This document shows positions 1 to 64,000 of a stretch of 64,000 bases of DNA, in pieces. A program made the translations under genes and the position numbers. The DNA is from Candidatus Manganitrophus morganii (lineage in GTDB: Bacteria > Nitrospirota > Nitrospiria > SBBL01 > Manganitrophaceae): NCBI GenBank assembly GCA_021651055.1, contig JAJHOH010000001.1:1674001-1738000 (forward strand). Direction: 5' to 3'. Each line of letters begins with the position of its first letter. Positions within the stretch are counted from its first letter, which is position 1. Below the pieces are notes generated by a model. It ran no database searches, was not told the origin of the DNA, and saw only the letters and a list, made by a program, of their open reading frames with translations.

Positions 1-167
1 AGCCGGTCGTTGACGAAGGGACAGACCGCCGGAAAGCCGGCCGCCAGCATGACCGTCTTCAAATCCAAATGAGGCTCGAAGAAAGCCAGATCATGACGGC
101 TGGCCTCGTTCGCCGCCTGAAAGAAGCTCTGATCGTACGGTTTGGTGCTGAAGAGCGCGGCCCGCAT
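1..167 (-). CDS. D-lactate dehydrogenase-like 2-hydroxyacid dehydrogenase, N-terminal part only
   Basis: Only the first 55 codons are present; the gene runs off the left edge. The product begins [16 protein letters not shown] and later reads AVCPFVNDR. This matches the start of the NAD-dependent D-lactate dehydrogenase (LdhA/Ddh) branch of 2-hydroxyacid dehydrogenases, whose members open with an xxYSTKxYD motif and have a VCxFVND motif at about residue 50. The family reduces pyruvate to D-lactate in the cytoplasm. The start codon lies 13 bases after the stop of the upstream PAS sensor gene, so the two are probably co-transcribed. The NAD-binding domain and the catalytic Arg/Glu/His lie outside the window, so substrate choice cannot be judged. 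Confidence 0.72.
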
Positions 168-180
168 CCGAATCCCCGTT

Positions 181-1695
181 TTATTTCTCTCGTTTTTCTT
201 TAATCGGATCGACATCAAAGAGCTTGATCCCGCTCTGCTCGGTCGTTTGGTAGCGGTCGATCTCCTCCAGCTTTCGGATAATCCGGACCACCTCCCCCGT
301 TCCGTCGATGATCGCTTGCGCCCACTTCACCTTCGGGTCGGAAAGCTCCATCCGCTTGACCATCAGCTCCGCGTAACTTCTGATCGGCGTGATGGCATTG
401 AGGATATTGTGGGCATAGGTCATTGAAAGGGCCCGGATCGACTCCAGCCGCTCTTTTTCGATCGTGGCGGCCCGGGCCTTCTCCAACGCCGCCTCCATCT
501 CCTTTCGCGGCGTCATGTCTTTTCCTGTCGAGACGTAGTGGGTGATCTCTCCCTTTCGATTTTTAATCGGCGTGATCGTCTTCTCCTCGTGGTAGAGAGC
601 CCCGTCTTTCTTCTTGTTGACCAGCTCGCCCCGGAAGACCTCGCCCCGAAGAATCGTCTCCCACAGCCGGTTGTAGAACTCCGGCCCATGTTTCCCCGAT
701 TTGACGATCCGGGGGGTTTTTCCGACCGCTTCTTCTCGGGTATAGCCGGTCTTCCACTCGAAGGCGGGGTTGACATACTCGATCACCCCGTCCCGGTCGG
801 TGATGACGACGACGTCATCGGTCTGCTCGATGACGCTCGACAGCTTCCGGCGCTCCCGCTCCGCCGCCCGGCGCCGGCTGATGTCGCGGGTGATGCTGGA
901 GGCGCCGACGATTTTCCCTTCGGCGTCCCGAATCGGGGAGGTCGTGACGGAGACGTCGATCCGCGTGCCGTCTTTTTTCATTCGAACCGTTTCATACGGA
1001 TCGATCCGCTCCCCCCGGCCGATCCGCTCCAGGATCTCATCGACCCGGTCGGGATGATCGGGCGGGACAAGAATGGAGACGGAGGCCTCGAGAATTTCAT
1101 CGGCGGAGTAGCCGTAAATCTGCGCCGCGCCGGGATTCCAGGTGACGACGGTGCCGTCGAGGTTCATTCCGATGATGGCGTCATTGGAAGACTCGACGAT
1201 CGACGCCAGCCGCTGATGCGCCTCCTCCGCCCGCTTTTGATCGGAAATATCTTCATGCGCGACGACAACGCGGACCGAGCCCTCCTCTTCCCCCTCGAAG
1301 CGGGTGACCCGGACGATGAACCAGCGCTGCGCGGTGGGACTGTGGCAGGGATACTCCAGGGTAAACTCGTCTTGCTCTTTCGAAATCACCTGTTTGATGC
1401 CGGCGGCCAACGCGCGCGCCGCTTCCGCCCCTTCTCCGACCGCCGTTTCGCAGAGACGGAGATAGTTCCACCCCACCCCCTCGGCCGCCATCATCAGATA
1501 ATTCGCCGTCGCGAATCGACGCCACGGCGCATTCACCGCAATCATCCCCCCCTGTTCATCCAGAATGGCGATATGGGCCGACAAGGCATCAAAAGCCGAT
1601 TGGAAAAGCCGCTGGGACTCCCGCAACGTCAGCTCCAGACGGCCTTCCAGATTTTTAATCTCCGTGAGGAGTCTCGTCTTCTCTTTGCTTTCCAT
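181..1695 (-). CDS. Triple-PAS sensor protein with a histidine-kinase dimerisation segment but no ATPase domain
   Basis: A 504-residue soluble protein. The start at 1695 ([10 protein letters not shown]) is chosen because it follows a strong GAGGAGAG ribosome site; an upstream in-frame start gives an unconvincing 73-residue extension. After a short coiled coil come three PAS domains, roughly residues 30-155, 160-285 and 290-410. The second and third end in the PAC-type phrases [11 protein letters not shown] and [11 protein letters not shown] HisKA-like helical hairpin follows, with the candidate phosphoacceptor His in [17 protein letters not shown]. The protein ends about 50 residues later without N, G1 or G2 boxes, so it cannot bind ATP like a normal sensor kinase. 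It may be a truncated kinase, a heterodimer partner or a PAS adaptor. The D-lactate dehydrogenase-like gene follows 13 bases downstream. Confidence 0.75.
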
Positions 1696-1962
1696 CGCGA
1701 ATCTCTCCTCTTTGATCGATTCACCCCATGTTATCACCCTCTTGAGGTCCGCACAAGAACCTGATCGATCCTGCATGCGGTTGAGTCGGTCGCCAAAAAG
1801 CACAGGAATCAATCGATCCGTGCTCTTTTCCGAAAGGAGGGCGCTGAAGGGAGGTCTCTTTACCGCACAATCAGGGAATTCCTGAAAAGAAAACGAGAGG
1901 AAAAATTCAGTCAATTATTTTATTTTATTATTTTATGGATAAACAACAGAGGAGAATGAAAG

Positions 1963-1991
1963 CGAAGCCGCCGGGACAACCGGCGGCTTCG
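1963..1991 (-). terminator. Hairpin downstream of the BON/SRPBCC gene
   Basis: A perfect 12-bp stem (CGAAGCCGCCGG and its complement) with a 5-base loop lies about 55 bases after the stop of the minus-strand gene that ends at 2047. On the minus strand it is followed by GCTTTCATT, only a weak T stretch. It most likely ends transcription of that gene before the PAS sensor gene. Confidence 0.5.
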
Positions 1992-2046
1992 TCCGGGGAT
2001 CTTCAACATCGGACCCGGCCACAGATCGGATCCATCGACAAGGGAA

Positions 2047-3189
2047 CTACGCCGCCGCCGCATCGTGCGGGCGGATGCCGGTTTCGATGAGGGTCTTCAT
2101 TCGGGCCAGATCGGCATCCATTTCACTCTTCGGATCGGCGCCGAACAGCGAGGCGACGACATGGCCGATGGCGCCGGCCGGGGGATTATACGACATTCGA
2201 ATCTCGACCCGGGTGGTCCCGTCGGGGTTTGGATCAAACCGGACGATCCCGGCATGCTCCACCGTCGCGCCGGGAACGGTCTTCCAAGCGATGGTTTTGT
2301 TGGGAATCCGTTCGGTAATCTCCGCGTCCCACTCTACCGGAACCCCCGCCGGACCGGACACCACCCAGTGGGACTGGTTCTCTCCCTTGAGTTGGACCTC
2401 ACGGACGTTCGACATGAATTTGGGGAAGTTTTGGAAATGACTCCAGAACTCAAAAACCTTTTCGACGGGGACCGCGATATGGATCGTTTTCTGGACATCG
2501 ACCGCGCGATGCTCCGCGCCGACGCCGACAATCCGCTTCATTGGCATATTCGTGACGCTTCGCGCAAGGGCCCCCAAGCCGATCGTGCCGACGATCGTCC
2601 TAAAAAATCCATCCCGCCTCCAACCATAGAGGGTCAGCAGGGTTCCTGTAATGCCCATCAACGTCCTCGCCGTCGGCGACCAATGCTCCTGCATCAACTC
2701 GAACTGCGGCGGCTTACGCGGCGTCCCTCCCTGCAGGCTCGGGACATTGTCGGGGGTCTGGTGGACCTCCAATTGATTCTCCACTTCGTTGACCCCCCGG
2801 ACAGAGGAGACCGCGGAGAGAACCTGATCAACCTCTTCGGCCAGGATCGGTCCGCTGAGGGTCACTTTCCCGTCGTTGACCCGGACCTCGATCGCGCCCG
2901 GATGTGCGCTGACCATCCCGAGCTTCGCCCGGACCCGCGCCTCGAGCAGCTCGTCACCCACCTCCTCGCCCGCCTCCTCCACCCGCGACCGAAGCTCCGA
3001 GACCGTTCCGATCAGCCGGTGCTGGACATCCCGGGCCGTCGTTTCAACGGCCTCTCCCGTTTTGTTCAACGCTCTCACCGCTTTATCGCGGATCATGGCG
3101 CGGCGCCGGTTCCCCATCTCGGGATCATACAAATAAGCCAACGCGGCACCCAGACCGACGCCGCCGATCATCGATAATCCTTTGTTCAT
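2047..3189 (-). CDS. Membrane-associated BON domain plus SRPBCC (cyclase/dehydrase-type) protein
   Basis: A 380-residue protein. The N-terminus (MNKGLSMIGGVGLGAALAYL) is a glycine-rich YtxH-like membrane segment followed by a charged helix to about residue 85. A BON domain follows at about 85-145, with VRVNDGKVTLSGPI and SVRGVNEVENQLEVH. Residues about 170-215 are two short hydrophobic stretches. The C-terminal half, from KTIHIAVPVEKVFEFW to the end, is an SRPBCC ligand-binding fold of the polyketide cyclase/dehydrase type. Proteins with this layout are common in environmental bacteria and are linked to envelope stress or lipid binding, but no reaction is established. It has its own GGAGG ribosome site and stands between two unrelated genes. 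Confidence 0.75.
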   Translation of the reverse strand: MNKGLSMIGGVGLGAALAYLYDPEMGNRRRAMIRDKAVRALNKTGEAVETTARDVQHRLIGTVSELRSRVEEAGEEVGDELLEARVRAKLGMVSAHPGAIEVRVNDGKVTLSGPILAEEVDQVLSAVSSVRGVNEVENQLEVHQTPDNVPSLQGGTPRKPPQFELMQEHWSPTARTLMGITGTLLTLYGWRRDGFFRTIVGTIGLGALARSVTNMPMKRIVGVGAEHRAVDVQKTIHIAVPVEKVFEFWSHFQNFPKFMSNVREVQLKGENQSHWVVSGPAGVPVEWDAEITERIPNKTIAWKTVPGATVEHAGIVRFDPNPDGTTRVEIRMSYNPPAGAIGHVVASLFGADPKSEMDADLARMKTLIETGIRPHDAAAA

Positions 3190-3308
3190 TTTTCCACCTC
3201 CTTAAATCACAACCGCTTCAGTAAAGAACGCTTCTTCGACTCAGAAACCGTGTCGGTTCTCTTGAAATAGGAATTTAGCGCTGTTTTCCGGAAATGACGT
3301 ACGACTTT

Positions 3309-4682
3309 CTATGCCGCCTTGGTCTGCCCGGCGGCGTCCAGATGTCGAACAAACCAATCCGATGCCATCCGCGCCACCTGCTCCAACGCGCCGGGCTCCT
3401 CGAAAAGGTGTGTCGCGCCGGGAATTATTTTCAACTCCGCAGGGGCCCGCATCCGCGCCATCGCCCCTTCGTTGAGCTCGATCACCTGACGATCTTCTCC
3501 CCCCACGATCAGCAAGGTCGGCGCCCGGACCTCCGAAAGCGCCGGCCCGGCGAGGTCGGGACGCCCGCCGCGGGAGACGATCGCGCCGACCCGGTCGGGC
3601 CGTCGGGCGGCGGCGATCAACGCCGCCGCGGCCCCGGTGCTGGAGCCGAAATAGCCGACCCGAAACAAACCGGTCTCGGGCTGTCGGGCGACCCAATCGG
3701 TCGCCTCGACGAGCCGCTCCGCAAGGAGGCCGATGTTGAATCGTAACGCCGCCGTCACCCGATCGATCGACTCCTCCTTGGCGGTGAGCAGGTCGAGCAA
3801 GAAGGTCGCGAGACCCGCGCGATGGAGCACGTCGGCGACGAACCGGTTTCGGGGGCTGAAGCGGCTGCTGCCGCTTCCGTGCGCGAAGAGAACAATCCCC
3901 CGCGCCCCCGCCGGGATTCGGAGATCTCCCTGAAGCCGGATGCGTCCGGCAGTGACGGTCACGGAACGGGGGTCATCCGGATTCGGCCCTCCGGCCGGCG
4001 AATTCGATCCCGTCGCCGGCGCCTCTCTTCCCTCCACTTCCGCCGTCTCCTCCCGCCCCCGCTCCAACCATTCCAAGACTTCTTCATCCGAAGTCTGCTC
4101 GAAGTTCTGGTACCAGAGGCCGACGGCGCCGAAAGAAGGGGGGGCTTCGAGGCAGATGAGCGCGTCGACTTCCTCCGAGAGCGACCGGGCGGTATCGGAT
4201 GCACAGACCGGGACGGCAAAGATGATTCGCCGCGGGTCCTCCTTCCGGATCGCCCCGATCGCCGCCTTTGCCGTCACCCCGGTCGCCAGGCCGTCATCCA
4301 CCAGAATGACGGTCCGCCCCCGGAGCGCGGGCGGGGGACGGTCTCCTCGAAAGCGGCGCAGACGGCGCGCCAACTCCCGCTCCTCTTCGGCGGCGATCGC
4401 TTCGATCTCCGCCTCACGAATGCCGAGCATGTCGATCGCCTCTTCGTTGAGAACCCGCACCCCGCCCGGCGCAATCGCGCCGATCCCCAGCTCCGGCTGG
4501 CCGGGCGCGCCGAGCTTGCGCGCGATCATGACGTCGAGCGGGGCATTCAGGGCGCGCGCCACTTCGTATCCGACAGGAACCCCTCCCCGCGGAAGCGCCA
4601 GAACAATCGGATTTTCATTTCGGAATTCTTGAAGAGACTCGGCCAGTCGGCGGCCGGCGGCCGCTCTGTCTTTGAACACCAT
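3309..4682 (-). CDS. Phosphoribosyltransferase fused to an alpha/beta (dienelactone) hydrolase
   Basis: A 457-residue two-domain protein. Residues 1 to about 215 form a type I phosphoribosyltransferase. The PRPP loop is VILVDDGLATGVTAKAAI and the fold begins ALPRGGVPVGYEVARAL, as in hypoxanthine/xanthine-type enzymes. A linker rich in Pro, Gly and Glu follows. From about residue 240 there is an alpha/beta hydrolase: an oxyanion region (LFAHGSGSSRF), a nucleophile elbow GYFGSSTGAAAA (G-x-S-x-G) and a late GATHLF carrying the probable catalytic His. Such fusions recur in Nitrospirota, Deltaproteobacteria and Actinobacteria but the substrate is unknown. The first domain matches stand-alone predicted phosphoribosyltransferases, so the fusion looks genuine and not an assembly error. 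Confidence 0.82.
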   Translation of the reverse strand: MVFKDRAAAGRRLAESLQEFRNENPIVLALPRGGVPVGYEVARALNAPLDVMIARKLGAPGQPELGIGAIAPGGVRVLNEEAIDMLGIREAEIEAIAAEEERELARRLRRFRGDRPPPALRGRTVILVDDGLATGVTAKAAIGAIRKEDPRRIIFAVPVCASDTARSLSEEVDALICLEAPPSFGAVGLWYQNFEQTSDEEVLEWLERGREETAEVEGREAPATGSNSPAGGPNPDDPRSVTVTAGRIRLQGDLRIPAGARGIVLFAHGSGSSRFSPRNRFVADVLHRAGLATFLLDLLTAKEESIDRVTAALRFNIGLLAERLVEATDWVARQPETGLFRVGYFGSSTGAAAALIAAARRPDRVGAIVSRGGRPDLAGPALSEVRAPTLLIVGGEDRQVIELNEGAMARMRAPAELKIIPGATHLFEEPGALEQVARMASDWFVRHLDAAGQTKAA

Positions 4683-4874
4683 TCTCCACCCTTACTTCTC
4701 TAAGGCGTCGCGGCACAGCCGCGCCTGCGCAACGGTCAGGCCCCCTTTCCTACCCAGGATAGGACTTTATCTTCGCGCAGATCAATCCTCCAAAATGTTT
4801 AGACCGGGTAACCTAAAAGGACTACGATCTCTTCAACCGAGAGAAAAACCGATGTTTTATCTCGTCTTCCGTAT

Positions 4875-4899
4875 GTAGCGTATTGCGATACGCCCCTAC
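4875..4899. repeat. Short dispersed palindrome, GTAGGGGCG-type, shortened copy
   Basis: GTAGCGTATTGCGATACGCCCCTAC is an imperfect palindrome (written in two overlapping reads: GTAGCGTATTGCGATACG and ATACGCCCCTAC). Its right arm is identical to copies at 7524-7553 and similar to one at 55859-55888; the left arm lacks three G. It lies in the intergenic region between the divergent fusion gene and the response regulator. Confidence 0.6.
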
Positions 4900-4952
4900 C
4901 CTTCACGTAATGCCTTATGTTACAATAGTGTGTTTTATTTCCGAGGAGCAAA

Positions 4953-5636
4953 ATGCCGCAGAAAATCCTAGTGGTGGATGATGAAGCCGATTTGAGCAAA
5001 CTGGTGGCGCATCATCTGCAGAAAGAAGGATTCGAGCCGCTGTGTGTCGCGAACGGCGCCGAGGCGCTGAAGATCATCGCCAAACAGCCGGTGGCGCTGG
5101 TGATCCTCGATGTGATGATGCCGGGAGAAGACGGCCTGCAAGTCTGCCGGAAGCTTCGCGCCAAGGAGGAGACCGCCTCGATTCCGATCCTCTTCCTCAC
5201 CGCCAAAGATGAGGAGAGTGACAAGATCGTGGGGCTGGAGCTCGGAGCCGACGATTATGTCACCAAGCCCTTTTCCCCCAAAGAGCTGATGGCGCGGGTG
5301 AAAGCGCTGCTCCGGAGAACCGAGCGCAAGGAGAGCGCCTCAAGCTACGCGTATCGGGAGCTGGTATTGGATGTCACCCGCCATGAGGTGAGGCTCTCGG
5401 AAAAGAAGATTCCCCTTACGGCGAAGGAATTCTCCCTCCTCGAGCATCTTCTCAAGAGCAGAGGGATCGTCCTCACGCGCGATCATCTGCTCAACACCGT
5501 CTGGGGGTATGACTATTTCGGGACCACCCGCACGGTCGATGTGCACATCCGCAGGCTGCGGGAGAAGATCCCGCTGCTCGAAGAGGCCATTGAGACCGTC
5601 CCCTCTCTAGGGTATAAACTCACCGATGAAGAATAA
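4953..5636 (+). CDS. phoB: PhoB-family response regulator
   Basis: A 227-residue OmpR/PhoB-class regulator. The receiver domain (1-120) has the acidic pair in LVVDDE at 9-10, the phosphoacceptor Asp53 in VILDVMMPG, and the conserved Lys in YVTKPFSPKEL. The C-terminal winged helix (about 130-227) contains LTAKEFSLLEHLL and the recognition helix region TRTVDVHIRRLREKI. The ATG at 4953 is preceded by GAGGAG. It overlaps the downstream histidine kinase by 11 bases, so the pair is translationally coupled. A PhoR-like partner and a Pst system with PHO-box-like repeats 18 kb away support phosphate control. The metal-efflux operon directly downstream makes a metal-responsive role a reasonable alternative. 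Confidence 0.8.
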   Translation: MPQKILVVDDEADLSKLVAHHLQKEGFEPLCVANGAEALKIIAKQPVALVILDVMMPGEDGLQVCRKLRAKEETASIPILFLTAKDEESDKIVGLELGADDYVTKPFSPKELMARVKALLRRTERKESASSYAYRELVLDVTRHEVRLSEKKIPLTAKEFSLLEHLLKSRGIVLTRDHLLNTVWGYDYFGTTRTVDVHIRRLREKIPLLEEAIETVPSLGYKLTDEE

Positions 5637-7074
5637 CACACCCATCCAGAAAGATTCCCGAGCACTCCGATTCGGCATTATCTCGCGCCCGCTCCCGATT
5701 CAATGGAAGTGGATCGCGGCCATTCTCTTTCCCACCATTCTTGTCCTCCTTCTCATCGGCGGCCTGATTTTCAAAACGGCTCAAATACGGCACTTTCTCT
5801 TCATCGCCTTCGGGATTGCGCTCTTCGGGACGGTCTTCCTGAGCTATCTTCTCTCAAAGCGCCTCGTGGTTCCACTTTTACAAATGACCGAAGCCGCCCA
5901 GAAGATCGCCCGCGGGAATTTTCGCCATCGCGTTCGGATCCGATCGGGCGACGAAATGGAAGCGCTCGCCGACGCGCTGAACCGGATGGCGGAGGACCTC
6001 CAAAGGCAAATTCAAGATCTCTCCGATGACCGCGCCAAAACCCTGGCCATCCTCTCCGGCATGGCGGAGGGGGTTCTCGTTTTGGACGATAAAGGAAGGA
6101 TCGTGCTGACCAACACCTCCTTCGAGAGAATGTTCGGTCTCTCAGGCGATCCGTGGATCGGCCGGTATCACTATGAACGCCTGCGCCATCATCCCCTCAA
6201 CGCTCTCATCAAGGAAGTCATCCAGACCGGCAAACCCCTCTCGCAGGAAGTCCGGCTCGAAACGGCTCACCGGCCCCATCTACAGGTTCAAGCCTCCGTG
6301 ACGGAGCAGACGCCCCGGTCGGTCGTTCTCGTCTTTCACGATATCACCGAGATCAAGCACCTGGAGCGGATGCGGAAGGATTTCGTCGCCAACGTCTCGC
6401 ACGAGCTGCGCACCCCGCTGGCGGCGATCAAAGGCTATCTGGAAACCCTGGCCGACGGCGGGTTGGAAAATCGGGAGGAAGCGAGGGAATTCCTCGCCAT
6501 CCTCCAGAAGAATACCGACCGGATGGCCAATATCGTCCGCGATCTGCTCCAGCTCTCCCGGATCGAATCGGGACTCGATCCGATCCGGCCGGCCCGGATC
6601 GATCTTCGCGAGGCGGTCGATAAAAATCTTTTGCTGCTCAAGCCGCTTGCGGAGAAGAAAGGGCAGACGCTCGCCGTCTCTATCGAACCGGGGCTCTCGC
6701 TTTCGGCCGATCCCGAAAAATTAAACCAGGTCTTCATCAACCTGTTGGACAATGCGATCAAATATACGCCGGAGAAGGGGACGATTGCCGTGACCGCTTC
6801 CGGGACCGGCGAGGGGGTCGCGATTGAGATCCGGGACAGCGGGATCGGCATCCCGCGGGAAGATCTCGGCCGGATCTTCGAGCGCTTCTATCGGGTCGAT
6901 CGAACCCGCTCGCGGGAGCTCGGCGGGACCGGTCTGGGATTGTCGATCGTGAAACATATCATAGAAGCCCACGGCGGGAAAATCACGGTCGAAAGTGAAG
7001 TCGGAAAGGGGTCGCGGTTCATCTTGTTCCTCCCAAACCAGACCCCGGCCGGCGCGATCGGGGCCGGTCTCTAA
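5626..7074 (+). CDS. phoR: PhoR-like membrane sensor histidine kinase
   Basis: A 482-residue inner-membrane kinase. Two closely spaced membrane helices lie at about 29-50 and 56-76 with almost no periplasmic loop, as in PhoR. A HAMP domain follows at about 77-130 and a PAS domain at about 136-240. HisKA carries His259 in VSHELRTPLAAIKGYLE. The ATPase domain has the N box NLLDNAIKYTP, G1 DSGIGIP and G2 GGTGLGLSIVKHI. The lack of a large periplasmic sensor domain fits PhoR, which senses through Pst/PhoU, better than a CzcS-type metal sensor. It overlaps the regulator gene by 11 bases. No close terminator is seen; a new promoter follows at 7087. Confidence 0.78.
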   Translation: MKNNTPIQKDSRALRFGIISRPLPIQWKWIAAILFPTILVLLLIGGLIFKTAQIRHFLFIAFGIALFGTVFLSYLLSKRLVVPLLQMTEAAQKIARGNFRHRVRIRSGDEMEALADALNRMAEDLQRQIQDLSDDRAKTLAILSGMAEGVLVLDDKGRIVLTNTSFERMFGLSGDPWIGRYHYERLRHHPLNALIKEVIQTGKPLSQEVRLETAHRPHLQVQASVTEQTPRSVVLVFHDITEIKHLERMRKDFVANVSHELRTPLAAIKGYLETLADGGLENREEAREFLAILQKNTDRMANIVRDLLQLSRIESGLDPIRPARIDLREAVDKNLLLLKPLAEKKGQTLAVSIEPGLSLSADPEKLNQVFINLLDNAIKYTPEKGTIAVTASGTGEGVAIEIRDSGIGIPREDLGRIFERFYRVDRTRSRELGGTGLGLSIVKHIIEAHGGKITVESEVGKGSRFILFLPNQTPAGAIGAGL

Positions 7075-7086
7075 CGGCCTCGACGA

Positions 7087-7115
7087 TTGTCATTTCCGGG
7101 CGGCTGTGGTATATA
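7087..7115 (+). promoter_or_regulatory. Probable sigma70 promoter of the metal-efflux operon
   Basis: TTGTCA (7087-7092), a 17-base spacer and TATATA (7110-7115) give a near-consensus housekeeping promoter. It lies just after phoR and about 29 bases before the small Cys/His-rich protein gene. Confidence 0.55.
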
Positions 7116-7143
7116 AGCCCTGTCAGCCTTCTTGAGAGCAAAC

Positions 7144-7479
7144 ATGCGCCGCCAAGGAAAACATCTCATTCTTTTAACAACCCTCCTCCTGATCATCTTC
7201 TCGATCGGGACGGTCTACGATCCTTGCGCTGAAGAGTGGCGGCTGGAAAGCGTCTCGCATTCCGACCCCCTCTCCCTCTCGGGAGATTCTGCGGCATCCC
7301 GTTCCTCCGATGTGGAGACGGCCGACTGCCACTGTCTTTGTCACTTTTCCTTCCAGCCGGAAAATGACGCCGGCGTGGGAGGCGCTCCGCTCCACCAGCC
7401 TTTTGTTTCCACGCCGACGGAATTCCTCAAAACACCGCCGATCGACGGCATCCTCCGCCCTCCCATCTCCCTTCTTTAG
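7144..7479 (+). CDS. Small secreted or membrane-anchored Cys/His-rich protein of the efflux locus
   Basis: A 111-residue protein. The ATG at 7144 is preferred over a TTG 12 bases upstream. The N-terminus has basic residues and then a hydrophobic helix (LILLTTLLLIIFSIGTVY), a signal peptide or anchor. The exported part contains the compact motif DCHCLCHF, alternating Cys and His, which could bind a soft metal ion. It is otherwise Pro/Ser-rich and of low complexity. Its position ahead of czcC-czcB-czcA suggests an accessory periplasmic metal-binding or sensing protein. I do not recognise a named family, and metal binding is inferred only from the motif and context. Confidence 0.55.
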   Translation: MRRQGKHLILLTTLLLIIFSIGTVYDPCAEEWRLESVSHSDPLSLSGDSAASRSSDVETADCHCLCHFSFQPENDAGVGGAPLHQPFVSTPTEFLKTPPIDGILRPPISLL

Positions 7480-7523
7480 AATCCATTCGGATAGAATAAT
7501 CGCTTTTTTTCATTTTTTTACCC

Positions 7524-7553
7524 TATAAGGGCATATTGCAATACGCCCCTATA
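7524..7553. repeat. Dispersed palindrome, GTAGGGGCG-type
   Basis: A 30-bp imperfect palindrome (left arm TATAAGGGCATATTGC, right arm GCAATACGCCCCTATA) lies between the small Cys/His protein gene and czcC. It belongs to the same family as the copies at 4875 and 55859. It could form a hairpin in the efflux-operon transcript. Confidence 0.6.
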
Positions 7554-7632
7554 AACGCCCCGATGCGTGGCAATGCAACGACATTTCTTTGCGATGCTCC
7601 TGCGCCGGGCCGACTATTTGCGGAGAAATTTC

Positions 7633-9017
7633 ATGAACCGAAAGACGGCCCTCTTTTGGGGGATGCTGGTGTTCGGACTGGTCGGGTGCGCCGCTTCCCG
7701 TCCGGATCGGACCTTTCCGGCGCCTCGTCCCCTTGGAAGCGACCTTCCCACATTCAGCGCCCACACCGAGTCGACGACGGGACCGGAACCATCGGCCATT
7801 GAGGATGAGGAACCGGCCGATACGTTGACCCTGCGGCAGGCCCTCGCGCTGGCCCTGATGAAAAATCCGGAGCTGTCGGCCTTCTCCTCGGAGATCCGCG
7901 CGCGGGAGGCGGCCGCCCTTCAGGCGGGGCGGCTCCCCAATCCACATCTCGGGGCCGATATGGAAGACATCGGCGTTGGAACCGAAACAACCCTCCGACT
8001 CAGCCAGCTGATTGAAACGGGTGGAAAACGCGCTGCAAGAATCGAGGTGGCCTCCCTGAATCGCGACCTGGCGGGGTGGGATTATGAAACCAAACGGATC
8101 GATGTTTTGACGCGGGTGTCCCAGACCTTTATCGAAGTGTTGAGCGCCCAGCAAAACATCACCCTCGCCGAAGAGCGCGGGCGCCTTGCGGAAGAGGTAG
8201 CGCGGGTGGTTTCGGAAAAGGTGCGCGCGGGGAAGGTCTCCCCGATTGAAGAGACCCGGGCGAATGTCGGGCTTTCTTCCGCCAAAATCGAGCTGGAGCG
8301 GGCCGGACGAAGTCTGGATCTCTCACGTAAGCGCCTGGCCGCCGCCTGGGGAAGCACGATCCCTCGATTTGAAAAGGTGGCGGGGAACCTCGGTTCTCTC
8401 CCTGCGATTCCTCCGGTGGAGCAACTGACTCAACGCCTCTCCCAAAACCCGGACCTCGCCCGTTGGGCGACGGAAATTTCTCAGCGTCGGGCGGTCATCG
8501 ATCTGGAAAGGTCCCGAACGCTTCCGGACATGACCCTCAGCGGCGGCGTTCGGCGATTCGACGAAATAGAGGAGACCGCGTTTGTCGTCGGTGTAACGAT
8601 CCCGCTGCCGATCTTCGATCGAAATCAAGGCGCCATTCAGGAAGCGCAACATCGACTGCAGCGGGCGAAGCAGGAGCGCCGGGCCGCCGAAGTCCGTGTC
8701 GCCACCGCATTGAGCGAAGCCTACGGGGCCCTCTCTCGTGCGCACAGCGAGGCGCAGGCCCTTCGGGATCATCTGCTTCCCGGCGCAGAGAGCGCCTTCG
8801 AGGCGGTGAACGAAGGATATCGGCTCGGCAAGTTCGGCCTGCTGGATGTGCTCGATGCGCAGCGGACCTTCTTCAGCGCCCGCGCGCAACATCTGCGCGC
8901 GCTGGCCGACTATCACCAGGCTGCGGCCGAAGTCGAACGGTTGATCGGGGAGCCGCTGGATAGCGTCGAAAACAGACCCCTTCAAAAAGAGACCGGTCAA
9001 AACAACGGAGTCATCAA

Positions 9018-9021
<4 letters not shown>
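7633..9021 (+). CDS. czcC: TolC/CzcC-family outer-membrane efflux lipoprotein
   Basis: A 462-residue outer-membrane factor. The start at 7633 is chosen because it directly precedes a lipoprotein signal peptide, MNRKTALFWGMLVFGLVGC, with Cys19 as the lipidation site; a GGAG lies upstream. Two outer-membrane efflux (OEP) repeats follow. The first begins TLRQALALALMKNPEL, the second near VIDLERSRTLPDMTLSGGV, each with long coiled-coil regions rich in Glu, Arg and Ala. The family forms the trimeric exit duct of CzcCBA-type tripartite pumps. It overlaps czcB by 4 bases (ATGA), so the two are co-translated. Confidence 0.85.
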
Positions 9022-13780
<4,759 letters not shown>

Positions 13781-13854
13781 TGTGCTTCGGTTTGGATGAG
13801 ATCAACCCAAACATGGTATCATTAGGTCGATATTGAGAAAACCGAGACGATCCG

Positions 13855-14685
13855 ATGTTTGATGAATCCAAAAATCCGCCGCCGCGCAATCGGCTTGACC
13901 GGTTCATCCGGCATTTTCGATATCCGGCCTATTTCATTGCGCTGATGACCCTCTATACAATCGCTTCGACCGCCATCGGCCTGGCGCTCGCCCCTTCCCT
14001 CTGGTTTCTGAGCCGCTGGATTCCCTGGACCGCTTCTTTCCCCGGTTGGCTCCGCTGGCCGCTCCTCGGCACCGGCTTGGGGCTCTCCTTCTTTCTCTCC
14101 GGCTTCACCCTTCTGATCGTGATTCCGATTTACCGGTTGCTGCCGACCCGGATCAAGCCCTTCAAGGGGACCTACTTCACCCTGGCGGCCCTTCCCTGGT
14201 TTCTTCACAACGGCCTCTTCTACCTTGTTCGATATACCTTTCTCCAATACGTGACCCTCACCCCGCCCGGCCTCTGGTTTCTGAAAGCGATGGGGATGAA
14301 GATCGGCGAGCGGGCCTTTATCAATACCTATCTGATCTCCGATCCCTGCATGCTCACCATCGGGGACGACGTCGTTTTGGGGGGAAGCGTTCGAATTTTC
14401 GCCCACTACGGCGGCGGGGGAAAACTCGTGATTGCACCAACCTTCATCGGCAACAAAGCGACCATCGGCTTGAACGCAACGGTCATGGGAGATGTGCAGG
14501 TTGGCGTCGGCGCGACGATCCTGGCCCACTCGGTCCTCCTCCCCGGCTCCCGTGTCGGCGAGGGAGAAACCTGGGGAGGCGTCCCGGCCCGGCGGATCTC
14601 CAGGGAAGAGATGGACCGAATCAAGCAGGAGATCCAGGGAATTCCGGCAGACGACGTCACCCCCAAATCTCAGAGCGTTCGTTAG
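13855..14685 (+). CDS. Membrane-anchored hexapeptide-repeat acyltransferase
   Basis: A 276-residue protein. Residues 1 to about 145 contain two or three hydrophobic helices (YFIALMTLYTIASTAIGLAL; GLGLSFFLSGFTLLIVIPIY). The C-terminal part has the irregular [LIV]-G-x4 hexapeptide repeats of a left-handed beta-helix: CMLTIGDDVVLGGSV, FIGNKATIGLNATVMGDVQV, and SVLLPGSRVGEGETWGGVPAR. Enzymes of this type transfer acetyl or other acyl groups to sugars, amino sugars or peptidic substrates. The membrane part resembles acyltransferase modules found at the end of non-ribosomal peptide synthetase-like proteins. The acceptor is unknown. It stands alone between the efflux operon and a sugar nucleotidyltransferase. 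Confidence 0.75.
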   Translation: MFDESKNPPPRNRLDRFIRHFRYPAYFIALMTLYTIASTAIGLALAPSLWFLSRWIPWTASFPGWLRWPLLGTGLGLSFFLSGFTLLIVIPIYRLLPTRIKPFKGTYFTLAALPWFLHNGLFYLVRYTFLQYVTLTPPGLWFLKAMGMKIGERAFINTYLISDPCMLTIGDDVVLGGSVRIFAHYGGGGKLVIAPTFIGNKATIGLNATVMGDVQVGVGATILAHSVLLPGSRVGEGETWGGVPARRISREEMDRIKQEIQGIPADDVTPKSQSVR

Positions 14686-14801
14686 TTTAGAAACCCTCCC
14701 TTATCCCCCTCCTCGGTTTCGGCTCTCACCCGGAGAACTTCTCTCCATCCGCCGGTCATTGACTCGAAACCCAAAAGCGGTATCTCCCTAGAACAAAATC
14801 G

Positions 14802-14829
14802 TTAACAGAATTTTTACATCACTTTTATT
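14802..14829 (+). promoter_or_regulatory. PHO-box-like direct repeats upstream of the nucleotidyltransferase gene
   Basis: Three hexamers, TTAACA (14802), TTTACA (14813) and TTTATT (14824), are spaced exactly 11 bases apart, like the direct-repeat half sites bound by PhoB/PhoP regulators. A possible -10 (TAGACT) lies at 14864, further away than in classical phosphate promoters. The third unit is degenerate, so this is weaker than the set at 22825. Confidence 0.4.
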
Positions 14830-14908
14830 TCCCCGCAACACCGTTCTGTTTCAATTAATCGGGTAGACTAAAACAGTTGATCTTTATAGTTGATGAGGAG
14901 AAAAGAGC

Positions 14909-15892
14909 ATGACCAACCGATTTCAGCCGTCCGATCTCTGCGGAATCGTTCTTGCCGCCGGCGAGGGAAAACGCCTTCAGCCGCTGGTCCGCCGATGGCG
15001 GGGAGATGACCTCCCCAAACAGTATGTTCAATTTACGGAGAGCCGCTCCCTGTTGCAGCAAACGATCGACCGCGCCCGGCGGCTGATCCCTTCCGACCGT
15101 CTTTTTACCATTGTGGACCGGAAGCACTTGGGGTACGCCGAAGTCTGGCGCCAGATCGAAAACCGCCCCCGTGGAACCGTCATCCTCCAACCCGAAAACA
15201 AAGAGACCGGACCGGGGGTTCTCTTGCCGCTGATGCGGGTCTATAAATACCACCCGAATTCCACCGTCGTCATCTTTCCATCGGACCACTTTATCCGCCA
15301 GGAGAATCTCTTCATCGATCATGTCGACCTGGCCTGCCGTCTCGTCGCGGAAGACCCCTCTCGCCTGATCCTGCTCGGAATGCAGCCGACCGGCCCCGAC
15401 CCCGAATATGGTTACATCTTGCCGGGAGGGGAGATCGGCCATCTGAGCCCGTCGGGGGTGCTGGAGGCGATTCGTTTTATCGAAAAACCGGAGGCGCGGG
15501 CCGCATCGGAACTGGTTCGGCGGGGCGGACTTTGGAACACCATGGTCATGGTGGTCAAGACGAAACGGCTTTTGGAGTTGGCGAGAGCGGTTGCCCCCGA
15601 GCTTCTCGGTTCTTTCGATACGCTTTTAGACGCCATCGGGACACCCGAAGAGGTAGAAGCCGCCCAAGCGATTTATCAAAATATTCCATCCATAAATTTT
15701 TCGAAGGACCTTCTGGAGCGGTTTCCGCTCCAGAACCCCGCCTCCCTCGCCGTCCTCCCGGTTCGGGGGGTCTACTGGAGCGATTGGGGATCGGTCCACC
15801 GGGTGGTGAGCGATCTTCGAAAAATGGGCCAGATCAGCCCGCTGCTGTCGATGGAAGCGGACGAATCATTGCTGGTCGGTCAGAGTCGGTAA
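14909..15892 (+). CDS. Mannose-1-phosphate guanylyltransferase-like sugar-phosphate nucleotidyltransferase
   Basis: A 327-residue cytoplasmic enzyme of the nucleotidyltransferase fold. The signature VLAAGEGKRLQPL (about 14-26) binds the nucleotide. The following LPKQYVQF carries the Lys typical of GDP-mannose pyrophosphorylases, and PSDHFI contains the metal-binding Asp. FIEKP and GLWNTMVMV are further family motifs. It lacks the second isomerase domain of bifunctional ManC/AlgA, so it would only make GDP-mannose or a related NDP-sugar for polysaccharide or lipid glycosylation. Proteins of this subfamily occur as single genes in Nitrospirota and Deltaproteobacteria; the exact sugar is uncertain. 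GAGGAG lies 11 bases upstream of the start. Confidence 0.7.
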   Translation: MTNRFQPSDLCGIVLAAGEGKRLQPLVRRWRGDDLPKQYVQFTESRSLLQQTIDRARRLIPSDRLFTIVDRKHLGYAEVWRQIENRPRGTVILQPENKETGPGVLLPLMRVYKYHPNSTVVIFPSDHFIRQENLFIDHVDLACRLVAEDPSRLILLGMQPTGPDPEYGYILPGGEIGHLSPSGVLEAIRFIEKPEARAASELVRRGGLWNTMVMVVKTKRLLELARAVAPELLGSFDTLLDAIGTPEEVEAAQAIYQNIPSINFSKDLLERFPLQNPASLAVLPVRGVYWSDWGSVHRVVSDLRKMGQISPLLSMEADESLLVGQSR

Positions 15893-15945
15893 TCTCCCGG
15901 GACGATCAAAGCCGGTTGGGTCAAACCTCCCGATGCAATCTCCAT

Positions 15946-15975
15946 TTGACGAATCGGGCAGGTTGCAAGTACAAT
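15946..15975 (+). promoter_or_regulatory. Probable sigma70 promoter of uppP
   Basis: TTGACG (15946-15951), 18-base spacer and TACAAT (15970-15975) lie 25 bases upstream of the uppP start. Confidence 0.55.
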
Positions 15976-16000
15976 CGAACCGGGAGGTTTTGTTCTCGGC

Positions 16001-16795
16001 ATGATAGATCTGCTCAACGCGGTCATTCTCGGCATCGTGGAGGGGGTGACCGAATTTCTACCGGTCTCTTCGACCGGTCATCTGATCATCGCCGGACACC
16101 TCCTCGGCTTCGTGGGAGACAAAGCCTCGACATTTGAAGTCTTCATCCAACTCGGCGCGATCCTCGCCGTCGTCGTCCTCTACAAAGAACGCTTCTTCCA
16201 CCTCTTCGATTTCTCCCGGACCCGCGGCTTCGCCGGATTCAACGGGATGCTCCTTCTGGGGCTGACGACCGTTCCGGCGTTGATCTTCGGCTTCCTCGCC
16301 CATGGCTTTATCAAAGAACATCTCTTCAACACCACCACGGTGGCGATCGGGCTGGGAATCGGCGGCGTTGCGATTCTCCTCGCGGAGCGCTTTCTCCCGA
16401 AGGCGGATAAACACGGCCTCGATTCTCTTCGGCCCAAAGACGCGCTGCTGATCGGCCTCTTCCAGTGCCTCGCCCTCTGGCCCGGCGTCTCCCGCGCCGG
16501 CGCGACGATCCTGGGAGGAATGATCATCGGGACCGAACGAAAAGCGGCGGCCGAATATTCCTTCCTCGCCGCCGTCCCGGTGATGTTCGCCGCCACCGGC
16601 TACGACCTTCTCAAAAGCCGCTCCTTCCTTGAGGCCGCCGATATTCCCTTTTTTGCCCTGGGTTTCGTCGTCTCCTTCATCGCCGCTTGGCTCTCCGTAA
16701 AAACCTTTATTCAGCTCCTCTCCCGTTACACCCTGAGCCCCTTCGGGTGGTATCGCATTGGGGCGGCGATTTTGTTATTGCTGATTTTGGGGTGA
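16001..16795 (+). CDS. uppP: Undecaprenyl-diphosphatase
   Basis: A 264-residue integral membrane enzyme of the BacA/UppP family with about eight hydrophobic helices. Both active-site motifs are present: EGVTEFLPVSSTGHLI (about 10-25) with the essential Glu, and PGVSRAGATILGGM (about 163-176) with the Ser and Arg. It dephosphorylates undecaprenyl diphosphate at the membrane to recycle the lipid carrier for peptidoglycan and polysaccharide synthesis. The length is normal. It follows the nucleotidyltransferase gene by about 100 bases but has its own promoter. The downstream cysA gene is convergent. Confidence 0.92.
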   Translation: MIDLLNAVILGIVEGVTEFLPVSSTGHLIIAGHLLGFVGDKASTFEVFIQLGAILAVVVLYKERFFHLFDFSRTRGFAGFNGMLLLGLTTVPALIFGFLAHGFIKEHLFNTTTVAIGLGIGGVAILLAERFLPKADKHGLDSLRPKDALLIGLFQCLALWPGVSRAGATILGGMIIGTERKAAAEYSFLAAVPVMFAATGYDLLKSRSFLEAADIPFFALGFVVSFIAAWLSVKTFIQLLSRYTLSPFGWYRIGAAILLLLILG

Positions 16796-16810
16796 AGACC
16801 GGAAAAGAGG

Positions 16811-17875
16811 TCAGATTCCTTCCCCTTGATAGACCGTCCAATGCCTCGGCTTGATGAAGACCACCTCACCCGACTTTAAGCCCAGCTCCCGATAGCGCTC
16901 TTTACTCAGTTCCGCCTCGATCATCTGGCCGGTATCCTGTCGTTTTAATTGTAGACGGACCACCGGACCGACCGACTGAATATGTTCGATCTTCGCCGCG
17001 ATGGCCGGCTGGCCGTTTTTGTGCCGCTCGATCTCGATGTCATGCGGGCGGACATAAGCGACCGCCGGGGTCTCTTGGGCCGCATGCTCCGGGGCGTCGA
17101 TCTCCAGCGGACCGATCTTCACCCGTCCCTCCCCCACGCGGCTATGAAAAAGATTCACGTTGCCGAGAAAGTTGTAGACGAAGGGGTTCGCCGGATGATC
17201 GTAGACCTCCTCCGGGGTCCCCACCTGCTCGATCCGTCCCTCGTTCATCACGACGATCCGGTCGGCCACTTCCAGGGCTTCCTCCTGATCGTGGGTCACA
17301 AAAACACTGGTGATATGCAATTCATCGTGCAGCCGCCGCAGCCAGAGACGGAGCTCCTGCCGGATCTTGGCGTCGAGCGCGCCGAACGGCTCATCGAGGA
17401 GGAGCATCTTCGGCTCGACCGCCAGCGCGCGGGCGAGCGCGACCCGCTGCCGCTGTCCTCCGGAGAGCTGAGAAGGATAGTTCGATTCCATCCGATCGAG
17501 CTGGACCAGCTGCAACAAGGAATGAACCTTCGCGCGGATCTCTTCGTTCGAAGGCCGATTATTGCGGGGGCGGACCCGCAAGCCGAAGGCGACATTCTCG
17601 AAAACGGTCATGTGTTTGAAAAGCGCATAATGCTGGAAGACAAAACCGACATGACGGTCCCGGACATTTCGGTCGGTGGCATTCTCTCCGTAAAAAAGGA
17701 TCTCCCCTTTGTCGGGACGCTCCAATCCCGCCATGATCCGCAACAGCGTCGTCTTGCCGGAGCCGGAAGGGCCGAGAAGGGCGACCAGCTCTCCGGTGTT
17801 GATCGTCAGATCGATCTCCTTCAACGCCGTGAAATCACCGAACTGTTTCGTCACGCGACGAATTTCGATGCTCAT
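16811..17875 (-). CDS. cysA: Sulfate/thiosulfate ABC importer ATPase
   Basis: A 354-residue ABC ATPase. Walker A is [14 protein letters not shown], the signature [16 protein letters not shown], Walker [17 protein letters not shown], and the H loop [15 protein letters not shown]. The C-terminal third is a TOBE domain with [12 protein letters not shown], as in CysA. The N-terminus [19 protein letters not shown] is typical of the family. It energises sulfate import through CysT and CysW. It is the last gene of the sbp-cysT-cysW-cysA operon, 28 bases after cysW, with an AAGGAG-like site upstream. Confidence 0.93.
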
Positions 17876-17903
17876 GAATCCGACTCCTTATTCCGCCCGG
17901 CGA

Positions 17904-18779
17904 TCATCGGGCCCCGGCGGAGGGTTGATGAGATTTCCATTCCACAAATCGCTTCGCCGCCAGCGTCACCAGCGCCAAAAGGGCGAGGAGGGAGGCGACC
18001 GCAAAGGCCGCGACGAAGTTGTACTCGTTATAGAGGATCTCCACATGCAGCGGCATGGTGTTGGTCAGCCCACGGATATGCCCGGAGACGACCGAAACCG
18101 CCCCGAACTCCCCCATCGCCCGGGCGTTGCAAAGGATCACGCCGTAGAGCAATCCCCACTTGATATTCGGAACCGTGATCCGGAAGAAGGTCTGCCAGCC
18201 GCTCGCCCCCAGAACAATCGCCGCCTCTTCCTCTTCGGTCCCCTGCGCCTGCATCAGCGGGATCAGCTCGCGGGCGACGAAGGGGAAGGTGACGAAGACC
18301 GTCGCCAGAACGATCCCCGGGACCGCGAAGATGATTTTGATCTCATGCTCCTGGAGCCACGGCCCGAGCCACCCCTGCATGCCGAAGAGAAGCACAAAGA
18401 TCATCCCCGAGATCACCGGCGAGACGGCAAACGGAAGATCGATCAGGGTCGTCAGGACATTTTTCCCGACGAAATTGAACTTCGCGATGGTCCAGGCCGC
18501 CGCGATGCCGAAGACGAGATTCAGCGGAACGGCAATCGCCGCGGTGAGGAGGGTCAGCCGGATCGCCGCCCAGGCCTCCGGATCTTTGAACGATTCGAGA
18601 TAGAGGCCGAAGCCTTTCTGAAGCGCCTCCGCAAAAATGACGACCAATGGAGTCAATAAAAAGAACGCAAGAAATAAAAGCGCCGTCCCGATCAGCAGCC
18701 AGCGGACCGCCCTCGGTTCCGTTCGCGCGCGATTCAGGGGAATGCTCTCTGCCGTCTTTAATCCGCTCGGTGCAAACAT
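17904..18779 (-). CDS. cysW: Sulfate ABC importer permease CysW
   Basis: A 291-residue inner-membrane permease with about six helices. The binding-protein-dependent transport EAA loop is LGASGWQTFFRITVPNIKWG. The phrases ARAMGEFGAVSVVSGHIRG and TMPLHVEILYNEYN are characteristic of CysW. It forms the channel with CysT. The gene is second to last in the operon, 15 bases after cysT. The N-terminal 25 residues are polar and cytoplasmic. Confidence 0.92.
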   Translation of the reverse strand: MFAPSGLKTAESIPLNRARTEPRAVRWLLIGTALLFLAFFLLTPLVVIFAEALQKGFGLYLESFKDPEAWAAIRLTLLTAAIAVPLNLVFGIAAAWTIAKFNFVGKNVLTTLIDLPFAVSPVISGMIFVLLFGMQGWLGPWLQEHEIKIIFAVPGIVLATVFVTFPFVARELIPLMQAQGTEEEEAAIVLGASGWQTFFRITVPNIKWGLLYGVILCNARAMGEFGAVSVVSGHIRGLTNTMPLHVEILYNEYNFVAAFAVASLLALLALVTLAAKRFVEWKSHQPSAGAR

Positions 18780-18794
18780 CGGAATCTCTCTCCG

Positions 18795-19625
18795 TTACAG
18801 CGCTGCGAGGCGCCGGCGGCTCCACCATTGCAAAAGATTAATCGCCAGCAGAAGGAGGAACGACACCGTCAGCATTACGACCGCCAACGCTGTCGCCCCG
18901 GCATAGTCGAACTGCTCCAGCTTCGTCATGATCAGCAACGGGGTGATCTCCGTCCGCATCGGCATGTTGCCGGAGATGAAGACGACCGAGCCATACTCCC
19001 CCAACGCCCGCGCGAACGCCATCGCAAAGCCGGTCAGGAGCGCCGGCATTAAGGTCGGGAAGATCACCCGCAGAAAAATTTGCAGCCGGTTCGCGCCCAA
19101 CGTGGTCGCCGCTTCCTCGAACTCCGGATGAAAATCCTCCAGAACCGGCTGAACCGTTCGGACCACGAAGGGCAATCCGATGAAGGTGAGCGCCACGATG
19201 ATTCCCAACGGCGCATACGCCACCTTGATCCCAAGCGGCTCAAGGTATTGTCCAATCCAACCCTTGCCGGAGTAGATGGTGGTCAGCGCAATCCCTCCCA
19301 CCGCCGTCGGAAGGGCGAAGGGAAGATCGACCAGCCCGTCGACGATCCGCTTGCCCGGAAAGGAATACCGGACCAACACCCAGGCGACGAGCAGACCGAA
19401 GACCACATTGAGCAGCGCCGCAATCAGCGACGCCCCCAGGCTCAACCGGTAAGAGGCGAGCGCCCGCGGGGCGGTGATGATCTCCCAAAACGCGCTCCAG
19501 TCCAGCGTCGCCGTCTTGAGAAAAAGGGTAGACAGAGGGATCAGGACAATGAAGCCGAGGTAAAAGAGGGTGAATCCCAGCGCCAGACCAAAACCGGGAA
19601 GGATGCTTTTTTGTTTAAGAACCAT
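18795..19625 (-). CDS. cysT: Sulfate ABC importer permease CysT (CysU)
   Basis: A 276-residue permease with six predicted helices. The EAA loop is [20 protein letters not shown]. The family phrases [19 protein letters not shown] and [19 protein letters not shown] identify CysT/CysU rather than the molybdate permease. It follows sbp by 13 bases and precedes cysW. Confidence 0.92.
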
Positions 19626-19638
19626 GTGACTCCCTTAC

Positions 19639-20655
19639 CTACCGGCCCGGCTGATAAATCTGATCGAACACGCCGCCATCCGCAAAGTGGGTCTTCTGCG
19701 CTTTCTGCCAGCCGCCGAAGAGTTCATCGATCGTGAACAACGCCACCTTCGGAAATTGCGCGGCATGTTTGGAAGCGACCGACTCCAGCCGGGGGCGGTA
19801 GTAATGTTTGGCGGCGATCTCCTGCCCCTCTTCCGAGTAGAGATGTTCGAGATAGGCCTGCGCCACCTCGCGGGTTTTGCGCCGATCGACCACTTTATCG
19901 ATCACCGCCACCGGCGGCTCGGCCAGGATGCTGACCGACGGGATGACGATCTCAAACTTCCCCTTGCCCAATTCATTGATGGCAAGGAGCGCCTCATTTT
20001 CCCAAGCAAGGAGCACGTCACCGATTCCCCGCTCCACGAACGTGGTCGTCGCACCCCGCGCGCCTGAATCAAGCACCGGAACATTTTTATAGATTCGGGA
20101 GACGAGATCTTTGGCCTTTCCCTCATCGCCGCCGTTTTTCTTCAGCGCATATCCCCAGGCGGCCAGATAATTCCAACGCGCCCCGCCGGAGGTCTTCGGG
20201 TTGGGGGTGATGACGGCGACACCCGGCTTGGAAAGATCTTCCCAATCTTTAATTGACTTCGGATTTCCCTTCCGCACCAAAAAGACGATCGTCGAGGTGT
20301 AGGGGGCGCTGTTGTTCGGAAGACGCGATTGCCAGTTCTTCGGCAGAAGATTTCCTCTCTCCGCAATGGCATCGATATCATAGGCGAGCGCTAATGTGAC
20401 GATATCCGCTTCGAGGCCGTCGATGACGGCGCGCGCCTGTTTCCCCGATCCGCCGTGGGATTGCTTGACGCTGACGTTCTGTCCGCTCTTCTCCTTCCAT
20501 TTTTTCGCAAAAGCCGCATTGAAGTCTTGATAAAGCTCCCGCGTCGGATCATAGGAGGCATTGAGGAGGGTGAGATCCGCTCCATGGCTTTTCTGAGAAA
20601 AGCCAAATACGAAGAGGAGGAGGAAAAAGCGTACGATCCAGATTTTCTGAAACAT
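19639..20655 (-). CDS. sbp: Periplasmic sulfate-binding protein
   Basis: A 338-residue exported protein. The signal peptide is about 25 residues, with hydrophobic core [12 protein letters not shown] and cleavage near SHGA-DLTLL. The mature start [18 protein letters not shown], the [17 protein letters not shown] loop that contacts the sulfate ion, and [18 protein letters not shown] are hallmarks of Sbp/CysP. It delivers sulfate or thiosulfate to CysTWA. First gene of the operon; an Rrf2-type palindrome at 20713 lies about 58 bases upstream. Confidence 0.93.
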
Positions 20656-20707
20656 GATTGGTCTCCTTGGATGCCACTGAGAAGGTCAGAATCCCCGAAT
20701 ATTCTAT

Positions 20708-20727
20708 TTACCCTATCATGATAGTAG
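20708..20727 (-). promoter_or_regulatory. Probable Rrf2-type operator of the sulfate operon
   Basis: The perfect palindrome CTATCATGATAG (20713-20724) is preceded by TTTACC. It resembles the larger palindrome over the regulator's own promoter (21216-21240): both begin TTACCCTAT and end in ATAG. It lies in the sbp upstream region, so the neighbouring Rrf2 protein probably controls sulfate uptake. Confidence 0.5.
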
Positions 20728-20747
20728 ATTATGTATTTAAAAATTTT

Positions 20748-21209
20748 TTAAATGTGATAAAGGAGGGTGTCGCGACGGCGACTCGTCAGTCGTTCCGTAT
20801 TTCTGAGAAGATCGGCCAAGGTCGTCCCATCTAGAATTTTGGCGGTCTGATCACGCACCTCTTTCATGACGACGCGAATCCCGCAGGTCATCTCGTCCGC
20901 ACACTCTTCACATTTCTGATAGGCCGTTTGGCTGACGCAAGAGATGGGGGCGACCGGACCATCCAAGATACGGATAATTTCTCCCAGCGTGATCGTATCG
21001 GGCGGCTTGCCGAGGTAATAACCCCCTCCCTTTCCTTTCTTGCTCTGGAGAAGCCCCTTATTCTTGAGCGTCAGAAGAATGAGCTCTAGAAACTTCTTCG
21101 GGATGCTTTCCCGTTCCGCCAAGTCGGAAATAAGAAGGGGCCCCCGCCCGTACTCCGTGGACATCACGAGCAGCGCCTTCAGAGCATATTTTGTCTTTTT
21201 TGAAAGCAT
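20748..21209 (-). CDS. Rrf2-family transcriptional regulator, probable sulfur/cysteine regulator
   Basis: A 153-residue regulator. The winged helix-turn-helix occupies about residues 1-75: LSKKTKYALKALLVMS is the classic start and KKFLELILLTLKNKGLL the recognition region. The phrase GGYYLGKPPDTITLGEIIRILDG is typical of Rrf2. A Cys-rich loop follows, SCVSQTAYQKCEECADEMTC, with spacing C-x8-C-x2-C-x5-C, so an iron-sulfur cluster as in IscR/NsrR is possible. Family members sense cysteine status, iron-sulfur clusters or nitric oxide. Location next to sbp-cysTWA, and a similar palindrome before both units, suggests control of sulfate assimilation. The leader is only about 13 bases. Confidence 0.82.
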   Translation of the reverse strand: MLSKKTKYALKALLVMSTEYGRGPLLISDLAERESIPKKFLELILLTLKNKGLLQSKKGKGGGYYLGKPPDTITLGEIIRILDGPVAPISCVSQTAYQKCEECADEMTCGIRVVMKEVRDQTAKILDGTTLADLLRNTERLTSRRRDTLLYHI

Positions 21210-21215
21210 TTCTGA

Positions 21216-21257
21216 TTACCCTATAAATCTTATAGAGTAATGATATTTCACTGTCAA
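21216..21257 (-). promoter_or_regulatory. Promoter of the Rrf2 gene with overlapping operator
   Basis: On the minus strand TTGACA (21257-21252), a 17-base spacer and TATAAG (21234-21229) form a near-consensus promoter. The 25-bp inverted repeat at 21216-21240 has 10-bp arms (TTACCCTATA and TATAGAGTAA, one mismatch) around AATCT. It covers the -10 box and start region, so a bound repressor would block its own transcription. Confidence 0.65.
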
Positions 21258-21529
21258 GCATTTTTTGAACTTTGCTTTTCTTCGGTGTCTCGGGCGATCA
21301 CCGCGCCGATCGTTTATTCAAATACCATTTTGATCTTGCAAAAACCGACCAAAATGTCTATCTTCTGCCTGCCACATCTTGCGCCGGCCATTCCGGCGCA
21401 ACATCAAGTCAACAATCTCGTAACACTGTGTTTTCAAACGTACGATCCCGGTTACTTTACAGACGTGGGATCTTCTATTCATCCACATTCAACAGCGGCC
21501 AGAAAACATGCGAAAGGAGACAAAAACAG
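21258..21529 (+). promoter_or_regulatory. Long porin upstream region with a hairpin and weak PHO-like repeats
   Basis: There is no convincing gene in this stretch. It contains a perfect 9-bp stem, TTGCGCCGG (21379-21387) and CCGGCGCAA (21393-21401), with a 5-base loop and no T run. Downstream of it TCAACA (21409), GTAACA (21420) and TTTTCA (21431) sit 11 bases apart, a degenerate PHO-box-like series, just before a possible -10 TACGAT (21441). If so the porin would belong to the phosphate-starvation genes. The hexamers are imperfect, so confidence is low. No riboswitch class was recognised. Confidence 0.3.
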
Positions 21530-22738
21530 ATGCGACGATTCATCGTAATTGGGTTCATCGCGTTCGGAATTCTGAGCGCATCGAACAACCTGCTTTTCGC
21601 GGAAGAGCCCAAAACACTTGAGGAACTCTTGATTGAAAAAGGAACGATTACAAAAGAGGAGGCCGCCTCCGTTCAGGAGACCAAACTTGCAAAGTGGGTT
21701 GATCGATTAAGCTTTGCAGGAGATCTTCGCCTCCGGCACGACTCAACCATTAGAGAAGCTCCCAACCGCGACCGGCATCGTCAACGACTTCGCCTGCGGC
21801 TGGGAAGTACGCTTAAGATCGATAATTTTCTCGTCGGCATCCAGCTCGCATCCGGAGACGGAAGTCAAACGTCAAACAATCAAAGCTTCGATAATCTCTT
21901 TAGCCAAAAGCCGATCTGGATCAGACAGGCTTATCTGCAATGGAAAGCAGCTCCGTGGTTGGCGCTGACCGGCGGAAAAATGCCGAACCCCTTTTTCCGG
22001 GTAACGGAACTGGTTTGGGACGATGACTTGGCCCCGGAAGGATTTGCCCAGAACGTCACCTTTCAGGTCACAGACATGATCGCTCTCTTCATTAACGCGG
22101 GGCAGTTGGTCCTCGATGAGGATGCGACCGACAATAACGACCAGTGGCTCTTCGCCGAGCAGGTGGGAACCCGGATCGGCCTTGGCAAAGACACCTCGGT
22201 GACTCTGGCCGGCGCATTTTACAATTTCAAAAATGCGACGGAGGGAAGCTTTGGGCAGGTGGTCGCTCCTCAAGACGGAAACACCCGGGTCCCCGTCGCC
22301 ACCGGAACCCCGACCGCCCTGGTGAATAACTACCGGGTCCTCAATATTACAGCCGAGTTCGGCATCAAGGTGGCCGACCTTCCCCTGGTCCTCTATGGAG
22401 ATTACATCAAAAACCTCGCTGATACGACCACCGATCAGGATACGGGTTATCAAGCCGGTCTCCAGATCGGCAAGGCCTCTAATCCTCGGACATGGGAAGT
22501 GGCTTACTTCTACAGGATCACCGAAACGGATGCCACTGTTGCCGATATCGCCGATTCGGACTTTGGCCCCAACGGCGGAACAAACCACAGAGGACATGTC
22601 ATCTGGATCGGTTATAGCCCGACGAAGGCACTCCAGCTGAAAGCCAAATACGTGGTGACCGAGGTCGAGGACGAAACCCTCCCACCGGGAGAGGATGACA
22701 CCAAACGGCTTTTCTTGGACGTGGTTGTGAAGTTCTAA
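21530..22738 (+). CDS. Putative outer-membrane porin
   Basis: A 402-residue exported protein. The start at 21530 follows AAGGAG and gives a clean signal peptide (FIVIGFIAFGILSASNNLLF, cleavage near AEEPK); longer in-frame extensions lack such features. A short helical segment, TLEELLIEKGTITKEEAA, precedes the barrel, a layout found in the putative-porin family (Porin_5 type). The rest is rich in alternating beta strands such as LRLRLGSTLKIDNFLVGIQL and ends in phenylalanine (FLDVVVKF), the outer-membrane insertion signal. Its place between the sulfate and phosphate importers suggests that it supplies an anion across the outer membrane; the substrate is inferred only from context. Confidence 0.75.
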   Translation: MRRFIVIGFIAFGILSASNNLLFAEEPKTLEELLIEKGTITKEEAASVQETKLAKWVDRLSFAGDLRLRHDSTIREAPNRDRHRQRLRLRLGSTLKIDNFLVGIQLASGDGSQTSNNQSFDNLFSQKPIWIRQAYLQWKAAPWLALTGGKMPNPFFRVTELVWDDDLAPEGFAQNVTFQVTDMIALFINAGQLVLDEDATDNNDQWLFAEQVGTRIGLGKDTSVTLAGAFYNFKNATEGSFGQVVAPQDGNTRVPVATGTPTALVNNYRVLNITAEFGIKVADLPLVLYGDYIKNLADTTTDQDTGYQAGLQIGKASNPRTWEVAYFYRITETDATVADIADSDFGPNGGTNHRGHVIWIGYSPTKALQLKAKYVVTEVEDETLPPGEDDTKRLFLDVVVKF

Positions 22739-22760
22739 GCAATTTCCAAAGAAACACAAA

Positions 22761-22806
22761 GAGCGCCCCCTCCGTTGTCGAGTTTGAGCAATGAGAGGGG
22801 GCGCTC
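22761..22806 (+). terminator. Strong hairpin after the porin gene
   Basis: A perfect 12-bp stem (GAGCGCCCCCTC and its complement at 22795-22806) with a 22-base loop begins 22 bases after the porin stop. No T run follows, so it may act as a transcript-stabilising or attenuating hairpin between porin and pstS. Confidence 0.5.
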
Positions 22807-22824
22807 GCGTCTTGCGGGAAGTTT

Positions 22825-22852
22825 GTAACAAAAATTTAACATCATATTAACA
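22825..22852 (+). promoter_or_regulatory. PHO box of the pst operon
   Basis: Three hexamers, GTAACA (22825), TTAACA (22836) and TTAACA (22847), are spaced exactly 11 bases apart. This is the direct-repeat pattern recognised by PhoB/PhoP dimers on one face of the helix. It ends 45 bases before the pstS start. A PhoB-type regulator is encoded at 4953. Confidence 0.65.
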
Positions 22853-22897
22853 CCGGCGAAACGTGACTCCTTCATTAATAGGTAAGGAGAAATTCAT

Positions 22898-23896
22898 ATG
22901 AAGAAATGGATTTTCGTGGGCCTTCTGGGGATCGGAATTGCTTCTGCCCAGACAGCTTGGGCCAAATCGACCCTCATCAAGATCGACGGCTCCAGTACCG
23001 TTTTCCCGATCACCGAAGCGGTGGCCGAGGAATTTCAGGCAGCCCACCGGGGAGAAAGGGTCACCGTCGGCATCTCCGGGACCGGCGGCGGCTTTAAAAA
23101 ATTCTGCAGCGGCGAGACCGACATCTCCAATGCCTCCCGGCCGATCAAAGAGACTGAAGTCAAACAGTGCGCCGCCAATAAAATCGACTATATCGAGCTG
23201 CCGGTCGCGTATGACGGCATTGCCATCATGGTCAACCCCAAGAATAACTGGGTCGATCATCTTACGGTGAAAGAATTAAAAAAAATATGGGCGCCGGAAG
23301 CGCAAGGCAAGATCAAGAAATGGAACCAGATCCGGCCGAACTGGCCCGATAAGGAGATCCATCTCTTCGGCGCGGGGGCCGACTCCGGAACGTATGACTA
23401 TTTCACCGAGGCGATTGTGGGAAAAGAACATTCCAGCCGGGGCGACTTCACCGCCAGCGAAGATGATAACGTTCTCGTTCAGGGAATCTCCTCCGATCAA
23501 TATGCGCTCGGCTTCTTCGGGGTGGCTTACTACCAGGAGAACAAAGACCGCCTCAAACTGGTTCCAATTGACGATGAAAATGACGCCAACGGCAAGGGGC
23601 CGGTTCTCCCGGAGTATGACAATGTCGTCAAGGGAACCTATCAGCCGCTCGCCCGGCCGATTTTCATCTATGTCAGCATCAAGTCGGCGAACAGGCCGGA
23701 AGTCCAGCGCTTCGTCGATTTCTATTTAAAGAATGGAACCGCCCTGACCAAGGAAGTCGGCTACATCGCCCTTCCGGATCGGGCCTATGAGCTTGGCGCC
23801 GTCCGATTCCAGAAGCGGGTCGCCGGTTCCGTCTTTGAAGGAAAATCACAGGTCGGCGTCAGCATCGAAGCGCTTCTGCAAAAAGAAGGAAAGTAA
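22898..23896 (+). CDS. pstS: Periplasmic phosphate-binding protein
   Basis: A 332-residue protein. The signal peptide is [19 protein letters not shown], with cleavage before [19 protein letters not shown]. The phosphate-binding loops are [31 protein letters not shown] and [14 protein letters not shown], all standard for PstS of the SphX/PstS group. It captures phosphate for PstCAB. It is the first gene of a pst operon on the plus strand, 160 bases after the porin and directly after a PHO-box-like element. The two Cys in the mature part could form a disulfide. Confidence 0.93.
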
Positions 23897-23958
23897 AAAC
23901 GCTAAACACAAGACGTCTTCAAAAAGCGAGTGAAAGCCTCATTGAGGGGGGACTCCTC

Positions 23959-24795
23959 TTGAGCGCCCTCTTGTCCGTTTTCATCACCCTCGGGATCATC
24001 GGGGTTCTTCTCTTCGAGACCCTCTCTTTTTTCGGCGAGGTCTCAATCATCGATTTCCTCACCGACACGCAGTGGACCCCTCTCTTCGCCGAAAAGCACT
24101 TCGGCATCCTTCCCCTTTTTGCCGGCACTTTTTTAACAACGGCGATTGCGATGGCCGTCTCCCTTCCGATCGGCTTGATCAGCGCCATTTATTTAAGCGA
24201 GTATGCCTCCGATCGGGTCCGGACAACGATCAAGCCTTTTTTAGAAATCCTGGCGGCGGTTCCGACCGTCGTGTATGGTTATTTCGCTCTTCTCTTCGTC
24301 ACGCCGATGCTCCAAAAATTTTTCCCGGAGCTCTCCGGCTTTAATGCCTTGAGCCCCGGAATCGTCATGGGAATTATGATTATCCCGATTATCTCGTCGC
24401 TGAGCGAGGATGCGATGCACGCCGTCCCGCTCGGGCTGCGGGAGGGGGGATACGCCCTCGGCTCCACCCGACTCCAGGTCGCGCTTCGCGTGGTGCTCCC
24501 CGCCGCCTTCTCCGGGGTCGCCGCGTCGTTCATCCTCGGCATTTCGCGCGCGGTGGGGGAGACGATGATCGTGGCGGTCGCCGCAGGACTCCAGCCGAGG
24601 CTGACCCTCAACCCCTTCGTTCCGATCGAGACGGTCACCGCCTACATCGTCCAGGTCAGCATGGGCGACACCCCCTACGGGACCATCGAATATCGGACCA
24701 TCTTCGCCGCGGGGATGAGCCTTTTTGTCGTGACCTTCGTTTTAAACATGATCAGCTATTCGCTCCGAAAACGTTTTAGGGAAGTCTACGAATGA
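23959..24795 (+). CDS. pstC: Phosphate ABC importer permease PstC
   Basis: At least 278 residues from a TTG at 23959. Six helices and the EAA loop [20 protein letters not shown] followed by [19 protein letters not shown] mark PstC. The start is doubtful. The frame is open upstream, and codons 23902-23958 encode [19 protein letters not shown], which reads as a natural PstC N-terminus leading into helix 1 ([19 protein letters not shown]). An AAGGAAAG site lies just ahead of an ACG codon at 23899, exactly where an ATG would be expected. Translation probably starts there or the ATG has mutated. The gene overlaps pstA by 4 bases. Confidence 0.88.
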
Positions 24796-25721
24796 ACGTG
24801 CCGGAAACAGTGCGAATTGAAATCAGCGATCGAAAACAGATCGGCCGACTCGCCGATCAAGCTTTTTCGATCCTCGGTCTCTTTGCAACGTCCATCGGCC
24901 TGCTCGTTCTCCTGGTCTTACTGATCGACGTTTTGATCGACGGTTTCCCAAGGCTCGGCTGGGATTTCCTGACGAGCTATCCGTCGCGAAAACCGGAGCG
25001 GGCCGGCATCCTCTCCCCCTGGGTCGGGACCGCCTGGCTGATGGTGTTGACGGCGCTGATCACCTTTCCGCTCGGGGTCGCCTCCGCCACTTACCTGGAA
25101 GAATACAGCCGGAAGAGCTGGCTCACCGGCTTCATCGAGATCAACATCGCGAATCTCGCCGGCGTCCCCTCGATCATTTACGGCCTCTTGGGGCTGGGGC
25201 TCTTTGTCCGCTGGATGAATCTCGACCGAAGCGTCCTGGCGGGTGCGATGACGTTGGCGATTCTGGTCCTCCCGATCGTCATCCTCTCCGCGCGTGAGTC
25301 GATCCGGGCAATCCCCGCCTCGATTCGAGAAGCCTCTTACGCCCTCGGAGCGAGCAAGTGGCAGACGATCCGTCATCAGGTTTTGCCGGCGGCGATGCCG
25401 GGAATTCTCACCGGGACTATTCTCGCCATGTCGCGGGCGATCGGGGAGACCGCCCCGCTGATCACAATCGGGGCGTTGACCTATGTCGCCTTCGTTCCGA
25501 CCCTGCCGATCTCGCCGGAGCCTCCTTTCATCAACCCGCAGGGTCTTTTCGATCCTTTCACCGCCTTGCCGATTCAGATTTTCAACTGGGTTTCCCGCCC
25601 CCAAAGGGGCTTCTCGATCAATGCGGCGGCGGGGATTTTGGTTCTGTTGTTCATCACCTTTGTCATGAACGGGATTGCCGTTTATTTAAGACACCGCTAT
25701 CAAAAACAGATCAGGTGGTAA
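24792..25721 (+). CDS. pstA: Phosphate ABC importer permease PstA
   Basis: A 309-residue permease with six predicted helices. The phrases [18 protein letters not shown] and [20 protein letters not shown] are typical of PstA. The EAA loop is [20 protein letters not shown], followed by [16 protein letters not shown]. It pairs with PstC to form the phosphate channel in the inner membrane. Its ATG overlaps the pstC stop (ATGA) and pstB follows after 2 bases, so the operon is tightly coupled. Confidence 0.93.
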
Positions 25722-25723
25722 TC

Positions 25724-26479
25724 ATGGATGCCGCGATTCACGTTCAAAAACTGAATGTCTTTTACGGAAAAAAACAGGCGCTGCGGGACGTCAACATGGA
25801 GATCCCTTATAAAGGGGTCACGGCGCTGATCGGTCCTTCCGGCTGCGGCAAGAGCACTTTTATCCGCTGCCTGAATCGGATGAACGACCTGGTCCCAGGA
25901 TTCCGAGCGGAGGGGACCGTTCTCTACCAGGGCAAGGACATCTATTCCAGAGGGATGGACGTGATCGATGTTCGAAGAAAGATCGGGATGGTCTTTCAAA
26001 AACCGAACCCCTTCCCCAAGAGCATCTATGAAAATATCGCCTACGGGTTGCGGATCCAAGGGATTAAGGATAAGACAAAGATCGATGCCATTGTAGAGGA
26101 AAGCCTGAAGAAAGCGGCGATTTGGGAAGAGGTCAAAGATCGCCTCCCGCAATCGGCCCTTTCCCTCTCGGGCGGCCAGCAGCAGCGGCTCTGCATCGCG
26201 CGGGCCCTCGCCGTGGCGCCCGATGTGCTCCTGCTCGACGAGCCGACCTCGGCCATCGACCCGATCGCCACCGGACGGATCGAGGAGTTATTGCGGGAAT
26301 TGAAAGAAAGTTATACCATTGCGATTGTAACGCACAACATGCAGCAGGCGGCCCGGATTTCGGATAAGACCGGGTTCTTCCTGCTCGGAGAGCTGGTGGA
26401 ATTCGATTCTACCTCCCGGATTTTCACCAACCCGAAAGATTCCCGGACGGAAGATTACATCACGGGAAGATTCGGATAA
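25724..26479 (+). CDS. pstB: Phosphate ABC importer ATPase PstB
   Basis: A 251-residue ATPase. The start at 25724 ([20 protein letters not shown]) is chosen because it aligns with known PstB starts and sits directly after pstA with an AGGTGG site. Walker A is [19 protein letters not shown]. The PstB-specific phrase [19 protein letters not shown], signature [16 protein letters not shown], Walker [17 protein letters not shown] and H loop [15 protein letters not shown] are all present. It drives phosphate import and, in other bacteria, helps PhoR signalling with PhoU. Confidence 0.95.
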
Positions 26480-26528
26480 TGTCCGCTATTCTCTTATAAG
26501 TAGTAGAAGATAAAGAAAGGAAGGTATC

Positions 26529-26816
26529 ATGATGAGACTCAGTCATATCGGAAGGTATGTAAAACAAGTGGTGAAGATTTATCGGCTCGCGCTGAAGAAC
26601 GCGCGAATCCCCCTTCGAGCCAAGTTGTTTCTGACCCTGGCGCTCGGCTACCTCTTGCTCCCCTTCGATCTTATTCCCGATTTTCTGCTGGGAATCGGGC
26701 AGATGGATGATCTCCTCATCGTCCTCTCTTTACTGATGTCGGCCTTGCGGTTGATCCCCAAAGACATTTTTGATCAATATCGCAGACAGGCCACTGAGAT
26801 TGACGTCACCCCTTAA
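26529..26816 (+). CDS. DUF1232 (YkvA-type) small membrane protein
   Basis: A 95-residue protein with the DUF1232 core: IPLRAKLFLTLALGYLLLPF then DLIPDFLLGIGQMDDLLIV. The LxPxDLIPDxxPxxGxxDD motif is the family signature. A single hydrophobic hairpin is expected to sit in the membrane. The function of the family is unknown. Its position between pstB and phoU, 49 and 9 bases away, with its own AAGGAAGG site, suggests that it is transcribed with the phosphate genes. Confidence 0.8.
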   Translation: MMRLSHIGRYVKQVVKIYRLALKNARIPLRAKLFLTLALGYLLLPFDLIPDFLLGIGQMDDLLIVLSLLMSALRLIPKDIFDQYRRQATEIDVTP

Positions 26817-26825
26817 AGGAGAACC

Positions 26826-27482
26826 ATGCACCGCCATTTTGAAGAAGAGCTCACCCGGTTAAAAGAAAAGATCCTGAAGATGGGAGCGTTGGTCGAAACA
26901 CAGATCGCCGCCTCCATCAAAGCCCTTGTCGAACGGGATGGTCCGCTGGCCAAACAGACGATTCAGAACGACCATCTTGTCAACGCGATGGATGTCGAGA
27001 TCGACGAAGAATGTATCCGCCTGCTCGCTCTCTATCAGCCAGCGGCCCGCGACCTTCGCTTCATCACCACCGCCATGAAGATCACGACCGACCTGGAGCG
27101 GATGAGCGATCTCGCCGAAGATATCTGCGAGCGGTCGATCGAGCTGGCGGAAGAACCGCTCCTCAAACCGTATATCGACATCCCGCGCATGGCCGACGCG
27201 GCGCAGAAGATGGTCCGCGAAGCGCTCGACGCCTTCGTCAACAAAGACGCCAAGCTCGCCCGGAAGGTCTGCTCCGAGGATCAATTCATCGATGACCTCA
27301 CCCACCAGATCTTCCGAGAGCTCCTCTCCTTCATGGTCGAAGACCCCACGACCATTACCCGCTCCGTCCGGGTCAGCTTCATCGCCAAATACATCGAACG
27401 AATCGGCGACCACGCGACCAATATCGCCGAGATGGTGGTCTATCTGGTGGAAGGAAAGATTATACGACATACGAAGGTGTAA
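26826..27482 (+). CDS. phoU: Phosphate signalling regulator PhoU
   Basis: A 218-residue all-helical protein made of two PhoU repeats, about residues 15-100 and 120-205. The conserved metal-binding segments are MDVEIDEECIRLLALYQP with TAMKITTDLERMSDLAEDI, and YIERIGDHATNIAEMVVYL near the end. It begins MHRHFEEELTRLKEKILKMG, standard for PhoU. It couples the Pst transporter to PhoR and dampens the response when phosphate is plentiful. Last gene of the pst cluster; a perfect palindrome follows 2 bases after its stop. Confidence 0.93.
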   Translation: MHRHFEEELTRLKEKILKMGALVETQIAASIKALVERDGPLAKQTIQNDHLVNAMDVEIDEECIRLLALYQPAARDLRFITTAMKITTDLERMSDLAEDICERSIELAEEPLLKPYIDIPRMADAAQKMVREALDAFVNKDAKLARKVCSEDQFIDDLTHQIFRELLSFMVEDPTTITRSVRVSFIAKYIERIGDHATNIAEMVVYLVEGKIIRHTKV

Positions 27483-27484
27483 CT

Positions 27485-27518
27485 TTAGTAAGGGCACAGC
27501 ATGCTGTGCCCTTACTAA
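27485..27518. repeat. Perfect 34-bp palindrome after phoU, possible terminator
   Basis: Both halves match perfectly; the left half is TTAGTAAGGGCACAGCA. It begins 2 bases after the phoU stop. It looks like a dispersed palindromic repeat that also serves as a rho-independent-like hairpin; its outer arms give TTAC/TAA but no long T run. Confidence 0.65.
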
Positions 27519-27540
27519 CCAGGTCGGTCCACTCCAACTC

Positions 27541-27569
27541 TTGACAGCTCCCCTATCCTCCGCTACGAT
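27541..27569 (+). promoter_or_regulatory. Probable sigma70 promoter of the thiolase gene
   Basis: TTGACA (27541-27546), 17-base spacer and TACGAT (27564-27569), 43 bases before the start codon. Confidence 0.55.
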
Positions 27570-27611
27570 TAATCCCAGTTCCTTCCAAACCCATCAGCGA
27601 GGTCACGCCCC

Positions 27612-28895
27612 ATGCGTCCTGTCTACATGATCACCGGCGGAATCACCAAATTCAAAAAAGCCAACCCCGAAAAAGATTTTCGCTACATGGTCAAAGAGGC
27701 GTTCGACTACGCCCTCGGCGATCTTCCGAAATTAAAGCTGGAAATGATCGACGGCGCTGTCGGCTCCTACTTCTCCGACCACTTCACCCGGCAACTCAAG
27801 GCCGCCAGCATGGTCCAAGACTATCTCGGTCTCTGTCCCAAGCCGTCGAAGCGGATCGAGGGGGGAGGGGCCACCGGCGGCCTCTGCTTCCAGAGCGCCT
27901 GGGAGGCGGTCTCTTCGGGCCGGATGAACATCTGCCTCGCCTTCGGATTTGAGACGATGTCGCGGGTCAACACCTGGAAGGGAAATGAATTCATCGCGCT
28001 TGCCTCGGACACCAATTTTGATTTCCCCGTCGGCGGCTTCTACACCGGCTACTACGCCATGATGGTTCAGCGCCACATGCACGAGTTCGGCACGACCCCG
28101 GAACAGCTGGCGATGGTTTCGATCAAGAATCACGCCAATGCCCTCTACAATCCGTACGCCCAACGTCCCGGAAAGCTGACCATCGCCGACGTCCGGAGTT
28201 CCCAGATGGTCGCCACCCCGCTGACGATGCTCGATATCTGCACCATGTCCGACGGCGCCGCGGTCTGCGTCCTCGCCTCGGAAGAGGCGGCCCACAAACT
28301 CTCCCCGAATCCAGTGAAGATCACCGGGGTCGGTTCGGGGAGCGATTCGATGCGGATGGCCGACCGGCCGCACGGAAAGGTCTTGCTCCTCCCGCACGAA
28401 AAAGCGAGCGACTACCGGAATCTAAAATATCCCGGTGTCCACTCCTTCCGGGGAGGGCGCGCGGCGGCGAAGCAAGCGTATGAGATGGCGGGGGTTCGGA
28501 AGCCGATCGACGATTTCGATTTCATCGAGCTCCACGACGCCTACACCTCTTCGGAAGTCCAGACCTATGAAGATCTCGGCCTTTGCAAATACGGCGAGGG
28601 GGGCCGATTCACCGAAGAGGGAAACCCCTTCATGCCGGGAATCGACTACGGCCTGAACCTCCCGAAACAAGGACGAATCCCCGTCAATCCCAGCGGCGGC
28701 CTGCTCGCCTGCGGCCATCCGGTCGGCGCCACCGGCCTGATGCAGGCGGTTTTCGCCTTCTGGCAGTTGCAGGGGACGATCAAGAAACACCTTGGAAGCG
28801 GAAGGCTCCAAATTAAAAACCCCAAACGGGGATTGATCCACAGCCACGCCGGCACCGGCACCTACATCACCGTCAGCATCCTGGAGCGAACCTAA
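27612..28895 (+). CDS. Thiolase-like protein of the SCP-x/archaeal acetoacetyl-CoA thiolase type
   Basis: A 427-residue thiolase-fold protein. The first nucleophile Cys is probably in GGGATGGLCFQSAWEAVSSG, the usual position of the acyl-accepting Cys. The catalytic His is in NPSGGLLACGHPVGATGLM. The C-terminal segment reads HSHAGTGTYITVSILE, so the second catalytic Cys of biosynthetic thiolases is missing, as in SCP-x-like members. Such proteins often act with a DUF35 zinc-ribbon partner; one is encoded at 44475, separated by the accessory island. The reaction (acetoacetyl-CoA formation or thiolysis of a longer acyl-CoA) cannot be fixed from sequence. Confidence 0.78.
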   Translation: MRPVYMITGGITKFKKANPEKDFRYMVKEAFDYALGDLPKLKLEMIDGAVGSYFSDHFTRQLKAASMVQDYLGLCPKPSKRIEGGGATGGLCFQSAWEAVSSGRMNICLAFGFETMSRVNTWKGNEFIALASDTNFDFPVGGFYTGYYAMMVQRHMHEFGTTPEQLAMVSIKNHANALYNPYAQRPGKLTIADVRSSQMVATPLTMLDICTMSDGAAVCVLASEEAAHKLSPNPVKITGVGSGSDSMRMADRPHGKVLLLPHEKASDYRNLKYPGVHSFRGGRAAAKQAYEMAGVRKPIDDFDFIELHDAYTSSEVQTYEDLGLCKYGEGGRFTEEGNPFMPGIDYGLNLPKQGRIPVNPSGGLLACGHPVGATGLMQAVFAFWQLQGTIKKHLGSGRLQIKNPKRGLIHSHAGTGTYITVSILERT

Positions 28896-28939
28896 GGAGC
28901 GGTTCCAAGTCGAACAGATGCAGCGCGTGAAAGAAATGA

Positions 28940-28969
28940 TTGCCTTTTCTATTTTTCTTCTTTTATAAT
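28940..28969 (+). promoter_or_regulatory. Candidate promoter upstream of the AI-2E-type transporter gene
   Basis: TTGCCT (28940-28945), 18-base spacer and consensus TATAAT (28964-28969). The nearest complete gene downstream in this orientation starts at 29222; a 46-codon frame overlaps the -10 box. Confidence 0.4.
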
Positions 28970-29108
28970 GGGCGTATTAAATCAACTTAACCCCCTTCTT
29001 CCTATGTTGCCTGAAGAACCAGATTTGAGCGGCATTCGTCCCGGCGCCTTTATCGCCGCAATGGTCGCGATCATGATCATCCTCGTCGTCCTCATTTTGT
29101 CTCTTTAA
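28968..29108 (+). CDS. Possible 46-residue single-helix membrane protein
   Basis: A short reading frame encoding a proline-rich N-terminus (NPLLPMLPEEPDLSG) and one hydrophobic helix (AAMVAIMIILVVLILSL). There is no clear ribosome site. The ATG overlaps the -10 box of a good promoter, so if that promoter is used an internal ATG at 29004 would be the start. Could be a real small membrane protein or chance. Nothing recognisable. Confidence 0.3.
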   Translation: MGVLNQLNPLLPMLPEEPDLSGIRPGAFIAAMVAIMIILVVLILSL

Positions 29109-29221
29109 CGCAATCGTCTCAACTCGTCTCCTCTCCTCCGAACGGGTCGCATTGGACCCTCTCTTTCAGATATGATAGTAGTATCCGGGAATGCTCCCGC
29201 ATCTTAAAGAGGAACGAACGG

Positions 29222-30322
29222 ATGAGAGGAGAACCGCAGGCCAAAGCGGTCAAAAGATTTCGGCCGATGCCTCCCACGCCGAAATTTGATGCCGGCGCTT
29301 TCGCAAAACAGACCCTCATTGTCGTCGGCATCACATCGGCGGTTGTGCTTCTCTTTCTATTGATCGCCGCCGCCCCCGATGTTCCGCTTCTTGTCTTCGC
29401 CGGCATTCTCGTCGCGGTCCTCCTCCGAAGCTTAAGCCAGTGGGTCAAATTGTACACCCCCCTTTCGGACGGGTGGTCGCTGGCGGCGGTTATCTTTCTT
29501 TTAATCGGAGTGGTCGGACTGATCGGTTGGTCTCTCGCCCCTGAAATTTCCAGACAGGTCGACCAGTTGATTCAAAATCTTCCCCAAATGATCAACCAGT
29601 TCAACCAGCGTCTTGCACGATTCGAATGGGGAGAGCGGCTCCTTGCAAGAACACCGGAGGCGGCCGAACAGATGATGAGGCCCTCCGGCCTGGTCTCCCG
29701 GCTTGCCGGCCTCTTCTCGACGACGCTCGGGATTCTGGCCAGCCTCGTGATCGTCCTCTTCATCGGGATCCACATGGCGATCGACCCGGCCTCTTATCGA
29801 AACGGCGTGATCCGGCTCTTTCCATTCAACCGGCGCGAGCGGATCCGAGAGGTGCTCGATCAGGTCGGGGAGTCGTTAAGGTGGTGGCTGATCGCCCGGG
29901 TGATCGCCATGATCGTCATCGGTCTCCTCAGCACGTTCGGGCTCCTCTTCCTCGACGTTCAACCGGCGCTGGCATTGGGGTTTCTGGCGGGGGTCCTCAA
30001 CTTCATCCCTTACATCGGCCCATTTCTCTCTGTATTTCCCCCCCTGCTGATTGCGCTCGGTCAAGGACCGGAGAAACTTCTCTATGTCGCCCTTCTCTAC
30101 ATGGTGGTCCAATGGATCGATAACTACTTCGTCACCCCCGTCGTAGAGAAGCGAGCGGTGCTTCTGCCCCCGGCGCTCACGGTCACCATCCAACTCCTTC
30201 TCGGCATTCTCATCGGCGCCCTCGGCATGATGCTTGCCTCCCCTCTCACCGCCAGCTTCATGGTGATCATCAAAATGCTTTACGTCGAGGATGCGCTGGG
30301 GGATTCGGCGGAACAAGTGTGA
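29222..30322 (+). CDS. AI-2E/PerM-family transporter
   Basis: A 366-residue membrane protein with about eight helices. The family core is seen in FIGIHMAIDPASYRNGVIRL, LRWWLIARVIAMIVIGLLS, GVLNFIPYIGPFLSVFPPLL and YMVVQWIDNYFVTPVVEKRA, followed by LPPALTVTIQLLLGILIGAL. Members of this family export AI-2 (TqsA) or act as sodium/proton antiporters or permeases of unknown substrate. The first 35 residues are polar. AGAGGAACG precedes the start. No functional partner is nearby. Confidence 0.85.
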   Translation: MRGEPQAKAVKRFRPMPPTPKFDAGAFAKQTLIVVGITSAVVLLFLLIAAAPDVPLLVFAGILVAVLLRSLSQWVKLYTPLSDGWSLAAVIFLLIGVVGLIGWSLAPEISRQVDQLIQNLPQMINQFNQRLARFEWGERLLARTPEAAEQMMRPSGLVSRLAGLFSTTLGILASLVIVLFIGIHMAIDPASYRNGVIRLFPFNRRERIREVLDQVGESLRWWLIARVIAMIVIGLLSTFGLLFLDVQPALALGFLAGVLNFIPYIGPFLSVFPPLLIALGQGPEKLLYVALLYMVVQWIDNYFVTPVVEKRAVLLPPALTVTIQLLLGILIGALGMMLASPLTASFMVIIKMLYVEDALGDSAEQV

Positions 30323-30357
30323 TCGCCGTCACTGTCTCGGCCAATCGACCATTTCCC

Positions 30358-30386
30358 TTGTCCGATTCACCCCTTTTTGATATATT
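30358..30386 (+). promoter_or_regulatory. Probable sigma70 promoter of the TPR protein gene
   Basis: TTGTCC (30358-30363), 17-base spacer and TATATT (30381-30386), 51 bases before the start. Confidence 0.5.
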
Positions 30387-30437
30387 CCACCTGTCTCTCC
30401 ATAAAATCTCGGAGAGCCATCTATGCGGAGGAAGACC

Positions 30438-32099
30438 ATGCAGGCGCTACGGAATGCGATCGGGAACCTTGCCGGGATTCTCATCGGTCTTCTGGAAGTC
30501 ATCGGCGCCGCCCTGGCGCTCCTGGCCGTCGTCCTTCTCGCCGCCGTAATATTGCGGTCGGTCGGGCGTGCCGTCTGGGGCAAAGCCACCTTGGTGCTTC
30601 CCTTCCGCGGGGCCGATAAGGCGGGCCTTTGCCTGAACGAGATCCTGGCCCAACAGCTCGGCGAAATCGAAACGGCCTGGCAGGGGCTGAGCCGGCAGGT
30701 CCGGGAGTCGCAGGCGGCAGCCAAGGCGGGGAACATGGCGATGCTGGTCGATCTCGGCCGGAGCGAGCCCGACGCCTTTCTTGACTCCCAGCAGGAGCTG
30801 TTGATCCTCTCCGACCCGATGGAGGGACAGGCGATCGGCGCCATCGGCTTCGGCTCCTTCAGCTTCTCGCCCGATAGCCTCTTTTCCCTCTCTTATAAAA
30901 CGCGAACCCTCTTGGCGCGCCGGACCATCCGGGGGGGGATCGATCAGGTCGGCGACACCGTCCGGCTCTCTACCACGCTGACAACCGACCGGGGGGGGCC
31001 GACCACGATGGTTCTGGTCCGGTCGATCGAGCGGCCCGATCAGCTCTTGGAGTTGATCGACGACATGGCCTTTGAAATCGTCAAGCGCCGCTGGGGACTG
31101 GTGAGTGAAGCGAAGACCTGGCGCGGGTATCGGGCCTTCATGGAGGGGTACACCCACCATATCCGTTATATCCGGACCGGAAACACCGCCGAGCGGGAAG
31201 CGTCGATCGACAAGTACCGGCAGTCGGTCACGATTGAGCCCGGTTACGCCCTTGCCCACTACAATCTGGGAACCCTGCTCTACAACCGGTTCACCGCGAC
31301 CGACAATGATCGGGCCATCGAACACCTGCGCAAAGCGGCCGAAGCGAGTGAGGCGACCCTCAAGGCGCTCTCCCTCGGTGTCCTCTCACGCGCCTACTGT
31401 CAGCAGGTTCACCGCTACGGACACGAGAAGATGCCTTGGATGGCGTGGGCCGAAGAGGCGAGCGCCATGGCGGTTCAACTGGGACCCGACCTCGAAGAGA
31501 CCTGGCTGGCGCACGGATTTGCCCTTCAGTTTCTTGGAAAGCCCCGTGAGGCGATTGAAGCTTATTGGCGCGTCATGGCCCTTCCCGGCGACTCTCCTGA
31601 GGAGCTCCGTTTGAAATCTTCCGCCGAGAACAACCGGGCGTACATCGCGATGACTGAGTTCAACGACCTCAAGGAGGCCGAGGTTCTCTTTAAACATGCG
31701 TTGGCGCTCGACCCCCATAATAAGTTTTCTTATGCCAATCTCGGCGAGATCTACAAGCGCCAGAACAACTATTCCGCCGCGCTGGTGGCGTTCGAGCAGG
31801 CGGTCCGCCTCGATTCCCGCTATATCAACGGAACCAATGAGCTGGGAATGCTCTACATCGCCATCGCGGCCGACGCGCGTGATTCCGGAAAAGAAAAAGA
31901 GATGGAGGAAGCCCTCCAGAAGGCGGCGCACTGGCACGAACGCGCCCTCTCCATTGTCCCTGAAGAAGAAGCGCGCCACCGCGCCGAGATCCGAAAACGC
32001 TTTGCGAAGGCTTATCGAGAGAAGGGATTTCATAAGGAAGCGGAGGGGATCGCGACGCCGGACGAGGGCAAACACTTCGCCCGTCAAAACGGAGATTAA
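30438..32099 (+). CDS. Membrane-anchored tetratricopeptide-repeat protein
   Basis: A 553-residue protein. The start at 30438 (MQALRNAIGNLAG) is chosen because GGAGGA lies 6 bases before it. One N-terminal membrane helix (LEVIGAALALLAVVLLAAVI) leaves the rest probably on one side of the inner membrane. Residues about 45-240 form an uncharacterised domain. From about residue 250 several TPR units follow, for example EPGYALAHYNLGTLLYNRF, LDPHNKFSYANLGEIYKRQ and LDSRYINGTNELGMLYIAI. TPR proteins scaffold complexes; no partner is evident and the function is unknown. The next gene is on the opposite strand. Confidence 0.72.
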   Translation: MQALRNAIGNLAGILIGLLEVIGAALALLAVVLLAAVILRSVGRAVWGKATLVLPFRGADKAGLCLNEILAQQLGEIETAWQGLSRQVRESQAAAKAGNMAMLVDLGRSEPDAFLDSQQELLILSDPMEGQAIGAIGFGSFSFSPDSLFSLSYKTRTLLARRTIRGGIDQVGDTVRLSTTLTTDRGGPTTMVLVRSIERPDQLLELIDDMAFEIVKRRWGLVSEAKTWRGYRAFMEGYTHHIRYIRTGNTAEREASIDKYRQSVTIEPGYALAHYNLGTLLYNRFTATDNDRAIEHLRKAAEASEATLKALSLGVLSRAYCQQVHRYGHEKMPWMAWAEEASAMAVQLGPDLEETWLAHGFALQFLGKPREAIEAYWRVMALPGDSPEELRLKSSAENNRAYIAMTEFNDLKEAEVLFKHALALDPHNKFSYANLGEIYKRQNNYSAALVAFEQAVRLDSRYINGTNELGMLYIAIAADARDSGKEKEMEEALQKAAHWHERALSIVPEEEARHRAEIRKRFAKAYREKGFHKEAEGIATPDEGKHFARQNGD

Positions 32100-32165
32100 A
32101 AATAATACCGGACTGGAAAGATTCCCCTTTGGCCGGGGGTTGAAACAAGAGGTCGGAACCGACCC

Positions 32166-32549
32166 TCAGAAATCGACGCGAATCAGATCGGCCGACCAGC
32201 GCGGTTGCACCACCTTGCCGGCCGGTTCTAAATCGAAGCGGAGGGTCGGCATCTGGACGGTGAGCCTGCCGTCTTCAATCTCGGCGAAGGCGCGCGCCGC
32301 CCTCCCGATGCCGTAGAGCGTTCCGGCGATCACCCCGATCCCCGCCCCGATGGCAATGTCGTCCAGATGATCCCCCGGATTCTCTTTAAAGGCCATAAAG
32401 GCCGCCCCCACGAGCGCCCCCGCCAGCCCGCCGTAGAAACCGTCGATGAGGACCTCCTCCATCGCGTTGTCTCTCCTCGCATGGGCCACCCCCGGAACAA
32501 GAGAGACCAGCATGAGCAGCAGAAGAACGGTTCCAATCGCTCTTTTCAT
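32166..32549 (-). CDS. Exported glycine-zipper protein of unknown function
   Basis: A 127-residue protein. A signal peptide (AIGTVLLLLMLVSLVPGVAHA, shown without the first three residues) is followed by two glycine/alanine-rich helices, FYGGLAGALVGAAFMAF and IAIGAGIGVIAGTLYGIG. These resemble the glycine-zipper helices of outer-membrane-associated proteins. The C-terminal part is short and polar. It is convergent with the TPR gene. GAGGAGGGTCA lies before the start. No named family recognised. Confidence 0.6.
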   Translation of the reverse strand: MKRAIGTVLLLLMLVSLVPGVAHARRDNAMEEVLIDGFYGGLAGALVGAAFMAFKENPGDHLDDIAIGAGIGVIAGTLYGIGRAARAFAEIEDGRLTVQMPTLRFDLEPAGKVVQPRWSADLIRVDF

Positions 32550-32746
32550 TGACCCTCCTCTGGATTAGGAATTCCAATCGATCAACCGTCAAAACGGGGC
32601 GATGTTACACCAGACCGCCGCAGAATGCAACCAAGTGGCGCATGACCCGCCGCGCGGCGTCGCGAACTGGAAACAGCCCCTTGACAACACTCCCCGCCAA
32701 GGGCGACATTAGAAAAACCCTTCTCCTTTACAAGGAATGTCTTTGC

Positions 32747-33703
32747 ATGAAACCGGTTGTCGTCCTCAGCAAATGTCTTGAGTTTGCACCCTGCCGATAT
32801 AACGGCGCGATGATTCCCGATCGCTTCGTGAAGCGGTTGGAGCCGCATGTGACCTTTTTGCCGATCTGCCCGGAGGTCGAGATCGGATTGGGCGTTCCCC
32901 GCGATCCGATCCGGCTCGTTTCGGAGGACGGGGAGCTGCATCTCCTCCAGCCGGCCACCGGCAAAGATCTCTCGGAGAAGATGCGGCGCTTCTCGAATTC
33001 GTTTTTGACCTCTTTGAACGAGGTGGACGGGTTCATTCTGAAGAACCGCTCCCCTTCCTGCGGCATCAAGGATGTGAAGCGCTTCCCGAAAATAGAAGCC
33101 GAGGCTCCCGCCGGCAAAGGGGCCGGGTTCTTTGCGGGGGAGGTCCTCGAACGTTTTCCCGGTCTCGCGATCGAAGATGAGGGACGGCTGAATCATCCCA
33201 AGATCCGGGACCACTTTCTGACGAAGCTCTTCACCTTGACCCGCTTTCGAGGGGCAAAGAAGACAAGCCGGTTGGAAGCGTTGGTCCGATTCCACGCCAC
33301 CCACAAGCTCCTCCTCATGGCCTACAACCAAAAGCTGATGCGCCTCCTTGGCCGTATCGTCGGCAATTCTGAAAAACGGCCGGCTGCTGACCTTTTTAAA
33401 GAATATGAACCGTACCTATCGCAAGCGCTCTCCCGCCCTCCCCGATCCGCTTCCAACATCAACGTTCTGATGCACGCCCTTGGTTATTTTTCCGACGATC
33501 TCTCCAAAAAGGAAAAGGCCCTTTTTCTCCGGACCTTGGAGAGCTACCGGAAAGGATACCTCCCGCGGAGCGCGGCCTTGAGCATCCTCAAAGCCTGGGT
33601 CGTCCGGTTCCGAAACGGGTATCTCGAAGAGCAAACCTTCTTCGAACCCTATCCGGAATCGCTGATTGAAACAGAGGGAAGAGATCGAACGGAAAGGAAG
33701 TAG
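32747..33703 (+). CDS. DUF523 plus DUF1722 protein (YbgA-like)
   Basis: A 318-residue protein. The start at 32747 (MKPVVVLSKCLEFAPCRYNG) restores the DUF523 N-terminus; an in-frame extension upstream has no conserved features. The DUF523 domain (about 1-150) has CLEFAPCRYNG, LPICPEVEIGLGVPR and LKNRSPSCGIKD, with conserved Cys that could hold a metal or cluster. The DUF1722 domain (about 185-305) has LVRFHATHKLLLMAYNQKLM and NVLMHALGYF. Such proteins accompany photolyases in some bacteria and have been linked to thiouracil desulfidation. No photolyase is seen here. Confidence 0.8.
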   Translation: MKPVVVLSKCLEFAPCRYNGAMIPDRFVKRLEPHVTFLPICPEVEIGLGVPRDPIRLVSEDGELHLLQPATGKDLSEKMRRFSNSFLTSLNEVDGFILKNRSPSCGIKDVKRFPKIEAEAPAGKGAGFFAGEVLERFPGLAIEDEGRLNHPKIRDHFLTKLFTLTRFRGAKKTSRLEALVRFHATHKLLLMAYNQKLMRLLGRIVGNSEKRPAADLFKEYEPYLSQALSRPPRSASNINVLMHALGYFSDDLSKKEKALFLRTLESYRKGYLPRSAALSILKAWVVRFRNGYLEEQTFFEPYPESLIETEGRDRTERK

Positions 33704-33747
33704 GGGTTCAACATGTCGACCCCTGATGAAGAAGGGAAAAATCCCCC

Positions 33748-33776
33748 TTGACCCGGTTTTCTGAAACGGTTATCCT
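33748..33776 (+). promoter_or_regulatory. Probable sigma70 promoter of purT
   Basis: TTGACC (33748-33753), 17-base spacer and TATCCT (33771-33776), 38 bases before the start codon. Confidence 0.5.
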
Positions 33777-33814
33777 CACGCCGATAAACCTTTCTCCTTC
33801 CTTCGGAGGTCCGT

Positions 33815-34990
33815 ATGCTCGGCACCCCGCTTTCGAAGAATGCTTTTCGGCTGATGCTCCTCGGCTCGGGCGAGCTGGGTAAAGAGGTCGCCATCGAAGC
33901 CCAGCGGCTCGGGGTCGAGGTGATCGCCGTCGACCGCTATCCGAACGCCCCCGCCATGCAGGTGGCCCATCGAAATTACGTCATCGACATGCTCGATCCG
34001 CGCGCCATCGATCAGGTGGTTCACCGGGAGCGGCCCGATCTGATCGTTCCAGAGATCGAAGCGATCGCCACCGATTATTTGGTCGAGGCGGAAAAACATT
34101 TTACCGTCATCCCGACCGCCCGCGCCGCGCGGCTGACGATGAACCGGGAGGGGATCCGGCGGCTGGCGGCGGAGGAATTGAAACTTCCGACGAGTCAATT
34201 CCGGTTCATCGACCGGCCCGAGCAGTTGAAAGAGGCGGCCGGCGCCGTCGGATACCCCTGCGTGATGAAGCCGATTATGTCGTCGTCCGGAAAGGGGCAG
34301 TCGGTCGTCCGCTCCGAAGCGGATCTTCTGAAAGCATGGGAGTACGCCATGACGGCCGCTCGGGCGAAGGGAGGCCGTGTCATTCTCGAATCGTTCATCG
34401 CGTTTGACTATGAAATCACCCTCCTCACAGTTCGCGCCGTCAACGGCACCTTCTTCTGTCCCCCCATCGGACACATCCAGATCGACGGCGACTACCGCCA
34501 GTCGTGGCAGCCGCATCCGATGTCGGAGACCGCTCTCAAACGCTCCAAGGAGATCGCGGCGGCGGTGACGGAGAATCTCGGCGGGCGGGGCATCTTCGGC
34601 GTGGAGCTTTTTGTGAAGGGGGAGGAAGTTTATTTTTCCGAAGTCTCTCCCCGGCCTCACGACACCGGATTGGTCACGCTGATCAGCCAAGATCTCTCCG
34701 AGTTCGCCCTCCATGTCCGGGCGATCCTCGGTTTTCCGGTCCATCCCCCCGTCCTCCGCACCCCGGGCGCTTCCGCCGTGATTCTGGCCGAAAAAGAGGC
34801 GATCGCTCCGACATTCGAGATCGGCCCGGCGCTGTCGGAGCCGGAGATCCAGATCCGCCTTTTCGGAAAACCCGACTGCCGGAAGAACCGGCGGATGGGG
34901 GTGGTCCTCGCCGCCGCGAAAGACCCGTTCGAAGCCCGCGACCGCGCCGTAAAAGCGGCGTCGCAGGTGAAAGTAAATTACGGGGATTAA
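33815..34990 (+). CDS. purT: Formate-dependent phosphoribosylglycinamide formyltransferase
   Basis: A 391-residue ATP-grasp enzyme. The N-terminal motif [20 protein letters not shown] and [18 protein letters not shown] are diagnostic. In the ATP-grasp part, [20 protein letters not shown] forms the phosphate loop and [20 protein letters not shown] with PHDTGLVTL binds metal and substrate. It makes formyl-GAR in purine synthesis from formate and ATP, without tetrahydrofolate. Length is normal and no domain is missing. It stands alone with its own promoter; a 122-bp inverted-repeat element begins at its stop codon. Confidence 0.93.
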
Positions 34991-35109
34991 TACAAACGCA
35001 GAAATATTTGTGACCTGGTTTATGTAGGGGCGTGATTGATCACGCCCAGCCGGAGGGCGCCATCAATGGCGCCCCTACAACGACAAACACGATTATTGCA
35101 TTTGTATTA
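34988..35109. mobile_element. MITE-like inverted-repeat element carrying composite palindromes
   Basis: The terminal inverted repeats are TTAATACAAACGCA (34988-35001) and TGCATTTGTATTAA (35096-35109), 13 of 14 matching. Inside lies a composite of two palindromes (35024-35078): the first starts GTAGGGGCGTGATTGATC, the second ends ATCAATGGCGCCCCTAC. The outer arms GTAGGGGCG and CGCCCCTAC match the dispersed palindromes elsewhere in this window. No coding capacity. The left end overlaps the purT stop codon. Confidence 0.6.
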
Positions 35110-35125
35110 ACAAGCTGGAGTCTCG

Positions 35126-35941
35126 ATGAGCGGCCTTCTTGAAAATCAAGTCGCCCTGATCACCGGCGCAAGCCGGGGGATCGGCTATGCCGTGGCCGAA
35201 GCTTATCTCCGCGAAGGGGCCAAGGTCATTATCTGCGGGCGGGATGAAGCGCAGTTGAAGAAGGCGGAGACCGATCTGGCCCCTCTCGGCGAGGCGATGG
35301 CGGTGCATTGCGATGTTTCGGATCTCGACCAGGTCGATGCCATGGTCGAGCGGGTCATCGCCCGCTTCGGCCGGATCGACATCCTCATCAACAACGCCGG
35401 AATCAGCATGACCTTCGGCCGTGTCGGCGACATCGACCCGAAGCGATGGGCCTACGTCATCGCCGTCAACCTGGTCGGCACCTTCAACTGCTGCCACGCC
35501 GTCATTCCCCACATGATGAAACAAGGAAAGGGGAAAATCTTCAACCTGAAAGGATACGGCGCCGATTTCCCCTCCCCGCGCGTCACCGCCTACGGCGCGA
35601 CGAAGGCGGCGATCGTCGCCTTCACCCGCTCCCTCGCCCGAGAATACAAAGGGACCGGGATCACCGCCAATATCTTCTCCCCCGGGATGGTGAGGACCGA
35701 TCTGCTGATGAGCGGCGAAGCCACCGACGAAGGGCGCCCCCACCGGGAAAAGGTCGGCTGGTTCATCGACATGTTGGCCAACCCGGCCGAGGTGCCGGCG
35801 GCGTTGGCGGTGAAAATGGTCTCCCCCGAAAACGAAGGGGTCACCGGAAAACTCTTCCAGGTCATGACGAAGCGGAAATTTATCTTCCGGGCGATGACGT
35901 ACGGCCTGAAGCGGCTGATCGGCCGTTCGGCCCCTTCCTGA
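35126..35941 (+). CDS. Short-chain dehydrogenase/reductase
   Basis: A 271-residue NAD(P)-dependent oxidoreductase of the classical SDR family. The cofactor motif is LITGASRGIGYAVAEA (T-G-x3-G-x-G). The motif NNAGIS follows. The active site normally reads S-Y-x3-K; here the segment YGADFPSPRVTAYGATKAAI keeps Tyr and Lys. The segment before it reads FNLKGYGA, so the usual catalytic Ser is replaced at the expected place. SDR enzymes act on sugars, lipids or secondary metabolites; the substrate is unknown. The start at 35126 is just after the inverted-repeat element. Confidence 0.82.
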   Translation: MSGLLENQVALITGASRGIGYAVAEAYLREGAKVIICGRDEAQLKKAETDLAPLGEAMAVHCDVSDLDQVDAMVERVIARFGRIDILINNAGISMTFGRVGDIDPKRWAYVIAVNLVGTFNCCHAVIPHMMKQGKGKIFNLKGYGADFPSPRVTAYGATKAAIVAFTRSLAREYKGTGITANIFSPGMVRTDLLMSGEATDEGRPHREKVGWFIDMLANPAEVPAALAVKMVSPENEGVTGKLFQVMTKRKFIFRAMTYGLKRLIGRSAPS

Positions 35942-35996
35942 CCCCCGGCCTCTTTCCTTCAGGCAGATCCCTCGAAACAACCGCTCAAAAAAGGGC

Positions 35997-36025
35997 TTGA
36001 CAATATTTTCTTATTTCTATATATT
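35997..36025 (+). promoter_or_regulatory. Promoter of arsR with overlapping ArsR-type operator
   Basis: Consensus TTGACA (35997-36002), 17-base spacer and TATATT (36020-36025). The predicted start of transcription falls at or one base from the arsR ATG (36033), so the message may be leaderless. The region just after the -10 reads ATATTTGGAAATAT, an imperfect inverted repeat of the AT-rich kind bound by ArsR proteins. Confidence 0.6.
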
Positions 36026-36032
36026 TGGAAAT

Positions 36033-36332
36033 ATGAAATCGAAGAACAAACATTCCTTGCAAGCCGAACAGGTCCACGTCGAAGCGCTCAAGGCCTTGGC
36101 CCACCTCGATCGCCTTCGTCTTTTCTTTTTTCTGGTTCAAGCCGGCGGAGAGGTCTCCGCCGGGGAGATTCAGAAGGGGCTCGACCTGCCGGGGCCGACC
36201 CTGTCGCATCATCTGAACCTGCTCCGCCGGGCCGGCCTCATTCAAAGCCGGCGGGAAGCGCGGTTCATTTATTATTCCATCCAGCGGGAGATGGTCTCGG
36301 AGCTGATCCGGCTTCTGACCGCCTGCTGCTGA
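36033..36332 (+). CDS. arsR: ArsR-family metalloregulator
   Basis: A 99-residue winged-helix repressor. The start MKSKNKHSLQAEQ at 36033 is preferred to an upstream in-frame codon. The core LKALAHLDRLRLFFFL and DLPGPTLSHHLNLLRRAGLI is the ArsR helix-turn-helix, and ARFIYYSIQ its wing. The C-terminus ends TACC, two adjacent Cys that could bind arsenite, as in atypical ArsR proteins with C-terminal Cys pairs; the usual CVC in the recognition helix is absent. It is 17 bases upstream of arsM, so it most likely represses the pair until arsenite is present. Confidence 0.82.
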   Translation: MKSKNKHSLQAEQVHVEALKALAHLDRLRLFFFLVQAGGEVSAGEIQKGLDLPGPTLSHHLNLLRRAGLIQSRREARFIYYSIQREMVSELIRLLTACC

Positions 36333-36349
36333 AATCCAAGGAGGACGAC

Positions 36350-37168
36350 ATGACCGACACCGACATCAAAAAAATCGTGAAAGAAAAATATGGCCAGGCC
36401 GCGTTGCAGGCGGGAAGCGGCAAGAGCTCCTGCTGCGGCGGCGCCGCCGAGTGGAACCCGATCACGTCGAACCTTTACGGCGATCAGGAAACCGCCGAAC
36501 TTCCGACCGAAGCGCTCCTCGCCTCGCTCGGCTGCGGCAACCCGACGGCGCTCGCCGAGCTTCACCCCGGCGAGAAGGTCCTCGATTTGGGCTCCGGCGG
36601 CGGGATCGACGTCCTCCTCTCGGCCCGGCGGGTCGGCCCGACCGGCCACGCCTACGGCCTCGATATGACCGACGAGATGCTCGCCCTGGCGCGGGAGAAT
36701 CAGAAAAAAGCGGGGGCTGAAAATGTCACCTTCCTGAAGGGGGAGATCGAACAGATCCCCCTCCCCGACCGGTCGGTCGATGTCATCATCTCCAACTGCG
36801 TCATCAATCTCTCCGCCGACAAGGAGCAGACCCTCGCGGAGGCCTTCCGCGTCTTGAAACCGGGCGGCCGCTTCGCCGTCTCGGACATCGTCGTCCGGGG
36901 AACGGTTCCCGACGAGATCCGCCGCAACGTGGAGCTTTGGATCGGCTGTGTGGCGGGGGCGCTGGAAGAAGAGCGGTATCGTTCGATCTTGAAAAAGGTC
37001 GGATTCGAAGCGATCGAAATCGTTCCGACCCGGATCTACACGATGAAGGAGGCCCGGGAGCTATTGGTCGACTCGTGCGTCACGCCGGAAGCGATTGAAT
37101 CGATCGCCGCGGCGACGGGTGGGAAATTCATGAGCGCCTTTGTCCGCGCAAGAAAGCCGAACAGGTAA
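36350..37168 (+). CDS. arsM: Arsenite methyltransferase
   Basis: A 272-residue SAM-dependent enzyme. The SAM loop is VLDLGSGGGIDVLLSARRV. The three conserved Cys of ArsM are at LGCGNPTAL, ISNCVINLSADK and WIGCVAGALEEE, the last two being the arsenite-binding pair. The N-terminus has a GKSSCCGG cluster typical of the bacterial enzymes. It methylates As(III) to mono-, di- and trimethylarsenicals. It lies 17 bases after arsR with AAGGAGGAC upstream, so it is controlled by that repressor. A 13-bp stem hairpin follows its stop. Confidence 0.9.
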   Translation: MTDTDIKKIVKEKYGQAALQAGSGKSSCCGGAAEWNPITSNLYGDQETAELPTEALLASLGCGNPTALAELHPGEKVLDLGSGGGIDVLLSARRVGPTGHAYGLDMTDEMLALARENQKKAGAENVTFLKGEIEQIPLPDRSVDVIISNCVINLSADKEQTLAEAFRVLKPGGRFAVSDIVVRGTVPDEIRRNVELWIGCVAGALEEERYRSILKKVGFEAIEIVPTRIYTMKEARELLVDSCVTPEAIESIAAATGGKFMSAFVRARKPNR

Positions 37169-37180
37169 CGCCTTGCGCCT

Positions 37181-37215
37181 CTCGGGTGAATCGGTTTAAA
37201 ATCGATTCACCCGAG
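37181..37215 (+). terminator. Hairpin after arsM
   Basis: A perfect 13-bp stem, CTCGGGTGAATCG and its complement, with a 9-base loop GTTTAAAAT, starts 12 bases after the arsM stop. No T run follows. It probably ends or protects the arsRM transcript. Confidence 0.5.
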
Positions 37216-37252
37216 TCCGATCGATCCAGTCAACCGTAGAGAGGAAGGCGCC

Positions 37253-38137
37253 ATGTACGTGATTACAGGAGCCACAGGACATACCGGAAGAGCGATTGCC
37301 GAGAAGCTGCTTGCCGAAGGGAAACCGGTCCGGGCGGTCGCGCGCAGCGCCGAGCATCTGAAGCCGCTGGCGGCGAAGGGGGCCGAGCCGTTCGTCGGTT
37401 CATTGGAAGATGCGGATGCGATGGCCCGGGCCTTCTCCGGCGCCGAGGCGGTCTATACGCTGGTCCCGACCCCCCTCACCGCGCCGGACGTCCGGGCCTC
37501 CCAGAACCGGGTCGGCGAGGCGCTCGCCGCGGCGATCGCCAAGGCCCGCGTTCCGTACGTCGTGAATCTCAGCAGCGTCGGCGCCCACCTCTCCGAAAAG
37601 GTCGGACCGGTAAAAGGGCTCCACGACGTGGAGCAGCGGTTCAACCGGTTGGAGGGGACGAACGTCCTCCATCTTCGGCCGACCTTCTTTATGGAAAATC
37701 TTCTCATGAACATTCAGATGATCAAGAACATGGGGATCCACGGCACCCCGATGAAGCCCGATATCGCCGTTCCGTTGATCGCCACGAAGGACATCGCCGC
37801 CGAAGCGGCCGAACGGCTTCTCCGCCTCGACTTCAAAGGAAAATCGGTGAAGGAGCTGCTGGGGCCGCGCGAGCTGACGATGACCGAAGTGACGGCGATC
37901 TTGGGACGTGCGATCGGCAAACCGTCTCTCCCCTATATCCAATTTCCGTATGAAGATGCCGAAAAGGCGATGACCGGGATGGGGCTCTCTCCCGACGTGG
38001 CGCGCGGTTACATCGAGATGTATCGGGCCTTCAACGAAGGGATCATGAAACCGACCGAGAAACGTTCCGCAAAAAACACAACGCCGACTTCGTTCGAAGC
38101 GTTTGCGGAGGAGTTCGCGGCGATCTACAAACAATGA
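37253..38137 (+). CDS. NmrA-like NAD(P)-binding protein
   Basis: A 294-residue atypical SDR. The nucleotide motif YVITGATGHTGRAIAEKLL (G-x2-G-x2-G) is at the N-terminus. EGTNVLHLRPTFFMENLL and GTPMKPDIAVPLIATKDIAA are typical of NmrA/YtfG-like quinone oxidoreductase-type proteins. These act as redox sensors or NADPH quinone reductases; the function here is unknown. AGAGAGGAAGG precedes the start. The next gene begins about 10 bases after its stop, so the two and the GNAT gene probably form one unit. Confidence 0.8.
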   Translation: MYVITGATGHTGRAIAEKLLAEGKPVRAVARSAEHLKPLAAKGAEPFVGSLEDADAMARAFSGAEAVYTLVPTPLTAPDVRASQNRVGEALAAAIAKARVPYVVNLSSVGAHLSEKVGPVKGLHDVEQRFNRLEGTNVLHLRPTFFMENLLMNIQMIKNMGIHGTPMKPDIAVPLIATKDIAAEAAERLLRLDFKGKSVKELLGPRELTMTEVTAILGRAIGKPSLPYIQFPYEDAEKAMTGMGLSPDVARGYIEMYRAFNEGIMKPTEKRSAKNTTPTSFEAFAEEFAAIYKQ

Positions 38138-38147
38138 TCCTACTCAG

Positions 38148-38915
38148 ATGACGTGGAACCCCTCCCGATACGATGAGAAGCACGCCTACGTCTGGAATCT
38201 TGCCGCCGACCTGATCGATCTTCTCTTGCCGAAGCCGGGAGAGCGGATTCTCGACCTCGGCTGCGGGACGGGGCATCTCACCGGCCGGATCGCTGCGCTG
38301 GGAGCGGAGGCGGTCGGGCTCGACGCCTCTTCAGAGATGATCACCCAGGCCCGAAAAAATTATCCCGATCTCCGGTTTGAAATCCAAGACGCCAGAGAGT
38401 TCCGATTCGATCTCCCCTTCGACGCCGTCTTCTCCAACGCTGCCCTTCATTGGGTTAAAGAACCCGAGCAGGTGATCTCCAGCACTGAAAGGGCGTTGAA
38501 ACCGGGCGGGCGCTTTGTGGCGGAATTCGGCGGAAAGGGAAATATCGCGCGGATCGTCGGCGCGATCAGAGAGGCCTGTAAGGCCATCGGTTTTCCTTTG
38601 AAAGAAGACGTGATTCCATGGTACTTTCCGAGCATCGGCGAATATGCCGCCTTGCTGGAAAGAAACGGTCTTGAGGTCACCGAAGCCTCTCTCTTCGACC
38701 GCCCGACCCCGCTCGAAGGGGGAGAAGCCGGTCTGCGCGACTGGATCGAGACCTTTGCCGCAAGTCTTCTCCAACAGGTTCCTCCCGATCGGCGGCCCGC
38801 CGTCATTCAAAAAGCTGAAGAGATCCTTCGTCCCGCCCTGTTCCAAAACGGGGTTTGGCAAGCCGATTACAAGCGGCTTCGTCTGAAGGCGATCAAGGAG
38901 GGAGAGCCGGTATGA
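38148..38915 (+). CDS. SAM-dependent methyltransferase (trans-aconitate methyltransferase-like)
   Basis: A 255-residue class I methyltransferase. The start at 38148 (MTWNPSRYDEKHAYVW) is chosen because the conserved WNPxxYxxxHxFV opening of this family begins there. The SAM loop is ILDLGCGTGHLTGRIA and motif II reads FDAVFSNAALHWVKEPEQV, both standard for the Tam-like group. The substrate is unknown. It overlaps the following GNAT gene by 4 bases (ATGA), so they are translationally coupled. Confidence 0.82.
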   Translation: MTWNPSRYDEKHAYVWNLAADLIDLLLPKPGERILDLGCGTGHLTGRIAALGAEAVGLDASSEMITQARKNYPDLRFEIQDAREFRFDLPFDAVFSNAALHWVKEPEQVISSTERALKPGGRFVAEFGGKGNIARIVGAIREACKAIGFPLKEDVIPWYFPSIGEYAALLERNGLEVTEASLFDRPTPLEGGEAGLRDWIETFAASLLQQVPPDRRPAVIQKAEEILRPALFQNGVWQADYKRLRLKAIKEGEPV

Positions 38916-39307
38916 TTTCGTATCAAGTCGAACGGGAGATCGATCCTGCAGCGGTCGCCGATCTGTTCCGACGGTCCGGCATCCACCGGCCGGTGGACGA
39001 TCTCGATCGGATCGGCCGGATGATTCATCATGCCAATCTGATCCTCTGTGCCTGGGATGGAGAGAAAATAGTCGGGATTGCGCGCGCCCTCACCGACTTC
39101 AGCTACTGCTGTTACCTCTCCGATCTCGCTGTCGACCGCGCCTATCAAAAGCAGGGGATCGGAAAAGGGCTGGTCGATCGGGTGAAAGAGATTGTTGGAG
39201 ATGAGGTGATGATTCTTCTTCTTTCGGCTCCGGAAGCAGAGAGCTATTATCCCCATCTTGGCTTCGAGAAGGCGGAGAACGCTTGGCGCATTCCGCGCAA
39301 GCGATGA
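38912..39307 (+). CDS. GNAT-family N-acetyltransferase
   Basis: A 131-residue acetyltransferase. The start at 38912 (MISYQVEREI) overlaps the upstream stop. The acetyl-CoA motif is VDRAYQKQGIGKGLVDRV (Q-x2-G-x-G). The second half, VMILLLSAPEAESYYPHLGF, is the conserved beta-5/alpha-4 region. The acceptor (amine of a small molecule or protein) is unknown. The last 105 bases are repeated, with about one change in eight, at 41690-41795, beyond the cassette array. Confidence 0.85.
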   Translation: MISYQVEREIDPAAVADLFRRSGIHRPVDDLDRIGRMIHHANLILCAWDGEKIVGIARALTDFSYCCYLSDLAVDRAYQKQGIGKGLVDRVKEIVGDEVMILLLSAPEAESYYPHLGFEKAENAWRIPRKR

Positions 39308-39529
39308 TTCTTTCTCGGATTACCGAACCGTCTCGTTGAGGAGTTCGAACCGAGGCAGAACTCTCCCTACGATGTTGCTTTTAAAGTCCCTCCTGTGGTA
39401 TACCGAATCCGTCCAGAATTTCAAATCCTAAAATTTTCTGTCTATCTCCGGGACGCGGTCTCGACTGCTTTATGTTTCAAGATCTTATGAATAACTCCCA
39501 AGAGATAGAGAAAAAATTCCGTAAAATAA

Positions 39530-39547
39530 GGCAGAAATATTTCTGCC
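39530..39547. repeat. Perfect 18-bp palindrome at the left edge of the cassette array
   Basis: GGCAGAAATATTTCTGCC is perfectly self-complementary. The 220 bases before it, from the end of the GNAT gene, hold nothing I can recognise. The core GCAGAAATATTT also occurs inside the inverted-repeat element at 35000. It may be a weak terminator. Confidence 0.4.
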
Positions 39548-39577
39548 TATTTATATGTTTGGCAGTGAGTAATCGAC

Positions 39578-40099
39578 GTGAGTAGCGCAACCATGATCTG
39601 GAGCACAGCTGCAGCAGTGATCGCCTCATTGGGTGGCGGGGCGGTTCTCGTCTTCGCGTTCTCGTCTTGGTTAGGCAAAGTCTGGGCTACGCGCATTGCT
39701 GAAGCGGAACGAGCGAGGTTCTCAAGAGAGCTCGAGGGCTACAGAAACCAGCTCCAGCAACTTGCCGAAGAGCGACGAGATGCTCTCACTCGCAAGCGAG
39801 ACATATATGCGCAGCTCGCCACTTCGATGCGCGTGTTTCTAGTCTCGGGGAGGCCGGCTTCGGATCAAGAGAAAAAGGACTTCCTGGCAGCGTTCGATGT
39901 GGCAGCGCTTTGGGCTTCTGAAGCCGTAGCGAAGGCGTTGGCTAACTTTCTTGAGTACAGTACTCGAAGCGCGAATCAGCCTGGTAGCGTGACCAACGAC
40001 GAATTCAAGAACGCATATCGAGCGTGTCTCAATGCCATGCGACGAGACTGCGGCTTTCCGGATACTGAGTTCAGTTACCCGGTAATCACCTTTCGTTAG
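39578..40099 (+). CDS. Cassette gene 1: membrane-anchored coiled-coil protein of unknown function
   Basis: A 173-residue protein starting at GTG 39578 (an ATG at 39593 is possible). The N-terminal helix AAAVIASLGGGAVLVFAFSS is followed by WLGKVWATRIAEAERARF and then a coiled coil to about residue 75 (SRELEGYRNQLQQLAEERRD). This opening is typical, in my recollection, of a family of hypothetical proteins often found as integron cassettes. The rest is helical and polar. Function unknown. An attC begins 29 bases after its stop. Base composition is less GC-rich than the chromosomal neighbours. Confidence 0.72.
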   Translation: MSSATMIWSTAAAVIASLGGGAVLVFAFSSWLGKVWATRIAEAERARFSRELEGYRNQLQQLAEERRDALTRKRDIYAQLATSMRVFLVSGRPASDQEKKDFLAAFDVAALWASEAVAKALANFLEYSTRSANQPGSVTNDEFKNAYRACLNAMRRDCGFPDTEFSYPVITFR

Positions 40100-40127
40100 C
40101 TGACATGCGTGATGCAACCAAGAACCT

Positions 40128-40190
40128 GCCCAACAAGCGCTTGCAGTCGACGCTCGCAATGCTTCGTGCGGCTGAAGCGCAACGTTAGGA
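40128..40190 (+). other. attC site 1
   Basis: A 63-bp site. The left core GCCCAAC (RYYYAAC) pairs with the right core GTTAGGA, one base off GTTRRRY. The inner boxes GCGCTTGCAG and CTGAAGCGC pair with one unpaired G, the extrahelical base used by IntI to choose the strand. Confidence 0.82.
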
Positions 40191-40197
40191 GTAACGA

Positions 40198-40545
40198 GTG
40201 AAAAAGAAAGCCCTCATTGGTGCAGTTGGGATGGTGTTGGTCGGCCTCGGGGTACTCGCTTATCTGGCGGCACCGTATGTGGCAACGCCAGTGTTTAGCG
40301 CTATCAATAGTTCTCGTGAGCCGGTCCAGGTGATGGCGTACTGGCGAAATGAAAGTAAGAATCTGGGAACTGTTGCACCGGGTCAGAAATTTAAGGTGAA
40401 TGCTGAGGCGGCAATCTCGTTCAAGGCAAAGTTTCTAAACGGCAGGGAACTAGCTAGTTCTGAGATGTACTTCACGTCTGGTACGTCCATTGAGGCAGAT
40501 ATCACCGAGTCAGGAATCGAGCTCCGTTATGCGTCCCGCACCTAA
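40198..40545 (+). CDS. Cassette gene 2: small exported or membrane-anchored protein
   Basis: A 115-residue protein. The GTG start at 40198 lies 7 bases after attC1, whose right core with its flank supplies the ribosome site TTAGGAG. A hydrophobic helix (ALIGAVGMVLVGLGVLAYLA) is a signal anchor. The rest is a small beta-rich domain (REPVQVMAYWRNESKNLGTV; ISFKAKFLNGRELASSEMYF). No known family recognised. Its TAA stop overlaps the left core of attC2 (ACCTAAC), as is usual for tightly packed cassettes. Confidence 0.72.
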   Translation: MKKKALIGAVGMVLVGLGVLAYLAAPYVATPVFSAINSSREPVQVMAYWRNESKNLGTVAPGQKFKVNAEAAISFKAKFLNGRELASSEMYFTSGTSIEADITESGIELRYASRT

Positions 40546-40601
40546 CTCTTCACTCAAGCGGACGCCGCAAAGCGCGGCACCGCTTAGCTCAAACGTTAGG
40601 A
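40540..40601 (+). other. attC site 2
   Basis: A 62-bp site. The left core ACCTAAC pairs perfectly over six bases with GTTAGGA on the right. Inner boxes AAGCGG and CCGCTT pair; the tip contains GCCGC and GCGGC. It separates cassettes 2 and 3. Confidence 0.82.
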
Positions 40602-40607
40602 GGAATT

Positions 40608-40727
40608 CCGGGGACACCATACTTAATTATTGACTCTCCTTGTTCGAAAAATCATTGGGCCGAATTCTTCATCGTCGAAGACCAGGACCAAAGCAAAAGG
40701 CATCGAATTAAGTATGGTGTCCTCCGG
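40608..40727. mobile_element. Inverted-repeat element (MITE/REP-like) inserted in cassette 3
   Basis: A 120-bp element. The left arm GGGGACACCATACTTAATT matches the complement of the right arm AATTAAGTATGGTGTCC, with an extra base near the right outer end (CCTCCGG against CCGGGG). No coding capacity. The arm motif is of the type flanking REP-associated (RAYT/Y1) transposase genes in other bacteria. It sits directly after the TAGGAGGAATT ribosome site that follows attC2, splitting the cassette gene from its translation signal. Confidence 0.65.
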
Positions 40728-40736
40728 AACTGGGTA

Positions 40737-41009
40737 TTGGTTCATGACACGACATGTGTTCTTTATTGCGGTTCTGATTTTTATCGGCTCTGGTGCGGGC
40801 CTCGTATGCGCATTGAGCGTTACAATGATTCAGCTTCTCTCATGCGCTATGAATTCGGTCCGCTTATCTCTGCATTAGATCCTATTTCTGAGATGGAGGC
40901 ATACTGTCATCCCTTAAAGTTTGAGGTTATTGATACTAAGAATGAACAACTCCCCGGCCAATATCTTTGGCAAAGAGAAATACAGTTTCATTGTGTGGAT
41001 AACAAATAG
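40737..41009 (+). pseudogene. Cassette gene 3: 5'-disrupted hypothetical gene
   Basis: An open frame of 90 residues from a TTG at 40737, open further upstream into the inverted-repeat element. The product (VHDTTCVLYCGSDFYRLWCG, then RMRIERYNDSASLMRYEFGP) has no family I recognise. The stop is 4 bases before attC3, as expected for a cassette gene. The only good ribosome site, TAGGAGGAATT next to attC2, is 125 bases upstream, beyond the inserted element, so the original start codon was probably lost or displaced. Confidence 0.55.
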
Positions 41010-41012
41010 GTC

Positions 41013-41078
41013 GCCTAACTCAGCGCTCAAGCGGACGGCCACAACTGCTTGGCCGCCGCTTAGCTTGGAGCGTTAGGC
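41013..41078 (+). other. attC site 3
   Basis: A 66-bp site and the best of the three. The left core GCCTAAC and right core GTTAGGC are perfect complements and fit both consensus sequences. The inner stem AAGCGG-A-CGGCC pairs with GGCCG-CCGCTT, leaving one extrahelical A. Confidence 0.88.
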
Positions 41079-41084
41079 GACCCT

Positions 41085-41435
41085 ATGGTCCTCGCAGCGA
41101 AGATGCTGGCATCACTATTCGCAGCTGTGTTTTTCGCGTTTGCTGTGCTCAACATTCTCGAGCCGGCAATGCTGGACTCTGAGCCGCCACCCACAACTCT
41201 CCTGGAGATCGCGCCGCAAATGGGCTTCCTGCTCTTTCTTTCCCTTTGCCTGGGTGCCAGCGTCGCGAACCGAATTCCTCCGAGACGCTTCGTGCTGGCG
41301 GGCTTGTTTCTTTGCCCATTGATCGGGGGATATCTGGCATTCATAACATACGGTCCTCTCGGAGCCATCATTTCCGCAGCAATGTATGCTCTGTTTGCAG
41401 CGCCTGGTGTTTATCTTGCGAGTCGCGGCGCCTGA
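41085..41435 (+). CDS. Cassette gene 4: small multi-helix membrane protein
   Basis: A 116-residue protein starting 6 bases after attC3. Three or four membrane helices: LASLFAAVFFAFAVLNIL, MGFLLFLSLCLGASVANRI, FVLAGLFLCPLIGGYLAFI and IISAAMYALFAAPGVYLA. No known family recognised. No attC follows; GCCTGAC after the stop resembles a damaged left core. The array therefore ends here or its last attC has been destroyed by the element at 41463. Confidence 0.7.
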   Translation: MVLAAKMLASLFAAVFFAFAVLNILEPAMLDSEPPPTTLLEIAPQMGFLLFLSLCLGASVANRIPPRRFVLAGLFLCPLIGGYLAFITYGPLGAIISAAMYALFAAPGVYLASRGA

Positions 41436-41462
41436 CATCAATTCCAACTGAATGAGTCGTGT

Positions 41463-41667
41463 GGTCGTATCTTTACTTTTGACCTTTAGTGTTGATTAAT
41501 TGAGCCCAGGAGAATGGCGCGGATATCGAGGATCAATTATCCGAATACCTTTACCATGTGAGCTGAAGTGCAACGAGCAGAAGCAACACTGCAAGGACAG
41601 CCGAAGATCAAAGAAACCACAAGAAAGGTGAAGCGATTCCTTGGAAGTCAAAAGTAAAGATGCGACC
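41463..41667. mobile_element. Inverted-repeat element (MITE/REP-like) at the right end of the array
   Basis: A 205-bp element. The left arm GTCGTATCTTTACTTTTGAC (41464-41483) and the complement of the right arm (41647-41666) differ at one base. The arm type, AAAAGTAAAGATGCGACCCC as read at the right end, is one I associate with REP-like elements flanking Y1 transposases. No gene inside. It separates cassette 4 from the GNAT fragment. Confidence 0.6.
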
Positions 41668-41681
41668 CCTGACGCAAAAGT

Positions 41682-41795
41682 ATGAGCGAAGAGGTGATGA
41701 TCCTTCTTCTCTCGGCCCCGGAGGCCGAGAGTTATTATCTTCATCTCAGGTTTGAGAAGGCGGAGAACGCCTGGCGCATTCCGCGCAGGCGGTGA
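41682..41795 (+). pseudogene. 3' fragment of a second GNAT acetyltransferase gene
   Basis: A 37-codon frame encoding EEVMILLLSAPEAESYY and FEKAENAWRIPRRR. It matches the last third of the GNAT protein that ends at 39307, with substitutions such as Pro to Leu and Gly to Arg. The part carrying the acetyl-CoA loop is absent and the upstream sequence belongs to the inverted-repeat element. It is the remnant of a paralogue or of a duplication broken by the array. Confidence 0.75.
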
Positions 41796-41814
41796 TTTAA
41801 GGAGCTGATGCAGA

Positions 41815-42489
41815 ATGTACGAAAAGTACTATCAGGAATATTGTAACGAAGTTCATAAAACTTTGGGTAGTTACCTTTTCTGGAAGATGATACATAATAG
41901 GGCTGCATCTGAACCTGAGTTACTATCTGCCCTCAATAATACGCCAACAAGCTGGATAATTATACAACATGCATTACAGGTTACTTTATTTATGACGCTG
42001 GGAAGAATATTCGATGGAGACGATGACGCATTCTCTGTCGATGATCTACTGACATGTTGTATTGAAGAGATCGACACATTTAGCAAGGAAAGCCTAAGTA
42101 ATAGAAAAATTAAAGACCAAAGCGGGAATAAACCAGCTTGGCTTGAAGGGTACATAGCTGATGCATATGTACCTACCCCAACAGACTTTCAAAAATTGAG
42201 AGGTGAGCTTACTAAACATCGTAAGGTGTTCAAACAAATTTATCAGCCGATTCGGCACAAGCTTTTCGCCCACAAAGATAAGGAATTTATAGGCAAGGCC
42301 GATCAGTTGTGGGCTGAAACCAATATTGATCAGTTAGAAGGAATAATCTGGTTTTTACATGATCTAAAACAAACTTTATTTGATACATATGTAAATGGTA
42401 GGGCACCTTTACTCCAAAATAGCAAACCAGATGTTGATTTCTATGAAAGTGATTATGCGTCATTGTTAGACATGGTAAAGGGCACATAA
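41815..42489 (+). CDS. HEPN/AbiU2-like protein, possible defence gene
   Basis: A 224-residue, mostly helical protein in markedly AT-rich DNA, unlike its neighbours, which points to recent transfer. The segment IRHKLFAHKDKEF (about 146-158) contains R-x5-H (Arg147, His153), the RNase motif of HEPN domains. The N-terminal helices WIIIQHALQVTLFMTLGRIF resemble the AbiU2 HEPN group found in phage-abortive systems. If active it would be a metal-independent RNase. No obvious antitoxin (MNT) partner is adjacent. AAGGAG lies 9 bases before the start. Family assignment is by motif only. Confidence 0.6.
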   Translation: MYEKYYQEYCNEVHKTLGSYLFWKMIHNRAASEPELLSALNNTPTSWIIIQHALQVTLFMTLGRIFDGDDDAFSVDDLLTCCIEEIDTFSKESLSNRKIKDQSGNKPAWLEGYIADAYVPTPTDFQKLRGELTKHRKVFKQIYQPIRHKLFAHKDKEFIGKADQLWAETNIDQLEGIIWFLHDLKQTLFDTYVNGRAPLLQNSKPDVDFYESDYASLLDMVKGT

Positions 42490-42491
42490 AT

Positions 42492-42579
42492 GGGGAAAAG
42501 GGGACAGGCTGATTTTTCTGAAATCACTGGCGGTGAAGCTTAAGAATGACTGAGAGAAAACTAGCCTGTCGTCTTTTCG
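42492..42579. mobile_element. Small inverted-repeat element (MITE/REP-like)
   Basis: Imperfect arms: AAAAGGGGACAGGCTGATTT on the left and, read from the right end inwards, AAAAGACGACAGGCTAGTTT. They share AAAAG, GACAGGCT and TTT. The element is under 90 bp, directly after the HEPN gene. It differs in sequence from the elements at 40608 and 41463 but begins with a similar GGGGAC motif. Confidence 0.45.
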
Positions 42580-42601
42580 GCCTTTCTCCCCCCCACGGCG
42601 G

Positions 42602-43210
42602 ATGGGTGGCGTAATGTGCGCAACCGGTAGAGCCCTCCTCTTTTTCCTGGCGTTCGCCGTGGCCGCCTATGCGGTGTTCGCCTATGCTGTCTTCCCGCTC
42701 GGCTCGGCCGTGCACCCGGACATGAAGGCGGACTTCGTTGCGCACACCGCCGGCATTTACACACATGTCTTTGCAGCGGCAGCCGCCTTGGCGCTGGGGC
42801 CGTTTCAGTTTTCTGCTCGTTTGAGAGAGAGACGCATCAGGGTCCATCGTTGGTTGGGCCGGGTCTATTTGGGAATGGGGGTCCTGGTGGGAGGTTTATC
42901 CGGACTGTACATTTCCCAGTTCGCCTTTGGCGGGCTTGTCGCTAAGCTGGGTTTTGGCATGCTGGCGGTCTGCTGGCTCTTCTCCGGCGCGTGCGCACTC
43001 CTTGCCGTTCGCCGGGGCGAGATCGAAGCGCACCGCAGGTGGATGGTGCGCAATTTCGCCCTCGCGTTTGCGGCGGTCACGCTGCGTCTCTACATTCCGG
43101 CAGCCGTTGTCGCGGGGATCGACTTCGCCGTTGCCTATCCGTTCATCGCATGGTTATGTTGGGTGCCGAATATCATCCTGGCCGAGTGGCTCAATACCGG
43201 CAGAATGTAA
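42602..43210 (+). CDS. DUF2306 membrane protein
   Basis: A 202-residue protein with five or six helices. The DUF2306 core is seen in HTAGIYTHVFAAAAALALGP, RLRERRIRVHRWLGRVYLG (a His-Arg loop) and RRGEIEAHRRWMVRNFALAF, followed by WVPNIILAEW. The family is predicted to be a heme- or quinone-linked membrane protein because of conserved His, but no function is proven. An ATG at 42614 is an alternative start. It lies within the accessory island with no obvious partner. Confidence 0.78.
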   Translation: MGGVMCATGRALLFFLAFAVAAYAVFAYAVFPLGSAVHPDMKADFVAHTAGIYTHVFAAAAALALGPFQFSARLRERRIRVHRWLGRVYLGMGVLVGGLSGLYISQFAFGGLVAKLGFGMLAVCWLFSGACALLAVRRGEIEAHRRWMVRNFALAFAAVTLRLYIPAAVVAGIDFAVAYPFIAWLCWVPNIILAEWLNTGRM

Positions 43211-43280
43211 AAAGATGAGGGCCACATCCCATTTTCTTGAGGAGTGAACAAATAAGCCAAGAGTCTCCCAAACAGTTCGA

Positions 43281-43420
43281 TTTCCGCGTTCAAGCGGGCG
43301 TTCGTCACGCAGGACGTACCGGGCTGGGCGGAGTTCTTCGCGGAGAAGGCGGAATGGATGAGTATAAGCATACGCATTCATCAGGGTCGCCGCGCCGGAT
43401 GAAGGGGAAAGACTCTTAAC
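43281..43420 (+). pseudogene. Decayed SnoaL/NTF2-like gene fragment
   Basis: One frame reads SAFKRAFVTQDVPGWAEFF then AEKAEWM, and the sequence continues in another frame as DEYKHTHSSGSPRRMKGKDS. Joined, this resembles the first half of SnoaL-like (NTF2-fold) proteins, which carry an AEW-x-Y-x-H segment followed by PRRM-x-G-K. A frameshift at about 43355 breaks the gene, and the rest is missing before the toxin-antitoxin promoter. Confidence 0.42.
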
Positions 43421-43421
43421 A

Positions 43422-43450
43422 TTGACAACATGTAGCCTATAGGCTACACT
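43422..43450 (+). promoter_or_regulatory. Promoter and palindromic operator of the HigBA-type operon
   Basis: TTGACA (43422-43427), 17-base spacer and TACACT (43445-43450). A perfect 18-bp palindrome, TGTAGCCTATAGGCTACA (43431-43448), covers the spacer and most of the -10, ideal for autorepression by the antitoxin. Transcription would start about at the GTG start codon (43457), so the toxin message may be leaderless. Confidence 0.75.
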
Positions 43451-43456
43451 CTTATC

Positions 43457-43747
43457 GTGATCGAAATTCGCAAGACCGATGTTTTCGCTCAGTGGCTCGA
43501 TGGCTTGCACGACATTCGCGCAAGGGCACGGGTTCTGGTCAGGATCGAGCGCCTGGCGGCGGGAAACGCGGGAGATGTCAAACCCGTTGGAGAAGGCGTC
43601 TCAGAGTTGCGGATCGATTACGGACCGGGATACCGGGTGTACTTTACCAAGCGAGGGCGCGAGGTGATTATTCTTCTGGCGGGAGGTGACAAGAGCACTC
43701 AAGCCCGCGATATCAAAGCCGCTTTGCGCCTCGCCCGCAATCTATAG
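43457..43747 (+). CDS. HigB/RelE-superfamily toxin (Gp49 type)
   Basis: A 96-residue toxin. GTG start at 43457. The family core is LDGLHDIRARARVLVRIERL, VSELRIDYGPGYRVYFTKRG and VIILLAGGDKSTQARDI, the standard signature of the phage-derived Gp49-like HigB family. These toxins cut ribosome-bound mRNA. It is followed 9 bases later by the antitoxin gene, the toxin-first order of HigBA modules. The upstream palindrome supports autoregulation. Confidence 0.88.
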   Translation: MIEIRKTDVFAQWLDGLHDIRARARVLVRIERLAAGNAGDVKPVGEGVSELRIDYGPGYRVYFTKRGREVIILLAGGDKSTQARDIKAALRLARNL

Positions 43748-43756
43748 GAGTATACG

Positions 43757-44056
43757 ATGAAAAAAACCACGACCAGTCGCTACGATGTCGCCGAACACCT
43801 CCGAACCCCAGAGGAAATGGCCGCCTACCTTGAGGCTTGCATGGAAGAAGCCAACGGCGACGCAGCCTTGATTGCCAAGGCGCTGGGGGACATTGCGCGT
43901 GCGAAGGGGATGGCGCAGGTGGCGCGCGATGCGGGCCTCTCCAGAGAAAGTCTTTACAAGGCGCTCTCCGGCGAGCGCAGCCCCGGCTTCGACACCATCC
44001 TCAAAGTAGTCGCGGCATTAGGGTTGAAGTTGCACGCTGAAGCCAATCATCCCTGA
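43757..44056 (+). CDS. HigA-type antitoxin
   Basis: A 99-residue helix-turn-helix protein. It reads MKKTTTSRYDVAEHLRTPEE, then ALGDIARAKGMAQVARDAGL and SRESLYKALSGERSPGFDTI with VVAALGLKLHAE. This is the 'addiction module antidote' family that partners Gp49-type toxins; the C-terminal half is a Xre-like DNA-binding domain. It should neutralise the toxin and bind the palindrome at 43431. TAGGAG lies 7 bases before its start. Confidence 0.88.
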   Translation: MKKTTTSRYDVAEHLRTPEEMAAYLEACMEEANGDAALIAKALGDIARAKGMAQVARDAGLSRESLYKALSGERSPGFDTILKVVAALGLKLHAEANHP

Positions 44057-44122
44057 TTGCTCGTCCAACCGATCGCTTGTAGAATGGGGGTCAGAATCCA
44101 TTTTTTCCTACAGGAAAGACTC

Positions 44123-44364
44123 ATGAACGATACCTCTCCAGAAGTAGAATTTTTTTCAACGAATTAATGATGAAAAAAACCGGAGAGGAACGGCTGCGGA
44201 TGGGCTTTTCGATGTTCGACATGGCTCGCAAACAGGTCCTCGCCTCCATCCTCAACCAAAATCCAAATGCCGACCCAAAAGAAATTCGGAAACAACTCTT
44301 CCTTCGCTTTTATGGACAAGACTTTACTCCTGAAGAATGTGAGAAGATCCTGAGCCAGATTTAA
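44123..44364 (+). pseudogene. Small conserved-looking gene broken by a frameshift at a T7 run
   Basis: An ATG at 44123 after AGGAAAG opens a frame MNDTSPEVEFF that stops at 44167. The frame starting at ATG 44167 (MMKKTGEERLRMGFSMFDMA to EECEKILSQI, 65 residues) continues it in sense: joined with a shift at the seven T (44150-44156) the protein reads EFFNELMMKKTGEERL, about 80 residues. The second part may be a DNA-independent helical protein of a family with no known function. Either the gene is a pseudogene, there is a sequencing error in the homopolymer, or slippage at the T run makes the full product. Confidence 0.5.
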
Positions 44365-44474
44365 TCGTGCAACAATCAACTGCCTCATTTCACTCCCGCC
44401 TTGCACAAAGATTGAATCCAAAGTAAACTATTTCCTATCGATCACTTCAACCGCCCCGCTTTTGGAGAGACCCC

Positions 44475-44963
44475 ATGGCCAAAAAAGTCCGGCTTCCGGA
44501 GACAGACGAAGGGACCATCCTCTACAAGACCGATCCGATTATCATGAAGTGGCACTACGAGATCGACTACATCCACTCCTACGCCCAAGACTCCCCTTTC
44601 TTCGACGGGCTCTCCAAGGGAAAACTCCTCGGAAGCGCCTGCAAGAAATGCAAAACCAAATACGCCACCCCGCGCGCCCACTGCATGGAGTGCGGGGCCA
44701 AGACCGATTGGATTGCGCTGCCGCTTGAAGGGAAAGTCCACACCCACACCACCTGCTACTTCGGCGGCGAGGCCTTTTTGAAGGAGACGCCGTTTACATT
44801 AATCCTGGTGGAGTTTCGCGGAATCGACACCCTCTTCCTCTCCCGGCTGGTCGGCGTGGAGCCCGATCAGGCGCGGATCGGCATGCCGGTGCAGGCGCAG
44901 TTTCTTCGGAACAGCAAATTTAAGGCGACCGACGTCTACTTTGTCCCGAAGGAAGAAGATTAA
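44475..44963 (+). CDS. DUF35 OB-fold protein with zinc ribbon
   Basis: A 162-residue protein. The rubredoxin-like zinc ribbon is ACKKCKTKYATPRAHCMECG (two C-x2-C pairs), at about residues 56-75, followed by the OB fold with EGKVHTHTTCYFG and FTLILVEFRGIDTLFLSRLV. DUF35/ChsH2 proteins bind acyl-CoA and bridge thiolases with partner enzymes (archaeal thiolase-HMG-CoA synthase complex; steroid hydratases). The likely partner is the thiolase at 27612, with the accessory island and other genes between. A hypothetical gene follows 5 bases later and acyl-CoA dehydrogenase after that. Confidence 0.85.
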   Translation: MAKKVRLPETDEGTILYKTDPIIMKWHYEIDYIHSYAQDSPFFDGLSKGKLLGSACKKCKTKYATPRAHCMECGAKTDWIALPLEGKVHTHTTCYFGGEAFLKETPFTLILVEFRGIDTLFLSRLVGVEPDQARIGMPVQAQFLRNSKFKATDVYFVPKEED

Positions 44964-44968
44964 CATCG

Positions 44969-45532
44969 ATGGATAAGATTGCCGAGATCCTGACCGATAT
45001 CGTCCGCCGTCTGAAGAGATGGGATAAAAAAAAGCTGGCACAAGAACGAAAAGAGGTCGGCCGCTATCTCGCCAAACAACTTTTCAATCAGATCCCCGGC
45101 GCCAGTGCCGTCGCGGCCCTCCTGGTCGGCGGCTGGATCGCCTCCACCTTCACCACCTCCCCGATCACGGCGACCCTCGCCTCCTGGGGGCTGATGAAGG
45201 GGGGAACCCGCGTCGTCAGCGGAAGCACCTATCGATTCTTATCGGTCTTTCTCCCCCTCATCGCGGCCGGAACCACCGCGTATTCGGTTCAGAAGCTGCT
45301 GAAATATTTCCGCGAAAAAGAGATGGAGCGAAACAAAGTGCTCGTGGCGCAGTTGGGAAAGGGAATCCAAGCCACCCTGCAGGCGAAGATCGATCTGCTT
45401 GAGAAGACCAAAGAGGCCGGCCTCTTATCGGAGGGTGAGTACTTTACGAAGAAAGCCAATCTCTATCAGACCTACTCCCGGATTGTTCCCGAAAAAATTC
45501 GGGAGCTCATCACCAACAAACTAGCGGGATAA
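44969..45532 (+). CDS. Hypothetical membrane protein with helical C-terminus
   Basis: A 187-residue protein not matched to a named family. The N-terminus is basic and helical ([19 protein letters not shown]). Two hydrophobic segments lie at about 45-65 ([18 protein letters not shown]) and 90-110 ([18 protein letters not shown]). A helical C-terminus follows, with [20 protein letters not shown], which resembles a SHOCT-like oligomerisation motif. The gene is 5 bases after DUF35 and 7 bases before acyl-CoA dehydrogenase, so it is part of that operon. Confidence 0.6.
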
Positions 45533-45539
45533 CGGATCG

Positions 45540-46682
45540 ATGATTGATTTTGACCTGACCGAAGAGCAAAAACTCCTCCAGCAGACGATCCGGGAATTCG
45601 CCGCCGCCGAAATTGCCCCGGGCGCGGCGGAGCGAGATGAATCGTGCGCGTTCCCGCACGCGCTGATCCCCAAGATGGCGGCGCTGAAGCTCCTCGGAAT
45701 CGCCATCCCGGAAGAGTACGGCGGCGCGGGCCTCGGCGCCATGGAGGTGGCGATCATTCTGGAAGAGATCGCTCGCATCGATGGGGCGACGGCGCTGATC
45801 GTCGCCTCGCACAACTCCCTCTGCACGATGCACCTCTATCGCTTCGGGAATGAGGCGCAGCGGCGGCGATACGTCGTCCCGCTGGCCAAAGGGGAGAAAC
45901 TCGGCGCCTGGGCCCTGACCGAGCCGGGATCGGGCTCCGACGCGGCGGCGATGCAGACAAGGGCGACCCTGGAGGGAGATCACTGGGTCCTTAACGGAAG
46001 CAAGCTTTTTATCACACAGGGGTCGGTCGCGGGTGTTTATGTGATCATGGCCTCGACCGATCCAGGCAAGGGGGCGGAGGGAATCTCCGCCTTCGTCGTT
46101 GAGAGGGGAACGCCCGGCCTGGTCGTTGGAAAAGTTGAAAAGAAGCTCGGCGTTCGGGCCTCCGACACAGCGGCGCTTCATTTCGATCAGCTCAAAATTC
46201 CGAAAGAGAATCTCATCGGAACGCTTCATCACGGCTTCCAAGACGTCATTCAGATTTTAGATGGGGGCCGGATCGGCATCGGCGCCTTGTCGGTCGGCCT
46301 GGCGCGCGCCGCGCTGGAAGATTCGATCAAATATGCCAAAGAGCGAAACCAATTCGGAAAACCGATCGGCGACTTCCAATCGATCCAGTGGAAGCTCTCC
46401 GACATGGCGACCGAGATCGACGCGGCGCGGCTCCTCGTCTATCGGGCCGCGCTTCTCAAAGACGCGGGGGAAGAGCACAAGCAGGCCGCCTCGGAGGCGA
46501 AGCTCTTCGCGTCCGAGGTCGCCATGCGGGCGACGACCGAGGCGATCCAGATCCACGGCGGCTCCGGCTATCTGAAAGATTACCCGGTGGAGCGCTACTT
46601 CCGCGACGCGAAGCTCTGCGAGATCGGCGAAGGAACCTCTGAGATCCAGAGGAGGGTCATTGCAAAAACCCTCCTCCAGTGA
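45540..46682 (+). CDS. Acyl-CoA dehydrogenase
   Basis: A 380-residue FAD enzyme of normal length. The N-terminal domain opens [20 protein letters not shown]. The FAD/substrate loop is [15 protein letters not shown], and the second signature [20 protein letters not shown]. The C-terminal segment [20 protein letters not shown] carries the catalytic base (first Glu of EGTSE region) at the position of short/branched-chain enzymes. It oxidises acyl-CoA to enoyl-CoA, passing electrons to ETF. It follows the DUF35 operon closely and is 40 bases upstream of MeaB, hinting at short-chain or branched acyl-CoA metabolism. Confidence 0.9.
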
Positions 46683-46722
46683 CACCCCAAGGAGCCTGGT
46701 CCTTGGGGACCCCGGAGTTCTA

Positions 46723-47628
46723 GTGAAAAATCGAGAGGCCTGGGTCCGGAAGATCTTAGAGGGGGATGTCCGATCGGCCTCCCGTCTCCTCACCCTCGTT
46801 GAAAATCAAGATCCCACCGCGATTCCCCTTTTGAAGACCCTCTTCCGTCATACCGGAAACGCCACCCTCATCGGGATCACCGGTCCGGCCGGGGCCGGAA
46901 AGAGCACCCTGATCAACCGATTGATTACCGCGCTCCGTAAAGAGAAGCGATCGGTCGGCGTCTTGGCGATCGATCCGACCAGCCCCCTCTCCGGAGGAGC
47001 GATCCTGGGCGACCGGCTTCGGATGCACCCCCACTTTCTCGACCGGGAAGTGTTTATCCGGAGCCTCGCGACACGCGGCGCCTGGGGCGGCATCAGCCCC
47101 GCTCTCTTCAATGCGATTCACATCCTCGATGCGATGGGGAAAGAAACGATCCTCATCGAAACGGTCGGCGTCGGCCAAGACGAGGTGGAGATCGCCGACC
47201 TGGCCGATGTGGTGGTCCTGGTCCTCTCCCCCGGCATGGGGGACGAGGTGCAGCTGATGAAGGCGGGTCTTCTCGAAATCGGCGACGTGGTGGTGGTGAA
47301 CAAGGGAGATTTGAAAGAGTCGCGCCGACTCTTTTACCAGCTTCAGGAGATGATCCCCGATCGGCCGATCGTGAAAGTCGCTGCGGAGAAGGGGGAAGGC
47401 CTCCCGCTTCTTCTCTCCAAGATCGGAAGCGCGCTGACCGACGCCGGGCCAAAACACGAGCGGCGGAAGCGTTTTATTATCGAGGAGCTTCGGACCCTTC
47501 TGAGGGAGACGATCGGAAAATCGGTTCTACAGGTTTCTTTCGACGAGAAGGAGGTGGAAGCGATTCTTCTTCGAAAGCGGGATCCGTACGGATTGATTCG
47601 ATCTTGGATGAAAAAAGGAAAAATCTAG
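46723..47628 (+). CDS. meaB: MeaB/ArgK-family G3E-type GTPase
   Basis: A 301-residue GTPase. The GTG at 46723 (VKNREAWVRKILEGD) follows CGGAG; an upstream TTG would overlap the preceding gene. Walker A is GPAGAGKSTLINRLITAL, with the MeaB-specific VLAIDPTSPLSGGAILGD, FIRSLATRGAWGG and ETVGVGQDEVEIADLAD (switch regions). VNKGD gives guanine specificity. MeaB protects and loads methylmalonyl-CoA mutase with its cobalamin cofactor. No mutase gene lies in the window. It overlaps the convergent mglA gene by 4 bases at the 3' end. Confidence 0.9.
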   Translation: MKNREAWVRKILEGDVRSASRLLTLVENQDPTAIPLLKTLFRHTGNATLIGITGPAGAGKSTLINRLITALRKEKRSVGVLAIDPTSPLSGGAILGDRLRMHPHFLDREVFIRSLATRGAWGGISPALFNAIHILDAMGKETILIETVGVGQDEVEIADLADVVVLVLSPGMGDEVQLMKAGLLEIGDVVVVNKGDLKESRRLFYQLQEMIPDRPIVKVAAEKGEGLPLLLSKIGSALTDAGPKHERRKRFIIEELRTLLRETIGKSVLQVSFDEKEVEAILLRKRDPYGLIRSWMKKGKI

Positions 47629-48212
47629 GACTTCTTCTTCAATTCCATGATGACCAGCTTGGCAAGCTCTTTGAGCGTGTCGAAAACGCCCTTTCCGGTC
47701 GCGGCGACCGCTTCGTAGGAGGGAACGTTCCGGGGATTGAGAACGCGGTTGAGCTCCTCCATGGGGACTACATTCGGGAGATCGCGTTTATTGTATTGGA
47801 TGATAAAGGGCATGGCATCCAGATTCAGCCCCTGGTCTTTTAGATTCTTCCGAAGATTTTCCAGGCTCTCGATGTTTGCTTCCATCCGTTCCACCTGAGA
47901 ATCGGCGACGAAGATGACCCCATCGACCCCCCGCAGGATCAGCTTTCGGCTTGCATCGTAAAAGACCTGCCCGGGAACGGTATAGAGGTGGAACCGGACC
48001 TTGAAGCCTTTAATGTTTCCCAGCGCCAACGGGAGAAAATCGAAGAAGAGGGTCCGCTCGGTTTCGGTGGCAAGCGAGATCATCTTTCCTTTGCTGTCGG
48101 GATTCGTCTTTTTGTAGATGTAAATCAAATTGGTGGTCTTTCCGCACAGACCGGGGCCGTAGTAGACGATCTTGCAGTTGATCTCACGGGCCGAGTAATT
48201 AATAAACGACAT
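47625..48212 (-). CDS. mglA: MglA-family Ras-like GTPase
   Basis: A 195-residue small GTPase. MSFINYSAREINCKIVYYGP leads into the P loop GPGLCGKTTNL. PGQVFYDASRKLILRGVDG and VIFVADSQVERMEAN are MglA signatures: the Gln/Arg placement and lack of a standard DxxG. The base motif is NKRDLP. MglA controls cell polarity and gliding in Myxococcus and is common in Nitrospirota and Deltaproteobacteria without a known role. A roadblock/LC7 protein, the expected GTPase-activating partner MglB, is encoded upstream (48303). Confidence 0.9.
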   Translation of the reverse strand: MSFINYSAREINCKIVYYGPGLCGKTTNLIYIYKKTNPDSKGKMISLATETERTLFFDFLPLALGNIKGFKVRFHLYTVPGQVFYDASRKLILRGVDGVIFVADSQVERMEANIESLENLRKNLKDQGLNLDAMPFIIQYNKRDLPNVVPMEELNRVLNPRNVPSYEAVAATGKGVFDTLKELAKLVIMELKKKS

Positions 48213-48302
48213 GCCGAGTCCTTAACGAATGATCAGTCATGATGCAGCGCGTTGGAAGATCGATGACACAGCGCGAGGAGCCGACGGTGCTCACGGGAAA
48301 AA

Positions 48303-48794
48303 TCACCCGAACAACCGGTCAATGTCATCTTCCGTAATTTCCGCAAAGGGAGATCTGCTGTTTTTGGTTTCTTTTTCTTTCTCTACTTTATCGATAATTT
48401 TCGAGAAGATTTGCGTGAAGACTTCGGAACTCTTCTTCACCCGCAAACGAACCAGACCCAATGAGGAACGTTGATCGAAGACAACCACCAGAATCACCCG
48501 ATCGCCGATCAGGGAGATATGGACATTATCTCTCTCCCCTTCATGGAAGAGGATGGAGAATTCTTTCTCGCCGAGGAGCTTCGCCATTCCCCCCGTCGCG
48601 GCGATATTTCCCGCCGTGAGGGAGGCAAGCGACGTCGTATCGAGATTTTGGGTCTCTCCGACGCTTGCGATGAGTTGTCCATTTTTATCGACAAGGAAGG
48701 TGACTTTGGCGTTCGCCAGCTGATGCAGCTTTGAGAGCTCCGCATCAACCAGCTTAAACTCTTCCTCGTACATGACCAAACCGGAATCGGGCAT
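48303..48794 (-). CDS. mglB: Roadblock/LC7-domain protein, MglB-like partner of MglA
   Basis: A 163-residue protein. The start at 48794 (MPDSGLVMYEEEFK) follows AGGATAGG; a second Met at residue 8 is possible. The roadblock fold covers about residues 15-120, with ANAKVTFLVDKNGQLIASVG, ASLTAGNIAATGGMAKLLGE and VHISLIGDRVILVVVFD. A helical tail rich in Lys/Glu follows. In Myxococcus MglB is the GTPase-activating protein for MglA. The gene lies 90 bases ahead of mglA in the same direction. Confidence 0.82.
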   Translation of the reverse strand: MPDSGLVMYEEEFKLVDAELSKLHQLANAKVTFLVDKNGQLIASVGETQNLDTTSLASLTAGNIAATGGMAKLLGEKEFSILFHEGERDNVHISLIGDRVILVVVFDQRSSLGLVRLRVKKSSEVFTQIFSKIIDKVEKEKETKNSRSPFAEITEDDIDRLFG

Positions 48795-48924
48795 CGACCT
48801 ATCCTGGGCGGGGTGCACTTCTCCGAACACATTATTTTATACCACGGAGTCCACTTTTGCGCAATGTTGACAGGCGATTTTTGATGGGAAAGAGGGAAGG
48901 CGGACCAAATTCCTTAAGGAAAGT

Positions 48925-49185
48925 TTATTCCTCGACGATGATCGATTCCTCGTCTTCCGGCTCCAGTCCCTCCGTTTGGACAAGCCGCTCGATAAAATGG
49001 TTGGCCCAGGAGAGGTAAATACCGCTCGCATCTTTCATCGCCATGGCGCCTTTGACGAGCTTCTGCAGCTCTTCCTCATCTTTACCATTCTGCCGAAGCG
49101 TTTCTATTTGATCCTCGAAATTTTTATTCAAAAGCTCCATCGCCCCGATTACATTGGCCAATGATTCCTTGACTTTGCTCGACAT
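48925..49185 (-). CDS. Small acidic helical protein of unknown function
   Basis: An 86-residue protein. The ATG at 49185 follows AGGAGG ideally spaced. Two predicted helices (SLANVIGAMELLNKNFEDQI and LQKLVKGAMAMKDASGIYL) and an acidic tail (EPEDEESIIVEE). A TATAAT at 49222-49227 on the minus strand is a likely -10. It precedes the roadblock/mglA pair in the same direction and could share its transcript. I do not recognise a family. Confidence 0.62.
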   Translation of the reverse strand: MSSKVKESLANVIGAMELLNKNFEDQIETLRQNGKDEEELQKLVKGAMAMKDASGIYLSWANHFIERLVQTEGLEPEDEESIIVEE

Positions 49186-49240
49186 AGTTCCTCCTGATTC
49201 GTTTAAAAAGCTGAAAGGCGCATTATAACAAAATGTAACA

Positions 49241-49274
49241 AAAAACCCCATCGCCGAGAAACGATGGGGTTTTT
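49241..49274 (-). terminator. Terminator of the oxidoreductase operon
   Basis: A perfect 13-bp stem, AAAAACCCCATCG and its complement at 49262-49274, with an 8-base loop and T runs on both strands. On the minus strand it ends the five-gene operon (stop at 49291) just ahead of the promoter of the small gene at 49185. Confidence 0.85.
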
Positions 49275-49290
49275 AAAACGAGGTCAAGCG

Positions 49291-49503
49291 TTATCGATGA
49301 ACAAGTCGGATGGCATTGTGTTTTGCCGCAGAACAGACGACCACGCAGAGCTCACACCCCTTGCAGCGCTGCTCGATAACCACCGCGACTTTTTTTGTTT
49401 TATCAAAGAGAATCGTATCGGCTTCCGGGCAGTACATAATACACAACCGGCATCCCTTGTGGGCAACACACGCTTCGTCAACTACTTCGGCAACTGCATA
49501 CAT
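49291..49503 (-). CDS. 2-oxoacid:ferredoxin oxidoreductase, delta (8Fe ferredoxin) subunit
   Basis: A 70-residue ferredoxin-like subunit. Two 4Fe-4S motifs are present: KGCRLCIMYCPEA (with an upstream Cys in EACVAHKG) and RCKGCELCVVVCSAA. It is the last gene of the operon, 23 bases after the gamma gene. It takes electrons from the TPP/FeS core and passes them between the complex and soluble ferredoxin. Size and position agree with the small subunit of five-subunit enzymes in Hydrogenobacter and Nitrospira. Confidence 0.85.
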   Translation of the reverse strand: MYAVAEVVDEACVAHKGCRLCIMYCPEADTILFDKTKKVAVVIEQRCKGCELCVVVCSAAKHNAIRLVHR

Positions 49504-49526
49504 CGAGTCACTTCCTCCGTTGTACC

Positions 49527-50213
49527 TTAGACCAACATGGGGGTCTTGATTGTTTCAGCCCAGGCGACACCCAGATCAAAACCCTTTCGGATCGTTTCCA
49601 TATTCTTCGCCAAAAGCTGCTCTTTCTTGGCGAATTTTTTCTTGATCGCCTCATCCAACGTCGCCGTTCCGCCGGATGCGACATACTTCTTACCGAACCG
49701 ATCTTGCAGCGCCGCTTCCATCGCATCCATTGCGACGATCCGGGTTGCTCCCATCAACGCACCGAGCATTCCCATATTTGTGGCAAGCTCCGTCCCCGCG
49801 ATTTCGACCGCCAAGGTCGTCGCCGGAACGGTGAAAATGGGAACATTCTGTTGTTCCAAGAAGGCGAGATCATCATCGGACAGAGGAATCGGCTCATCCG
49901 AGTTGATCATCAAAATACCGCCCGCCTTGATTCCCGAGTAGAAAGGCATCGTATAGCACTTCCCAAGGGTGATCACCTGAGGATGGAAGACCATGATGAC
50001 ATCGGGATAGACCAACTCGCCTCGATCATAGATCCGCTCACCGGCAATCCGGACATAACTTTCGGCCGGGGCCATTCTCTTTTCAGCGCCAAAGAAGGGA
50101 TTTGAAATCGCATGCTTCCCCTCTTTGGAGGCGGCCGTCGCCAACACATGGGCGGAGGTCACCACTCCCTGACCCCCCAAACCGGACATCCGAATATTAA
50201 CGCGCTTTCTCAT
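49527..50213 (-). CDS. 2-oxoacid:ferredoxin oxidoreductase, gamma subunit
   Basis: A 228-residue protein. The start at 50213 (MRKRVNIRMSGLGGQGVVTS) is chosen because the GLGGQG nucleotide-loop motif defines the domain; upstream in-frame codons encode basic low-complexity sequence belonging to the neighbouring gene in another frame. Further gamma hallmarks are FGAEKRMAPAESYVRIAG and NMGMLGALMGA. In these enzymes the gamma domain binds CoA. It lies 10 bases after the beta gene in the operon. Confidence 0.9.
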   Translation of the reverse strand: MRKRVNIRMSGLGGQGVVTSAHVLATAASKEGKHAISNPFFGAEKRMAPAESYVRIAGERIYDRGELVYPDVIMVFHPQVITLGKCYTMPFYSGIKAGGILMINSDEPIPLSDDDLAFLEQQNVPIFTVPATTLAVEIAGTELATNMGMLGALMGATRIVAMDAMEAALQDRFGKKYVASGGTATLDEAIKKKFAKKEQLLAKNMETIRKGFDLGVAWAETIKTPMLV

Positions 50214-50223
50214 GGCTGACTCC

Positions 50224-51114
50224 TTATGCTTGGGTCGACGAGATCGCCGCGGGTTTCTTTTCCTTCTCCAAGCTCGCCAAGTAGGCCTTCGCTTCCTCGG
50301 ACATATACTCTTTGAAGGCAAACCGCTCATTCGGACCCTCGGAATCTCTCATCTCCTGGAGTCCTTCCATCGCCTGCTTTCCGATCTCGAGAATGCACGG
50401 TGTGTAAAGCTGAATATAGGTGGGGCCGACCTCGCGGGCGATGAGGACGCCCTGGCGAATCGCCTTTTCTACCCGATTCGGTTTGCTGACCGTGAGGGTA
50501 GCCACATAGTGACATCCCGACTCCTGGGCAATCTCCGGAAGGCGGACTTTGTCGAACTTCTTTCCGGCAGGGGCCATCTTGGAGACAAATCCCTTCTGCA
50601 TCAATCCGCTTTCCTGACCGCCGGTATTGGCATAAAGTTCATTATCGAAGCAGATCGTCAGGAACTTCTCCTGACGAAACCACGATTGGAGGGTCATGTC
50701 CAGACCAATATCAACCGTCGCGCCGTCTCCGGCCAGAACGACCACATCTTTCACCTTCCCGGGGAAGCGGTGAGCGAGGGCGCGCTTCAGACCCGATGCG
50801 ACGGCATTTTGGTTCCCAAACAGGGAGTGGATATTGTGGACGGCGACGTGAGGGAAGACCAAGCTGGTGCACCCGGTCGAACCGACCATGACGGTGTCTT
50901 CCGGATTCGGGAGGCAGGCCAAAACATACCGGAAGGCGATCGACTCGGGGCATCCGGCGCAGAGCGAATGCTCTTCGATCAGCTCTTTGGCGACCCCGAC
51001 ATCTTTCCAGCCGCGTCCCTCTTTCCCATAGGTCGCGCTGTCGACCAGCTCGCGATATTCGGGAGGCATGATGTCATAAAATTCTTCGCAAATCTTAATC
51101 TTCTCTTTACCCAC
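50224..51114 (-). CDS. 2-oxoacid:ferredoxin oxidoreductase, beta (TPP-binding) subunit
   Basis: A 296-residue protein. SLCAGCPESIAFRYVLA includes cluster-linked Cys, and the TPP/Mg motif is AGDGATVDIGLDMTLQS with NELYANTGGQESG (GDG-x-N). YIQLYTPCILEIGKQAM is also family-typical. It carries the thiamine cofactor and catalyses decarboxylation of pyruvate or 2-oxoglutarate (or the reverse, carboxylating reaction in the reductive TCA cycle). The start overlaps the alpha gene by 8 bases, so they are translationally coupled. Confidence 0.92.
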   Translation of the reverse strand: MGKEKIKICEEFYDIMPPEYRELVDSATYGKEGRGWKDVGVAKELIEEHSLCAGCPESIAFRYVLACLPNPEDTVMVGSTGCTSLVFPHVAVHNIHSLFGNQNAVASGLKRALAHRFPGKVKDVVVLAGDGATVDIGLDMTLQSWFRQEKFLTICFDNELYANTGGQESGLMQKGFVSKMAPAGKKFDKVRLPEIAQESGCHYVATLTVSKPNRVEKAIRQGVLIAREVGPTYIQLYTPCILEIGKQAMEGLQEMRDSEGPNERFAFKEYMSEEAKAYLASLEKEKKPAAISSTQA

Positions 51115-52306
51115 GGACCACCTCCTTTTTACCGGCCAGCACCTTTTTAATCTCTTCCACGATCACTTCGGGAGGGAGCGTCATGCCGCCGGCCACATGC
51201 GGCCCATCGATGACGCGGTGGTTATCCGGGATAACCGCTTTGATCTCGCGCGCCATCCACCCGACCACGTTGAACTCCGGCACAAAAATCAATTTGGCAT
51301 TCTTTGTCGCCTGGCGAATCTCTTCATGGGGGAACGGACGCAGGGTCTTGATCTTCACAATACCGACCCGGATTCCTTCTTCCGCCAGAAGACGAATCGC
51401 CTCCCGCCCTTGCGCTACGGCGGTTCCCGACGAAACAATCAAAATCTCCGCATCGCCGTTTTCTTCCTCGATCAATCCCCCGATCAGACGGATGGTGTGC
51501 TTCCTGGACCGTTCGATGGCGGCGCGGATCTCCTGCTGCCAGCTTGCATGCGTTGCATAGCTGATGTAGTTGCTCTTCATCACGAAGGGATCCCGCATCA
51601 TCCGGACCGGCGGAACTTCCATATCCATACAAGGCACCGGGGAGCGGTATGGGTTGTAGGGAGGAAGGGCCAAGTCGGCGGAGGGAATCATCACCATATC
51701 TTTGGTGTGGCTGACGAAGAATCCGTCGATGACGATGGCAATCGGGAGATGGACATCAGGCTCTTCGGCGACAATATAACCTTTGAGGAGATAGTCCAAA
51801 AGCTCTTGAGCGGTTTCTGCATGCCAGATGAGCATCCCGGTATCCAGGATCATTCCGAGTTCGAGGGTATCGGGCTGAATATTCAGCGGGGAGTTGATCC
51901 CGCGGACCATCACGTTGATCAGGATCGGGAGACGGGAGCCGGCCCACATCGGGAAATTCTCATAAGCACGGAGGGTTCCCGGTCCCGAGGTCGTCGTAAA
52001 GACGCGCGCTCCACCGAAGGAGGCGCCGGCGCACTGCGACATCACGGCGAATTCGCTCTCTCCTCGGAAATAATCCCCGACATAACCTTCCACATAGAGA
52101 TCGCCGACCATCGCCGCCGCCTCGCTCTGAGGGGTGATCGGATAGGCCACAGAGATATCGACACTTGCCCGACGGATCGCCTCTCGAACAACCTCGCTCC
52201 CTGTCATGAAATACTGCTGCCGAGGAGCTTCAAAAAAGAGGTACTCCGGCTCAACAATTTTCTGGCCCTTCTTATTTACGGTACCGATGATCGTATTCGC
52301 TTCCAT
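51107..52306 (-). CDS. 2-oxoacid:ferredoxin oxidoreductase, alpha subunit
   Basis: A 399-residue protein of normal length. AYPITPQSEAAAMVGDLYV (the YPITP motif), EFAVMSQCAGASFGGARVFT and TTSGPGTL with ENFPMWAGSRLPILINV are signatures of domain I. DGFFVSHTKD binds the second substrate. The C-terminal part includes IKTLRPFPHEEIRQA and EFNVVGWMAREIKAVI (domain II). It pairs with the beta subunit. Whether the enzyme favours pyruvate or 2-oxoglutarate cannot be decided here. AAGGAGGGG precedes the start. Confidence 0.92.
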   Translation of the reverse strand: MEANTIIGTVNKKGQKIVEPEYLFFEAPRQQYFMTGSEVVREAIRRASVDISVAYPITPQSEAAAMVGDLYVEGYVGDYFRGESEFAVMSQCAGASFGGARVFTTTSGPGTLRAYENFPMWAGSRLPILINVMVRGINSPLNIQPDTLELGMILDTGMLIWHAETAQELLDYLLKGYIVAEEPDVHLPIAIVIDGFFVSHTKDMVMIPSADLALPPYNPYRSPVPCMDMEVPPVRMMRDPFVMKSNYISYATHASWQQEIRAAIERSRKHTIRLIGGLIEEENGDAEILIVSSGTAVAQGREAIRLLAEEGIRVGIVKIKTLRPFPHEEIRQATKNAKLIFVPEFNVVGWMAREIKAVIPDNHRVIDGPHVAGGMTLPPEVIVEEIKKVLAGKKEVVRG

Positions 52307-52344
52307 TGGGTCCCCTCCTTATAGGATTTAGGGTCTTACCACTT

Positions 52345-52971
52345 TTAAGCTTTTGAAACGGCCACCCCGCCCCGGCTTGCGTAAACACCGGATGCCTTCG
52401 CCTTCCGAACCACCTCCACCAACTTCCAGATTTTATCGGGCGTCGCATCACGGAAGGAGAGCATTGCATCTTCGTGGCCTGCTTGGGCGCACATCGCAAT
52501 CGTATAACAATTGGTTCCCCCCCGGATAATCTTCAGGGAAAGATTTGCCTGGTGACAGTGGACGCCGACAAACATGCATGCATCGATTTTATTATGCCAG
52601 ATGGTCAGATTTGGATGGTTGGGGTTAATTTCGACTTCAGGATTAATCTTGGGGTATTTCGGCCGGTAGTCGGGCATCGGAATCAGCAACGCCCCGGCGT
52701 TATGAGATTTGAGTTCATCATAGAGGGCCTTGATCGCGGTCGCTTTTTTGGCCGCCTTCTCATTCCAGTTCCAAAGAACCAGCGGACCGGGAAAGATCGT
52801 CGGCACCTTCGCCGTCAAGAGTTGTTTTGCGGCTTCCTCCATTGCAATATCTTCGTGGACAATCTCTCCATGAATGTGGCCCTGGCCCGGGTCGGGAAGG
52901 ACGACACCCGCGCAGGCAGCTGAAGGGGGCAAGAAAGCTTCCGGACCCGGTAAGACGCGATATTTTGCCAT
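52345..52971 (-). CDS. 2-oxoacid:ferredoxin oxidoreductase, epsilon subunit
   Basis: A 208-residue protein without a catalytic cofactor motif. It opens MAKYRVLPGPEAFLPPSAAC and contains LPDPGQGHIHGEIVHEDIAM, CMFVGVHCHQANLSLKIIRG and NCYTIAMCAQAGHEDAMLSF. This matches the extra subunit found only in five-subunit oxidoreductases of Aquificales and Nitrospirota. It is first in the operon, about 40 bases before alpha. Its role is thought to be structural or to tune electron transfer; that is from known enzymes, not shown here. Confidence 0.85.
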   Translation of the reverse strand: MAKYRVLPGPEAFLPPSAACAGVVLPDPGQGHIHGEIVHEDIAMEEAAKQLLTAKVPTIFPGPLVLWNWNEKAAKKATAIKALYDELKSHNAGALLIPMPDYRPKYPKINPEVEINPNHPNLTIWHNKIDACMFVGVHCHQANLSLKIIRGGTNCYTIAMCAQAGHEDAMLSFRDATPDKIWKLVEVVRKAKASGVYASRGGVAVSKA

Positions 52972-53037
52972 CAGTAAAACTCCCTTTGAGATCTGATAAA
53001 CCGGCGAATAGAAAGAGCCTATTTGCCCATTCGGGCC

Positions 53038-53069
53038 GAAGAGGCCTGCAGAAAACTGCAGGCCTCTTC
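53038..53069 (-). terminator. Hairpin between recR and the oxidoreductase operon
   Basis: A perfect 14-bp stem, GAAGAGGCCTGCAG with its complement at 53056-53069, around a 4-base loop AAAA. It lies about 90 bases after the recR stop and 67 bases before the epsilon start codon. No T run follows on either strand. It could end the dnaX-ybaB-recR transcript or act in the oxidoreductase leader. Confidence 0.55.
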
Positions 53070-53160
53070 AAAATCCTAAAAACTTCTGAAAATACAAATA
53101 ATAACGCCAGAAGGTATTTTTAAAAGATAACATACCCCTATTTAACTCGTCAAGGGAATT

Positions 53161-53760
53161 TTATCCGATCTCGCGCCGGCCTTCGAGCGATTTGGCGAGG
53201 GTCACTTCGTCGGCATATTCCAGATCGACACCGACCGGAATACCGCAGGCAATCCGGGTGACCTTGATGTGGAGCGGCTTGATGAGGCGGGTCAGGTAAA
53301 TGGCGGTCGCTTCCCCTTCGATATTGGGATTGGTGGCGATAATGACCTCCAAAACCCCTCCCTTTTCAAGCCGTTCGATGAGATTTTTGATGGTGAGCTC
53401 CGTACCGTTCGTCTCCGATAAAGGAGAAAGGGCACCCAGCAAGACGTGGTAGAGCCCTTTATATTCTCCCGTTCTCTCGATCGCATAAAGGGTGCTCGGC
53501 TCTTCCACAACAACCACCCTTTGGCTGTCCCGGTTGGGGCTGGCGCAAATGGTACAGATTTCCCCCTCTGAAATATTATTGCAGATCTTACAAAAAGAGA
53601 GCATGTCTTTGACGTCGATAATGGCCTGGCCGATTTTTTTTGCCGATTCGGCCGGCATCTTTAAGATGTAAAAAGCCATCCGCTGCGCCGACTTCCTCCC
53701 GACGCCGGGGAGTTCCATCAGCTGTTCAATTAAATATGCGAATCTTCCCTTTTGATCCAT
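53161..53760 (-). CDS. recR: Recombination mediator RecR
   Basis: A 199-residue protein of normal length. The helix-hairpin-helix is LMELPGVGRKSAQRMAFYIL. The Cys4 zinc finger is FCKICNNISEGEICTICASP. The Toprim domain starts VVVEEPSTLYAIERTGEYKG. The end (RIACGIPVGVDLEYADEVTL) is the conserved clamp motif. RecR helps RecF and RecO load RecA on gapped DNA. It is the last gene in the dnaX-ybaB-recR cluster, an arrangement conserved across bacteria. Confidence 0.95.
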   Translation of the reverse strand: MDQKGRFAYLIEQLMELPGVGRKSAQRMAFYILKMPAESAKKIGQAIIDVKDMLSFCKICNNISEGEICTICASPNRDSQRVVVVEEPSTLYAIERTGEYKGLYHVLLGALSPLSETNGTELTIKNLIERLEKGGVLEVIIATNPNIEGEATAIYLTRLIKPLHIKVTRIACGIPVGVDLEYADEVTLAKSLEGRREIG

Positions 53761-53849
53761 CTATATATTTATGTGGGCCCGCGCCCGGAGGAACTCTGTT
53801 GATTCCAGCTCTTCACACCAGATGCGCGATGCCCCACCCCCTCTCTTCT

Positions 53850-54170
53850 CTAAAATAATCCCGGGATATTTAGACCCCCGGTCATTCCTTTCATCTCTTC
53901 TGCCATGAGTTCTTGGCTTTTTCGAAGCCCTTCGTTGACGGCGGCCATGATGAGGTCTTGAAGCATCTCGACATCCCCTGATTTGATGATCTCGGGGTCG
54001 ATCGCGACCGACAGAACCTGTTGTCTCCCGCTCACCTTCACTGTCACCATCCCCCCTCCGGAAGAGGCTTCGACCGTCTTCTTCGCCGCCTCTTCCTGAA
54101 GCTTCGCCATCCGCTCCTGGAGCGCCTGCGCCTGCTTCATGATATCCCCGAGCATTTTTTTATTCGACAT
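53850..54170 (-). CDS. ybaB: YbaB/EbfC nucleoid-associated protein
   Basis: A 106-residue protein. The ATG at 54170 (MSNKKMLGDIMKQAQALQER) is preferred to a GTG two codons upstream because it fits GAGGAG spacing. The helical start MAKLQEEAAKKTVEASSGGG, then MVTVKVSGRQQVLSVAIDPE and a C-terminal amphipathic helix are the YbaB signature. It binds DNA as a dimer. It lies between dnaX and recR, as in most bacteria, and is 13 bases after dnaX. Confidence 0.93.
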   Translation of the reverse strand: MSNKKMLGDIMKQAQALQERMAKLQEEAAKKTVEASSGGGMVTVKVSGRQQVLSVAIDPEIIKSGDVEMLQDLIMAAVNEGLRKSQELMAEEMKGMTGGLNIPGLF

Positions 54171-54182
54171 GATCACTCCTCA

Positions 54183-55826
54183 TCAGAATATCTTCCCTTG
54201 CTTGGTCTCGATCACCTCTCCCCCCAGCACCCGCAGCGCCTCTTGGACGAAGGGATGCGGTGTCAGTAAATGCTGCGTGGTGTCCTTCCCGGAAGGAGGG
54301 GAGGAGATCGCCGCCCCATGCAAATCAACCAGCTCCAAGGCCATTTCCCTTTGGAAATGGGTCTTGAACAAAGCGCTCAATAATTTCTGATTCTCTTCTT
54401 TTTGAATCAGCGGGATTAAAAACGACTCCGAATAGCCTATCTTAACCCTTTGCTCTGTGATTTCCAAGAGGGTTCCCTGCTCTAAAAACGATCCGAGACT
54501 CGGCCGCTTTTCCTTAATTTCCGAGATCACCTGCAGCCATACCTTCTTTTTATCGGTGGAAATGGAGGAAGGGGTCGGTTTTGGAATCTCCCGAGCCCTT
54601 TGAATGGAAGACGGCGGCGCAGGAACTCCTTTTTCTGGCATTTTCGACGGAAGCACGCTCACCGAAGGGGCAGAAGAACCTCCCCCTCCCAACACGTCCA
54701 GCCGCTCCAGAATTTTTTCAACCGGCTGAAGATGGGCCAGTGAAATCCCCTTCATCAAGGCGACCTCGAAAAGAAGATGCGGATGCGGCGCGGTCCGAAT
54801 CTCGCTCTGGAGGCGGGCAAAGAGGGAAAAGAGGCGTTGCAGCTCTTCATCGGTAAAGAGGGCCGCTTCCGCGCGGATCTCATCAATCTCCTCCTTTGGA
54901 AGATCGATCCAGGCCTCGGCCCCTTCTACATTGCGCGCGACAATCAGGTGCCGCAGATGCTCCAGCCAATCGGCCAGGAACTGCCGGAGGTCATATCCCT
55001 GATCGGCAATCTCTCTCGCCAACTCCAGCGCCGCGGGGGCATTCCGGTCATGGATCGCCCGAACCAAAGAGTGAAACCGTGCCTCCCCCATCCGTCCGAG
55101 GAGGGTGAAGAGGTCCTCTTCACTGATCTCTTGACCGCCATAAGAGATCGCCTGATCAAGAAGGCTCAATGCGTCCCGCATGCTCCCCTCGGCGGCCTTG
55201 GCAATCAGCACCAAGCCCCGCTCGGCGAAGCGGACTTTTCGCTCATCCGCCACACGCTGGAGCTGTGCAATGATCTCCTGGCGAGAGATCCGGCGGAAAA
55301 CAAAATGCTGACAGCGGGAGAGAATCGTCGCAGGGATTTTGTGGGATTCGGTCGTGGCGAAAATAAATACCAAATGGAGCGGCGGCTCTTCGAGCGTTTT
55401 TAGCAGCGCATTAAAGGCGGCGTTCGAGAGCATATGCACTTCATCGATGATGTAAATTTTCAATTTCCCGCGAAGCGGAAGGTACTTCACCTTCTCGCGT
55501 AGTTCGCGGACATCATCCACCCCGGTGTTCGACGCGCCGTCGATCTCAACCACATCGACCGAACGCCCCTCGGTGATCTCCCGACACGAATCGCACTGAT
55601 TGCAAGGGCTCGCCCCCTGCGGGGTGGCGCAGTTCAACGCCTTGGCAAGAAGCCGCGCCATGGTTGTTTTGCCGACCCCTCTGATTCCGGAGAAGAGATA
55701 GGCCTGCGCGACCTTCCCCCGAGAAACGGCATTAATCAGGGTGGTCGCCACATGACGCTGACCGATGACTTCTTCAAAGGTCTGCGGTCTCCACTTTCTT
55801 GCCGATACTTGGTAATCGCTCGCCAT
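54183..55826 (-). CDS. dnaX: DNA polymerase III gamma/tau subunit
   Basis: A 547-residue clamp-loader ATPase. Walker A is GIRGVGKTTMARLLAKALNC. Zinc Cys are in CATPQGASPCNQCDSC. DEVHML is Walker B and LSRCQHFVFRR contains the SRC motif. Domain III and a C-terminal extension (from about residue 390, rich in Pro/Ser, with a tail of 100 residues) would form tau. A classical A6G slippery site of dnaX frameshifting was looked for and not found, so tau may be the only product, or a different signal is used. First gene of the dnaX-ybaB-recR cluster. Confidence 0.93.
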   Translation of the reverse strand: MASDYQVSARKWRPQTFEEVIGQRHVATTLINAVSRGKVAQAYLFSGIRGVGKTTMARLLAKALNCATPQGASPCNQCDSCREITEGRSVDVVEIDGASNTGVDDVRELREKVKYLPLRGKLKIYIIDEVHMLSNAAFNALLKTLEEPPLHLVFIFATTESHKIPATILSRCQHFVFRRISRQEIIAQLQRVADERKVRFAERGLVLIAKAAEGSMRDALSLLDQAISYGGQEISEEDLFTLLGRMGEARFHSLVRAIHDRNAPAALELAREIADQGYDLRQFLADWLEHLRHLIVARNVEGAEAWIDLPKEEIDEIRAEAALFTDEELQRLFSLFARLQSEIRTAPHPHLLFEVALMKGISLAHLQPVEKILERLDVLGGGGSSAPSVSVLPSKMPEKGVPAPPSSIQRAREIPKPTPSSISTDKKKVWLQVISEIKEKRPSLGSFLEQGTLLEITEQRVKIGYSESFLIPLIQKEENQKLLSALFKTHFQREMALELVDLHGAAISSPPSGKDTTQHLLTPHPFVQEALRVLGGEVIETKQGKIF

Positions 55827-55858
55827 GTGACCGATGATCCCCCGACGATCTGGACGTT

Positions 55859-55888
55859 GGTAGGGGCGTATTGCAATACACCCCTACC
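55859..55888. repeat. Dispersed palindrome, GTAGGGGCG-type
   Basis: A 30-bp palindrome with left arm GGTAGGGGCGTATTGC and right arm GCAATACACCCCTACC (one mismatch), between dnaX and the SRP RNA gene. It is the longest-armed copy in the window. Confidence 0.65.
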
Positions 55889-55921
55889 AATTTGATGAAT
55901 CTCTGCCGTAAAGATGCGTTT

Positions 55922-56034
55922 GATGGAGAGACCAGGTGAACCTGCGGCACATAGGAGGGCCTATTTACCGTTGCTTCCTTCCGGACCTGGCGGGGTTCAT
56001 AGGTTCCTATTGCACAGGGCCCGGTCCCTCCATC
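55922..56034 (-). ncRNA. ffs: Signal recognition particle 4.5S-type RNA
   Basis: On the minus strand the universally conserved loop and bulge sequence AGGTCCGGAAGGAAGCA is present (55970-55990 region) inside a long hairpin. The ends GATGGAGGGACCGGGCC and GGTCTCTCCATC pair to form the closing stem. About 113 nucleotides, the usual size of small bacterial SRP RNA. It binds Ffh and targets membrane proteins. It lies between dnaX and a serine tRNA gene on the same strand. Confidence 0.95.
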
Positions 56035-56057
56035 AAGCACATCTTTAGAAAATAAAT

Positions 56058-56150
56058 TGGCGGAGAGAGGGGGATTTGAACCCCCGAGGCGACTTTTGGC
56101 CGCCTACACGATTTCCAGTCGTGCTCCTTCAGCCGCTCGGACATCTCTCC
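56058..56150 (-). tRNA. tRNA-Ser (GGA)
   Basis: Minus strand, 5' end GGAGAGATGTCCGAG. The anticodon loop CTGGAAA gives anticodon GGA, reading UCC/UCU serine codons. The long variable arm of serine tRNAs is present (TAGGCGGCCAAAAGTCGCC). The 3' end is encoded with discriminator G and CCA. Confidence 0.95.
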
Positions 56151-56167
56151 GTGTATATTAAAGCCCT

Positions 56168-56232
56168 TCAGCAATCAGCTTCAGGTAAATCTTTTGTCTT
56201 AAACTGATCGCTGACGGCTGAACGCTGACAGC
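56168..56232. repeat. Heptamer tandem repeats, TCAGCNN type, in both orientations
   Basis: On the minus strand TCAGCGT, TCAGCCG, TCAGCGA and TCAGTTT follow each other in a strict 7-bp period (56203-56232). On the plus strand TCAGCAA and TCAGCTT occur at 56168-56181. The two runs face each other and could pair. They lie between the two serine tRNA genes and resemble short tandem heptamer repeats known from other bacteria. Confidence 0.55.
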
Positions 56233-56243
56233 TTGTCTAGACT

Positions 56244-56335
56244 TGGCGGAGAGAGAGGGATTCGAACCCCCGGTGGAGTTACCCCCACATCTGATTTCGA
56301 GTCAGACGCCTTCAACCGAACTCGGCCATCTCTCC
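56244..56335 (-). tRNA. tRNA-Ser (CGA)
   Basis: Minus strand, 5' end GGAGAGATGGCCGAG. The anticodon loop CTCGAAA gives anticodon CGA, reading UCG serine codons. The long variable arm (TGTGGGGGTAACTCCACC) is present and the 3' CCA is encoded after discriminator G. It shares its acceptor stem with the neighbouring tRNA-Ser. Confidence 0.95.
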
Positions 56336-56356
56336 GTTATTTCGTTAACCATGAAT

Positions 56357-56420
56357 CGTTATTCGTTAATCGCGGTTCTGTCACTGACCCGTTTAACGAA
56401 TAACGACTAACGTTTAACGA
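56357..56420. repeat. Heptamer tandem repeats, TAACGNN type, with an inverted partner
   Basis: TAACGAA, TAACGAC, TAACGTT and TAACGAT run in a strict 7-bp period from 56394 and extend into the last codons of tadA. The 13-bp segment CGTTATTCGTTAA (56357-56369) is the exact complement of TTAACGAATAACG (56393-56405), giving a hairpin directly downstream of tadA that may end its transcript. Confidence 0.6.
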
Positions 56421-56880
56421 TCTCTCGGCCCCGCAGACGATCGAAAAAGCGCTGGAGCAGCTGTTCCGACTCACCCGAGAGAACCCCGCCGAGCACCTCC
56501 ATCCGATGATTGAACCGAGGCTCCCGCGCCACTTCGATCACCGACCCGCAGGCGCCGGCCTTGGGATCGGCCGCGCCGTAGACCAGGCGATCGATCCGGG
56601 CCTGGATCAAGGCCCCGGCACACATGGCGCAGGGCTCCAACGTCACATAAAGGGTCCCGCCCAACCGCCAACGCCCCAACATCTCTCCCCCCTTCCGGAG
56701 GACCAGCATCTCGGCATGTGCCGTCGGATCATGCTGGCGCTCTTTCAGGTTGTAAGCGGTAATGGTTGCATCCTTGCAGACCAGGACGGCACCGACCGGG
56801 ACTTCCCCTTCGTCAAAGGCCGCTTCCGCAGCCTTCAGGGCCAGCCGCATGTACTGCTCATCCTGATCAGTGGGGCGCAT
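56407..56880 (-). CDS. tadA: tRNA adenosine(34) deaminase
   Basis: A 157-residue zinc deaminase. Zinc ligand and catalytic residues are in THAEML-type motif PTAHAEMLVL (His55, Glu57) and PCAMCAGAL (Cys84, Cys87). ARIDRLVYGAADPKAGACGS follows, as in all TadA proteins. The enzyme turns A34 into inosine in tRNA-Arg (ACG). Length is normal. It lies downstream of nothing on this strand and next to the tRNA-Ser genes. The last few codons are made of the heptamer repeat. Confidence 0.93.
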   Translation of the reverse strand: MRPTDQDEQYMRLALKAAEAAFDEGEVPVGAVLVCKDATITAYNLKERQHDPTAHAEMLVLRKGGEMLGRWRLGGTLYVTLEPCAMCAGALIQARIDRLVYGAADPKAGACGSVIEVAREPRFNHRMEVLGGVLSGESEQLLQRFFDRLRGREIVKR

Positions 56881-57046
56881 GCAAGTGAGGTTGAATTGTG
56901 AGGACCATCCGGTGGATTCTAGGGAATTCGACCTGAATTGTCAAGGTGAACTCCCTTCCATTTTTACTCTGCCGCGGGCTTCGATCGGATGCGCGCTGAA
57001 TCGCTGAACGTTCACGATGATCTCCCGCCCGATCCGGCTCAAAGAC

Positions 57047-57075
57047 TTGCCCGATTTCGATGATTCCTGTATAGT
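57047..57075 (+). promoter_or_regulatory. Probable sigma70 promoter of the VanZ/ComF cluster
   Basis: TTGCCC (57047-57052), 17-base spacer and TATAGT (57070-57075), 32 bases before the first start codon. The rest of the 220-base gap after tadA shows nothing recognisable. Confidence 0.55.
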
Positions 57076-57107
57076 ACGGGCGAATTATCTAACGATGGGA
57101 GAAAACC

Positions 57108-57722
57108 TTGGGCTGGCTTGATGCTTTATTCCAGCGTAAACCGACCGCCAATCCCGCCGTAAAATCACTCCGTCGAAACCAAGGAACACTCGACCCCAAA
57201 ATCGAAGAGATTATCACCCTTCTTCCCAAGATGGGGGAGACGGTCCGCCAAGGAGCCGATTACCTCTTTATGAAAGTCCTTCAGGAGCAGATCCGTCATT
57301 ATGATACCCGTTTTGGAAGCCGGGTCGTGGAGCAGATCGACGACTCAAAGAAATCGGCGATCTTACGCAAACTGACCGGCCTCATGCTCGTCACCTTCTT
57401 TAATGAGCTTTCCGAGCAATATCCCGATTCCCCCATTCCATCGGCGCTCACCGATGCCGTTCATTACGAGATCTACCGATCCCTTCCTTCCAAAGACAGC
57501 TTCATCGACTATCTCACCTATCGCAATCCCAACTTCGAGGATCCGCGATTGGCACCCGCATTCAAGTTCGGCAACGACATCGCGGAGATCATGCAGACAC
57601 TCGATCTTTCTTTTTCTTTCACGATCTCTCAGCAAACGATGATCATCACCGATATTTCACGAAAACTCATCCGGCTGGTCCTCTTCGATGAACCGATTGA
57701 GGCCGCCCCCCAGTCGCCATGA
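57108..57722 (+). CDS. Conserved-looking helical protein of unknown function
   Basis: A 204-residue soluble protein. TTG start at 57108 (GWLDALFQRKPTANPAV) after GGGAGA. It is mostly helical, for example TLDPKIEEIITLLPKMGETV and FKFGNDIAEIMQTLDLSFSF, with a Tyr/Asp-rich middle (IPSALTDAVHYEIYRSLPSK). No named domain recognised. It overlaps the following VanZ-like gene by 4 bases, and that gene overlaps comF, so the three are translationally coupled. Confidence 0.62.
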   Translation: MGWLDALFQRKPTANPAVKSLRRNQGTLDPKIEEIITLLPKMGETVRQGADYLFMKVLQEQIRHYDTRFGSRVVEQIDDSKKSAILRKLTGLMLVTFFNELSEQYPDSPIPSALTDAVHYEIYRSLPSKDSFIDYLTYRNPNFEDPRLAPAFKFGNDIAEIMQTLDLSFSFTISQQTMIITDISRKLIRLVLFDEPIEAAPQSP

Positions 57723-58312
57723 AATACTACCTCGGCCCGATGCTCTGGATGGGATTGATGTTCCTCTTCTCCACCGACGTCGGCTCGATGGACAACACCA
57801 ACGCCTTTATCGCTCCCCTCATTAAAATTTTTGCTCCCGAGATCTCCCGAAGAAACCTGGTCATCACGTTGATCGCCATCCGGAAGCTGGCGCATGTGGT
57901 GGAATATGCCATCCTCTCGGTCTTATGGCTTTATGCCCTCAAACAAGGCAAACAGGGCTGGTCATGGCGGGCGGCTCTCGGCGCCGTCGGCATTTGCATC
58001 GTTTATGCCGGGATCGACGAGTTTCACCAGGGATTTGTCCTCTCCCGCACCGGCAACATTCAAGATGTCGGCATCGATACCTTCGGCGCCGTCCTGGGAA
58101 CGACTCTCTGGAGTATTTTTCGCGGCGACATTTCAACCATTCAGGCGAAGTTCTTCGGGTGGTGGTTCGCGTGGGGGATCTTCTCAGCGATCATGGTGCT
58201 GATCGTCTTACAGGGAGGAACTCTCTCTTTTTGGAAGATGCTGCTGATCATTCTAAGCACCGGCGTCCTCTCCGGCGCCGCGGGGGTCATTTATTATGTC
58301 CGGCATCGCTGA
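57719..58312 (+). CDS. VanZ-like membrane protein
   Basis: A 197-residue protein with five or six helices. The VanZ-like core is seen in LAHVVEYAILSVLWLYAL (His and Glu), YAGIDEFHQGFVLSRTGNIQ and DVGIDTFGAVLGTTLWSIF. The D-E-x-x-Q and R-x-G-x2-x-D-x2-x-D pattern is the family signature. VanZ proteins affect teicoplanin resistance in enterococci; in most bacteria the function is unknown. It overlaps both neighbours. Confidence 0.82.
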   Translation: MKYYLGPMLWMGLMFLFSTDVGSMDNTNAFIAPLIKIFAPEISRRNLVITLIAIRKLAHVVEYAILSVLWLYALKQGKQGWSWRAALGAVGICIVYAGIDEFHQGFVLSRTGNIQDVGIDTFGAVLGTTLWSIFRGDISTIQAKFFGWWFAWGIFSAIMVLIVLQGGTLSFWKMLLIILSTGVLSGAAGVIYYVRHR

Positions 58313-59042
58313 CCGTCGGCCCCGCTTTTTGAAGAAGCTCCTCGATTTAATTTATCCCCGCACCTGCGTCCATTGCGACCGCTCGATTACAGATGAAACG
58401 TCGGACCTTCCTTATTGCCGCGGCTGCTGGGAAACGATCCGGCCGTTGACCGGACCCCAATGCTCCATCTGCGCGACCCCCTTCCCCTCCCCATCGGCCC
58501 TCTCGCACAGCCCCGATCACCACTGCGCGGAGTGCCGCGAGGATATTCCAGCCTTCTCACGCGCCTTCACCCCCTATCCCTACGAAGGAATCCTCGCCGA
58601 TGCGATACAACGCTTCAAATACCAAAAGCAGACCTCCCTGGCCGCTCCATTGGCAGGTCTGATCATGGAAAAGCTGACAACCGTTCAGTTTGATCTGGTG
58701 GCGGCCGTCCCGCTTCATCCCACCCGCCTTCGAACGCGGGAGTTCAACCAATCGCTCCTGCTGGCGCAGAGAATCGCCCGTTTCACCCAAGTTCCGCTCC
58801 TGATCGATGCGTTGAACCGCTCCCGGGACACCCTCCCCCAGGTCGGTCTTTCGCGGAAAGAGCGGGCGCAGAACGTCCGGCGGGCCTTTCACCTATCGGA
58901 TCCAACGCCGATCAAAGAAAAGCGGATCCTGCTGGTGGATGACGTCTACACCACCGGCGCCACTCTACGGGAAGGATCAAAAATCCTCCTGAAGGGCGGA
59001 GCAAAAGAGGTGATCGTCGCCGCGGTGACACGGATGATATAG
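58296..59042 (+). CDS. comF: ComF-family phosphoribosyltransferase-like protein
   Basis: A 248-residue protein. The N-terminus has three C-x2-C pairs (TCVHCDRS, YCRGCWET, CSICATPF) and HHCAECRED, a zinc-binding region. The phosphoribosyltransferase part has FKYQKQTSLAAPLAGLIME, AAVPLHPTRLRTREFNQSLL and the PRPP loop LLVDDVYTTGATLREGSKIL. ComF aids DNA uptake in competence or, as in GntX, sugar-acid growth; its biochemical role is unclear. It overlaps the VanZ-like gene by 17 bases. Confidence 0.88.
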   Translation: MSGIADRRPRFLKKLLDLIYPRTCVHCDRSITDETSDLPYCRGCWETIRPLTGPQCSICATPFPSPSALSHSPDHHCAECREDIPAFSRAFTPYPYEGILADAIQRFKYQKQTSLAAPLAGLIMEKLTTVQFDLVAAVPLHPTRLRTREFNQSLLLAQRIARFTQVPLLIDALNRSRDTLPQVGLSRKERAQNVRRAFHLSDPTPIKEKRILLVDDVYTTGATLREGSKILLKGGAKEVIVAAVTRMI

Positions 59043-59055
59043 ATGAGACAGCCCC

Positions 59056-59084
59056 TTGTTTTTTTCTCCCGACCCCGTTATGAT
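59056..59084 (+). promoter_or_regulatory. Probable sigma70 promoter
   Basis: TTGTTT (59056-59061), 17-base spacer and TATGAT (59079-59084), 39 bases before the gene at 59123. Confidence 0.5.
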
Positions 59085-59122
59085 ACTCTTCCACATTCAC
59101 TTAATAACCCAGGAAAGTCACT

Positions 59123-59524
59123 ATGCAACAACACGTGGAGCAACAGATTCAAGTCCCAACCCGGGAAGCGGTGGTCGACAAAAAGGATCTGGGCGCCCTC
59201 TGGGCGGTTGGAGTCGTTCTCTCTCTGATTCTTGCCCTCGCCGGATATGCCTGGAACCCGCCCCGGTATGAAGCCATCGTCAGCAGCAGCATCGATCCGA
59301 CCGAAGCCCAGGTTGAAAACAGCCAGAACAAAATCGTCACCGATGCCCTCAACGAGGGGAGAATCGAATACCATCCGAGCATGGCCAAATTAGTTCGCCT
59401 CCGTGCCGGCTACGAGATCTTTTTCATCGACCTCGTCCGGGTTCTTCTCTTCCCCGCCGCCCCCATCATTATCATCGGAAGTCTGACCCGAAAGAGTATC
59501 CAACAAGCAAAAGAGAGGGAATAA
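59123..59524 (+). CDS. Small two-helix membrane protein of unknown function
   Basis: A 133-residue protein. Two membrane helices: ALWAVGVVLSLILALAGYAW (about 26-45) and IDLVRVLLFPAAPIIIIGSL (about 101-120), with a 55-residue polar loop between them containing VSSSIDPTEAQVENSQNKIV. N- and C-termini are on the same side. Family not recognised. It precedes the ABC exporter gene by 52 bases in the same direction. Confidence 0.62.
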   Translation: MQQHVEQQIQVPTREAVVDKKDLGALWAVGVVLSLILALAGYAWNPPRYEAIVSSSIDPTEAQVENSQNKIVTDALNEGRIEYHPSMAKLVRLRAGYEIFFIDLVRVLLFPAAPIIIIGSLTRKSIQQAKERE

Positions 59525-59576
59525 GAACCGAATCCTCTAGCCCGCCGTTGATCCGATTCGAATAAAGGCCCGCGCC

Positions 59577-61343
59577 GTGAAGATTCAAAGCGATCCTTCT
59601 CTCCGCCGCATCCTCGGTTTTACCCGCCCGCATTGGGGGACGATGACGCTGGCGACCTTCTTTCTCCTCTTATCCTCACTCATCAGCCTGGGACTTCCCT
59701 GGATCGTTCGCCGACAGGTCGATTCGATCTTGGTCGACCGCCAAATGGTGACCCTGACCCTCTTGCTCGGCCTGATCACCCTCTTTCTGATTCAAGCCTT
59801 CTTTTCGTTCGGCCATAACTATCTTCTCGGAGCGGTCGGCCAACGGGTCTTGGCGGAGCTTCGAACCTCCCTCTTCTCGCACCTTCAAACCCTCTCTCTC
59901 TCTTTCTTCACCCAACGGAGGACGGGAGAACTCCTCTCCCGGCTGACCAATGATCTGGCGGTCATTCAGACCCTCTCGACGGAGCTGCCGGTGAACCTCA
60001 CCCGGCAGACATTGACCTTGATCGGCGGCGTCGCCATTCTTCTCTACATGAACTGGCAGCTTACCTTTCTCGTTCTCCTTCTGATCCCGATCGTGGTCGC
60101 GATCGCCCGATGGATGGGGAAGCGGCTGAAGAAATTTTCAATCTCGGTGCAGGACCATCTGGCCGATACAACCACCCTGATGGAGGAGATGATCTCGGGG
60201 ATCAGGACGATCAAATCATTCGGCCGAGAGTCATATGAGCAGATCCGATTTTCACGGCAGATCGAGAAAACACTGGCCGTCACCCTGGCGCGGCTCCGGA
60301 TCTCGGCGGCCTTCGGCCCGGTGATGATTTTTTTGGGGTTCAGTGCGGCGACCGGGATCCTCTGGTACGGCGCGCGGGAGATTCTTCTTGGAAAAATCAC
60401 GCCGGGGGAAATCATCGCCTTTATTATCTATGCAATGATCATCACCGGGCCGATCGGGAGTTTTGCCCGCCTCTTCTCACAGCTGCAAGAAGGATTGGGA
60501 TCGAGCCAACGGGTCTTCGAAATTCTCGATACCAAACCGCTGGTGACCAATGCCCCGAACGCCCGGTCGCTCCCGCCGATTCGGGGGGAGGTCCGGTTCA
60601 GGGAGGTCTCCTTCCACTATCTTCCGGACCAACCGGTGCTTCAAGGAATCTCTTTCTCGGTCCAACCGGGAGAAAAAGTCGCCCTCATCGGCCCCAGCGG
60701 CGCCGGAAAGAGCACCCTGATCCACCTCCTCCACCGCTTCTACGATCCGGTCTCCGGATTAATCGAGGTGGACGGCCGTCCGCTGAAAGAGGTCACAATC
60801 AAAAGTTATTACGACCAGATCGCCTTCGTTCCGCAGGAGGTCATCCTCTTCGGGGGGACGCTGCGCGAGAATATCCTCTATGGAAAACCGGATGCGACCG
60901 AGGCGGAGCTGCTTGCCGCTTCCCGGGCCGCGCACGCACATGATTTCATCACCGCGTTTCCCCAAGGATACGAGACTCAGGTCGGGGAGAAAGGCTTGAC
61001 CCTCTCGGGAGGCCAACGCCAGCGGATCGCAATTGCACGCGCTTTTCTGAAAAATCCCCGGCTGCTGATCTTGGACGAGGCGACCGCCTATCTCGATAAT
61101 GAATCGGAGTTGTTCGTTCAAGAGGCATTGGAAAGACTGATGGCGGGAAAAACAACCTTCGTAATCGCCCACCGGCTGACGACCATCCAAAAGGCCGACC
61201 GGATCTTGGTCTTAAACAAGGGATCCCTGGTGGAACAGGGAACCCACCCGGAATTGATGAAGCAGCAGGGGCTCTACTATCACCTCTACACACTTAAAAT
61301 GGTCGGGGCCGAAACCGCCACGCCGGAACGAGAGACTTTCTAG
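59577..61343 (+). CDS. MsbA-like ABC exporter (fused permease and ATPase)
   Basis: A 588-residue half-transporter, GTG start. Six helices in the first 310 residues (GTMTLATFFLLLSSLISLGL and following). Family motifs are LSRLTNDLAVIQTLSTELPV and a second coupling region IRTIKSFGRESYEQIRFSRQ. In the ATPase, Walker A is GPSGAGKSTLIHLLHRFYD, Q loop VPQEVILFGGTL, signature [16 protein letters not shown], Walker B LLILDEATAYLDNESE and H loop IAHRLTTIQ. Members export lipids, lipid A precursors or drugs. The substrate is not readable from sequence; lipid export is the most likely role. Confidence 0.88.
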   Translation: MKIQSDPSLRRILGFTRPHWGTMTLATFFLLLSSLISLGLPWIVRRQVDSILVDRQMVTLTLLLGLITLFLIQAFFSFGHNYLLGAVGQRVLAELRTSLFSHLQTLSLSFFTQRRTGELLSRLTNDLAVIQTLSTELPVNLTRQTLTLIGGVAILLYMNWQLTFLVLLLIPIVVAIARWMGKRLKKFSISVQDHLADTTTLMEEMISGIRTIKSFGRESYEQIRFSRQIEKTLAVTLARLRISAAFGPVMIFLGFSAATGILWYGAREILLGKITPGEIIAFIIYAMIITGPIGSFARLFSQLQEGLGSSQRVFEILDTKPLVTNAPNARSLPPIRGEVRFREVSFHYLPDQPVLQGISFSVQPGEKVALIGPSGAGKSTLIHLLHRFYDPVSGLIEVDGRPLKEVTIKSYYDQIAFVPQEVILFGGTLRENILYGKPDATEAELLAASRAAHAHDFITAFPQGYETQVGEKGLTLSGGQRQRIAIARAFLKNPRLLILDEATAYLDNESELFVQEALERLMAGKTTFVIAHRLTTIQKADRILVLNKGSLVEQGTHPELMKQQGLYYHLYTLKMVGAETATPERETF

Positions 61344-61391
61344 CTGGATCACTATCCCTCTTTTTTAGATCCCTATTGCCTCTGTGGCATC

Positions 61392-61421
61392 TTGAATCGT
61401 CTGAAACGAATTCGCTACAAT
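61392..61421 (+). promoter_or_regulatory. Probable sigma70 promoter of the YbaK-type gene
   Basis: TTGAAT (61392-61397), 18-base spacer and TACAAT (61416-61421), followed by AGAGAGG and the start codon. Confidence 0.5.
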
Positions 61422-61438
61422 AATAGAGAGGTAATGTG

Positions 61439-61918
61439 ATGAGCCCAACATTAAAAAATTATCTGGATCAGAATCAAGTTTCCTACGAAGTGACCTCCCA
61501 TCCGGAAGCGTACACCTCTCAAGAGGTCGCGGCGACCCTCCATAAAACCGGAAAACGATTGGCCAAGGTCGTCATGGTGAAGGCGGGAGATCAATTGGTG
61601 ATGTGCGTCTTGCCGGCGCATGAGCTGATCGATATCGGCCGGTTGGAACAGATCCTCGGAAGCAAACCGGTCCGTTTAGCGACCGAGGAAGAGTTTAAAG
61701 CGCTCTGTTCCGATTGCGAGGTCGGCGCCATGCCCCCCTTCGGCAATCTCTACAACGTCCCTGTCTACCTCGATGAGCGGCTTGCCCAGTACGACAAATT
61801 CTATTTCGAGGCAGGAAGCCACACCGAGATCGTCACGATGTCGATGGACGACTACCGCCGGCTGGTTTCCCCCAAGGTCGCCCTGTTCGGGAAATTCTCG
61901 AGACCCAAGGCGGCCTAG
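61439..61918 (+). CDS. YbaK/aminoacyl-tRNA deacylase domain protein
   Basis: A 159-residue protein. ATG at 61439, one codon after a GTG. The YbaK/ProX fold shows ASEVAA-type start TSQEVAATLHKTGKRLAKVV, VMVKAGDQLVMCVLPAHELI, and CEVGAMPPFGNLYNVPVYLD (the G-x-x-P-P-F-G substrate loop), then FEAGSHTEIVTMSMDDYRRL. Family members remove mischarged Ala or Cys from tRNA-Pro. It is a stand-alone trans-editing type, not fused to a synthetase. The glycosyltransferase gene downstream is convergent. Confidence 0.87.
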   Translation: MSPTLKNYLDQNQVSYEVTSHPEAYTSQEVAATLHKTGKRLAKVVMVKAGDQLVMCVLPAHELIDIGRLEQILGSKPVRLATEEEFKALCSDCEVGAMPPFGNLYNVPVYLDERLAQYDKFYFEAGSHTEIVTMSMDDYRRLVSPKVALFGKFSRPKAA

Positions 61919-61970
61919 GTCGCTTCGTAGAGATCTGCGGCAAGGGGACTGCTGACCGGACCAGGGGGGC

Positions 61971-62675
61971 TTACTTCTTTCCGGAAGGATACCATCGCGC
62001 CAACCTTCTGGGGGAAACGCCTCCGAAATAGAGAGCCAGCAAAACCAGATTGCGAAGAGTGGTGTAATAAATCCCTTCCCGAAGCCACCGCCGAGGAGAG
62101 GTCGTGATCTCCTCCGCAAGCAGGACGACTTCCCCCTCCCTCTTCAAACGGCGGATGAAATCGACATCTTCCATGAGAGGCAACTCTGCATATCCCCCCA
62201 AACGTTCAAAGAGATCCCTTCGAACAAAAAATCCCTGATCGCCATAAGGAAGGGTGAAAAGCCGAGACCTCAGATTCGCCAGTTTCCCGACGACTCTTAA
62301 AAAGAAACGGTTGGAATCGATCTTCAATCGAAAAGCGCCGCCGGCCACGGCAGGCGAGCGGACCGCTCCCGCAACCGCATCGATCGCTCCTGCAGGAAGG
62401 AGGGAGTCGGCATGAAGAAAAAGGAGGATCTCTCCCGTAGCCCGCTTCGCCCCGGCGTTCATCTGCCGCGCCCGGCCTCGTTCACCATAAAGGACAATCC
62501 GCGTTTGATCGGAATGCCGGTCTGACCAGGATTGAAGGAGAGGGACGGTTTCATCGGTGCTCCCTCCATCGACGACGATCATCTCGACCTCTGGGAATTG
62601 CTCCAATCGATCGAGCGTCCGGCGGAGCGCCTCTTCTTCGTTGAGCACCGGGATGACGATGGTCGTTTTTTTCAT
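61971..62675 (-). CDS. Family 2 glycosyltransferase (TIGR04283-like)
   Basis: A 234-residue enzyme. GT2 start TTIVIPVLNEEEALRRTLDR, then EMIVVDGGSTDETVPLLQSW with the Asp of the nucleotide pocket. The DxD-like metal site is LFLHADSLLP. GDQGFFVRRDLFERLGGYAE and LMEDVDFIRRLKREGEVVLL are the acceptor-side motifs, with ED as catalytic base. A basic hydrophobic tail (NLVLLALYFGGVSPRRLARW) may bind the membrane. The sugar is unknown. It is 39 bases downstream of the polyprenyl synthase gene on the same strand. Confidence 0.85.
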   Translation of the reverse strand: MKKTTIVIPVLNEEEALRRTLDRLEQFPEVEMIVVDGGSTDETVPLLQSWSDRHSDQTRIVLYGERGRARQMNAGAKRATGEILLFLHADSLLPAGAIDAVAGAVRSPAVAGGAFRLKIDSNRFFLRVVGKLANLRSRLFTLPYGDQGFFVRRDLFERLGGYAELPLMEDVDFIRRLKREGEVVLLAEEITTSPRRWLREGIYYTTLRNLVLLALYFGGVSPRRLARWYPSGKK

Positions 62676-62714
62676 TGAAGGAGATACGAAAGGAAAAAGA
62701 TGATCGAGAAGGGA

Positions 62715-63689
62715 TCAGTGATCTCTTCGGACGACGTAGTCGGCGACGGTGCAGAGGGCTTGGCGATGGAGGGAGTCGCTAAAAACGGAAAGATCGCTCT
62801 TCGCGCGGTTGGCATAATCTTGCGCCTTTTGCTGGGCATACGCGATGGAGCCGTATTGCTCCATCAACCCGGTCACGAAAGAGAGATCTCTCTTGAGAAG
62901 GGCGCCTTTCTTGATGACCTTCTTGAGCTCTCTTTTGTCTTTTGAAGAACAATGCTGAAGCAGATGAAGGAGCGGGAGGGTCACCTTGCCCTCTTTGATA
63001 TCCTTCCCCGGAGATTTTCCGAGGCGCGCCCGATCGGCGACATAATCGAGGGTATCATCCGCCACTTGAAAGGCGATCCCCAAATTCCGGCCATATCGGG
63101 AGAGGGCTTCCTTTTTCTCATCCGATTCATTCCCGATAATCGCTCCCAATTTGCAAGAGGCGGAAAGGAGGGCCGCCGTTTTGTATTCGATGATCTGGAG
63201 ATAAGTCGCTTCGGTCAAATCAAGATCTCGGCTGTGAACCAATTGAAGCGTTTCTCCCTCGGACATCCTCCGGCAGGTGGTGGAGAGAAGATAGTTGATC
63301 TCAAAATTCTCCATCTTCACCGCTTGGCAGACGGCCAGGGTATAGAGGTAATCTCCGACCAGAATGCTCGCTTGGTTTCCCCAGAGAAGGCGGGCGGCGG
63401 GAATACCGCGGCGGACCTCCGCATTGTCCAAAACATCGTCGTGTAAAAGGGTGGCGGTATGGATGAACTCGACCATCCCGGCCAGGTGGATATGGCGTTT
63501 ATCAACCGATTGGCAGAGCTGGGCGCTGATGATTAAGAGGAGGGGGCGAATCCGCTTGCCGCCGCTGCTTAAGATATGGTAAGCGACTTTGTTGATGAGC
63601 GTGACCTCGGAATCGAGGCCTTTTTTGATCTGCTCTTCGACCTCATCGAGGGCTTCTTTGTAGTTGGACCAGACCTGATCCATTTCCAC
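62715..63689 (-). CDS. Long-chain polyprenyl diphosphate synthase
   Basis: A 324-residue all-alpha prenyltransferase. The first aspartate-rich motif is LLHDDVLDNAEVRRG and the second FQVADDTLDYVADRARLGKS. KRIRPLLLIISAQL binds the diphosphate. The subfamily layout (IspB/HepT type, with VEFIHTATLLHDDV and the GNQASILVGDYLYT phrase) fits octaprenyl or heptaprenyl synthases that build quinone side chains. The product length is not readable with certainty. It is followed by a glycosyltransferase gene on the same strand and lies divergently from the endonuclease III gene. Confidence 0.9.
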   Translation of the reverse strand: MEMDQVWSNYKEALDEVEEQIKKGLDSEVTLINKVAYHILSSGGKRIRPLLLIISAQLCQSVDKRHIHLAGMVEFIHTATLLHDDVLDNAEVRRGIPAARLLWGNQASILVGDYLYTLAVCQAVKMENFEINYLLSTTCRRMSEGETLQLVHSRDLDLTEATYLQIIEYKTAALLSASCKLGAIIGNESDEKKEALSRYGRNLGIAFQVADDTLDYVADRARLGKSPGKDIKEGKVTLPLLHLLQHCSSKDKRELKKVIKKGALLKRDLSFVTGLMEQYGSIAYAQQKAQDYANRAKSDLSVFSDSLHRQALCTVADYVVRRDH

Positions 63690-63827
63690 CGCATCTGACC
63701 TAAAGAGGAATAAAGTTGAGCGTAAAAAAATAGTAGGCTAAGCCACTACCTAAGTCAAGCTAAAAACGATTTTAGATCCGGAACCGGGAGAATTGCATCT
63801 CAAGAAAGCTTATGTTATTTTCAATTC

Positions 63828-64000
63828 ATGATCACGGCCGACTCCATTCATCCGATCATGGCAATCCTGAAAAAAGAGGTGCGCCGGTTGAAAGTGCCGG
63901 CCGTCGGCCTGATCGCGCAGCAGACCCAAGATCCCTTTCGGGTCTTAATCTCCTGTCTCCTGAGCCTCCGAACGCGCGATGAAACGACCGAGGCCGCCTC
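63828..64000 (+). CDS. nth: Endonuclease III-like DNA glycosylase, N-terminal part
   Basis: The first 57 codons before the right edge. The product starts MITADSIHPIMAILKKEVRR and reaches QDPFRVLISCLLSLRTRDET. This is the standard start of Nth: P-F-x-x-L-I-S-x-x-L-S x-R-T-x-D. The catalytic Lys and Asp and the iron-sulfur cluster lie outside the window. The family removes oxidised pyrimidines from DNA. The 138 bases upstream hold no recognised signal except a possible TATGTT -10. Confidence 0.85.
   Translation, partial: MITADSIHPIMAILKKEVRRLKVPAVGLIAQQTQDPFRVLISCLLSLRTRDETTEAA

Follow-up and report, generated by a model that had tools for sequence, protein, structure and literature searches.

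The gene-cassette array that we describe here is most simply read as a chromosomal integron that has decayed and has duplicated attI sites, which subsequently received cassettes through an integrase supplied in trans. It lies in a 64,000-nucleotide stretch of DNA (henceforth the window), and we put the probability that it is a relic of this kind, i.e., one in which intI was lost, copies of attI were kept and cassettes were later moved by an IntI supplied in trans, at roughly 75%. This reading draws on a conserved array head with homologues across the genus, on the remnant of an intI gene beside one of these homologues, and on a cassette that appears to have been exchanged between species recently.

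attC sites and cassettes of the array

The array had been proposed from the sequence alone on the basis of three attC sites separating small plus-strand genes. We searched the 4.29-Mb single-contig genome from which the window comes (G000), together with five congeners, using a covariance model trained solely on 16 attC sites from plasmid-borne class 1 integrons, and attC3 and attC2 were the top two matches in the genome (Table 1). Folding of the bottom strand gave a similar picture: attC2 and attC3 folded far better than shuffled sequence (z of -4.6 and -4.7, respectively), whereas attC1 did not (z of -0.6). Both checks thus bore out attC2 and attC3 and neither bore out attC1, which the class 1 model missed in the genome-wide search. 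With a covariance model trained on the genus attC1 scored 26 bits (E 0.0056), and its counterpart in one congener (G004) folds better than the window copy. Despite the weak score, attC1 is supported because the homology of cassette 1 with G004 stops exactly at the attC1 core (see below). The array was therefore confirmed, attC2 and attC3 by an independent model and attC1 by comparison. Two further details of the sequence-only reading also held: start codons lie close to core sites (GTG 40198 and ATG 41085, 7 and 6 bases after the core, respectively), and the TAA stop codon of cassette 2 (40543-40545) falls within the following R'' box. A bare attC consensus pattern did no better genome-wide than its reversed control (35 vs 73 matches per strand); the same scan brought to light the second array of G000 (see below). 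When compared with a plasmid database, the array itself gave matches at the level of attC only.

Table 1 Features of the cassette array and its head (window positions)
Feature	Position	Strand	Description
Promoter-like block of head	39375-39404	+	TTGCTT-N18-TATACC; candidate Pc, direction putative
Leader with four TTTCTGYCTAT-like motifs, both orientations	39434-39552	+	Motifs at 39434-39448, 39502-39515, 39524-39538, 39539-39552
attI core (very probable)	39545-39563	+	GCCTATT-TATAT-GTTTGGC; nine heads alike to G, then unrelated; locus B homologue beside intI 5' remnant
Cassette 1	39557-40189	+	Gene 39578-40099 (173 aa), no known family match
attC1	40128-40190	+	Weakened hairpin; supported by cross-species comparison
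Cassette 2	40184-40600	+	Gene 40198-40545 (115 aa), no known family match; spans attC1 core to attC2 core
attC2	40540-40601	+	56.8 bits, E 6.7e-11 genome-wide (class 1 covariance model)
Cassette 3	40595-41077	+	Reading frame 40737-41009 (90 aa); 5' part interrupted by palindromic element
attC3	41013-41078	+	61.8 bits, E 3.1e-12 genome-wide (class 1 covariance model)
Terminal gene	41072-41435	+	Gene 41085-41435 (116 aa); incomplete last cassette, without following attC

The four proteins encoded in the array had no match above threshold in Pfam, NCBIfam or PADLOC, in line with their earlier description as genes without a nameable function. The cassette 1 protein has distant homologues (28-34% identity) in, among others, Marinobacter, Rheinheimera and Halomonas. 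As attC-like matches lie in several of these loci, cassette 1 is probably a member of a cassette family found across phyla. A palindromic insert of 113 bp (40610-40722) splits cassette 3, and the covariance model searches detected no attC downstream of the terminal gene.

The array head and its homologues

Upstream of cassette 1, the window holds a head (~39375-39557) belonging to a set of nine related heads across the genus (two in G000, 1.35 Mb apart, three in G001, two in G005, and one each in G002 and G003). The nine heads align over about 160-190 bp, with a mean identity of 0.84 upstream of the core and identity at chance level beyond it. The core ends in ATG|TT (exceptions among the nine: one ATG|CT and one ATG|TC), and the junction of attI with cassette 1 lies between G39557 and T39558, position 39557 being the G of the attI core and not merely the edge of the cassette. 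The motif TTGMTTTTA..TGTGRTATACC is retained in 9/9 heads; a scan with the sigma-70 consensus did not score the promoter-like block. The leader motifs, which include the palindrome AAATAAGGCAGAAATATTTCTGCCTATTT, are possible accessory binding sites. Heads occur at two or more orthologous loci: at locus A, to which the window copy belongs, they adjoin a GNAT gene in G000, G005 and G001, and at locus B they adjoin type IV pilus genes in G000, G005, G001 and G002, with a 320-bp piece of locus B also present in G003.

Locus B of G000 is the site of its second array (L016 5495-8600, i.e., G000:C1:3065.5-3068.6 kb), which comprises a head with an intI 5' remnant and attC sites at L016 6291, 7609 and 8532. 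A reading frame divergent from the head starts 227-228 bp from the core and encodes MNPPLLTHVQPSAPQPKKLLDQVRKVIQLK before it diverges from IntI; in G003 the likeness extends to RLKHYSIRTD, and within the loci searched a tblastn query with the IntI of a same-order genome matched the G003 copy at 55% over 40 residues (E 2e-5). As judged from these alignments, the frame corresponds to the 5' end of intI, and its orientation relative to attI is the standard one. The remnant of G000 amounts to ~35 codons beside the head, in the usual divergent orientation, and at locus A even the remnant is gone. Besides the second array, the search of the rest of the genome for further attC sites returned a third attC cluster (L067 6999, 10087 and 14092; G000:C1:3387-3394 kb) with no head detected. 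G003 carries attC sites on both sides of its intI remnant and head (L063 560-4621), i.e., two tandem arrays, and G001 carries a different intI pseudogene in which N- and C-terminal parts are fused by an internal deletion (G001:C9, L086 8508-8799).

Homology to the locus B head beside the intI 5' remnant makes it very probable that the conserved head, which ends at G39557|TT, is an attI, and the earlier statement that the window holds no attI had to be given up. This assignment rests on homology because the rule of inverted L and R boxes alone fails to single out the window attI. Counting against the reading as a relic integron filled in trans, the L box of the window core fits the RYYYAAC consensus in part only, and for two of the nine heads no attC could be recognised downstream, even when scanned with filters off. 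At locus A of G005 there is an apparent half attC, as judged by eye. Mutations in the window attI core (GTTTGGC) and in attC1 make present activity doubtful. One could also regard the head as a dispersed genomic repeat that served by chance as a secondary target of the attG type, given that a genome can carry it more than once while lacking a complete intI. We consider this highly improbable, since there are only two copies in G000 and the one at locus B adjoins an intI 5' end that diverges from it in the canonical way.

Absence of an intact integrase

Across 396 genomes of the phylum, the integron integrase model TIGR02249 matched above its cut-off in 91, some of them from the same order. It gave no such match in any of the six genomes of the genus (G000 and its five congeners), with the negatives being weaker for the congeners because their assemblies are drafts of 72-99% completeness. 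Searches of the genus with IntI1 and with a profile of order-level IntI proteins returned fragments and Xer-type relatives only. The full-length TIGR02249 or IntI1 matches in the genus that were checked proved to be Xer proteins without the IntI-specific stretch, and the match at G002:C168 proved to be a XerC with an insertion. As tyrosine recombinases, G000 encodes XerC, XerD, two phage-type enzymes and one fragment of 111 aa. The absence of IntI that had been noted for the window thus extends to the whole single-contig genome.

The three attC sites cluster on a single strand and no integron integrase lies nearby (or anywhere in the genome), so the label CALIN given by the sequence-only reading is right by definition. 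By sequence homology, an attI very probably adjoins the first cassette, and in place of a functional intI gene the genome holds a 5' remnant at locus B. Because the head is very probably attI and its homologue lies beside that remnant, we interpret the array as the remains of a complete integron, not a bare attC cluster.

Cassette exchange and the order of events

Cassette 1 is shared with G004: window 39557-40189 and L066 7256-7887 are 98.4% identical over 633 bp. The left edge of the shared block lies at the core G|TT and its right edge at the GTTAGG of attC1, and the flanks are unrelated, with attI (G000) vs attC (G004) upstream and a different cassette downstream. Cassette 1 is thus a core-bounded unit found in different contexts, after attI in one genome and after attC in the other. 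Outside the cassettes, the DNA near the array is about 82% alike between the two genomes (i.e., ~18% different), compared with a difference of 1.6% in cassette 1; this dating, which sets the substitution levels of different DNA against each other, is approximate. Cassette 1 has apparently been exchanged with another species recently.

An alternative is that ordinary homologous recombination, or the transfer of a larger segment, brought in cassette 1, and that the array is a fossil which has seen no integrase action since the loss of intI. Signs of decay fit this alternative (the palindromic insert in cassette 3, the weak attC1, the mutated core and the terminal gene without attC), as does the same kind of loss in Treponema phagedenis (PMC3607928). 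However, homologous recombination would need flanking homology, and the shared block is bounded by core sites with unrelated flanks on both sides, which makes it a rather improbable account.

At locus B, the junction at which intI is truncated is identical in G000, G001 and G005, species that are about 94-97% alike, which indicates that the truncation is older than the split of these species. In the same three genomes the attI-proximal cassettes differ and the distal cassettes of locus B are shared (those from L016 7953 onwards are common to G000 and G005, and the last one also occurs in G001), a pattern with the polarity expected of insertion at attI. Taken together, the shared truncation junction, the cassette polarity and the 1.6% divergence of cassette 1 suggest that precise cassette movement came after the destruction of the resident intI at locus B.

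Given that intI is gone from the genome and its relatives, yet a cassette was exchanged recently, the enzyme was probably borrowed from elsewhere. Under the relic-integron reading, the genus would formerly have had an intI-attI platform, whose intI was first truncated and then lost; the attI copies (two in G000, at loci that are orthologous across species) would have stayed as array heads, at which cassettes were still inserted or removed by an IntI acting in trans, supplied by a transient mobile element or by another intI since lost. The first cassettes may be transcribed from the head. What we observe is the anatomy of the attC and attI sites, the missing intI and its remnant, the common truncation junction, the differing first cassettes and the precisely bounded cassette found in distant species; recombination by IntI at attC and attI, its supply in trans and the source of that supply, and head-driven transcription are inferred. 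No donor integrase was found, which counts against supply in trans. A resident intI outside both locus A and locus B could instead have served every attI, with each species losing it independently and very recently and no foreign enzyme involved. The second intI remnant kept at another place in G001 (G001:C9) does point to more than one intI in the genus; still, we regard such a history as unlikely, because it would require repeated recent losses and an intact copy is found in 0/6 genomes although the cassette exchange is only 1.6% of divergence old. More tentatively, several chromosomal attI copies might act as stable docking stations that outlive their integrase and are filled by the IntI of other elements, so that integron function would be trans-acting and multi-site instead of linked in cis; we offer this as a possibility towards which we remain sceptical.

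Relation to described integrons

Each component of this arrangement is known, and in the open-access literature we found the combination described nowhere, i.e., no genus with several homologous attI copies at separate loci, no intact intI and later cassette exchange; we thus regard it as a variant. CALINs as defined in IntegronFinder (PMC9024848) likewise have at least two same-strand attC sites without an intI close by, but their usual description lacks the attI kept here and the homologous attI at a second locus beside an intI remnant. The same work reported two CALINs in the phylum Nitrospira, both in one genome (PMC9024848). The Nitrospirota-like lineage proposed from the sequence alone is supported by a congener deposited as 'Nitrospirae bacterium isolate nzgw269'. 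The ilvD integrons and CALINs of Xanthomonas (PMC12444791) resemble our case in that an ancestral chromosomal integron had its intI truncated or lost in many lineages and left CALINs at conserved loci. By contrast, one intI locus is kept in many Xanthomonas strains, whereas here no genome of the genus has an intact intI and homologous attI heads occur at two or more loci. In the integron remnant of Treponema phagedenis (PMC3607928) intI was also lost and attC sites remain; here, unlike there, attI is kept and the cassette exchange is apparently later than the truncation of intI. More generally, pseudogenes of intI are widespread (PMC2426708).

In intact integrons of the same order (e.g., G013, G014 and G006), about 100-220 bp separate intI from a core GTT from which it diverges. 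Their IntI N-termini align with the locus B remnant, but they keep the full IntI. A blastn search of the window head against the intI stretches of these intact integrons gave no match.

CALINs are usually seen as degraded integrons, and here both attI and a datable intI truncation can still be read. With cassette exchange apparently younger than the loss of the enzyme, continued evolution through a borrowed integrase becomes testable. The attI family defined by the heads can be used to find such arrays, which standard software leaves unannotated (PMC9024848).

Surroundings of the array

In G000 the 3' end of the GNAT gene recurs as a 110-bp copy that flanks the array (window 39200-39309 and 41688-41797). 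The order is swapped in G005, where GNAT is followed by an AbiU2 gene, the GNAT 3' copy and the attI head (L064 14998-15097 and 15891-16002). This looks like modules stacked at the 3' end of a gene or recombining through the repeat. The HEPN AbiU2-family gene adjoining the array in the window (41815-42489; Pfam E 3e-16) is 96.5% conserved in G005, in the swapped position. Two palindromic repeat elements, the one interrupting cassette 3 (40610-40722) and another at 41463-41667, have the terminal inverted repeats GGACACCATACTTAATT and GGTCGTATCTTTACTTTTGAC, and such elements also occur in congeners. Just past the array, window 43457-44056 holds a toxin-antitoxin-like pair (Gp49-type, with an HI1420-type antidote).
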